Positions 1-32,301 of a DNA stretch of 32,301 nucleotides are shown here, piece by piece. The stretch comes from Pseudomonadota bacterium. Its GTDB lineage: Bacteria; Bdellovibrionota_B; Oligoflexia; Oligoflexales; RGVZ01. A program made the position numbers and the translations under genes. A model generated the notes under the pieces. It had not been told where the DNA came from. It made no database searches and saw only the letters and a program-made list of their open reading frames with translations. The stretch spans positions 1-32,301 of the forward strand of contig JAPLFV010000278.1 in the NCBI GenBank assembly GCA_026390495.1. The letters are read 5' to 3'. Position 1 is the stretch's first letter. Each line of letters starts with the position of its first letter.

Positions 1-565
1 TGTTTTTAATGGTTGAACTACTGGTTTTATAATCTGTTTGCCGATGCTGCACATCTACATCAAGCATTGCATTTGTGTTGTAAAGGTTTTTGGTCCCCCC
101 ATAAAGTTGAATTGTAAAAGACTTTTCGTAATGGTCAGCATATTCCAGCAAAGCTCCAGACCCAAAATAGAAGTCAGAAAACTCATCCAGATCAAAGGTG
201 AGATTGTAAAAGCCTGGTTGAGTTGATTTTGAAAGCTTTATCTCCACGCGAGAAAATCGACTCAACGCTTGAAGGCGTTGCTCAGCATCAGATATCACAG
301 CATCGAGATTCGCTCGTGACGAGATAGAGGCCAAATCAATCTTCAGTAAATTCTGCAAATCAATTTTTTGTAGGTTGTTGCGACCCTCGATGATGATATC
401 CACAATACGAATGGTACCGGACGCCCTGTCATCGTTGATCTGTGGTAAGGATTCAGACTCGACAGAATCTAAGTCCTGCGCAACAGCGAGGTGACTTCCA
501 AAGCTAGCAAGGCAAAGTGCTAAAGAATAAATAACGCGATTTAAAAATTCTAACGACCAAGGCAT
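1..565 (-). CDS. POTRA-domain outer-membrane protein (Omp85-like), partial
   Basis: An open frame runs from ATG at 565 leftward off the window edge, so only the first 188 residues are seen. AGGAGA lies about six bases before the ATG. Residues 1-29 form a signal peptide ending AVA before Q30. Residues about 51-128 have the POTRA pattern: a strand with IRIVDIIIEGRNN, a helix of Asp/Leu residues, a second helix ending LSRFSRVEIKL, then a strand ending TFDLDEF. Beyond it, alternating aromatic and polar residues (FYFGSGALLEY) look like the start of a beta-barrel. POTRA domains bind unfolded outer-membrane or partner proteins in the periplasm. The class (BamA/TamA paralogue, or a surface-antigen protein) cannot be decided without the barrel. 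What is seen is the signal peptide and domain pattern; the Omp85 assignment is inference. Confidence 0.75.
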   Translation of the reverse strand, partial: MPWSLEFLNRVIYSLALCLASFGSHLAVAQDLDSVESESLPQINDDRASGTIRIVDIIIEGRNNLQKIDLQNLLKIDLASISSRANLDAVISDAEQRLQALSRFSRVEIKLSKSTQPGFYNLTFDLDEFSDFYFGSGALLEYADHYEKSFTIQLYGGTKNLYNTNAMLDVDVQHRQTDYKTSSSTIKN

Positions 566-763
566 GACATCTCTCCTAAAAGTTAAATGGAATTTACAAT
601 CAGGAGCACGTAGTATGCCAAGTTGGTGGTTGTAAAAATCTCTCAGAAAAACAGCACCTTATATTTAACATTTCTCAAGTTACTTAAACTTGTTTCCTGA
701 TGGAAACATCAACGGCGGCAACGTTGCGAAATGGAAACATTATAAGGACTCTCTGCTGTTCTT
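566..763. other. Intergenic region with TGTTTCC/GGAAACA inverted repeat
   Basis: This stretch lies between the methyltransferase stop and the POTRA gene start, both on the minus strand. Arms TGTTTCC (691-697) and GGAAACA (702-708) form a perfect 7-bp stem with a 4-base loop. The decamer ATGGAAACAT occurs at 700-709 and again at 731-740. It may be an operator or an mRNA structure after the methyltransferase gene. There is no T-run, so it is not a classical terminator. I see no gene here. Confidence 0.4.
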
Positions 764-1591
764 TTAATAAACTCTTCCTTTCGCCTGCATCGATGCATAA
801 TAGAAAACTGAATTTGCATCAGCTTTCAATGCAGAAAGCTCCTTCGTCATCTCGTCAACTAAATCCTGCGTCACAGTATTGCTGCCTACTAAAGACGGAG
901 CCCCGCTTAAAAGTAGCTGAGTCCAATAGTCGATCATTTTGAGCCGCATCTTAGGCGACCGACTATCGTGATGAAACACAACCTCCTTAGTTTCTATATC
1001 TTGAAATCCCGCCTGAGCCATGTAGTGACCAAGCTTAGCTCCCACGAAGGGATCGCCTCCCAAAACCCATTGGTGATCATTGAAGGCAAACCAATACTGA
1101 AGAGTCGCGGGACTATAGGGATGCAGATAGAGCGTTGCATTCATAACTTCAGTGCAATAGAGAACACCACCAGACTGTAAGAGTCGAAACGTTTCCTTAA
1201 GAACATCCAAAGGAGATGAAACATGTTCCAGGAGCCAACAAATAAAGGCACTGTCAAATGTAGAGTCTGGGATCTCTAGTTTGGTGGCATCTCCAAGACT
1301 CAAGTCAACCTTCTTACTATCAAGACTCGACCTTAAACGCATTTTTGCTTGATTCAATTGCTTTTCGGAAGCATCGATTCCGGTAATATGAATATTAGGA
1401 AAACGCTCCAACAAAATTTCGGTCTGCGCCCCTACACCACAGCCAATCTCCAAAAGCTTCTTCTTCCCTGTGAAATCAACATTTCTATAGACCTTATCCT
1501 CGAGGAATCTAGCCTGAAGATAAAGTCGTTGTTGCTCCTCAGGAGAAAAGCCGTGCAGGTACCCTTGATTCTTTTGACTCGATTGACTCAT
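764..1591 (-). CDS. Class I SAM-dependent methyltransferase
   Basis: The protein has 275 residues and is probably soluble and cytoplasmic. The Rossmann SAM-binding motif I is LLEIGCGVG at residues 46-54, and the acidic residue that contacts the ribose is D73 in TGIDAS. A later LLEHVSSP stretch matches motif IV/post-I of this superfamily. The N-terminal YLHGFSPEEQQRL segment is shared with a set of bacterial methyltransferases of unknown substrate. I chose ATG 1591 because AAGGAAG sits about eight bases upstream; a GTG at 1615 in frame has no clear ribosome site. It is divergent from the YkgJ-like gene across about 100 bases. The substrate cannot be read from the sequence. Confidence 0.88.
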   Translation of the reverse strand: MSQSSQKNQGYLHGFSPEEQQRLYLQARFLEDKVYRNVDFTGKKKLLEIGCGVGAQTEILLERFPNIHITGIDASEKQLNQAKMRLRSSLDSKKVDLSLGDATKLEIPDSTFDSAFICWLLEHVSSPLDVLKETFRLLQSGGVLYCTEVMNATLYLHPYSPATLQYWFAFNDHQWVLGGDPFVGAKLGHYMAQAGFQDIETKEVVFHHDSRSPKMRLKMIDYWTQLLLSGAPSLVGSNTVTQDLVDEMTKELSALKADANSVFYYASMQAKGRVY

Positions 1592-1691
1592 TAATGACTT
1601 CCTTCCCGTATTCACTCTTTCAAAAAACCTATCAAAGTACTATAACTTATTAAGTCAATTCGATTCAATATCACGATAAGGAATTTAACTT

Positions 1692-2336
1692 TTGAATTCC
1701 CGTCTGAGAAATCTGGCACTTGATGTCGAAATAACTTTGAAAAAAATCGCCGCCGAGACGACGTCGTTCTCAGAAACAAGCAACATTTCATGCCTTAAGG
1801 GCTGTTCGGCTTGCTGCCACAATTCCGACAATGTTTGGGCGACCCCTTTAGAAATGCTACCCATGGCGTTCGATATTTTTGACCGTGGACTCGCTGGGAA
1901 ATATCTTGACCGTATTACAAGTGAACCAAATCGATGTACGGCTCATGAAGATCACGGAGGAAGATATGGTCGATGTATGGAATATAAGCACAGGCCAAGT
2001 ATCTGCAGGCTTTTTGGGTCATCAGTAAGGCTTAAACATAATCCACGGGGAGAAACAGTTCCGGAAGGGCTTTTTTGCAATTGGCAAAGGGACCATTTTA
2101 AAAAAGAAATTGAACAAATAGAAAATCTTCCCGTCGATCATAAGGATCTGTGCGTTGCAGGACATTTATCCAACCAATTTAACATTTCTTTTAGTAAAAA
2201 TCTTGAAGTAGAAATGCCAATAAATAAATCTTTGCAGAAGGCCCTAGAAATGATTATGCAAAATGAACACTATATTGAAATGCAGATGCAGGTACAGCAT
2301 AAAGATTCTGAAGTTCACCAATCAACAAAAATTTAG
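1692..2336 (+). CDS. YkgJ-like zinc/iron-chelating Cys-cluster protein
   Basis: The protein has 214 residues starting at TTG, with AAGG about 11 bases upstream. The cysteine cluster typical of the YkgJ (CxxCxxCC) family is visible: C34, C38, C41 and C42 in CLKGCSACC, then C82, C95 and C105 in the stretch ending RPSICRLFG. Family members are thought to bind Zn or an Fe-S centre; their reaction is generally unknown. The C-terminus is Met/Gln/His-rich (MQMQVQHK). The next gene starts nine bases after the stop, so this is the first gene of a likely three-gene operon. The cluster is seen; the metal-binding role is family knowledge. Confidence 0.85.
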   Translation: MNSRLRNLALDVEITLKKIAAETTSFSETSNISCLKGCSACCHNSDNVWATPLEMLPMAFDIFDRGLAGKYLDRITSEPNRCTAHEDHGGRYGRCMEYKHRPSICRLFGSSVRLKHNPRGETVPEGLFCNWQRDHFKKEIEQIENLPVDHKDLCVAGHLSNQFNISFSKNLEVEMPINKSLQKALEMIMQNEHYIEMQMQVQHKDSEVHQSTKI

Positions 2337-2345
2337 GAGTTCACA

Positions 2346-2990
2346 TTGTACTCTATTTTTAAAGATCCTTTCAGCGGTTTAACCCATATGGTCGGTGCCG
2401 CATTTGGGCTTATTGGTTTGGGATACATGATCGGGAAAATGAGCGAAAACACGTCATTCGATATGAAACTTTCCTTTGTCATCTTTGGCATCAGCATCGT
2501 CTTCATGTATGGAAGTAGCGCTGCCTATCATTTACTTCACGTTTCAGACCAAACAAGAAAGGCTTTAAGACGTGTTGATCACACGATGATCTTCTTTTTG
2601 ATTGCTGGAACCTATACTCCATTTTGCTTAGGTCCACTAAGAGAAACCTACGGGATCCCAATTCTTATAGTTATCTGGTCTATTGCGTTGCTAGGGTTTT
2701 TTGTGAAATTATTTTGGCTAGACGCGCCTCGATGGCTTTCAACCCTACTCTATCTAGGAATGGGCTGGATTTCAGTTTCAGCTATTGTACCGCTCATGAA
2801 TGCCCTATCAACCGAGGGCCTCTATAATCTCGTGGGTGGCGGGGTATTGTACTCAATTGGCGCGGTTATATACGCCTTTAAATGGCCAGATCCATATCCC
2901 CCTCACTTTGGATTTCATGAGATTTGGCACTTGTTTGTATTGGCAGGCACAACTTGCCATTTTATAAGTGTATTGACCTTCTTAAATTAG
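2346..2990 (+). CDS. Hemolysin III family (PAQR/HlyIII) membrane protein
   Basis: The protein has 214 residues and about seven hydrophobic helices. It starts at TTG with AGGAG six bases upstream, at the very end of the previous gene. The conserved PAQR metal site is present: YGSSAAYHLLH (S57, H62, H65), RVDH (D78) and HEIWH with a later H (H191, H195, H205). The fold is that of the alkaline ceramidase/adiponectin receptor (CREST) hydrolases; HlyIII members are inner-membrane proteins of uncertain physiological role, despite the name. It sits between a YkgJ-like and a YecM-like gene in the same orientation, which suggests cotranscription. Family call secure, function not. Confidence 0.92.
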   Translation: MYSIFKDPFSGLTHMVGAAFGLIGLGYMIGKMSENTSFDMKLSFVIFGISIVFMYGSSAAYHLLHVSDQTRKALRRVDHTMIFFLIAGTYTPFCLGPLRETYGIPILIVIWSIALLGFFVKLFWLDAPRWLSTLLYLGMGWISVSAIVPLMNALSTEGLYNLVGGGVLYSIGAVIYAFKWPDPYPPHFGFHEIWHLFVLAGTTCHFISVLTFLN

Positions 2991-3020
2991 TATTCTTTCT
3001 TGAGGGAGTGCTTCGTTTTT

Positions 3021-3536
3021 ATGAATCAGGAAAACAATTCATTTTTTGCAGACCTCACTAAATTCACGAATCAGTTGATTGGCGAATTGAGGCACGAAAT
3101 TCTTCCAACTGAGTTTCGCATGATTGATCATGTCTGTTACCGAGTCTCAACTTTAGAGCGATACCATCAGATGTGTGAATTTTTGGCAAACTATGGACCA
3201 AGAATCTCTGATGCCATCATCAATGGCAGGCCCATCTCAGTTTATAAGTTAACCAATACCATTCCTTTGCAGTCAGGATTTGCAATCAACCTCATAGAAC
3301 TGCCATCGCCAAAACCAGGTCGTCATTACGATGAGGGCTTCGAGCATATTGAAGTCGTAATTGATTCGAATCTTGAAACTTTTATGCAAAAGCACAGTCA
3401 TTTAACTTTTGATACCGCTAATCAGTTTGCAAAAATTAATCGAGACATTTCCTCAACATTCAAAACTGGTCTGGTAAAATTTCATGAGCAAAGTCTTGAG
3501 GACATTATTGCGGCCGAGAACCAAAGCACCAACTGA
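3021..3536 (+). CDS. YecM family VOC-fold protein
   Basis: The protein has 171 residues and resembles E. coli YecM throughout its length: DHVCYR (36-41), INGRPISVYKL (67-77), IELP (92-95), FEHIEVV (107-113) and KFHEQSLEDIIAAE near the end. YecM has the vicinal-oxygen-chelate fold and is predicted to bind metal; the reaction is unknown. I chose ATG 3021, which follows GAGGGAG about 12 bases upstream; a TTG at 3000 would add seven residues that do not look like the family. It lies 30 bases after the hemolysin III gene and closes the operon. Confidence 0.87.
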   Translation: MNQENNSFFADLTKFTNQLIGELRHEILPTEFRMIDHVCYRVSTLERYHQMCEFLANYGPRISDAIINGRPISVYKLTNTIPLQSGFAINLIELPSPKPGRHYDEGFEHIEVVIDSNLETFMQKHSHLTFDTANQFAKINRDISSTFKTGLVKFHEQSLEDIIAAENQSTN

Positions 3537-3563
3537 GATTTTTTTCTGATTGAACCGAATCAA

Positions 3564-4079
3564 TTATCTTGGTTGAGTGCAAAGACGTTGCTCTACACAT
3601 CCCACAGCACCTGTACTATTCTCAACTTCACACTGAAAATTACTTGGACAAGTTACGTCACCACAATTCATGACAGGTGCGGCCGGAGGGGCAGGAATGA
3701 CTATTACTGGCGCAACTGAGCAGGATCCATTGGTTCCAGTCCACTCGTATCGCAGGCAAAGGCCTCTATATTTCGATTCGTCACTTGTTGCGCAGTCGCT
3801 ATCCGAAAAACAACTAGTACCAGTTATTTGCGCTGATATTCCTGCAAATTCTGCACCTTCAGGATGATCAATTTCATACTGACTGGCGGCTGCTTGGTAC
3901 GCTAAAATTTTTTCATCAAAAGATGGTTTTTTTGAATATTCGGCACCACGGCGAGCTGGTTCCATTCCAGTGCAGATTGTACGACGACTGCCGCCGGTAC
4001 GCTGGTCAGACCGACGCCCGCTAGCGTTCGCCATGGAAGATGCCATGATACAGAATGAAACAAGTGCTAACTTAAACAT
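3564..4079 (-). CDS. Secreted Cys-rich protein of unknown function
   Basis: The protein has 171 residues. It starts at ATG with AAGGAG five bases upstream. A signal peptide ends ANA before S20. The mature part has ten cysteines, an Ala/Pro/Val-rich linker (APVIVIPAPPAAP) and a C-terminal module with about five cysteines in 30 residues (from NCGDVTC to RLC) that looks like a small disulfide-bonded or EGF-like repeat. This points to an exported protein stabilised by disulfides. It is convergent with the YecM gene. I do not recognise a family. Confidence 0.7.
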   Translation of the reverse strand: MFKLALVSFCIMASSMANASGRRSDQRTGGSRRTICTGMEPARRGAEYSKKPSFDEKILAYQAAASQYEIDHPEGAEFAGISAQITGTSCFSDSDCATSDESKYRGLCLRYEWTGTNGSCSVAPVIVIPAPPAAPVMNCGDVTCPSNFQCEVENSTGAVGCVEQRLCTQPR

Positions 4080-4081
4080 AG

Positions 4082-4677
4082 GGACTCCTTAGTGTGATAG
4101 GTGTCATGTCAGTTACGAACAACCGCAACCTCCGACAAATTGAAGTATCGATGATTTTTGGAAAGAAGTTTACGAGTCTATACTTAAATGATTGATTGGA
4201 TATGAGGCGATTTCCATATTGAAGCGTCGATAGATAAATACCAGTAAATTTGGACGTTTAAACACCGTCAAGATTGACAAGCCTCCATTACAATAAACCG
4301 CTATCTCGACTATCTAAAAGGCAACACGATTACAGTTCAACTTTTAATCCCTCAATTCCACTGTGAGTTCTTCAAGTGCGTCTGATTGAATTTTTCACAT
4401 CAAAGGTACTTGCAAGTCGTGGTTTGAGTTGTCTATCCAGCTAATTATTTTTGCGGTGGATTCTACAAGCAAATTTTTTTTCGCAGCTTAAACAAGTGAT
4501 AATGTCTGCATGAAACCATTGTCAATTCAGGTGCAAATGCGAGATCTTTGTCGAAAAAAATATCTGTAGCAATGCCTGCTTTTACTACGACCAAATAGCA
4601 TGCTAAACTTGTTGGGTGTCAGTTTTTTGGGATCTATATCAGAGCCGTCTGACATCTCACTTATTTGAGGAGGATTT
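4082..4677. other. Gene-free intergenic stretch (about 600 bp)
   Basis: No reading frame with a ribosome site and coding-like composition is visible on either strand. The longest tempting frame is about 29 codons, from ATG near 4106, and looks random. A short inverted repeat, TGTCAG (4617-4622) and CTGACA (4649-4654), lies just before the next gene and may be part of its promoter or leader. The stretch must hold the divergent promoters of the two secreted-protein genes. It is long for this compact region and could contain a decayed gene or a small RNA that I cannot see. Confidence 0.4.
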
Positions 4678-5289
4678 ATGAAAAGATTTGGTTATTCGTG
4701 TATGTTTGCAATTGGTTTGACTTCTTTAATCACTTCGAAGGCGTATTCTGAGCAGAATTTTGCAGGACACTATTTTCCACTTAGTAAATGCAATACTGTT
4801 GTAACAGAAAACATAACCTTTTCGCAGGTGAATTTATCAGCTGATAGCCAAGTCAAGCTAGATAAAATTGGGGTTGTTGTGACTTCATTTTCAACGAGCA
4901 ATTATTCAAGAGGTGCACTGCGTTTCGCAATTTATGACAACCAGACAGTAGATGGACAGAATGCACCAAGAAACTTAATAGCAGACACTTATGATCTAAA
5001 ATACAATGCTGCAGGTGAATTGCTGTCAGCGCCCTATCGATTCGAAGCCGCGCCACGTCAAAACATAACATTGAATCCAGGAGTTTATTGGATTGCTATG
5101 GTTTCAAATGTTTATGGAGCAGGAAATTTGAATATCGGATGTAAAGTTGGAAATGCTCGGTCTTCTGCATATCTATCGCACAATCCAACGTCGCCTTTTT
5201 TTCCTGAAACATTAGACTCATTTCATCCATTCAGCATAGGATTTTCAACCAACGAAAATAACCTTTTCTTCTTGTATAGTCATTTGTAA
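4678..5289 (+). CDS. Secreted beta-rich protein of unknown function
   Basis: The protein has 203 residues. It starts at ATG with a strong GAGGAGG upstream. The N-terminus is a signal peptide (through about SKAYS, residue 24). Two cysteines remain in the mature chain, at SKCNT and IGCKV, and could pair. The sequence is rich in Asn, Ser, Tyr and Phe with alternating hydrophobics, and has a PGVYWIAMV strand typical of jelly-roll or choice-of-anchor type beta-sandwich domains. It is probably periplasmic or extracellular. Function is unknown; the beta-sandwich reading is inference. Confidence 0.7.
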   Translation: MKRFGYSCMFAIGLTSLITSKAYSEQNFAGHYFPLSKCNTVVTENITFSQVNLSADSQVKLDKIGVVVTSFSTSNYSRGALRFAIYDNQTVDGQNAPRNLIADTYDLKYNAAGELLSAPYRFEAAPRQNITLNPGVYWIAMVSNVYGAGNLNIGCKVGNARSSAYLSHNPTSPFFPETLDSFHPFSIGFSTNENNLFFLYSHL

Positions 5290-5298
5290 CATTCACAC

Positions 5299-5520
5299 TT
5301 ACCCTCCGCATTTCCATGGATACATTTTAATTTCTGGTATCCTGATCGCGACGGCATTTAAAACGTCGCGATCTGAAATCCCCAATTCCAAAATATCGCC
5401 GGATTTAAATTCAACATTTAAGGCGTTCTGTTTTCCAGTCCAATACTCTATTTTGTATATTCGATTTAGGAAGCAAATAATTGGAGTCCAATCATCTAAA
5501 ACATAGATCCATTCGCCCAT
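5299..5520 (-). CDS. Doubtful 73-codon ORF overlapping the permease start
   Basis: An ATG-initiated frame with plausible residue composition (for example SGDILELGISDRDV and AIRIPEI). It ends ten bases from the convergent secreted-protein gene and overlaps the first 40 bases of the EamA permease gene. No good ribosome site precedes the ATG, and a strong hairpin (5344-5373) lies inside it. It may be a remnant or chance frame. I list it only because nothing else explains this 190-bp gap. Confidence 0.2.
   Translation of the reverse strand: MGEWIYVLDDWTPIICFLNRIYKIEYWTGKQNALNVEFKSGDILELGISDRDVLNAVAIRIPEIKMYPWKCGG
5344..5373. terminator. Perfect 10-bp hairpin after the secreted-protein gene
   Basis: Arms GATCGCGACG (5344-5353) and CGTCGCGATC (5364-5373) are perfectly complementary around a 10-base loop. 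It lies 55 bases after the stop at 5289. The stem is GC-rich but no T-run follows, so it may be a processing or stabilising structure rather than a true intrinsic terminator. Confidence 0.5.
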
Positions 5521-6359
5521 ATACTCTTGGGCTACTGGGCATTTTGTCTTTTAGCTTGAGTTTTCCGGCAACAAAAATTGCTGTTTCAGAGTTGAGTCCC
5601 TGGTTTGTGGTTGCAATGAGAAGCCTCATAGCTGGGATACTTGGCTTATTTTGGCTGATTCCAAACAGAAAACAGGTGATCGCAAATTTTGATGCGCTGA
5701 AGATCCCTACATTAGTGCAAGTTGCCGGCGTCGTTTTGGGCTTTCCCATATTAAGTTCAATTGCGCTCAAATCTGCGGGCTCATCACATGGGGCACTTGT
5801 GATCGCTATAACACCGATTCTGACCGCAATTTTTTCCGCTATTTTAATGAAGCGTTCAAGATCGAGACTATTTTGGAGCTGTGGGATTCTTGCAACTATT
5901 GTGACTCTGATGACGGTCTATTGGAATGCGGATTTGACGCTTCAAAACGCAGATGCACTTCTTTTGCTTGCCGCGATCCTAGTTTCAATTGGATATGCTT
6001 TCGGTGGAAAAGCGACGTCTGTCATAGGTGGTCCAATAGCAATTAGTATGGCCGTAAGCGCGGTGTTGCCAGTTTCAACTCTTGGAGTGATTGTATTTTG
6101 GCCTGATCATGTTCCTTCACCTGCTTCCATTCTTAGTGTGTCGTACCTTGGGTCAGTAAGTATGTTTTTCGGATTCATACTTTGGTACGAAGGTCTATCT
6201 CAGGGACCAGCCGAACAAATCAGTTTGCTTCAGTCCTTTCAGCTTTTCTTCACTTATATTGCTGGCTACTATATTCTCGGTGAAAATCTGTCTTTAGCGC
6301 AATTGGTACCATCTGTATTAGTTGTTGCTTTAATCTTTCTTTCAAAGTTTGCGAAATGA
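5481..6359 (+). CDS. EamA (DMT superfamily) permease
   Basis: The protein has 292 residues and about ten hydrophobic helices in two halves, as in the EamA/RhaT drug-metabolite transporters. Features include the early LSFSLSFPATKIAVSEL, VVAMRSLIAG, and a second-half GFILWYEGLSQGPAEQISLLQ, which is the characteristic helix pair of the C-terminal EamA repeat. It starts at TTG with AGGAAG seven bases upstream; no later start keeps the first helix. It is an inner-membrane exporter or importer of small metabolites; the substrate cannot be inferred. No operon partner. Confidence 0.9.
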   Translation: MESNHLKHRSIRPYTLGLLGILSFSLSFPATKIAVSELSPWFVVAMRSLIAGILGLFWLIPNRKQVIANFDALKIPTLVQVAGVVLGFPILSSIALKSAGSSHGALVIAITPILTAIFSAILMKRSRSRLFWSCGILATIVTLMTVYWNADLTLQNADALLLLAAILVSIGYAFGGKATSVIGGPIAISMAVSAVLPVSTLGVIVFWPDHVPSPASILSVSYLGSVSMFFGFILWYEGLSQGPAEQISLLQSFQLFFTYIAGYYILGENLSLAQLVPSVLVVALIFLSKFAK

Positions 6360-6431
6360 TTTGATTGGAAAATCACTTCGAGTGTACTCAATTTCTTTGA
6401 CTATGCCAGCCCGAGGTTTAGCAAATTAATC

Positions 6432-6452
6432 ATGATAGTTTTTACCTATCAT
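6432..6452. promoter_or_regulatory. Inverted repeat ATGATAG/CTATCAT before the LRR gene
   Basis: Arms ATGATAG (6432-6438) and CTATCAT (6446-6452) are perfectly complementary with a 7-base spacer. It lies about 95 bases before the LRR start, in AT-rich DNA where its promoter should be. A regulator site is a reasonable guess; a hairpin without a T-run is the alternative. Confidence 0.35.
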
Positions 6453-6544
6453 AACTAATTTTATAATTTATGTTTCATTATGAGCGGACTCTGGTATCCA
6501 CTATTTTGTTGAGGGATATAAATAGTGGCTTAAAGGAGTTGATT

Positions 6545-7939
6545 ATGAAGATTCAATCAAAAAGTTCAATGAAATTAGGGATGTTCGCCGGTTTACTAAG
6601 CGCATATCTAATTGGTTTCTCTGTGCAAGGTAATGCGACGGCCGACCAGTTTCTTGAGCTATGCAAGGTTGAAGTTTTACCCAGCGAAACCAGAGCGACC
6701 ATTAATGCTCTTAAAAATATGGTTTTTCCTTTTGAGGTACACGAGAATCGCTCTTGTGATGAGATTTTGCAGAAGTTGAAGCTGATCACCGATGTTCACC
6801 TTCCCGCACAAACATTCAATTACTATTTCACGCCTGATTTGACGCCTATTTCTCTTTTAGATTGGGTTGAAAGCGTCAACATCAATCATCAGATCGTCAT
6901 TAGCTTAGAACCACTTTCGAAGTTGAAGCTTAAACGACTTTCCATTGCGGGTGTAAAATCGAGTCTTTCAGTTCTAAGCGAGATTCCGACCTTAGAATTC
7001 TTATCGGTTACGATTGATCCTTCAGTGAATCGAGTCGAAAATCTTACAACATTGAATGGACTCAATGAGCTATATCTCCAAATTGAGGGCGGAAGGTCAA
7101 ATCTAGAGGCTTTGCCTTCAACAATTAATTCTCTTCATGTCTCGGGATCTGGCCTAAAATCCATTAAAGGAATTGAACAACTGCACTCACTCTCTCACCT
7201 AGATTTAAGTGGAGTAAAACTAAGTGACCTCAATGATTTGAAGAAGGCAGTGAATCGACAGCTAGCGGTGACAATTCAAGCCTCAGAAATAAATGATTTC
7301 TCCGGTTTGGGCGCGCTGAGTCTTGCAACAACATTGTCCATTCAGAATTCAAATCTCAATAATGTTTCCTTTTTAGAAAATATGACGTGGTTGCGGACTT
7401 TAGAAATCACTGGGACGAACATTTATGACATTAACTCCCTCGCCCATTGCACCCGCCTAGTCGATCTTAACTTGACTCGAAACAGTATTCACACCGCAGA
7501 TTCACTTAACGGACTTTCGGAACTCAGGAATTTGGATTTAAGTGACAATAGACTTCTTTCAATCACATTGGGATTTTGGCCTAGATTGGAGCATCTTCAA
7601 CTGTACCGAAACAGGATCAATCGAGGACCGTATTTGTCGTTATTGCCCGAGCAGTACCAAATCACAGAACTAGGACTTGGAGGCAATGAACTTAGAGTCA
7701 TTGATCCAGCAATCGGTAAGATGGATAACCTAGAAGTCCTCGATTTGTCCGAAAATAAAATCTTTAAGGTCGAGCCAATCGCTGATTTACCCCGACTTCG
7801 TGAGTTGTATTTGCGTGACAATAAAATTGTCGACATGACGCCGCTAGCTAAACTTTCTGGACTGACGAAACTAACGGTGCGTGATAATCCGACACCTAAT
7901 GCTGAATGCCCCGTTCAACCTGCAACGACTTGTTTATAG
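6545..7939 (+). CDS. Exported leucine-rich-repeat protein
   Basis: The protein has 464 residues. ATG 6545 follows AAAGGAG at good spacing; an in-frame ATG at 6470 lacks a ribosome site and would bury the signal peptide. The N-terminus is a signal sequence (KLGMFAGLLSAYLIGF...GNATA). Repeats of about 22 residues run from roughly residue 130 to 450, clearest at LRNLDLSDNRLLSI, LEHLQLYRNRI, LEVLDLSENKIFKV and LRELYLRDNKIVDM. They resemble the SDS22/internalin class, which form a curved protein-binding surface. Two Cys close the C-terminus (AEC...TTCL), typical of a capping disulfide. It probably acts on the cell surface or in the periplasm as an adhesion or protein-interaction factor; the partner is unknown. 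Confidence 0.85.
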   Translation: MKIQSKSSMKLGMFAGLLSAYLIGFSVQGNATADQFLELCKVEVLPSETRATINALKNMVFPFEVHENRSCDEILQKLKLITDVHLPAQTFNYYFTPDLTPISLLDWVESVNINHQIVISLEPLSKLKLKRLSIAGVKSSLSVLSEIPTLEFLSVTIDPSVNRVENLTTLNGLNELYLQIEGGRSNLEALPSTINSLHVSGSGLKSIKGIEQLHSLSHLDLSGVKLSDLNDLKKAVNRQLAVTIQASEINDFSGLGALSLATTLSIQNSNLNNVSFLENMTWLRTLEITGTNIYDINSLAHCTRLVDLNLTRNSIHTADSLNGLSELRNLDLSDNRLLSITLGFWPRLEHLQLYRNRINRGPYLSLLPEQYQITELGLGGNELRVIDPAIGKMDNLEVLDLSENKIFKVEPIADLPRLRELYLRDNKIVDMTPLAKLSGLTKLTVRDNPTPNAECPVQPATTCL

Positions 7940-8008
7940 TCAACACGATAACATAGTATTGCTTTTGCTGAACAAGGGTCCGTTCAAAGCACTAGTAGAA
8001 AAAAAGTA

Positions 8009-8054
8009 AGGTCTCCCAGCGAGACCTGTAGCTAGGGCTGGGAGTTTTCTGTCT
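8009..8054. terminator. Bidirectional terminator with overlapping hairpins
   Basis: This lies between convergent genes. On the plus strand, CTCCCAGC (8013-8020) pairs with GCTGGGAG (8037-8044), followed by TTTTCTGTCT. On the minus strand, AGGTCTC and GAGACCT (8009-8015 and 8021-8027) form a 7-bp stem, and after three bases the minus strand has a run of T (complement of 8000-8005). The two stems share bases 8013-8020 and exclude each other. So each strand ends with its own hairpin plus U-tract. Confidence 0.75.
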
Positions 8055-8074
8055 GAATGGAATGTTAATCCAAT

Positions 8075-8704
8075 TTATTCCCGACCGATAGAAAACCTGC
8101 AGCCCAAGACTGGCTGCCCTGACTTTGTAGTGCCAGAGAATACTCCAATCACATCATTTAATTTAACTGACGACGAACCTTCATCCAACTGGTGAAGACT
8201 ACCAAGTTCATTAGAATCAATCCTTCTCATTTTTAATCGCTCGTAACATCCCGATTCTGGTGTTAGTGCGCCACCTGCATCCCGCAAACTTAAATCTATC
8301 AAAGTAAAAACAATTCTTTCCCGCAATGAAGATTCACTTGGTTTGATGGGACCACTGCAACTTAGAGTGGTGCCTATAAATGAACGCTTACATGTAGAAA
8401 AATGAAAATATTTTGCGAAGTCCTGTTCAATAGATTTTTGATTGAAGCTGGTAGCTTTCCACCAAGGTGAGTTGGTATCAAACACAAATTGATCACTTGG
8501 CAGATTTTCGGCTATTGCTTGTTCGTACGCAATCAGATCACTTGTAGTTATTGATTCGGATGAAAATGGAGACTTATTTAAGTCCAACTTTTTGTCCGCC
8601 GATAAACTGGACTGTGATTCGTTAATTTTAGAATTTGATGTTTTGCATGATCCTGCAAGAAGTACGACGGTCACGGAACCGATAATTTTTTGTAGAAAAT
8701 TCAT
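8075..8704 (-). CDS. Putative lipoprotein of unknown function
   Basis: The protein has 209 residues. It starts at ATG with AAAGGGG about six bases upstream. The N-terminus has a positive charge, a hydrophobic core and a lipobox-like LLAGSC with Cys at residue 20, so it is probably lipidated. Residues 21-60 are Ser/Asn/Lys-rich and likely disordered. The rest contains several cysteines (CKRSF, LSCSG, GCYER, GCRF) and no known motif. Convergent with the LRR gene. Function unknown. Confidence 0.7.
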   Translation of the reverse strand: MNFLQKIIGSVTVVLLAGSCKTSNSKINESQSSLSADKKLDLNKSPFSSESITTSDLIAYEQAIAENLPSDQFVFDTNSPWWKATSFNQKSIEQDFAKYFHFSTCKRSFIGTTLSCSGPIKPSESSLRERIVFTLIDLSLRDAGGALTPESGCYERLKMRRIDSNELGSLHQLDEGSSSVKLNDVIGVFSGTTKSGQPVLGCRFSIGRE

Positions 8705-9021
8705 TTTTCACCCCTTTAACAGTTCTTTTCATCAAGAATTTGGCTGATCCACTCAATTCTAACATGACTAATGGGGGCGTGACCCAATGCTTCACCTCAG
8801 AATTCCATTGACCTGAATACTTTACTTGTTTGGCAAAATGGCAATAATCAGCATTTGAATCAATACAATCCAGTTGATTCGCCAAGTCTCGATATTTCAA
8901 AATCAATTTAAATTGAACCCAAAAGCACTGTGCACGTCAGTTTATTTCATTTTTGTCCGATCTCTATCTAGAAATATAGATATTGAATAGACTCTTGAAT
9001 TGAACCCGTAAAGACAAACCG
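8705..9021. other. Intergenic region with a possible ORF remnant
   Basis: On the minus strand an open frame begins at a weak TTG near 8906 without a ribosome site and runs into the lipoprotein gene in another frame (to 8628). Its first part, LANQLDCIDSNADYC, looks protein-like with two spaced Cys. It could be a fragment of a lost gene. Otherwise the stretch holds the divergent promoters of the two lipoprotein genes. Confidence 0.25.
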
Positions 9022-11715
9022 ATGGAATACATGTCGAGTCAAAAATTAATTCATTTTAAACGGTCAGAATCTTTGATTTCGTTTAAGTGGGTCCTAGTAC
9101 CTATAGGAGCAATGCTTCTTGGATTTATGTCTTGCATGCCTCAAAAACGTTCCGCAATAAGTTCCGAAGTCTCAGGCGCTGATTTAACCCTTTCTGGAAT
9201 TGTAACTCTACCAAGTGGATTGGCCATTGAAGGTGTTGACATATTTTTTGACATACAACCAAATTCAGTCGTGAAATCCGGACCAGACGGCAAATTCATT
9301 CTGACTTTGACTGAAAGCACTCTTCAAAAAAATGCTGTACTCCTTAAAGGAGGACGAACGTCTTGGAACATATATGCTAAAAAGCCAGGAACAATTGAAC
9401 TGGCAGGAATCAGTATACCGATCAGCTCGTCTCAACGAGGTCCTTTCGACTTGAATTCAATCGTGTTAAATCCTGTGGCAAGTGTTTCTGGTCAAGTTGT
9501 GAAGGCTAGCTCTAATCTACTAAGTCCAATCATTGGCGCTAGTGTCACTATAGGTTCAACTCAAGTTACAACGGATTCTACAGGGAGATTTAAGGCGTCA
9601 AAACTTCCAAGCGGACCAATCCCTATAACTGTTGAAGCACCTAAACTGAATCCACATGTTTCATACATTGATATCGTTGCTGGATCCGATATAGACAGCA
9701 ATTATCCAATAGTCATGTTTGCTGATGCAGGCCCAAATGCTGTTGTGCTGGTGAATGAGAGTGTTACAAACACCCCTCGAAGTACCTCAGCCACAACAAA
9801 ATTATTTACAGTCATTCCAAGCCCAACTGCAAAGTACATTCGATACCACCATACCGCTGACGAACTTGCAAAGCCTGTAAAATCTACTGTTTCATCCATT
9901 CAAAACCAAGGCAATGGCAACGGAAATAATGGAAACAATGGAGACAACGGCCGCAATCAAAATGGATTTTCATTAGCGAACTGGAAACCTATCACCGACG
10001 AAATTAGCTATTCATTTCTTGGCGAGGGACCAGCAACTCTTTGGTATCAAGTTGCAGATGAATCCTTAGCAAAGGTCAGCGATATTTTACAGGTCAATTT
10101 AAATATTGATTCTTGCAAAGATTTGGACGGGATAATCATTGGTGATGGCTCTGGAATTATTGCTTCGAGAACGACGTCGATCAGCTTTTCAGGCCTTCCT
10201 GCAAATGCCACACGGGTAAGACTTTCAGATAACATCAACAACATTAACTCAAGCCCTTGGATGGCTTTAAATTCACAAATGCCATTTTCATTTGGTCAGC
10301 TTTCACAAAATAGTAATGGTGAAACTGTCTCGTCTTCTCAACGGACGGTATATGCACAGATAGCAACGACCACTGGCGAATGCCCAGTTGTGACGAGTCA
10401 TGTTGCGATTCAAGCGTTTCCGCAATCCTCTGATATGTTTGCTATCAATGCAGGTGCGCCTGTTAGTCTGAGTAAATTGGTGCAGATTGACATTCCAAAT
10501 TTGCCACCAAATGCATTTGAGATGAAAGTTTGGGAGAACGGGACGAACATCAGTTCCACCTTTTGGCAGAGAGCATCAAGCTCCGCACCATTTCTTCTAT
10601 CAAGCACTGGTACCAAAATTGTCAACCTACAATTTCGCGATTTAGATGGATTAAGTAGTCCCGTCTATACTGAGGTCATCGATATCAGACAATCTGAAAC
10701 TGCAGGTGTGACCTTATCATTTGCGTCCCTTGACCCCAACAATCAGGTTGGGCCAGTAATTCCCTCTAGATATATTCTGATGCAATTCATACCTCCTCAG
10801 AATGCATTAGCATTTAGATTTATGGAACTGATTACTGACGGTGGTAACTCGAACTTGGGTGGCAACGGGACCGCTTCCGGAACCGGCGCATCAACTGATC
10901 CCAATGATATATCAAACTATCCTTGGATCAATCTGGTACCTTTCTATGTCGCATATGCACGAGGTATTGGCCTGCGGTCCTATACTGTTGAATACCTAAC
11001 TAACGACGGCATTAAAATCTCCACAACTTCTCAGATTTTCATTCCAGAGATTCCGGCCAATATCGGCGACTTTACAATAAACAATGGTAGCCCTACCTCC
11101 CTATTCCCTACAGTCGAGTTGCAGGTAACACCTCCTATCAATGCCGTTGCCATGTCAGCCACGAATTTGACTCTTCAGCAGACTACCGCAAATAGCAGTA
11201 CAAACTTTTCTTTCGGCCAAAGTTCAACCAGCTCCGTCAACGACCAATGGGTCAGCCCAATCCAAAACATGTCATTTAGATTAGATAGTCGCGGTACGCA
11301 AAGTATTCAGATTCGTTTTCGCGATCCAAACGGAAACGTCAATGCACCGTCGGTCGTCAAGTCCATCATCTTTGAGCCTTTTCCTCCATTTCCAGATAAC
11401 GTTAAGGTCGTCGACATCAACAATTCAGCTACGACAACCAACAACCTACTGGTAAACATTAAAGTCACGTTACCCGAAAGTGCGCATTCATACAGAATAT
11501 CACAAGATCGAGAGTTCAATGATTCATCTGAATTTTTAGAGATTCCAACGTCCACAAAAACTACGATTGCTGGAGTCACTTGGAAGGTTTTTGAGTTCAC
11601 AGTCCCCTACCTCATGACAGGTGGGGCAGGTCCTAAGATTCTTTATCTTCAAGCCGCAAATGAGCTTGGAGAGCGCAGTTGGATCTACACATCAATCATC
11701 AATTATCAACCTTAG
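9022..11715 (+). CDS. Large lipoprotein with carboxypeptidase-regulatory-like domains
   Basis: The protein has 897 residues. The N-terminus has a hydrophobic segment (WVLVPIGAMLLGFMSC) with a lipobox-like Cys at residue 38. Two beta-sandwich modules of the carboxypeptidase-regulatory (CarboxypepD_reg) type follow: one around 55-97 (GPDGKFILTL) and one around 154-207 (TDSTGRFKASKLPSGPIPITVEAP). A Gly/Asn-rich linker lies at about 296-314, and a second Gly-rich linker at about 612-630. The remainder has several repeated modules with alternating hydrophobics (for example QIRFRDPNG and NLQFRDLDG), resembling fibronectin/Ig-like strands. It is probably outer-surface-exposed and structural or adhesive. 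The start is uncertain: a second in-frame ATG lies at 9031 and neither has a strong ribosome site. Confidence 0.8.
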   Translation: MEYMSSQKLIHFKRSESLISFKWVLVPIGAMLLGFMSCMPQKRSAISSEVSGADLTLSGIVTLPSGLAIEGVDIFFDIQPNSVVKSGPDGKFILTLTESTLQKNAVLLKGGRTSWNIYAKKPGTIELAGISIPISSSQRGPFDLNSIVLNPVASVSGQVVKASSNLLSPIIGASVTIGSTQVTTDSTGRFKASKLPSGPIPITVEAPKLNPHVSYIDIVAGSDIDSNYPIVMFADAGPNAVVLVNESVTNTPRSTSATTKLFTVIPSPTAKYIRYHHTADELAKPVKSTVSSIQNQGNGNGNNGNNGDNGRNQNGFSLANWKPITDEISYSFLGEGPATLWYQVADESLAKVSDILQVNLNIDSCKDLDGIIIGDGSGIIASRTTSISFSGLPANATRVRLSDNINNINSSPWMALNSQMPFSFGQLSQNSNGETVSSSQRTVYAQIATTTGECPVVTSHVAIQAFPQSSDMFAINAGAPVSLSKLVQIDIPNLPPNAFEMKVWENGTNISSTFWQRASSSAPFLLSSTGTKIVNLQFRDLDGLSSPVYTEVIDIRQSETAGVTLSFASLDPNNQVGPVIPSRYILMQFIPPQNALAFRFMELITDGGNSNLGGNGTASGTGASTDPNDISNYPWINLVPFYVAYARGIGLRSYTVEYLTNDGIKISTTSQIFIPEIPANIGDFTINNGSPTSLFPTVELQVTPPINAVAMSATNLTLQQTTANSSTNFSFGQSSTSSVNDQWVSPIQNMSFRLDSRGTQSIQIRFRDPNGNVNAPSVVKSIIFEPFPPFPDNVKVVDINNSATTTNNLLVNIKVTLPESAHSYRISQDREFNDSSEFLEIPTSTKTTIAGVTWKVFEFTVPYLMTGGAGPKILYLQAANELGERSWIYTSIINYQP

Positions 11716-11937
11716 ACGAACTTTTGCCTTTTATGCAAGTCGACAAATCTGCAAACACGGCAAACTCTTTTTTTTGATCTGCGGACAGACATCCCAGTTA
11801 ATTTTCACAGAAAAGCTATGTTAGATGTTCCTATGTCTAAATTTATTTACTATGTAAAAAAGCGAGACAATAGTAAAATCAAATGGACCAAAAACGAATT
11901 CTATTCAGTGAACTTTTTTCAATTGGGAGAATATTTT

Positions 11938-12423
11938 ATGCTAAATCGTTTTTTGATAACTATGGCGATGAGTGGATTGTGGGTAGCAGGAAACGCATAC
12001 TCAGTCGAAGTAAAGGGAGCTGTGACTTATAAAATGCCTCAAGGTGAGCTAGTATCCAGAAATGTCTCACTGGACGTACCACCTATGGGCCAGGGTAAAG
12101 TCAAATGGATCTCAAACGGCAAAGTTTCTGAGAGCCACTCTTTCAAAACCAAAAAATTCAACAATCGCGTTGTCTTTGAAGTATTGTTTTTGAATCCTGA
12201 AGGCGCTCCTCCCAATACCGCAATGGCGATTTCTGGAAGCTATCTCAGAGGAACCAACGGAGTGATCTACTACGGTGATGTATATGGCCGTAACGCAAAT
12301 GAAGATGGCAATTTTGACGATTCCATCGAATCATTCAATGTGAAGGATGAATCATTTGAAATGGACGCGAATCGTAAATGGATGCACGCTGGTGGATTTA
12401 TGTTTACCACATTGCCATATTAG
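11938..12423 (+). CDS. Small secreted protein of unknown function
   Basis: The protein has 161 residues. ATG 11938 is preceded by GGGAGA at about seven bases. In-frame upstream starts (11818, 11833) lack ribosome sites and would place 40 polar residues before the signal peptide. The signal peptide ends near GNAYS. The mature chain has no cysteine. It has strands with alternating residues and a polar loop NANEDGNFDDS that could bind calcium (Asp/Asn-rich). I recognise no family. Confidence 0.7.
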   Translation: MLNRFLITMAMSGLWVAGNAYSVEVKGAVTYKMPQGELVSRNVSLDVPPMGQGKVKWISNGKVSESHSFKTKKFNNRVVFEVLFLNPEGAPPNTAMAISGSYLRGTNGVIYYGDVYGRNANEDGNFDDSIESFNVKDESFEMDANRKWMHAGGFMFTTLPY

Positions 12424-12439
12424 AATTGCTTGAAGTCAC

Positions 12440-13039
12440 TCAAATATCCGAAGGCTGATTGAGGCCAATCAGCTTTCGAAATGCATATAGAATTACAAAT
12501 ATGGCCGTCAAAACAAGAAAAATTCCAAACAAAGGCGCTAAAAACGCCAAAACCGAGGTAATGAAAGCCCCAATCAGTTCACCAACTGCAAACAACGGAT
12601 TACCCAAACCGCCTGTCGTCTTCGTTGATACAACTCGGGCAATTGCGGTGGCTCCATGAACGACACCAGCAGAACCAGCACCAGAAACGATTCCCAGACC
12701 ATACTTTAAAAGCGGATCATCAATCCCAACAATAAATGATGTTGCTAGCACACTTCCCGCAATGAGTGCTGCAGGCGCACCAATGACATCCAATAAATGA
12801 TCAATGTAAGGCATTTTATATGCGAGTGCTTCAATGACTGTAGCAACACCAAAGCAGAGAAGAGCGGGAACCGAGGCGAGCCAACCATGACCAGAAATAG
12901 TTTCAGGAGAAATCGAAAACATTTCAAACCGAATGGCCAGACCCGCCAATAGTAATGGCAAGAATATTCTCATTCCTGTCGCTGCTGCCAAGGCAATGCC
13001 CAAACAAATAGATGTGATGACTGTAAGGGTATCAGACAT
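12440..13039 (-). CDS. DUF4126 family membrane protein
   Basis: The protein has 199 residues with about five hydrophobic segments. It starts at ATG with GAGGAAT upstream. The family signature is clear: an early ALAAATGMRIFLPLLL, then a VATVIEALAYKMPYIDHLLD stretch, and a glycine-rich SGAGSAGVVHGATAIAR. Members are integral membrane proteins of unknown role, found in many bacteria next to unrelated genes. The last codons form a strong hairpin (12451-12476), which may help end transcription of the convergent gene at 11938-12423. Confidence 0.9.
   Translation of the reverse strand: MSDTLTVITSICLGIALAAATGMRIFLPLLLAGLAIRFEMFSISPETISGHGWLASVPALLCFGVATVIEALAYKMPYIDHLLDVIGAPAALIAGSVLATSFIVGIDDPLLKYGLGIVSGAGSAGVVHGATAIARVVSTKTTGGLGNPLFAVGELIGAFITSVLAFLAPLFGIFLVLTAIFVILYAFRKLIGLNQPSDI
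12451..12476. terminator. Hairpin at the convergent gene ends
   Basis: The 8-bp arms GCTGATTG (12454-12461) and CAATCAGC (12466-12473) surround a 4-base loop. Pairing extends outward by one G-T and two A-T pairs, ending in TTT on the plus strand. It lies 28 bases after the stop at 12423, inside the last codons of the DUF4126 gene. Terminator-like for the plus-strand gene; weak T-run. Confidence 0.5.
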
Positions 13040-13174
13040 ACAAATTCCTCAATTTAGCATTTCATAGGAAAGCCGAGACAGATCTCAATATAAAAATCCA
13101 ACCTATGAAACAATCGATTAAGATTTCGCTGACTAACAAACACGAAAACTTAAAGTTCCAATAGAATTCTAAGC

Positions 13175-13306
13175 CTATTTCTTTGCTTTACCTGCTAGGG
13201 CGGCCTTAGCGTCTTTTTCCGCTTGCGCTTTTACTGCCGTCGCAGATTTGACGTCGTCTTTTCTCTTTTGATCTTTAGCCTTGTTTTTTGGATTCTTGTC
13301 ACCCAT
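13175..13306 (-). CDS. Small Lys/Ala-rich basic protein (43 residues)
   Basis: A short gene missed by length filters. ATG at 13306 follows GGAGAC about eight bases upstream; the stop is TAG at 13175-13177. The protein starts MGDKNPKNKAKDQKRKDD, then has an Ala/Lys-rich helix and ends AGKAKK. About one third of residues are Lys, and it has no aromatic residues and no cysteine. This composition and length match small basic proteins of many Proteobacteria whose role is unknown; nucleic-acid binding is a guess. It sits alone between the DUF4126 and MFS genes, all on the minus strand. Confidence 0.65.
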   Translation of the reverse strand: MGDKNPKNKAKDQKRKDDVKSATAVKAQAEKDAKAALAGKAKK

Positions 13307-13425
13307 TTGAATACGTCTCCTTAGTCGATAGAAAACAAATTAAGTATTAAATTCCTCCTAAGATTGTGAGCTAAAAACACCCTTTGGTCTAGCACTATCC
13401 AAAAGTAACTAAAAATCAAATGCAT

Positions 13426-14655
13426 TTAGGATTCAAGATAGTCCAGTTCAAAACCATAAGATTCCTTCAGGTGCAACGTCGCAAACACACTAAGAATCAA
13501 AACAAGTTCTTGCATTAACAGCGTCATGGGAATAACGGCCCCCCGGACAAAGTTTGGAATAATCCCAGTCATTGAGGACCTTAAGTTGGTACCAAATTGC
13601 TCGGCAACGACTGTGACAAAAACAGCCCAATAGCCAGTTGAAAAGCCAAGAGCAAAAAACAATCCATAGAAGTAGTAAGCAGTCTTATGACGAGATGTTA
13701 AAAATATTGAGATCACTATAGCTGTTAAACCAATGAAGAATAGTAAGGAAATCTTACGACTCTTAAGTCTTTGACTCATAAATCCACTAAACAGATCACC
13801 AAGAGCTGCACCAGAATATTGATAAACAATAGCACTTCCTACGCTAACAATGCTCAAGGAGCCGAGTTCGCGTGTTACTTCCGGTGCAAAAGCTAGGAGC
13901 AGCCCGAGAACAAACCAACAAGGCAAGCCAATCGCAAAACACGCCAGAAATCGTTTCAAGCGTCCCAAGTCCTGAAAGATTGAAATGAAGCGCCCCAGGT
14001 GCACACCTCTATTTTTTGCTCGATGAAAGATTTCTGAGTCCTTCAAACTGACTCTTGCCATGAGAAGGCAAAGACCCAAACAACCTCCGATGAGGAATGC
14101 TATCCGCCATGCAAAGATCTTGGCAAAAAAAGAGGCTAACAGCGCTCCCAGAATTCCCAAAGATGTAACAATTGCCGTCGCATACCCGCGATTCTCTTTG
14201 CTGAGTGATTCGGTCACTATCGTAACAGCGGCACCTAATTCTCCAGCAAGACCGATCCCTGCGACAAAACGCAATATCTGATATGACTTTACATCCCAGA
14301 TAAATGCATTTGCAATATTCGCAAGTGAATATGACAGTATAGAGCCAAACATCACCTTAGTTCGTCCATACTTATCCCCAACGACTCCCCAAATGATGCC
14401 ACCGAGAAGCAACCCTGCCATTTGAGAATTTAACAATTCGATTCCATGCGCTGTATTCAGGTCTCCAAAGACTCCAAAATCATTCAAACTTGAGACGCGA
14501 ACTATGCTAAAAAGAACTAGGTCATAAATATCTACAAAGTAACCAAGCGCGCAAATTGCAACTGTTCGATTTATAGATTTTACCCAATCCAACCTGCCCC
14601 ATAATCGCTCGTTCAAGGTCAATCTATCAATAAACAAACCAATTCCTAAACCCAT
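13426..14655 (-). CDS. MFS transporter
   Basis: The protein has 409 residues and about 12 hydrophobic helices. ATG 14655 has GGGAGA five bases upstream; an in-frame ATG at 14694 has none. The major-facilitator motif A is visible after helix 2 (GVVGDKYGRTKV), and the helix-4 region RFVAGIGLAGELGAAVTIVTE resembles the metabolite:H+ symporter/sugar porter group. YFVDIYDLVLFSI in helix 1 is typical of that group too. It is an inner-membrane secondary transporter, probably of an organic acid or other small solute. The divergent LysR regulator and the shared palindrome (14779-14799) suggest that the two form a regulated pair. Confidence 0.9.
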   Translation of the reverse strand: MGLGIGLFIDRLTLNERLWGRLDWVKSINRTVAICALGYFVDIYDLVLFSIVRVSSLNDFGVFGDLNTAHGIELLNSQMAGLLLGGIIWGVVGDKYGRTKVMFGSILSYSLANIANAFIWDVKSYQILRFVAGIGLAGELGAAVTIVTESLSKENRGYATAIVTSLGILGALLASFFAKIFAWRIAFLIGGCLGLCLLMARVSLKDSEIFHRAKNRGVHLGRFISIFQDLGRLKRFLACFAIGLPCWFVLGLLLAFAPEVTRELGSLSIVSVGSAIVYQYSGAALGDLFSGFMSQRLKSRKISLLFFIGLTAIVISIFLTSRHKTAYYFYGLFFALGFSTGYWAVFVTVVAEQFGTNLRSSMTGIIPNFVRGAVIPMTLLMQELVLILSVFATLHLKESYGFELDYLES

Positions 14656-14778
14656 AAAGATCTCCCATTTTAACTTTGGAGCGAATGCTCTCATTAGCTT
14701 TTAAAAATTTGTTGAAAGTCAATTCGGTAAATCATCTCAAGTTTTTTGCTATCGAAAAAATAGAAATAACTTTATATT

Positions 14779-14799
14779 GTGTTCGATTACATCGAACAC
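14779..14799. promoter_or_regulatory. LysR-type palindromic operator
   Basis: Arms GTGTTCGAT (14779-14787) and ATCGAACAC (14791-14799) are a perfect 9-bp inverted repeat separated by TAC. It sits in the space between the divergent MFS and LysR genes, ten bases before the LysR ATG, with TATATT just upstream as a possible -10. LysR-type regulators bind such interrupted dyads (T-N11-A core) and usually repress themselves. The position over the likely transcription start of the regulator fits autoregulation. The assignment to this LysR protein is inference from location. Confidence 0.7.
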
Positions 14800-14808
14800 G
14801 GGATTTGC

Positions 14809-15747
14809 ATGCAAACAAAGTTGACTCATCTTCGCGAACACATAGAAAAACTATATTCGTTTTCAGTCGTCGCAAGAACTGGCTCGCTGAATCAAGCCAG
14901 CCACAATCTTCGCTTGAGTCAAGCGGGCCTCTCACACAGCATAAAGGTGCTGGAAACATGCCTAGACACGTCTCTTTTCATCCGTACAACCAAAGGCATG
15001 ACTTTAACCAGATCCGGAGAGATTTTATTAGACTATTGTCGCAAGCTATTTTTTGAATTGGACGCTCTTGAAATTGAAGTCAAAAACCCAGACGCTCAAA
15101 AAGAATCTATTGCGCGAATCGGCACGCACGAAACCCTTGCCATACATGTTTGGCCTGAATTCATTGCAAAACTAAAACAGCGTCATCCTTCTTTGAACAT
15201 ATCTTTGAACAGCGGTCGGGTCACCAGCCTTATGCAAGGACTGAAATCGGATAAACACCATCTAATCGTAACCGTAGAACCAACTGATGATTCTGAAACT
15301 ATGCGGATTCCACTGTATAAGGGCGATTTTGGATTTTATGTTTCAACAAAAAACGGTCCCTATGCCAAATGGCCAAAAGCAAAGTCTATTAAGTCGGAAG
15401 ATTTAGTTAAGCATCCAATGTTCACAGACACGCATGCTGAGATAAAGCAAGGTGCATCCATTCCAAACTATTTAATGACTCAGGGATTTGATTTTGAACA
15501 ATCATTTGAGGTTTCTAGCTTTGAGTCATCCATTCAATTAGCCACAAGAGGCCTTGGCGTCGCATTTTTGCCACAAAGAAATGCTAAACTAGCAGTATCC
15601 AATGGCCTTCTTCGCAAATTAAGGATTCGAGGAGTATCAGAACAAGGCTTTGGTCAGTACCAAATTTGCGCGACATTTTTAAAGGCCAATGCAAAAATAA
15701 AGGTCATTGAAAGCATACTTTCCGAGTTAAAATCTAATTTTATATAA
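14809..15747 (+). CDS. LysR family transcriptional regulator
   Basis: The protein has 312 residues, the usual LysR length. The N-terminal winged helix-turn-helix spans about residues 14-75 (FSVVARTGSLNQASHNLRLSQAGLSHSIKVLE, then the wing with RTTKGMTLTRSGEILL). The C-terminal two-lobed ligand domain has the expected IGTHETLAIHVWPEF opening. I chose ATG 14809; a GTG at 14779 in frame lies inside a perfect palindrome and has no ribosome site. It is divergent from the MFS transporter gene and probably controls it. The effector is unknown. The potassium channel gene follows after 35 bases on the same strand and may be cotranscribed. Confidence 0.9.
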   Translation: MQTKLTHLREHIEKLYSFSVVARTGSLNQASHNLRLSQAGLSHSIKVLETCLDTSLFIRTTKGMTLTRSGEILLDYCRKLFFELDALEIEVKNPDAQKESIARIGTHETLAIHVWPEFIAKLKQRHPSLNISLNSGRVTSLMQGLKSDKHHLIVTVEPTDDSETMRIPLYKGDFGFYVSTKNGPYAKWPKAKSIKSEDLVKHPMFTDTHAEIKQGASIPNYLMTQGFDFEQSFEVSSFESSIQLATRGLGVAFLPQRNAKLAVSNGLLRKLRIRGVSEQGFGQYQICATFLKANAKIKVIESILSELKSNFI

Positions 15748-15782
15748 AGGCATCTGAACCAGTCAGAAGCGTGGAGGAATCA

Positions 15783-16316
15783 TTGAATCACAAAGCACCA
15801 AAATCAAGGCATCGGCCACTATCACAGATTCGGCATTTACCACGAACTGGACTTCTCTTAGGAAGTCGATTTGCCGCATTGACTAAATTCCCCATTTTTA
15901 TCTTGCTTACTTTGGTCGTCCATAGCGTGATATTATTTTGCGCGTGGGTTTTCTACCTATTGGAATGGGGCCACAATAACAAGCTCGTATCGTTTATCGA
16001 CGCCCTCTTTTGGTCTGTTGCAACTGTAACAACTGTAGGTTATGGCGATATCGTACCCATAACATTCTGGGGCAAAGTTCTTGCCATGTTTACCATGATT
16101 TTTGGCTCCCTCTGCCTAGTTCTCTACACTGCTTTTTTTGCTGGCGCTTTGATTGCACCCGAGCTCAATCAAGTTGAATCCAAAGTTAAGAATATGGACG
16201 ATGAGGTCAAGGAGGTCACTCGAGAAATTAAATCTGACGAGGAGATTCAAAAGGTGCTCTTAAATCGGATAGAAAATCTAATTTCCAAAATCGACAAGGG
16301 TTCAAGATCGTCATAG
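15783..16316 (+). CDS. Two-TM potassium channel
   Basis: The protein has 177 residues. TTG 15783 follows GGAGG at five bases; a GTG at 15771 would start in front of that site. Helix 1 is about residues 37-60, the pore helix 70-81, the selectivity filter TVGYGD 84-89, and helix 2 about 97-122. TVGYGD is the potassium signature. The C-terminus (about 128-175) is a charged, heptad-like coiled coil (ELNQVESKVKNMDDEVKEV), which would help tetramers form. No RCK/TrkA domain is attached, so gating is not by the usual ligand domain. It is an inner-membrane tetramer. Physiological role unknown. Confidence 0.9.
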   Translation: MNHKAPKSRHRPLSQIRHLPRTGLLLGSRFAALTKFPIFILLTLVVHSVILFCAWVFYLLEWGHNNKLVSFIDALFWSVATVTTVGYGDIVPITFWGKVLAMFTMIFGSLCLVLYTAFFAGALIAPELNQVESKVKNMDDEVKEVTREIKSDEEIQKVLLNRIENLISKIDKGSRSS

Positions 16317-16361
16317 AATTTTGCCGAACTCATTTGGGCTCCCATCCCCAAGCAAAGCAGC

Positions 16362-16739
16362 CTATTTTCGTCGGCGTCTTATTGCAAATATTACAGATAC
16401 TATAATCGCTAGACATAAGCTTAGTAAACTGACGCTTGCAACCAGCATGGACCATCCATAAAAGGGCACGTATTTCACAGAGGAATATCGCACAATAGCA
16501 CCAAGAGGCCAAGCCAGCTGCCAGGCATACCAGCCCAAAAATAAAATCAGTAGAAACCCAGGCGCGATCAAAATCATTTTTTTGGACGTTAAATTCTCAT
16601 AATCATCAATTCCCTTAAATGATTTTTTTTGTCTTGAGCTAAGATCGCCTTTGATCATCACCACGCTTCCAGCGAACAGGAAGCTAAATAGTGCAGATAG
16701 AAACAAACTATAGGCAGTAGCAATGTAAATTTCGTTCAT
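16362..16739 (-). CDS. Small membrane protein, hypothetical
   Basis: The protein has 125 residues with about three hydrophobic helices (near 5-28, 54-76 and 94-118) and a basic C-terminal tail (RRRRK), which predicts a cytoplasmic C-terminus. A G-run (GGGGG) sits about seven bases before the ATG. It lies 87 bases downstream of the MocR-type gene on the same strand and is convergent with the potassium channel gene. I do not recognise a family. Confidence 0.65.
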   Translation of the reverse strand: MNEIYIATAYSLFLSALFSFLFAGSVVMIKGDLSSRQKKSFKGIDDYENLTSKKMILIAPGFLLILFLGWYAWQLAWPLGAIVRYSSVKYVPFYGWSMLVASVSLLSLCLAIIVSVIFAIRRRRK

Positions 16740-16759
16740 TCAAGAACCCCCAAACAATG

Positions 16760-16777
16760 TTTCAAATCTCTTTGAAA
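16760..16777. other. Inverted repeat TTTCAAA/TTTGAAA
   Basis: A perfect 7-bp inverted repeat, TTTCAAA (16760-16766) and TTTGAAA (16771-16777), with loop TCTC. It sits between the MocR gene stop and the start of the small membrane-protein gene. It may be an operator or an mRNA hairpin; without a T-run it is not a clear terminator. Confidence 0.35.
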
Positions 16778-16826
16778 TGCCAGTTCTTTCGATTTCGATC
16801 ATTCCTTACCGACAATGACCGCGCCA

Positions 16827-18257
16827 TTAATACTTAGCTTTTCTAATGGCATTCTCAACTCTCGGCAAGACCTCCTTCAATTCACTTAGGTTCAGCGACG
16901 AAAAGCCAAACCTTAGGTGAGTTGAGCGGTGACCATGGAATCTAAACTCTGATTCTGCAGAAATCTTAATGTTTCGTTTGAGGAGTTCTCGCGAAATTTC
17001 ATCAGCATCCCGCCTGGTATCAACCCAAACACATAAACCGCCATTTGGAGTATTGAATTCAATATTCAAAGAGTCTTTCCACCTTTGTAGGGCTTCAATC
17101 AAGAAATAATAGCGTTCCTGGTAAATGCGTCGCATGCGCCGCAAATGAACAAGAAAGGTGTCGTTTCGCATCCAGGAGGCCACAGCAATCTGCGCCAATG
17201 AATTGGTTTGCCTATTCAGTGTTCTCTTCAGAAAAGACAGTTCATCAGAAAAGTTTGGATGTGTCGCAATGGCGCCCAATCTAAGTCCCGGAAACAAAGA
17301 TTTGGACATTGAACATACGTAGAATGAATTTGCACATTGGGTCGAAATTGATGGCGGAGGTATTTTTGTGTAATGAAAATCATAGTCAAAGTCGTCTTCA
17401 ATAATGGCAAAATGATTCTTAAGAGCCAAGGATGACAAAATCTGACGCCTTTGAAATGACAATGCCACCGTTGTCGGGTACTGATGGAGAGGTGTCAAAT
17501 AGACAGCTTTTATTCTATGCTTCTTCACATATTCTGCAATTTCCAGGACACTAAGCCCTTCAGAATCCAAGGTAACATACTTTATTTTTACTCCCATTGA
17601 CTGAAAAATATCTCGGATTGGCGGATATCCCAATTCCTCCATGACAACTGTGTCACCAGGCTGACACAGCATTCTAGTCAATAGGAATACCGCTTCTTGA
17701 GATCCGTTGGTAATCAATAACTCTCTTTTTGCAATTCCACGGCTTTTTAACAAATGTTCTTGGTACTGCTCTCGAAAAGCTTTGATTCCATTCGGCTCTC
17801 CATATGTGAGATTTGCTGCAAAAGTCTTTTTTAGCCCTGCGCCAACTGCTCTGCGAAAATCCTCCATTGGAAACAATCGCAAATCGGGGTTACCTGCATT
17901 AAATTCAAAACCACATCTAACTTGCTCTGGCTCTGGCGATCTAGGCTTAAAACTGGATAGCTTCAATGTATGATTGCCAAGAATTTGTTTCTGAGATGAA
18001 TCAACGAATAGAAGAGGCACATCTTTAGAGACTCGATATCGCTTCCGCTCGTTGGATTCTAGCCATCCTTCGCGAACCAGTTCACGCATTGAATTCAGGA
18101 CAGTTAATCGGCTGCATCGAAATTTTTTTGCGAGATCTCTTGTAGATGGTATGGTTTCAACTTCTACATAATGTCCACTTTGAATCAAATCGATAATATA
18201 TTTTTGGATTATTTTTGATTTTGTTTTCAATCTAAAAATCGGATACCTAGGTTTCAT
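16827..18257 (-). CDS. MocR/GabR-type regulator (GntR wHTH fused to aminotransferase-like domain)
   Basis: The protein has 476 residues, the usual MocR length. The GntR winged helix-turn-helix is at about residues 12-78 (TIPSTRDLAKKFRCSRLTVLNSMREL). A class I aminotransferase-like domain follows: TPLHQYPTTVALS, EDDFDYDFHY (287-296) and SMSKSLFPGLRLG, where K319 is the expected PLP lysine. MocR proteins are PLP-binding transcription factors that control vitamin B6, amino-acid or GABA metabolism genes. ATG 18257 has AGGTAA upstream. It is divergent from an acetyltransferase gene across 144 bases that hold four CTGGTA boxes, so it probably controls both itself and that gene. The effector is unknown. 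Confidence 0.92.
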   Translation of the reverse strand: MKPRYPIFRLKTKSKIIQKYIIDLIQSGHYVEVETIPSTRDLAKKFRCSRLTVLNSMRELVREGWLESNERKRYRVSKDVPLLFVDSSQKQILGNHTLKLSSFKPRSPEPEQVRCGFEFNAGNPDLRLFPMEDFRRAVGAGLKKTFAANLTYGEPNGIKAFREQYQEHLLKSRGIAKRELLITNGSQEAVFLLTRMLCQPGDTVVMEELGYPPIRDIFQSMGVKIKYVTLDSEGLSVLEIAEYVKKHRIKAVYLTPLHQYPTTVALSFQRRQILSSLALKNHFAIIEDDFDYDFHYTKIPPPSISTQCANSFYVCSMSKSLFPGLRLGAIATHPNFSDELSFLKRTLNRQTNSLAQIAVASWMRNDTFLVHLRRMRRIYQERYYFLIEALQRWKDSLNIEFNTPNGGLCVWVDTRRDADEISRELLKRNIKISAESEFRFHGHRSTHLRFGFSSLNLSELKEVLPRVENAIRKAKY

Positions 18258-18281
18258 AATTTACCTCAGCGAGCTCAGTAT

Positions 18282-18356
18282 CTGGTAAACAGATTATTTT
18301 AGTGCCTGCATCTGGTATAGTATAATTATTAAAACTGGTATATTGCAACATACCAG
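18282..18356. promoter_or_regulatory. CTGGTA box array and divergent promoters
   Basis: CTGGTA occurs directly at 18282-18287, 18312-18317 and 18335-18340, and inverted (TACCAG) at 18351-18356. The last two with one more base form a dyad CTGGTAT/ATACCAG. For the MocR gene a minus-strand promoter is visible: -35 TTGCAA (complement of 18343-18348), 18-base spacer, -10 TATACT (complement of 18319-18324). TATAAT at 18321-18326 may be the -10 of the acetyltransferase gene. The core TGGTAT is the complement of ATACCA, the direct repeat reported for Bacillus GabR. Boxes overlie both promoters. Confidence 0.7.
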
Positions 18357-18401
18357 CATAAAGCATTAGATTTCACCTTATCAACAATGAGGAGTAATCC
18401 A

Positions 18402-19016
18402 ATGGACAACATTGAATGGTCAAAGCCAGTCATTTTGAAATCAAGACGAGTTCACCTAGCACCTACAATCATGGATCATCTTGATGGTCTCTGTAATGCT
18501 ATCCTGACAGGAGTTTCCTGGCACATAGATTTCTGGCCATTAAATTCAAGGCAGCAAATTGAGGCAAAAATCCTGAATGAAGCAATTCTAGGTCGAAAGC
18601 AAAGGGAGTTTAACTGCTTTACCATTCAATTGGCAGAGTCCCAAGAAATTGTCGGAATGACCTCCTTGCGAAGCTTCAATCAAAGACATAGCAATTTGGA
18701 GATTGGAGCAAGTGTCGTCGGATCCAAATGGCAGCGAACATTTGTCAATACAGAAGCAAAAGGTCTACTGCTAAAGTATTGCTTTGAAGACTTGAAGGTT
18801 AACCGAGTATTCTTCAATGTCGATTCCTTAAACTTTAAATCTCATCAAGCGGTACTCAGATTGGGCGCCAAATATGAAGGAGAATTGCGCCATTCATGGA
18901 TTCAGCAGGATGGTGTGCGACGAGATCGCAAGATCTACTCCATTTTGGACTTTGAATGGCCTTCAATCCAAAAACACTTGAATTGGCTGTTGAAATGTCA
19001 CGATCAGAGATCTTGA
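18402..19016 (+). CDS. RimJ/RimL-like GNAT N-acetyltransferase
   Basis: The protein has 204 residues. ATG 18402 follows AGGAG at seven bases; an ATG at 18387 would begin before that site. The pattern matches GNAT acetyltransferases of the RimJ/RimL type: IGASVVGSKWQRTFVNTEAK, the RVFFNVDSLNFKSHQAVLRLGAKYEGELR stretch split over the acetyl-CoA site, and a terminal RDRKIYSILDFEWPSI. Such enzymes acetylate protein N-termini, amino acids, antibiotics or polyamines. The divergent MocR regulator suggests an inducible detoxifying or metabolic role, but the substrate is unknown. Confidence 0.9.
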   Translation: MDNIEWSKPVILKSRRVHLAPTIMDHLDGLCNAILTGVSWHIDFWPLNSRQQIEAKILNEAILGRKQREFNCFTIQLAESQEIVGMTSLRSFNQRHSNLEIGASVVGSKWQRTFVNTEAKGLLLKYCFEDLKVNRVFFNVDSLNFKSHQAVLRLGAKYEGELRHSWIQQDGVRRDRKIYSILDFEWPSIQKHLNWLLKCHDQRS

Positions 19017-19041
19017 GACATGCACTGGCTTCGTCATTGCC

Positions 19042-19066
19042 TTAGGTTTTGATTTACAAAACCTAA
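19042..19066. terminator. 10-bp hairpin between convergent genes
   Basis: Arms TTAGGTTTTG (19042-19051) and CAAAACCTAA (19057-19066) are perfectly complementary around loop ATTTA. It lies after the acetyltransferase stop and beyond the NHL lipoprotein stop. No T-run follows on either strand, so terminator function is a guess. Half of it belongs to the pbpC-end copy at 19051-19091. Confidence 0.45.
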
Positions 19067-19091
19067 CTCACTTCAACACGCTTAGTCGCAA
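19051..19091 (-). repeat. Direct repeat copy A: relic of the pbpC 3' end
   Basis: 41 bases match 22573-22613 in the same orientation with five differences. In the reverse direction it reads as the last codons of pbpC: KRVEVS then a stop, compared with RRVEVSAVL in pbpC. It has no promoter or start and lies between two convergent genes, so it is a remnant or duplication, not a gene. Confidence 0.75.
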
Positions 19092-19167
19092 ATCCTGTTT
19101 TTTATTCTAGATAAAACACGACAAATTGGATTTTTGGCCGCGGCACTTTCCAAGACCACCAAGATGT

Positions 19168-22100
19168 TTACGGCGCGGGACGAACGATGATACGGTTGTT
19201 TGATTTGTCTGAAATGAATATTTGTGCTCCCAATTTAATGATAGACGCAGGTGCATTTAGAGACGTTTCCGAAAAGCCCCCAAAGTTAACGGTGTTGGTC
19301 GTCAAGGTTGTTTGACCCAAAACTACATCCGCGGCCTGTCCGTTTGTTGTAGGAATTGTATTCCAAACTAAAATTCTATTGTTTCCGCCGTCTGCAACAT
19401 AGAGCTTGGTACCATCGCTATAAACGGAAGTTGGACTTGACAGGCTAGACGCGGAAACACCGCCATTATTGGCAGTATTGCTGGTCAGATTTGGCTGACC
19501 AAGCGCAAAACTAGCGGACTGTCCGGATACCGTTGGCATCGCGTTCCATACCAGAACTCTGTGATTGGAAGCGTCAGCAATAAACAGTTTGGTACCGTCG
19601 CTAAAAATGCCGGTTGGTCCTGATAACGTAGATCCCGACAGCCCTCCAGTATTTGCGGTTACAGTCGTCAAATTCGGTTGTCCAAGTGCGAAATTCGCGG
19701 CTTGACCAGAAGAAGTCGGTAGGGCATTCCAAACAAGGACTCGGTGGGATGTCAAATCTGAGACGAACAACTTCGTGCCGACACTAAATACATCTGACGG
19801 TACATCAAGTCCCGTTGCGGTGAATCCTGAGGTATTTGAAACAAGATCAGGTTGCCCCAAGGCAAAGTCCGCTGCCTGACCATTCGACGTCGGAATGGAG
19901 TTCCAAACCAATACTCTGGCATTTGTCGAGTCTGCCACAAACAACTTTGTGCCATTCGAAAAAACTCCGTATGGGTTACTCAATGTCGACCCGGATATAC
20001 TTGGAGTGTTGATCGTTCTCGTTGAGAAGCTGCTCTGACCCAGCACCACGTTAGCAGCCTGCCCAGAAGACGTAGGAATGCTATTCCAAACCAGAATTCG
20101 GTGATTTATCCGATCAGCAACGAACAGTCTTGTACCGTCACTTTGAATAGCTTGAGGTGATCTCAAACTATTGGATGCAGGCAGCACATGATTTGCTGTT
20201 GACTGTGAAAAATCTGTCTGACCGAGAACAAAACTCGCGCTTTCACCGGAGGTAGTAGGAATCGAGTTCCACACTAGAACACGATTGTTTACATAGTCAG
20301 CGACAAACAATTTTGAGCCGTCACTGTAAGTGGAGCAAGCGAAATTTACAGTAGATCCTGAAATGCCTCCATTATTTCCTGTGTTTGAACTAAAATTGGG
20401 CTGACCTAACACATAGTCTGCGGCCTGCCCAGTTGTTGTCGGAATTGTGTTCCAAACAAGAATCCGACTATTGAACATGTCCGCTACAAACATTTTTGTA
20501 CCCACAACAAAAACGCCGTATGGTTGGTTCACTGAAGTACTAGACAATCCGCCGCTATTAGAAGCGAAAGATGTAAAGTTAGTCTGCCCTAGAACCAAAT
20601 CCGGAGCCTGCCCGGAAACAGTTGGCATGGTGTTCCATATCAAAATTCTATTGTTATAAGTATCTGCAACAATCAATTTTGTGCCGGTGCTATACACTCC
20701 ACCGGGTAAATACAGCCCGGTTGCGGTGGCACTCGACGAAACATGCGCGACTAGATCGACCTGACCTAAAGCAATGTTGGCTGGCGCAGCTGTGGAGGTC
20801 GGAATGGTATTCCAAATTAAAATCCGGTTATTACTGTAGTCAGAGACGAAAAGCCGAGTGCCATCGCCAACCACGGTCCACGGACCATTTAATGTAGTAG
20901 CTGAAGCACTCCCTCCTCCGCCATTTGCGGTCATTGATGTAAAATTAACTTGTCCCAAAACAAAATCAGCAGCTTGACCTGAGCTTGTGGGAATTGAGTT
21001 CCACGCAAGAACGCGGTTATTTAGACGATCAACAACAAAGAGCTTCGTACCATCACTGTAAATTCCAGTTGGAGTATTCAAGGTTGACGCAGATATTCCT
21101 CCGTTGTTTGCGGTCGTAGAAAACAAATCTGGCTGACCCAAAGCAAAACTCGCGGCCTGACCCGAGGCCGTCGGAATAGTATTCCAAACAAGAACTCGAT
21201 GGTTCCCACTGTCACAAACAAATAGCTTTCCACCTACGATTATTGTCGACACAGGTGTGCTCATTCCTTTTTCCATATGCGCCATTGACACCGACGATGA
21301 CTGACCGAGTGCAAATGTTCCGCGCAGAGTAAGATTGAAGGAGCTTTGCGCGCTACGATTAGATGAATTTGAAACAGTAACCGTAAGCGTCACATTTCCA
21401 ACAGCAGTTGAAACTGGGGTCACAACTGCTGTGCATGTCGGATAGGTGCCGCCCCATACAACGCTTCCTGGCAAAACTAAAGAATGGTCTGAAGATGATA
21501 GACTTAAAAATGAACTGCTACAGTCCAACGTAGAACCTGTGTCGCCGATGGTAAAGGGAATCGCGGAGGTCGACGAATTTACATCGACACTTTGCGTTGA
21601 AATGGCGGAAATTGTAGGAGTCGTCAACGCTACGGAACCAGAGGTCGCCGTTGATGCCACGCCATTTATGACTAACGCTTTATTTGCGCCAAGGCTATTG
21701 GCCTCACCAGGACCGGGCAATTTCAAACTCACGGAAACTCCAAAGCTGTCAATAATAGTACCTGAATTCAAAGCCAGAGAGCTCGTCGACAGGTAGTCGA
21801 GATCAGTTGAGGAATGAGCAGATGCGACGGTGTAATTAAATGTCAACGTCTTGCTTCCGCTTCCAGCAGAGTAATCTACAATGGCATCCACGGAACCCGT
21901 CTCAAGAGTTAATGAAGGATTTCCTTTGACAAAAACCACCTCCGAAAAATTGACCTGAATCGCAATGGCATCGCCTGTGATGTATCTGCCGTCCGCTTTG
22001 TCAGCGGAAACAGAGATTAGTTTTACATTAGAAGCTGCATTTTTTTTGCCGGTTCGTTTTGAGATCTTAAATGAAGATTCACATCCAAACAGCAAAAGCA

Positions 22101-22188
22101 AAAAAGTAAAAACCTGAATCGCGATTGTACAAGACAAAATTCTAAAGGAAGGTTTTTCACCATATTTGAAGACTTGAAACAGCTTCAT
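19168..22188 (-). CDS. Lipoprotein with about 12 NHL-like beta-propeller repeats
   Basis: The protein has 1006 residues. ATG 22188 has AAGGGAA upstream; an in-frame ATG at 22218 has none. The signal peptide ends in lipobox LLFGC with Cys 36. Residues about 55-165 form a beta module (GDAIAIQVNFSEVVFVKG, then LTFNYTVA and LDY) of the bacterial Ig-like type. A linker with two Cys follows. From about residue 300 to the end there are some 12 repeats of about 60 residues with the NHL core: GTKLFVADxxNNRVLVWNxIPT, then GQAAxFxLGQ. Twelve blades would fit two six-bladed propellers. It is probably anchored to the outer membrane and binds protein or polysaccharide. The gene is bracketed by copies of the pbpC 3' end. 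Confidence 0.9.
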   Translation of the reverse strand: MKLFQVFKYGEKPSFRILSCTIAIQVFTFLLLLFGCESSFKISKRTGKKNAASNVKLISVSADKADGRYITGDAIAIQVNFSEVVFVKGNPSLTLETGSVDAIVDYSAGSGSKTLTFNYTVASAHSSTDLDYLSTSSLALNSGTIIDSFGVSVSLKLPGPGEANSLGANKALVINGVASTATSGSVALTTPTISAISTQSVDVNSSTSAIPFTIGDTGSTLDCSSSFLSLSSSDHSLVLPGSVVWGGTYPTCTAVVTPVSTAVGNVTLTVTVSNSSNRSAQSSFNLTLRGTFALGQSSSVSMAHMEKGMSTPVSTIIVGGKLFVCDSGNHRVLVWNTIPTASGQAASFALGQPDLFSTTANNGGISASTLNTPTGIYSDGTKLFVVDRLNNRVLAWNSIPTSSGQAADFVLGQVNFTSMTANGGGGSASATTLNGPWTVVGDGTRLFVSDYSNNRILIWNTIPTSTAAPANIALGQVDLVAHVSSSATATGLYLPGGVYSTGTKLIVADTYNNRILIWNTMPTVSGQAPDLVLGQTNFTSFASNSGGLSSTSVNQPYGVFVVGTKMFVADMFNSRILVWNTIPTTTGQAADYVLGQPNFSSNTGNNGGISGSTVNFACSTYSDGSKLFVADYVNNRVLVWNSIPTTSGESASFVLGQTDFSQSTANHVLPASNSLRSPQAIQSDGTRLFVADRINHRILVWNSIPTSSGQAANVVLGQSSFSTRTINTPSISGSTLSNPYGVFSNGTKLFVADSTNARVLVWNSIPTSNGQAADFALGQPDLVSNTSGFTATGLDVPSDVFSVGTKLFVSDLTSHRVLVWNALPTSSGQAANFALGQPNLTTVTANTGGLSGSTLSGPTGIFSDGTKLFIADASNHRVLVWNAMPTVSGQSASFALGQPNLTSNTANNGGVSASSLSSPTSVYSDGTKLYVADGGNNRILVWNTIPTTNGQAADVVLGQTTLTTNTVNFGGFSETSLNAPASIIKLGAQIFISDKSNNRIIVRPAP

Positions 22189-22572
22189 TTTTGATTCCCT
22201 TTTAGTGTCACCAGCCAATCCATGAAAAGTGGAATTGGGGACCCAAGTTTTGCACCAATACTATATAGGGATTCGGCATCTATCCTAAAAAACTAAGTGA
22301 CACCTGGTTTGGATATCTAACTATCTGTAAATATTGCGTTTAAAAAACCCAAGGGACTCACGAATGGAAGATTTACAAGTATCACCCGAGAGCATTGCGC
22401 TGGAAAACTCAGTACTTTGCACGAGCTGAATCTAGAGGGGTTGGATTAACTTTATAATCAACCCTAGACCATTGTGGATTAACCTTATTGATCGTAAAGC
22501 AGAATATTGAAATGCATCACCCAAGCCATTCCAAATCAGTGTCCTCTTAGGATCCATCTAACTCAAGACGTC
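22189..22572. other. Intergenic region upstream of the NHL lipoprotein gene
   Basis: No convincing gene. A 21-codon frame (22364-22429, +) has AAGGGA upstream but no similarity that I recognise. GGATTAAC occurs twice (22443-22450 and 22476-22483), each followed by a TTAT...ATC pattern, 33 bases apart, so it could be a tandem regulator site. The promoter of the NHL gene (minus strand) must lie here. Confidence 0.4.
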
Positions 22573-22613
22573 GATTTACAAAACCGCACTCACTTCAACA
22601 CGCCTCGTTGCAA
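22573..22613 (-). repeat. pbpC: Direct repeat copy B: functional pbpC 3' end
   Basis: This is the last 38 bases of pbpC plus the three bases after it. It matches 19051-19091 with five differences in 41. Because this copy is in an intact gene, the other is taken as the derived one. Confidence 0.75.
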
Positions 22614-25050
22614 CTCGGCCCTTTTCGTCTACAACTCTGACGTCAAAGACACCCGGTTTATAGTCCCACATGAGAGTTTTTTCCGAATGAGAACCTGAGG
22701 GATTGGATGAACCGATAAACACATCATCAATAAACCAATTCAAAGTTCCACTATCCGGCAAGCTCTTTGCATCCAATGGCAATGCATCACTGGTTCGCAA
22801 TGATTCAATGGGCCTCTTGTAAATGAGATATGCTTGCGGTGACGTGATCTCAAGATCTACGAACTCTGGTTTTGAGCCTGACTCTACGACTGACGTTTGA
22901 GCGCAGCCACTTTCGAATGGTGGCAATGTTCCAATTTTTATGCCGACTTTTGCCAAATACTGATAAACATGACTAGGCCACATTTCAAAAGATTCTGCGC
23001 GATACTGACTCGGATCCAAACTTGAAACATCTAAAGGGCACTTCAATTTGCCAGTGTGAATATTGACTTCATACCGACCGTGAATGGGGCATGGCCTATA
23101 GGGCGACACGCCCGGAATTGAGTCCACCAACACTGTTTGATTGCAACCAGGGCCAGGTAGATCTCCAGAGAGAGCACAAACTTTCAATCGAACCAAATTC
23201 AAATCCTTCGTTTTTTTAGAAAGTTTTACCGAAGGTATTGATTTCAGGGAGGACAAAACGTCGGAAACTTTAAACCATAAAGGAGCTGCGACTTCGCGCC
23301 CTACGAGACTGTTGTTTGGGATCCCTTTAAAATCTCCCAACCAAACTCCGATAACATATTCGCCCACGGTTCCAACTGTCCAAGCATCGTGAAATCCAAA
23401 GGACGTTCCGGTTTTCCAAGCAGCCTTATCTTTATTCATAGATTGGTCAGTCGTTTGGCTTCCTCGCATCACAATATCGTCAACGCGATTCTGAGTTTGG
23501 AGCATCTTTTTGACAATCAAATTTGATTCGGGACTTAAAAATTGAGAGTCGATCTTATCAGGAAAATTAGCTTGATTAGGGGATTGCAGGAAATGTAACC
23601 TCTTCACTTTGCCTTCTTGAAAAAACATTGAATATAACTGCACCAATTCCCACATTGACATCTCTACCCCACCAACTGCCATCGGTAGACCATAGGCACT
23701 AACGTCACGCTTTAAGGAAACCCCCGCATTCAATAATCGATCATACAATTGGTTCACACCAACTTCTTTTAAAAGAGCAATTGCCGGAATATTGCGGCTA
23801 CGTGTTAATGCTTCGGTAGCAGAAATTGGACCTACAAAATCACGATCATAATTTTCTGGATCATAGACACCATAAGAGTTAGGAACATCAAAGAGCACTG
23901 ACTGGGAATTGATGATTCCCGCATCCAGTGCCAATCCAAAAATAAAAGGCTTAAGAGTTGAACCTGGAGATCGTTTAGCTCGTATCCCGTCTACTTGACC
24001 TTGAATGGAAGTATCAAAAAAATTAGCCGAACCAATGTAGGATTTAACAGTCATCGTTGGACCGTGAACAACCAAAATGGCTCCGTTATTAATTTTATTC
24101 TTTGCAAGGACTGAAAGTTCTTGGGTAAGAACCTCTCTTAAGGTCCGTTGCAAACTCAGATTCAAAGTGGTTTTTACTGTTCCAGAGCTATAGACCGTAG
24201 GAGACGGAATCATCGCTTCCAATCTTTCCGTTAAATGTGACGCTTGGTGTAACAGACTTTGAGAGGCGGCACCTTGAATGGATTGCGCCTGCTCCCATAA
24301 CTGATCGCATTGAAGTTTGGGAATATGTTGTTCAGAACAATAGGATCTGGTCAATAGCAGCAAACTCTTCAAATGAGTCGACGTAAGAACATTTGCGTTG
24401 GATAAATCCCTATGAACGGGATTCTGTGGCACCAATACAAGTCTAAGAGCCTCTGCTTCAGTCAGATCTATGGACTCTTTATTAAAGTAGATCCAGGATG
24501 CCGCTCCGACTCCCTCGATGCTGGCTCCGAAAGGAGCCAAATTGAGATAGCCTTCCAGAATCTCATTTTTTGACAAATGGGATTCCAAGCCAATAGCTAG
24601 CCAAATTTGCTTTAACTTTCCTGCCGGTGTCTTCGTATCCAGTCGCCAAATCATTCGAGCTAATTGCATTGAGAGGGTTGAACCGCCACCTGCTCCGGAT
24701 TGACTTCGGAAGTACTGCCATGCAGATCTAGCAACTGAAAGGTAATTAATGCCAGGATGAAAGTAAAACCAGCGATCCTCTTTCAATATCAATTGAGTCT
24801 TCAGATGATTTGGAAATCCATCAAGGCCAGTCCACAATCTAAATCGCCCATCTTTTGAGGTTGTCAAACGCAAAAGGTCTCCTCTTTCATCGGTGTAAGC
24901 CTTTGAAAAAGTCATTTGCCGAATAACACCAAGGTCAGTGCTATGATATGCAATCTGCTGCACCAAAAAGAGACCTATAGCGTAGGCTGCGGTCAAATAG
25001 AACAGTCCAGATCGCAGGCCCCTAGCGAGCTTTAATAGTGATTGATCCAC
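22576..25050 (-). CDS. pbpC: Penicillin-binding protein 1C (glycosyltransferase/transpeptidase)
   Basis: The protein has 824 residues. It is a class A PBP anchored by one N-terminal helix (about 14-33). The GT51 glycosyltransferase has EDRWFYFHPG (catalytic E91) and GAGGGSTLSMQLAR (119-132). The transpeptidase has SPGSTLKP (Ser364, Lys367), SRN (418-420) and KTGT (546-549). A C-terminal domain (about 735-824) corresponds to the PBP1C-specific BiPBP_C domain. All catalytic residues that I can place are present, so it should be active in periplasmic peptidoglycan synthesis. It starts at GTG 25050 with AGAGG upstream and overlaps the A2M C-terminal ORF by 29 bases, so the two are translationally linked. 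PBP1C commonly pairs with bacterial alpha-2-macroglobulin. Confidence 0.95.
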   Translation of the reverse strand: MDQSLLKLARGLRSGLFYLTAAYAIGLFLVQQIAYHSTDLGVIRQMTFSKAYTDERGDLLRLTTSKDGRFRLWTGLDGFPNHLKTQLILKEDRWFYFHPGINYLSVARSAWQYFRSQSGAGGGSTLSMQLARMIWRLDTKTPAGKLKQIWLAIGLESHLSKNEILEGYLNLAPFGASIEGVGAASWIYFNKESIDLTEAEALRLVLVPQNPVHRDLSNANVLTSTHLKSLLLLTRSYCSEQHIPKLQCDQLWEQAQSIQGAASQSLLHQASHLTERLEAMIPSPTVYSSGTVKTTLNLSLQRTLREVLTQELSVLAKNKINNGAILVVHGPTMTVKSYIGSANFFDTSIQGQVDGIRAKRSPGSTLKPFIFGLALDAGIINSQSVLFDVPNSYGVYDPENYDRDFVGPISATEALTRSRNIPAIALLKEVGVNQLYDRLLNAGVSLKRDVSAYGLPMAVGGVEMSMWELVQLYSMFFQEGKVKRLHFLQSPNQANFPDKIDSQFLSPESNLIVKKMLQTQNRVDDIVMRGSQTTDQSMNKDKAAWKTGTSFGFHDAWTVGTVGEYVIGVWLGDFKGIPNNSLVGREVAAPLWFKVSDVLSSLKSIPSVKLSKKTKDLNLVRLKVCALSGDLPGPGCNQTVLVDSIPGVSPYRPCPIHGRYEVNIHTGKLKCPLDVSSLDPSQYRAESFEMWPSHVYQYLAKVGIKIGTLPPFESGCAQTSVVESGSKPEFVDLEITSPQAYLIYKRPIESLRTSDALPLDAKSLPDSGTLNWFIDDVFIGSSNPSGSHSEKTLMWDYKPGVFDVRVVDEKGRVATRRVEVSAVL

Positions 25051-25816
25051 CTTTGCCTCTAAAAATTTTATCTTCTATATACATCGATTTCGCATAAGTA
25101 GGTGGTACGTAAAATGTTCCCGAAGCCGTTGCGCGAATCTTATAAAAAATTTGAGTCACCTCATCCAACAAACTTCCATAGACAACGACTCGGTCTTCCC
25201 TGGCATCGATATTTTCAAATCTGAAATTTGAAATTGAACCGAAGTTTGGACCCGCAAATGCCTTTGTCACGCCTAATAATCTATCAAAAATTGACCCAAA
25301 ATCGCCTTCTCCGGAACCCTCTTCCGGCATTCCCCCCTCTACATCTCCCTCTTCTCGCTGAATTTCATCCTCGTAAGGAGACGAATGACTATCTCCGGCA
25401 CTGACTATCTGAGATGGCAGGGAATCAAGTTGTAGCTCTGTTCCTCCTGGAAGTAGGTCGACAATAGCCATGTTCGACAAAGTCCCTTTTAGAGAACGCG
25501 CCAAAACTCGTACTTCGATCTCATCTCCCACTACAAATGAATCTGACTCCTTACCATTGACAACGTAGTAGCGTTTCAGCTCCATGCCGTTTTCAATTTC
25601 TTTAACAGATTTTTCTCGATCAAATCCATTCTGCACAATATTCATGTAGATCGGAAGTGCCCCGCCACTCCTGTTTATCGAAATACTTTTGGCTTCCACA
25701 GGAATATTTCCGGTCAAAATCGACTCGCCAGAAAGCTTTACATCAAAAGATTTATTGGATTGATCCATGAAAGACGATGAAAAATCCTTTGTTGCACTCG
25801 CACCATTCAGTGGCAA
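25022..25816 (-). CDS. Alpha-2-macroglobulin C-terminal fragment (separate frame)
   Basis: 264 codons from a TTG without a ribosome site, overlapping the 3' end of the large A2M ORF by 10 bases in another frame. The end, GTFYVPPTYAKSMYIEDKIF, is the typical final segment of bacterial A2M. The frame extends upstream to codons AGWTALAIGAYSS, which continue the thioester-domain helices of the large ORF. An acidic insert (EDEIQREEGDVEGG) lies near the middle. It is thus the missing C-terminus of the A2M protein after a frameshift near 25857-25864. It has no signal peptide, so alone it would stay in the cytoplasm. It may be produced by frameshifting, be phase-variable, or reflect a real disruption or a sequencing error. 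Confidence 0.75.
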   Translation of the reverse strand: MPLNGASATKDFSSSFMDQSNKSFDVKLSGESILTGNIPVEAKSISINRSGGALPIYMNIVQNGFDREKSVKEIENGMELKRYYVVNGKESDSFVVGDEIEVRVLARSLKGTLSNMAIVDLLPGGTELQLDSLPSQIVSAGDSHSSPYEDEIQREEGDVEGGMPEEGSGEGDFGSIFDRLLGVTKAFAGPNFGSISNFRFENIDAREDRVVVYGSLLDEVTQIFYKIRATASGTFYVPPTYAKSMYIEDKIFRGKGGSITIKAR

Positions 25817-28800
25817 CGAGCTGTAGGCGCCGATAGCCAGCGCCGTCCAACCTGCAATATATATGTGTTATGTCTTTGGTCAGATAACAATGTAGCCAAT
25901 GATCCTATGTATTCTGCGGCATCTTTTCCGACTAAATTTGGAAAATGCTTGGACATGAGATAGATATACTGGGACTTCAAACTATCAAGGGAGTGATAAA
26001 ATGTTCCTGTTGAAGGCAATTCACCAACGGATTTGAAGGATACATTTTTAATGATTCGGTCAGCATCTTTGTCCATGCCTCTAAGCTTATATGACGATGC
26101 GATATATACTGCCGATAGAGACTTCGTCCAATTTAACTCCTTTGATACCGGCAAATTCTTTGAAAAGTCCTCGTATACTTCGTGCAAAAATTGCGCATTA
26201 ACCAATCCTGCTCTCGCAAGTATGTAAGTAGAAAACGCAACGTCTAACTGTCCACTTGGATTTCGATTGACGCGATTAGACCTGATATACTCGGTTATAT
26301 GATTCATTAGTTTTTGAAACGAGCTATCGCGCTTCATAACTTTAGAGTCCAACATTTCCACGTATAAAAGACCTACGTATGCATTCAACATACCTGATTG
26401 AGCGCCATTAGAATTCCAATATCCGAATCCACCAATCATGGACTGGCGCGTTCGAATCATCGCATTTGCCTTCTCGAGAAATGCAATGGATTTTGATTTG
26501 TCACTAATAATTTCCTTGTTATTGACGAATGCCACGATCGGTAGGGACTGGCTTGTAATCTGCTCCGTACACCCATGAGGATACGCCTCTAAAAAACTGA
26601 CGAGTGCTTGAGCAAATCCAAGTGGCAGAGAGCTAAATGACACCTTTCCATCATAAAGCTCATGATACATTTCACGAGTCACTTCAATTTTATCTGACGA
26701 GCCCTTCACAATCTTACTACCCACTGTTGTTGCATAAGGTGTACCTGGGCGAATGCTTAGGGTTTCCTCGTGAATCACAGACTCCGCTGAATTATTCGCT
26801 AAACTAACTTTGAAATTTACAGAATGCGACTTTAAAACCCCTTCAGCCTTAAACTCAAATTTTGCAACAACCTCTTTGCCTTCGGAAACGGTCAACTCTT
26901 GCCTAGGTTTGCTAAGAGTTAAACCCTCGCTTGCGGTCGCCTCTACGATCACTTTGGCATCTTTCCCAGATCCAATCGATTGATTACTAATCGTGACTTC
27001 ACCGACGAATTGATCACCCGGCGCAACGAATAAAGGTAAAACAGGAGAAATGACAAATGAGCCAACCCGCCGCCCTTTAGAACTTGCGGTGCCAAATGAA
27101 GAATCACCTATCGCTACAGCAATGAGCCGATAGGATCCGTTAAAATGTGATGGTAGCTCAACGTCTACAACGTTAACCCCAGCTTTTCCGTCAAATATCC
27201 CGCTCCAAAATGCCGCTGGTGGCAAAGACTTCCTTCTAAATGGATTAATATTCCGGGCCAATGCTCCGTCTTGATCGCCACCTGCAGCGGCCTTCATCGC
27301 AATAGAATACTCCGGAAGAATCAAATCTAAAATCTGCCTTGTTTCCACCTCATGAGCCTTCTTTCTAAAAAAGTGCTTCAAAGGATCCGGATTTCGATAA
27401 CGGGCAACCTGCAAAATACCTTCGTCAACAGCAAACAAGACGACGCGCATTGGCTCACTTAATGTCATATTTACCGGAACTTTGCGATCGGGCTTTGTCA
27501 CTTCTGGATGTTCGAGTTTAATGGACGAACTATAATTCTTAATACTTACCCGCAGAGGAGTAATCGCATAAGAAAGTGATTTTGTATAAATTTCTGGAGA
27601 GCTACTTGATCGCACATGAGTCACGTGAACATATGCGTTTCCAGTGATCCCCTTTGGAATCTTGAATTTTTGCACACTCGATGCCTGTCCCGATTTATAC
27701 CAGGTTGAGCTTAGAACCCTGTCAGACTCGACAGTAATGTAACCAGAGCCAGCATAAGGTGCCTTTATCTCGAGATCTGCCTCTTCACCGATATCATATT
27801 CTTTTTTGGAAAGTTTTAATTTCAGCTCCGAGTTACGATCTAGGCCCCGATCTAAGTCACCTGATCCTGCGATTGAAAAATGAACTGAGGCAAGCGTGGC
27901 TCCATCGCTATTAAAAAACTTAATGTCATAATCTCCAGATTTATCGCTGGGCAATTGATAGCGAAAGCCTTCTGCGCCAATTGAAATATCCTTAGACTCG
28001 ACAATTTCTTCCACTTGTTTTGATTGATATCGATAGAGACCGTCACTACCAGCAACTAAAGTTGACAAATATTTTGTTCGAAACAGTGATAATTTCAGTC
28101 CCTTGGTCTCGACCTTCTGCAGGAGGTTATTGAGCGATATAATATCTACATGTCTCTTTGAATTTTGTTTGATCCATTGCAAATCACCGTCAGACTTCAC
28201 ACCTAAAATATAATCTCGATCTGCAACAATAGCTTGAGCAACTCTAGCAACAAACCGTCCTCCGCTTTTCTCAAACGCCTCTGATACAACTGACAATTTA
28301 TAAAAGCCATTATCGTTATTGAGATCAGGCAAACTCTCAAAAACCATGCCTTGCTCGTCGGTTTCGAAATCTCCAAAAGATCGGTCATTGACCGCATCAG
28401 TTCGACTTTCAGGAAAAAAGAAATTCCAGTCCTCGTAGCCCTTCATTTCTGGAAAGCTTGGAACTAATGAATACTTAAATTGCACCTTATTACCTTCAGC
28501 AGGTCCACCAAAAAGATTTTCAACCTTTGTGCGAACCTTATATTGAGACGGCTTAATCCAAGCCTTCTCCAAAATCTTCGAGGGCAAATCGCCTTTCTCA
28601 ATGACTAAGTCTGTATCCGATTTCAAACGATCTGGCAAAAATTCTTGGATCCTTAGATTCGTAGATCCCACGGTTACTTTTCGTTTATCATCCTTAATCA
28701 TTTGAACCGAAGCTATATATGGCCCGGTCAACCAATGGGTCTCTGTTTTGATGCGATGCTCATCAAAGCCAAATTTCCCAGCCTCAAATGATCGCTTCAA

Positions 28801-31143
28801 TACCTCCTGACCACGTGGATTTGTCAATATCAACTCCAATGGAAGCCCAGCCGGAAGCTGAATCAATCCAGGTCCTTTAATAATTGACCCAACGATCACG
28901 TCCTCACCGGGTCGATATAGTCCTCGGTCAGAAAAGACGTATCCATCTATACTGGAAGGGTCCAGGACTTCTCCGCCAACATCAAATCGACTCGTTGAAA
29001 GTCTGCGCGAAGAATCCCGATTCACTGGAAGAAATGATAGATCATCGTCTCTTCTTGCCGTCCATGCCACGGGTTCATTTTCGGCAGTTAACCCGACAAA
29101 GCTTTTAAACACTGCTGTGCCGTTTGAATCTGTTTTTTGAGAGACCAGCGTCACACCATTTCGCGCCAATAGACCTACATCAACATTCGCCGCAGGCTTT
29201 CCAGAAAGCAACTCCATCACATAGATAATAAAGGTGCCATCTTTATTTCGTTTTGCCATCAAACCTAAATCAGTGACCAGTACAAAGCGCTTATCCTTAA
29301 ATCGCGAGTCGTTAAACTCATATTTATACTCTGGCATAGGCTCATCATCATCATCACTTTGCTCTGCCCGTTTCGATTTAAGGCTTTCAGGATCGTATTC
29401 TTCAATTGCCGCCAGGAAAAGCCCTCGCCTTTTTGTCGACTGATCAACACCGCTATTTGTTCTCAGAAACTTATTGAGGTCCAATCCAAAATAGTTGGTC
29501 TTTGTTTTAACATCACTTTGAAACTCGTGAAAATCCTCGAAGCGCTCCGAGAAATCACTGGAGGAAAAGCTCCAAAAACTTGGGGATGTAAACTGACTTT
29601 CATTGAATCGAACAAAATGATTGAGTTTATCAGGGGCTACCCGATAAAGTGTGGTCTTAACACCTTTAGCACCGTTCGATGTGATGTTAAGTCTTTTTTC
29701 ACCTGCCATCGAAAGCAAAGAGCCCTCATGCATAAATTTTATGTCTGTCGGCACTGCGGGAATTTTCAAAATTCTCTGCCATGTATCCGAAAGTTTATAA
29801 CCACCAAATGCTTCAAGGCCTCGCTTGACAGTTACAAACAAATGTCTTTTTTCCGCTACATCATGTTTAAAACCAATGACAGGAATGGGGGCTTTTTGAT
29901 TAACATCAAGTAAAGAAACCGATAATTTACGCGATTCCTTCAGAATCTTTTCATTGATCTCATTGGCATCCGACCATGCATAATTCATACGCGCTCTAGC
30001 TGCCTCCGGATCATCCGGATTTGAATCACGAGGGTCTTCCGGATTGATGGGCCTATTTATGGGAAGCTCATATAGTTCAATACTCTTGATCAAATCAGAA
30101 GGTTTTAAATTAGTCGTAAATGACACCGCCAATAGTGGCGCTAGATCACCATTTGATTCTTCTTTGATATAAGATGCATTAGCACTAACTACCTTTAAGA
30201 AGGAATCCAAAGCAGGCACTGAGAGAGGTATATCCATCTTCTCGGCAGAATTCCCTCCAAGTACTGACTGAGCCCCTGTATCGATCTTTAAAACCAGCTC
30301 CAACTCCCGCTCGGGTAAAGGTAGATTCTCGCTCTGTATATAGACACCCATGTCAAAGGGCTTATAGTTGAAGGTGACGTCATAAAGGTCTTTTCCTTCT
30401 GCATTTTCAGTATTATTTATCCGTCGAGTGGATCGAGATAATTTCACGGCATTTTCAAATGACTTTCGATCTATGGGATGAGTAAATGAAAGATCATAGG
30501 TCAGAATTTTCTTCAAAGGATCAAATGGATCTTGATAAAATTGCGACTTATTGTTCCTGAACGAAAATTTTGCCGTCGTAAATTCTAAACTGTACGTAGA
30601 TAGTACAATTTTTGAATTCAGAATTCGCTTTTCAATTTTGACAGTATATTTTTGATTTGGCACCCAATCCTTTTCAGGCAGAAACTGCAACTGAGAATCC
30701 CCAATAAAGGACCATGACCCTGCCATTGCAGGCGACAAAACAACTCCCTTATCCAAAGCTTTTCCAACCAAGTCGAGTTTGGCCGCAGAATTCTGAAAAT
30801 TGATAAACAACGTACTTGGCTTTGAGGTTGGACTGTATATTTGAGGGGTTGGCTTGACGATTGTCACTTTTGTAATAACAGGTGGTGGCAATTTCCACCA
30901 ATAATAGCCTCCATAGCTACCTACGCCGATTAAGAGCAATATAGATGTCAATATTGCATAAAACTTAGGGGCACTTTTTTCTTTCTGGCTCAGAATCCAA
31001 GCAAACATTTTTTTAAATGGATAAATCAACCACAAACCAAGAAACATAAGCCACTTTGGAGGAGACCAACTTCCTATCAAAAATTTCAAAATTTTTGAAA
31101 ACGCCGCAACAACTTGCCTAAAAAATTCAGATGCACGAGCCAT
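25807..31143 (-). CDS. Alpha-2-macroglobulin family protein (bacterial, YfhM-like), frameshifted near its end
   Basis: 1778 codons, ATG with AAAGGA upstream. A basic and hydrophobic N-terminus leads to a membrane helix at about 61-82, then YYWWKLPPP, so it is anchored in the inner membrane with the rest in the periplasm (E. coli YfhM is instead a lipoprotein). Macroglobulin domains follow, including SIDGYVFSDRGLYRPGEDV and VLFAVDEGILQVARY, typical of the family. The thioester motif GCTEQ is at about residue 1524, in YPHGCTEQ. This family traps proteases through the thioester and is believed to protect the periplasm. The last 16 residues (LQVGRRWLSAPTARCH) are not family-like: the frame is lost at an AT run and the true C-terminus is in the next ORF. 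Confidence 0.92.
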   Translation of the reverse strand: MARASEFFRQVVAAFSKILKFLIGSWSPPKWLMFLGLWLIYPFKKMFAWILSQKEKSAPKFYAILTSILLLIGVGSYGGYYWWKLPPPVITKVTIVKPTPQIYSPTSKPSTLFINFQNSAAKLDLVGKALDKGVVLSPAMAGSWSFIGDSQLQFLPEKDWVPNQKYTVKIEKRILNSKIVLSTYSLEFTTAKFSFRNNKSQFYQDPFDPLKKILTYDLSFTHPIDRKSFENAVKLSRSTRRINNTENAEGKDLYDVTFNYKPFDMGVYIQSENLPLPERELELVLKIDTGAQSVLGGNSAEKMDIPLSVPALDSFLKVVSANASYIKEESNGDLAPLLAVSFTTNLKPSDLIKSIELYELPINRPINPEDPRDSNPDDPEAARARMNYAWSDANEINEKILKESRKLSVSLLDVNQKAPIPVIGFKHDVAEKRHLFVTVKRGLEAFGGYKLSDTWQRILKIPAVPTDIKFMHEGSLLSMAGEKRLNITSNGAKGVKTTLYRVAPDKLNHFVRFNESQFTSPSFWSFSSSDFSERFEDFHEFQSDVKTKTNYFGLDLNKFLRTNSGVDQSTKRRGLFLAAIEEYDPESLKSKRAEQSDDDDEPMPEYKYEFNDSRFKDKRFVLVTDLGLMAKRNKDGTFIIYVMELLSGKPAANVDVGLLARNGVTLVSQKTDSNGTAVFKSFVGLTAENEPVAWTARRDDDLSFLPVNRDSSRRLSTSRFDVGGEVLDPSSIDGYVFSDRGLYRPGEDVIVGSIIKGPGLIQLPAGLPLELILTNPRGQEVLKRSFEAGKFGFDEHRIKTETHWLTGPYIASVQMIKDDKRKVTVGSTNLRIQEFLPDRLKSDTDLVIEKGDLPSKILEKAWIKPSQYKVRTKVENLFGGPAEGNKVQFKYSLVPSFPEMKGYEDWNFFFPESRTDAVNDRSFGDFETDEQGMVFESLPDLNNDNGFYKLSVVSEAFEKSGGRFVARVAQAIVADRDYILGVKSDGDLQWIKQNSKRHVDIISLNNLLQKVETKGLKLSLFRTKYLSTLVAGSDGLYRYQSKQVEEIVESKDISIGAEGFRYQLPSDKSGDYDIKFFNSDGATLASVHFSIAGSGDLDRGLDRNSELKLKLSKKEYDIGEEADLEIKAPYAGSGYITVESDRVLSSTWYKSGQASSVQKFKIPKGITGNAYVHVTHVRSSSSPEIYTKSLSYAITPLRVSIKNYSSSIKLEHPEVTKPDRKVPVNMTLSEPMRVVLFAVDEGILQVARYRNPDPLKHFFRKKAHEVETRQILDLILPEYSIAMKAAAGGDQDGALARNINPFRRKSLPPAAFWSGIFDGKAGVNVVDVELPSHFNGSYRLIAVAIGDSSFGTASSKGRRVGSFVISPVLPLFVAPGDQFVGEVTISNQSIGSGKDAKVIVEATASEGLTLSKPRQELTVSEGKEVVAKFEFKAEGVLKSHSVNFKVSLANNSAESVIHEETLSIRPGTPYATTVGSKIVKGSSDKIEVTREMYHELYDGKVSFSSLPLGFAQALVSFLEAYPHGCTEQITSQSLPIVAFVNNKEIISDKSKSIAFLEKANAMIRTRQSMIGGFGYWNSNGAQSGMLNAYVGLLYVEMLDSKVMKRDSSFQKLMNHITEYIRSNRVNRNPSGQLDVAFSTYILARAGLVNAQFLHEVYEDFSKNLPVSKELNWTKSLSAVYIASSYKLRGMDKDADRIIKNVSFKSVGELPSTGTFYHSLDSLKSQYIYLMSKHFPNLVGKDAAEYIGSLATLLSDQRHNTYILQVGRRWLSAPTARCH

Positions 31144-31490
31144 AACTAGTCCTTTAGAGATGTCACATGGATTGATATAACGAATATATTTAATTAAAAT
31201 TTATTCCGAGATTTTACTCGATTCCATTGTGTGATTGCTACAAATAACTTGATATATTTCTCTAAACTGTTCGGTACCGTTCACAATGAACACAATCATT
31301 CGGTTGAAGTTTGCTAGTACCTAACTTTAGCCTCAGTCTTTAGCCTCTTTGTTCAACACATGACTTAAGCCCAGCAACCTTCGACCAAAGAAACTGATCC
31401 ATCACCCCATTCAACCATTTGCTGTTTTAAAATCAATGGCCCTGTCCTAAACTGTTAGATATAGAGAAATCCTGGCTTAGGCGCAAACAT
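31144..31490. other. Intergenic region between divergent A2M and methyltransferase genes
   Basis: No gene seen. It is AT-rich near the A2M start (TATATT in minus orientation near 31180 is a possible -10). Two small dyads lie close together: CGGTACCG at 31272-31279, and GTTCA/TGAAC (31279-31283 and 31287-31291) with spacer CAA. They could be a regulator site for either gene. Confidence 0.35.
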
Positions 31491-32114
31491 ATGAGTTACT
31501 ATCAAAATGTTGTTTTCCCGAAGATGTGCAACATCGTTTCCAATCAATTCCGCAACTCAAAAGCTGAGCTACTTGCTTCATGTAGCGGAAACGTACTAGA
31601 GATTGGCTTTGGCAGTGGACTAAGCTTGCCGTTCTATTCAAGCCAAGTAACCGCCTTAACGGGAGTCGAGCCCCACGACGCAGAGCGGCATTCAGCAAAA
31701 TTGGCTAAATTAGCTGCAGCAAGTGTATTCCCCGTCAATTTAGTCGGATCGAATGCGGAGAGTATGCCGTTTAGCGATGGTACTTTTGATTCTGCCGTGA
31801 GTATTTTTACTCTTTGCTCTGTCACAAATCCAACCACAACTCTTCAAGAAATTTTGAGAGTTCTAAAACCGAATGGTAAGTTATTTTTTTTGGAACACAC
31901 CATCGACGGCCCAGGAATGAATCGTGGCTTACAAAAATTGCTTCAACCTGTATGGAACAAAATAGCCTGTGGTTGCTGCCTGGACCTAGATGCTCCTGAT
32001 CTTATGAGAAAGCATCAATTGAATCTTGATTACAAAAAATTAGGACACGGCGGATTCCCAAATTTTCTCAGTCCTATTTACATGGGAGTAGCCTCGAAGT
32101 CGTTTTTGTCTTAA
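31491..32114 (+). CDS. METTL7-like class I SAM methyltransferase
   Basis: The protein has 207 residues. Motif I is LEIGFGSG at residues 36-43, and the acidic residue after strand 2 is in TGVEPHD. The pattern VSIFTLCSVTNP and LFFLEH, then LLQPVWNKIACGCCLDLD, is that of the small methyltransferases related to METTL7 and to phospholipid/ubiquinone-type enzymes. Substrate is unknown (lipid or thiol are the usual guesses). ATG 31491 is preceded by only a weak site (TTAGGCG). It is divergent from the A2M gene. Confidence 0.88.
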   Translation: MSYYQNVVFPKMCNIVSNQFRNSKAELLASCSGNVLEIGFGSGLSLPFYSSQVTALTGVEPHDAERHSAKLAKLAAASVFPVNLVGSNAESMPFSDGTFDSAVSIFTLCSVTNPTTTLQEILRVLKPNGKLFFLEHTIDGPGMNRGLQKLLQPVWNKIACGCCLDLDAPDLMRKHQLNLDYKKLGHGGFPNFLSPIYMGVASKSFLS

Positions 32115-32265
32115 AAGCATCAAACCAAGTTCAGTCACCACGTTTCCGTCATCCAGAACCAAGTGAAGTGTCCATGGGGATGTGCTAAAAAGAAAAAAGT
32201 GTGCCCCAATTTCGACGAGGTCAACTAAAGTCGCCTCAAACTTAAAAAGAAAAGGGGGCACTCAG
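32115..32265. other. Intergenic region with a GTGCCCC/GGGGCAC repeat
   Basis: GTGCCCC (about 32199-32205) and GGGGCAC (about 32255-32261) are inverted copies separated by roughly 50 bases, just before the ORF at the right edge. On the minus strand an open frame from GTG 32261 reads LHLVLDDGNVVTELGLML, which looks protein-like but has no good start and overlaps the methyltransferase. It could be the edge of a mobile element or of a decayed gene; the window ends too soon to tell. Confidence 0.3.
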
Positions 32266-32301
32266 ATGGCTTTATCAAATCAAATCGCTTTGGACAACAA
32301 A
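32266..32301 (+). CDS. Start of an unidentified gene, cut by the window edge
   Basis: ATG at 32266 follows a G-run (GGGGG, about 32254-32258) and opens 12 codons, MALSNQIALDNK, to the window end with no stop. Too short to identify. Confidence 0.35.
   Translation, partial: MALSNQIALDNK

Follow-up and report, generated by a model that had tools for sequence, protein, structure and literature searches.

Type I bacterial alpha-2-macroglobulins (A2Ms) carry a CxEQ motif and belong to an A2M-PBP1C operon, as outlined in PMC5764988. Genomic islands and prophages at gene 3' ends are flanked by direct repeats (attL/attR) that copy the end of the host gene. Integrated elements at tRNA genes are described with repeats of 12-98 bp (PMC11476347), and in one account a host gene end, the 5' end of dusA, is replaced by the element's own (PMC8409611). 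Partial gene duplications and pseudogene end remnants leave short decayed gene ends with stop codons near an intact gene.

The locus that we describe lies in a 32,301-nt stretch of a draft bacterial genome (the window) and resembles each of these systems in part. As in the operon outlined in PMC5764988, a CxEQ-motif A2M lies beside pbpC; here, however, the A2M frame is split and an NHL-repeat gene lies downstream of pbpC. As with islands and prophages, the segment is flanked by direct repeats of a host gene end and the distal copy resembles a displaced original end, but there is no integrase, a single gene is enclosed and the repeats have diverged. As with gene remnants, a short decayed gene end with stops lies near the intact gene, though here a hairpin spans the remnant and the spacer of the gene next to it. 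A limited literature search, mostly of titles and abstracts, found no report of a pbpC end bracketing a segment in this way.

The A2M-PBP1C locus and its relatives

Profile and motif searches identified a main A2M open frame (25807-31143, minus strand) with a type I-like HGCTEQ thioester motif. This thioester A2M adjoins pbpC (22576-25050, minus strand), as in type I A2M-PBP1C cassettes; pbpC encodes the transglycosylase (PF00912), transpeptidase (PF00905) and BiPBP_C (PF06832) domains of PBP1C. A C-terminal A2M fragment with a bMG10 domain (PF17973) occupies 25022-25816 (minus strand). The A2M is thus split – the main frame ends at 25807, and GWTALAIGAYSS and the bMG10 domain run on in another frame (25807-25860). 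The break adjoins a ATATATAT run and is either a real frameshift or an assembly error. Five A2M relatives have open frames of 1657-1904 aa.

A2M matches (E<=1e-40) were present in 6 of 38 genomes, this one included, and in all five of the others a pbpC match shares the contig with the A2M match. At the same threshold, none of five genus mates and none of four other family members has an A2M gene, and the genus mates also lack a close pbpC. On these matches the A2M-pbpC cassette is patchy within the family, and in the absence of a close relative with the locus, no empty site was seen among these genomes. The A2M-pbpC contigs of the five distant relatives carry no NHL match (E<=1e-10); because it is absent from all five, the NHL gene is not an ancient member of the cassette. 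A search of the draft genome gave no second close pbpC; among the matches listed (7 of 8), those other than pbpC itself reach at most 32% identity. The best relative in a scan of genome contigs (3 loci) reached ~33%, and the best in the class ~31% (58 genomes).

A decayed copy of the pbpC end lies beyond the NHL gene

An earlier note on this DNA had proposed that the 3' end of pbpC recurs as a 41-nt repeat in the same orientation with five differences, that the copy encodes KRVEVS and a stop in the pbpC frame, and that the two copies bracket a segment with the NHL gene. Each of these points is borne out. Alignment of the distal copy (19051-19091, minus strand) with the proximal copy (22573-22613, minus strand) gives 36 of 41 identical positions, with differences at offsets 13, 14, 31, 33 and 36 (0-based). 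The gapped local optimum covers 44 nt at 86% (19051-19094 and 22573-22616). Without gaps the repeat stretches to 59 nt at 78%, the weak continuation occupying 19092-19109 on the minus strand. The alignment score of 58 compares with top values of 30 for the pbpC tail in 30 simulated windows and 32 in 100 shuffles of the flanks, and the longest exact run common to both copies is ~16 nt.

The proximal copy is the present end of pbpC, which terminates in VDEKGRVATRRVEVSAVL-TAA (RRVEVSAVL before the stop). Translation of the distal copy in the frame of pbpC gives LE, a stop, KTGFATKRVEVS and a second stop (KRVEVS then TAG); the copy thus holds an extra in-frame stop upstream of KTGFATKRVEVS, and on this translation it is a decayed pbpC end. 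Eight aligned pbpC relatives all finish no more than a few residues from the same strand, so either stop, TAG or TAA, would be ordinary. The copies differ at 13 of 59 positions, of which by our own count 5 lie at first, 3 at second and 5 at third codon positions; neither copy can be called the older from this divergence. A difference of 14% over 44 nt points to a duplication that was not recent.

Across the 4.45-Mb draft (431 contigs), the repeat clearly matches two places, both at this locus; the distal copy is recovered at E 2.6e-8 and the five further rows all have E of at least 1. A pattern search allowing up to 3 mismatches likewise returned two matches, with none for a reversed-pattern control, and the core pattern was absent from all 57 other genomes searched within the phylum. 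An ordinary dispersed repeat is ruled out by these counts. Separately, a candidate pbpC remnant in 19092-19167 was rejected, its score equalling the null median.

The NHL gene belongs to a family within the genome

The NHL-repeat gene (19168-22188, minus strand; PF01436, E 7.7e-23) was listed as an open reading frame of 19168-22218, with the likely start at the ATG at 22188. The N-terminus of its product contains LLLFGC, which we take to be a lipoprotein-like motif. A 354-nt spacer with no other copy in the genome (22219-22572) separates the frame from the pbpC-side repeat and holds just short ORFs of at most 63 aa, leaving the NHL gene as the sole substantial ORF between the repeats. ORF inspection and profile search found no recombinase or integrase gene there. 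A possible NHL remnant within the spacer was rejected: its score of 36 was matched by 100 of 300 simulations.

The suggestion that this gene is acquired cargo finds no support if it is taken to mean foreign DNA. Within its own genome the NHL protein matches 32 stretches, which lie on nine other contigs as well as its own, and the seven other proteins of the genome that were compared with it give 38-53% identity across most of their length. In genus mates G002 and G004 the best rows reach 48-54% over parts, and the C-terminal end of the NHL protein is family-like. GC content is only slightly higher in the NHL gene (46.1%) than in four paralogs (43.6-44.5%) and pbpC (43.6%). Searches with the NHL protein gave no match on phages; against plasmids they gave 29 records, all below 60% identity and none spanning 80% of the query. 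By these measures, the NHL gene is not visibly foreign.

DNA similarity to the fetched paralogs is confined to the gene (19271-21563), and paralogs C40 and C18 lose their mutual similarity a few bases from the stop, so no shared mobile flank is seen. We found no flanking direct repeats above shuffles at any of five loci – paralogs C55, C201, C147 and C130, plus another C201 ORF that the NHL search did not show to be NHL. The C40, C156, C18, C169 and C217 paralogs were left out of this comparison, C40 and C18 overrunning a contig end.

Elsewhere in the family, a Mutator-family transposase gene directly follows the C147 paralog, which ends early (L061:5584-9097), and an AbiEii-type nucleotidyltransferase adjoins the transposase (L061:9024-9641). 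The 138 nt on the far side of the transposase recur at 99% at the start of C169 (L065:1-138), just before or at another NHL match. An insertion sequence may have broken NHL genes. A genus mate carries an open frame of ~11,093 codons (G001:C3:383417-413704) that repeatedly matches the N-terminal portion of the NHL protein (query ~60-280), a candidate giant repetitive surface protein.

A hairpin adjoins the distal copy

Stem search and folding identified a perfect hairpin of 10 bp with a 5-nt loop (19042-19066), in which 19042-19051 pairs with 19057-19066, and the distal copy starts at its apex. The repeat contains the right arm and loop but excludes nine of the ten bases of the left arm, and two neighbouring bases that differ between the copies (TA/GC) fall on paired stem positions 19064-19065; for these two reasons the distal copy appears to sit in an established structure. 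The hairpin begins 26 nt past the stop of a convergent GNAT acetyltransferase gene (18387-19016, plus strand; PF13302, E 1.9e-13). No close relative of this gene was found in the genus, where the remote matches reach at most 31% identity.

Perfect stems of at least 10 bp with loops of 3-10 nt occur twice in the window, both times between genes, against 0.6 expected (20 simulations). From 0.6 per 32.3 kb we calculate a chance of ~0.003 for such a stem in the 151-nt spacer. The hairpin region folds with a z of -2.5 on either strand, compared with 0.3 and 0.7 for the pbpC-side copy. The stem has three G-C pairs and no U-run follows it on either strand, so the hairpin is terminator-like at most; it was not among the calls of a terminator scan, and an Rfam search of 15000-26000 gave no match.

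Origin of the duplicated gene end

We tentatively favour reading the repeat as an old rearrangement scar, in which the original pbpC end was displaced by an NHL segment carrying a second pbpC end. Of the two copies, the distal one is the likelier original end on account of the hairpin. Near it pbpC would once have terminated, with KRVEVS-TAG leading directly into a hairpin common with the convergent GNAT gene. A segment carrying a gene from the NHL lipoprotein family of this same genome would then have inserted at the pbpC end, bringing along another version of the final 44-59 nt of pbpC, one that stops at the hairpin apex, and thereby keeping pbpC intact. A template switch at the hairpin would fit as the mechanism, as would recombination with a donor molecule that bore a pbpC end. 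The displaced end would have decayed afterwards, and the hairpin today lies downstream of both the NHL and GNAT genes. We infer both the order of events and the mechanism. Against displacement, the hairpin could postdate the event, having been shaped by selection or by template-switch correction of a quasi-palindrome, and the U-run of a classical terminator is missing from it. No relative showed an empty site, and neither a donor nor a second pbpC was found in the draft genome.

The same layout would arise without a donor if an NHL-pbpC-end unit was duplicated in tandem and the outer NHL copy was then deleted, the NHL gene having already been the neighbour of pbpC; repeats recombine readily. 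Yet only 34 nt separate the GNAT stop from the distal copy, leaving no room for an NHL remnant, and the hairpin arm next to the copy would have to be there by coincidence; we consider this history rather unlikely. Somewhat more doubtful is copying in the reverse direction, of the pbpC tail into the GNAT-NHL spacer by template switch, with the hairpin arising later through palindrome correction and terminator selection. The ordinary ending of the pbpC-side copy among the eight aligned relatives agrees with such copying, and a replication template switch requires no mobile element, but the left arm would call for a second process.

Site-specific integration at the pbpC 3' end, with an integrase since lost or never present, fits the layout of flanking direct repeats that copy a gene end. 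We regard it as very improbable, given the missing integrase, the single gene, would-be att sites just 86% identical and a site with no other copy in 58 genomes. A shade less credible still is a spread of this lineage's NHL lipoprotein genes one at a time, as units of a single gene that land in the hairpin separating convergent genes and copy the end of the adjoining gene, so leaving the host gene whole. Least probable of all is chance similarity or an assembly artefact: the genome is a draft in 431 contigs, but the score lies far above the nulls, the frame and position are the same, and the shared exact run would be too short for a read misjoin.

As an instance of gene-end duplication, the locus adds one example and no new principle. 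The NHL genes appear to form a surface-protein family that has expanded locally. Should displacement be the right reading, the locus would show a gene of such a family settling beside an A2M-PBP1C cassette with pbpC left unbroken.

Follow-up and report, generated by a model that had tools for sequence, protein, structure and literature searches.

The alpha-2-macroglobulin (A2M) gene carried by the window, the 32,301-nt stretch analysed here, is divided between two overlapping open reading frames (ORFs). We consider it probable, if far from certain, that this is one A2M gene interrupted by an extra AT unit, with replication slippage in the assembled population as the likeliest origin. Comparison with homologues shows a single gene in two frames, broken at a short AT run where two nucleotides appear to be surplus, and homologues that are unbroken. 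The two ORFs are best annotated as one interrupted A2M gene; the finding has little significance beyond annotation. The gene is otherwise an ordinary pbpC-linked, thioester-type bacterial A2M.

One A2M protein in two reading frames

On the minus strand the A2M ORF (31143-25807) is followed by a shorter ORF (25816-25022; 264 aa counted from its first TTG) and by pbpC (25050-22576), and both ORFs lie where a preliminary description of this DNA had placed them (Table 1). Six Pfam families score above cut-off in the first ORF: bMG3, MG2, bMG5, bMG6, the bait-region domain and the A2M domain. The ORF also has an intact thioester motif, YPHGCTEQ, in which Cys 1525, Glu 1527 and Gln 1528 are invariant, and an N-terminal membrane segment recognised by inspection. 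The second ORF, which the preliminary description had taken for the C-terminus of the family, indeed holds bMG10, the usual C-terminal domain (PF17973, E 1.4e-13), and matches the C-terminus of E. coli YfhM. The first ORF ends, as that description also held, in 16 residues unlike the family: those after HNTYI (LQVGRRWLSAPTARCH) have no alignment to it.

Table 1. Features at the A2M frame change and the neighbouring pbpC gene
Feature	Position	Strand	Details
A2M gene, N-terminal part	25807..31143	-	1778 aa; last 16 codons out of family frame
Rest of A2M protein, second frame	25022..25855	-	AGWTALAIGAYSS... to stop; with bMG10
Interval with both frames open, hence holding the frame change	25810..25867	-	stop codons
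(AT)4 tract at the frame change	25857..25864	.	two nucleotides too many compared with the family
pbpC, penicillin-binding protein 1C	22576..25050	-	TIGR02073, 625.9 bits, above curated cut-off

By sequence, the nearest solved structures are YfhM-type bacterial A2Ms. The gene shares with type I (YfhM/ECAM-type) A2Ms the MG domains, the bait-region domain, the CxEQ thioester, the bMG10 end and a pbpC gene directly downstream. It differs from them in its length (~2039 residues if read through), in having an N-terminal membrane segment with no obvious lipobox and in its frameshift, and it has ~31% identity to its nearest full-length relatives. Whereas a type I A2M is expected to have a single complete reading frame, here the frame changes within 25857-25864. 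As written, the gene is thus best read as an interrupted copy of the type I family rather than a functional member.

Because opening a new start cost it less than its high frameshift penalty, a coding-potential HMM overlooked the break, which was recovered by directly comparing the overlapping frames.

Site and size of the frame change

The window has one copy of (AT)4, and it is placed exactly on the frame break. The mere presence of such a tract is unremarkable, as shuffled windows contain 0.5 copies on average and at least one copy in 42 of 100 shuffles, but its coincidence with the break is not. That the sole (AT)4 sits on precisely those few bases where the frame has to change suggests slippage as the cause. 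Downstream of the break, the second frame stays open over 277 codons with the composition of coding sequence, which makes the event recent or artificial.

To locate the switch, the 41 switches allowed by stop codons were scored against C-terminal profiles built from homologues alone, either the 8 near ones or all 77. With both profiles, the top three switches, which give identical products, skip two nucleotides at 25857, 25860 or 25863, within the (AT)4 where the preliminary description had put the change. Its prediction that removal of one AT unit would yield a 2039-residue product is likewise borne out by the homologue profile. With the near profile, the two-nucleotide switch scores 296.9 bits, compared to 292.2 for the best switch stepping one nucleotide back and 135.9, under half of the top score, for the first ORF with no switch. 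With the 77-sequence profile, the corresponding values for the two switches are 220.1 and 218.9. By these margins alone (4.7 and 1.2 bits, respectively), a shift of two nucleotides is supported rather than proven.

The spacing of conserved residues speaks for a two-nucleotide surplus more clearly than do the profile scores. The conserved Thr of the N-T pair is separated from the next helix by 8 residues in 72 of the 77 homologues, by 7 in 5 and by 9 in none; dropping two nucleotides gives a spacing of 8, while stepping one nucleotide back gives 9. The precision of this argument is limited, as the closest homologues are only ~31% identical. The junction reads NTISSAYSILAIGAYS in the Arenicella relative, NTYSTAAAVKAFESYA in the Treponema bin and NTYI-AGWTALAIGAYS in the window gene.

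Homologues are unbroken at the junction

Every one of the 77 aligned homologues keeps a single open frame across the junction, and none is split. The alignment required >350 residues after the thioester motif, which left out 12 further homologues; these either are truncated at contig ends or have no thioester motif, and inspection found none of them split, which dismissed the concern that the length filter was hiding split sequences. The preliminary description had named relatives consistently split at this same junction as evidence against its reading; no such relative was found among these homologues. When eight of the nearest homologues were read at the DNA level, none had an AT tract at the junction.

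The nearest full-length relatives (~31% identity) are from Arenicella, Variovorax, a Treponema bin and a Bdellovibrionales bin. A scan of the genome collection with a single A2M protein found no close relative, and a second scan with an alignment as query gave 80 loci. The best full-length relatives of the A2M fall outside the phylum members searched. No A2M match was found in five same-genus genomes (G001-G005), some of which are incomplete, suggesting that members of the genus do not all need the gene. Lateral transfer or loss may possibly lie behind this distribution.

Origin of the frame change

Of the four causes that the preliminary description listed without choosing among them, recent mutation and sequencing error survive, while the evidence speaks against phase variation and programmed frameshifting. 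The most serious alternative to a mutation, which we regard as a real possibility though not the probable one, is that the surplus AT is a sequencing or assembly error and that the true sequence in the organism has three AT units, leaving the gene intact. The bin is fragmented, with the window being contig 370 of 431, and the A2M sequence downstream of the break has no further damage. In addition, two other genes in the same bin are broken. The single-copy sucA gene (2-oxoglutarate dehydrogenase E1; L180:7471-10190, bin contig C120 ~47470-50190) is divided into ORFs of 360 and 568 aa; at their junction (C120, ~48490) the frame changes and ~33 codons are absent, whereas in relatives it is one intact ORF of 935-964 aa (935-943 aa in same-genus relatives, at ~71% identity). 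The other, an HNH-type endonuclease gene (L130:6225-6315, bin contig C60), is interrupted by a perfect 38-nt tandem duplication. The broken sucA may possibly reflect assembly error or gene loss and fits imperfect assembly as well as decay. Damage to a core gene speaks for a degree of assembly error or for a mixed population. However, both the sucA and HNH breaks are large rearrangements, unlike a 2-nt error, and three breaks in ~122 kb of homology-covered sequence is within the range of real pseudogenes; the survey covered ~13% of the bin. Two further candidates were discarded: L140, the other stronger frame-overlap candidate beside sucA, is a normal gene boundary, and L145, picked up by the homology scan, resembled antisense noise. 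An (AT)4 tract seldom slips, which counts against a slippage mutation, but a dinucleotide tract of 8 nt is normally also read and assembled correctly. It is on this latter ground that we place a real mutation somewhat ahead of a data error.

A contingency locus, in which the AT tract would switch A2M on and off by slipped-strand mispairing, is suggested by a dinucleotide tract exactly at the frame break of an envelope protein gene, where a change of one AT unit toggles the frame. We consider such phase variation improbable. The frame is similarly broken at a dinucleotide run in Helicobacter oipA and in the type III methyltransferase of Mycoplasma mycoides, but the A2M tract has only four units, fewer than the phase-variable dinucleotide tracts described, lies late in the gene (after ~86% of the protein) and is not conserved in the relatives. 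By comparison, a phase-variable Mycoplasma methyltransferase gene has 12 AG units (PMC3498834), and unit number is reported to be the main determinant of tract instability (PMC3899988). A search of 564 kb of the genome for long hypermutable tracts yielded 18 four-unit AT tracts and none longer. A mutator background was considered and rejected because mutS and mutL are both intact. It is just as doubtful that so short a tract would act as a switch, whether on/off or recoding, that controls a periplasmic protease trap and, through the gene overlap, its partner PBP1c.

Full-length protein could be produced from the gene as written by programmed ribosomal frameshifting or transcriptional slippage. 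The TATAT sequence permits exact re-pairing of tRNA-Tyr two bases on, from TAT to the overlapping TAT, and such a +2 slip would give the family-spaced NTYIAGW. Yet +2 recoding would be very unusual for a gene of this kind, no X XXY YYZ slippery heptamer is found in the open interval, and the RNA around the site folds like its shuffles (z -0.18). The simplest -1 shift would add one residue in a helix where no homologue has it, and none of the homologues has a frameshift here. As in dnaX, prfB and IS elements, two overlapping frames encode one protein family, but the A2M gene lacks their slippery site and stimulatory structure, has the wrong shift size and is not conserved in this respect. Recoding is thus very improbable. 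Least probable of all is that the ORFs are two separate genes encoding a two-chain A2M whose C-terminal part would be translated independently. The second ORF does run undamaged to its usual end, but no split homologue was seen among those examined, the split lies inside the thioester-domain region and the coding sequence extends upstream of any start. Moreover, there is no Shine-Dalgarno-like sequence ahead of TTG 25816 or ATG 25768, and by inspection the second part lacks its own signal peptide.

Our preferred reading, replication slippage at the short AT run, would place the surplus AT in the DNA itself and not just in the data. The 1778-residue truncated product would lack MG10 and the final part of the thioester domain; it would probably be inactive and unable to fold into a functional protease trap. 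A real mutation would mean that the protease trap is dispensable in the sampled population; if the surplus is a data error, the gene is another case of bin-level errors imitating frameshifts.

Genomic context

The pbpC start lies 29 nt before the A2M stop, so that the two genes overlap by 29 nt. pbpC is the usual operon partner of such A2M genes: A2M and pbpC are also adjacent in several same-phylum genomes and in the nearest relatives outside, a pairing already known in the literature (PMC3328433). Ribosomes halting early, at 25807, would miss the pbpC start; since that start overlaps the lost A2M stop, translation of pbpC may fall, possibly reducing PBP1c.

The window is the whole of its contig, and its GC content agrees with the remainder of the bin, which is estimated to be 91.6% complete and 3.3% contaminated. 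At 4.45 Mb, the bin is larger than the five same-genus genomes (2.1-3.3 Mb), and its GC content, as sampled, is ~42%, compared to 47.6% in G001. A 654-nt tandem repeat suspected at 1692-3536 of the window proved to be three unrelated proteins with no repeats. Adjoining pbpC on the minus strand is a 1016-aa protein with NHL repeats (19168-22218), which is probably exported.
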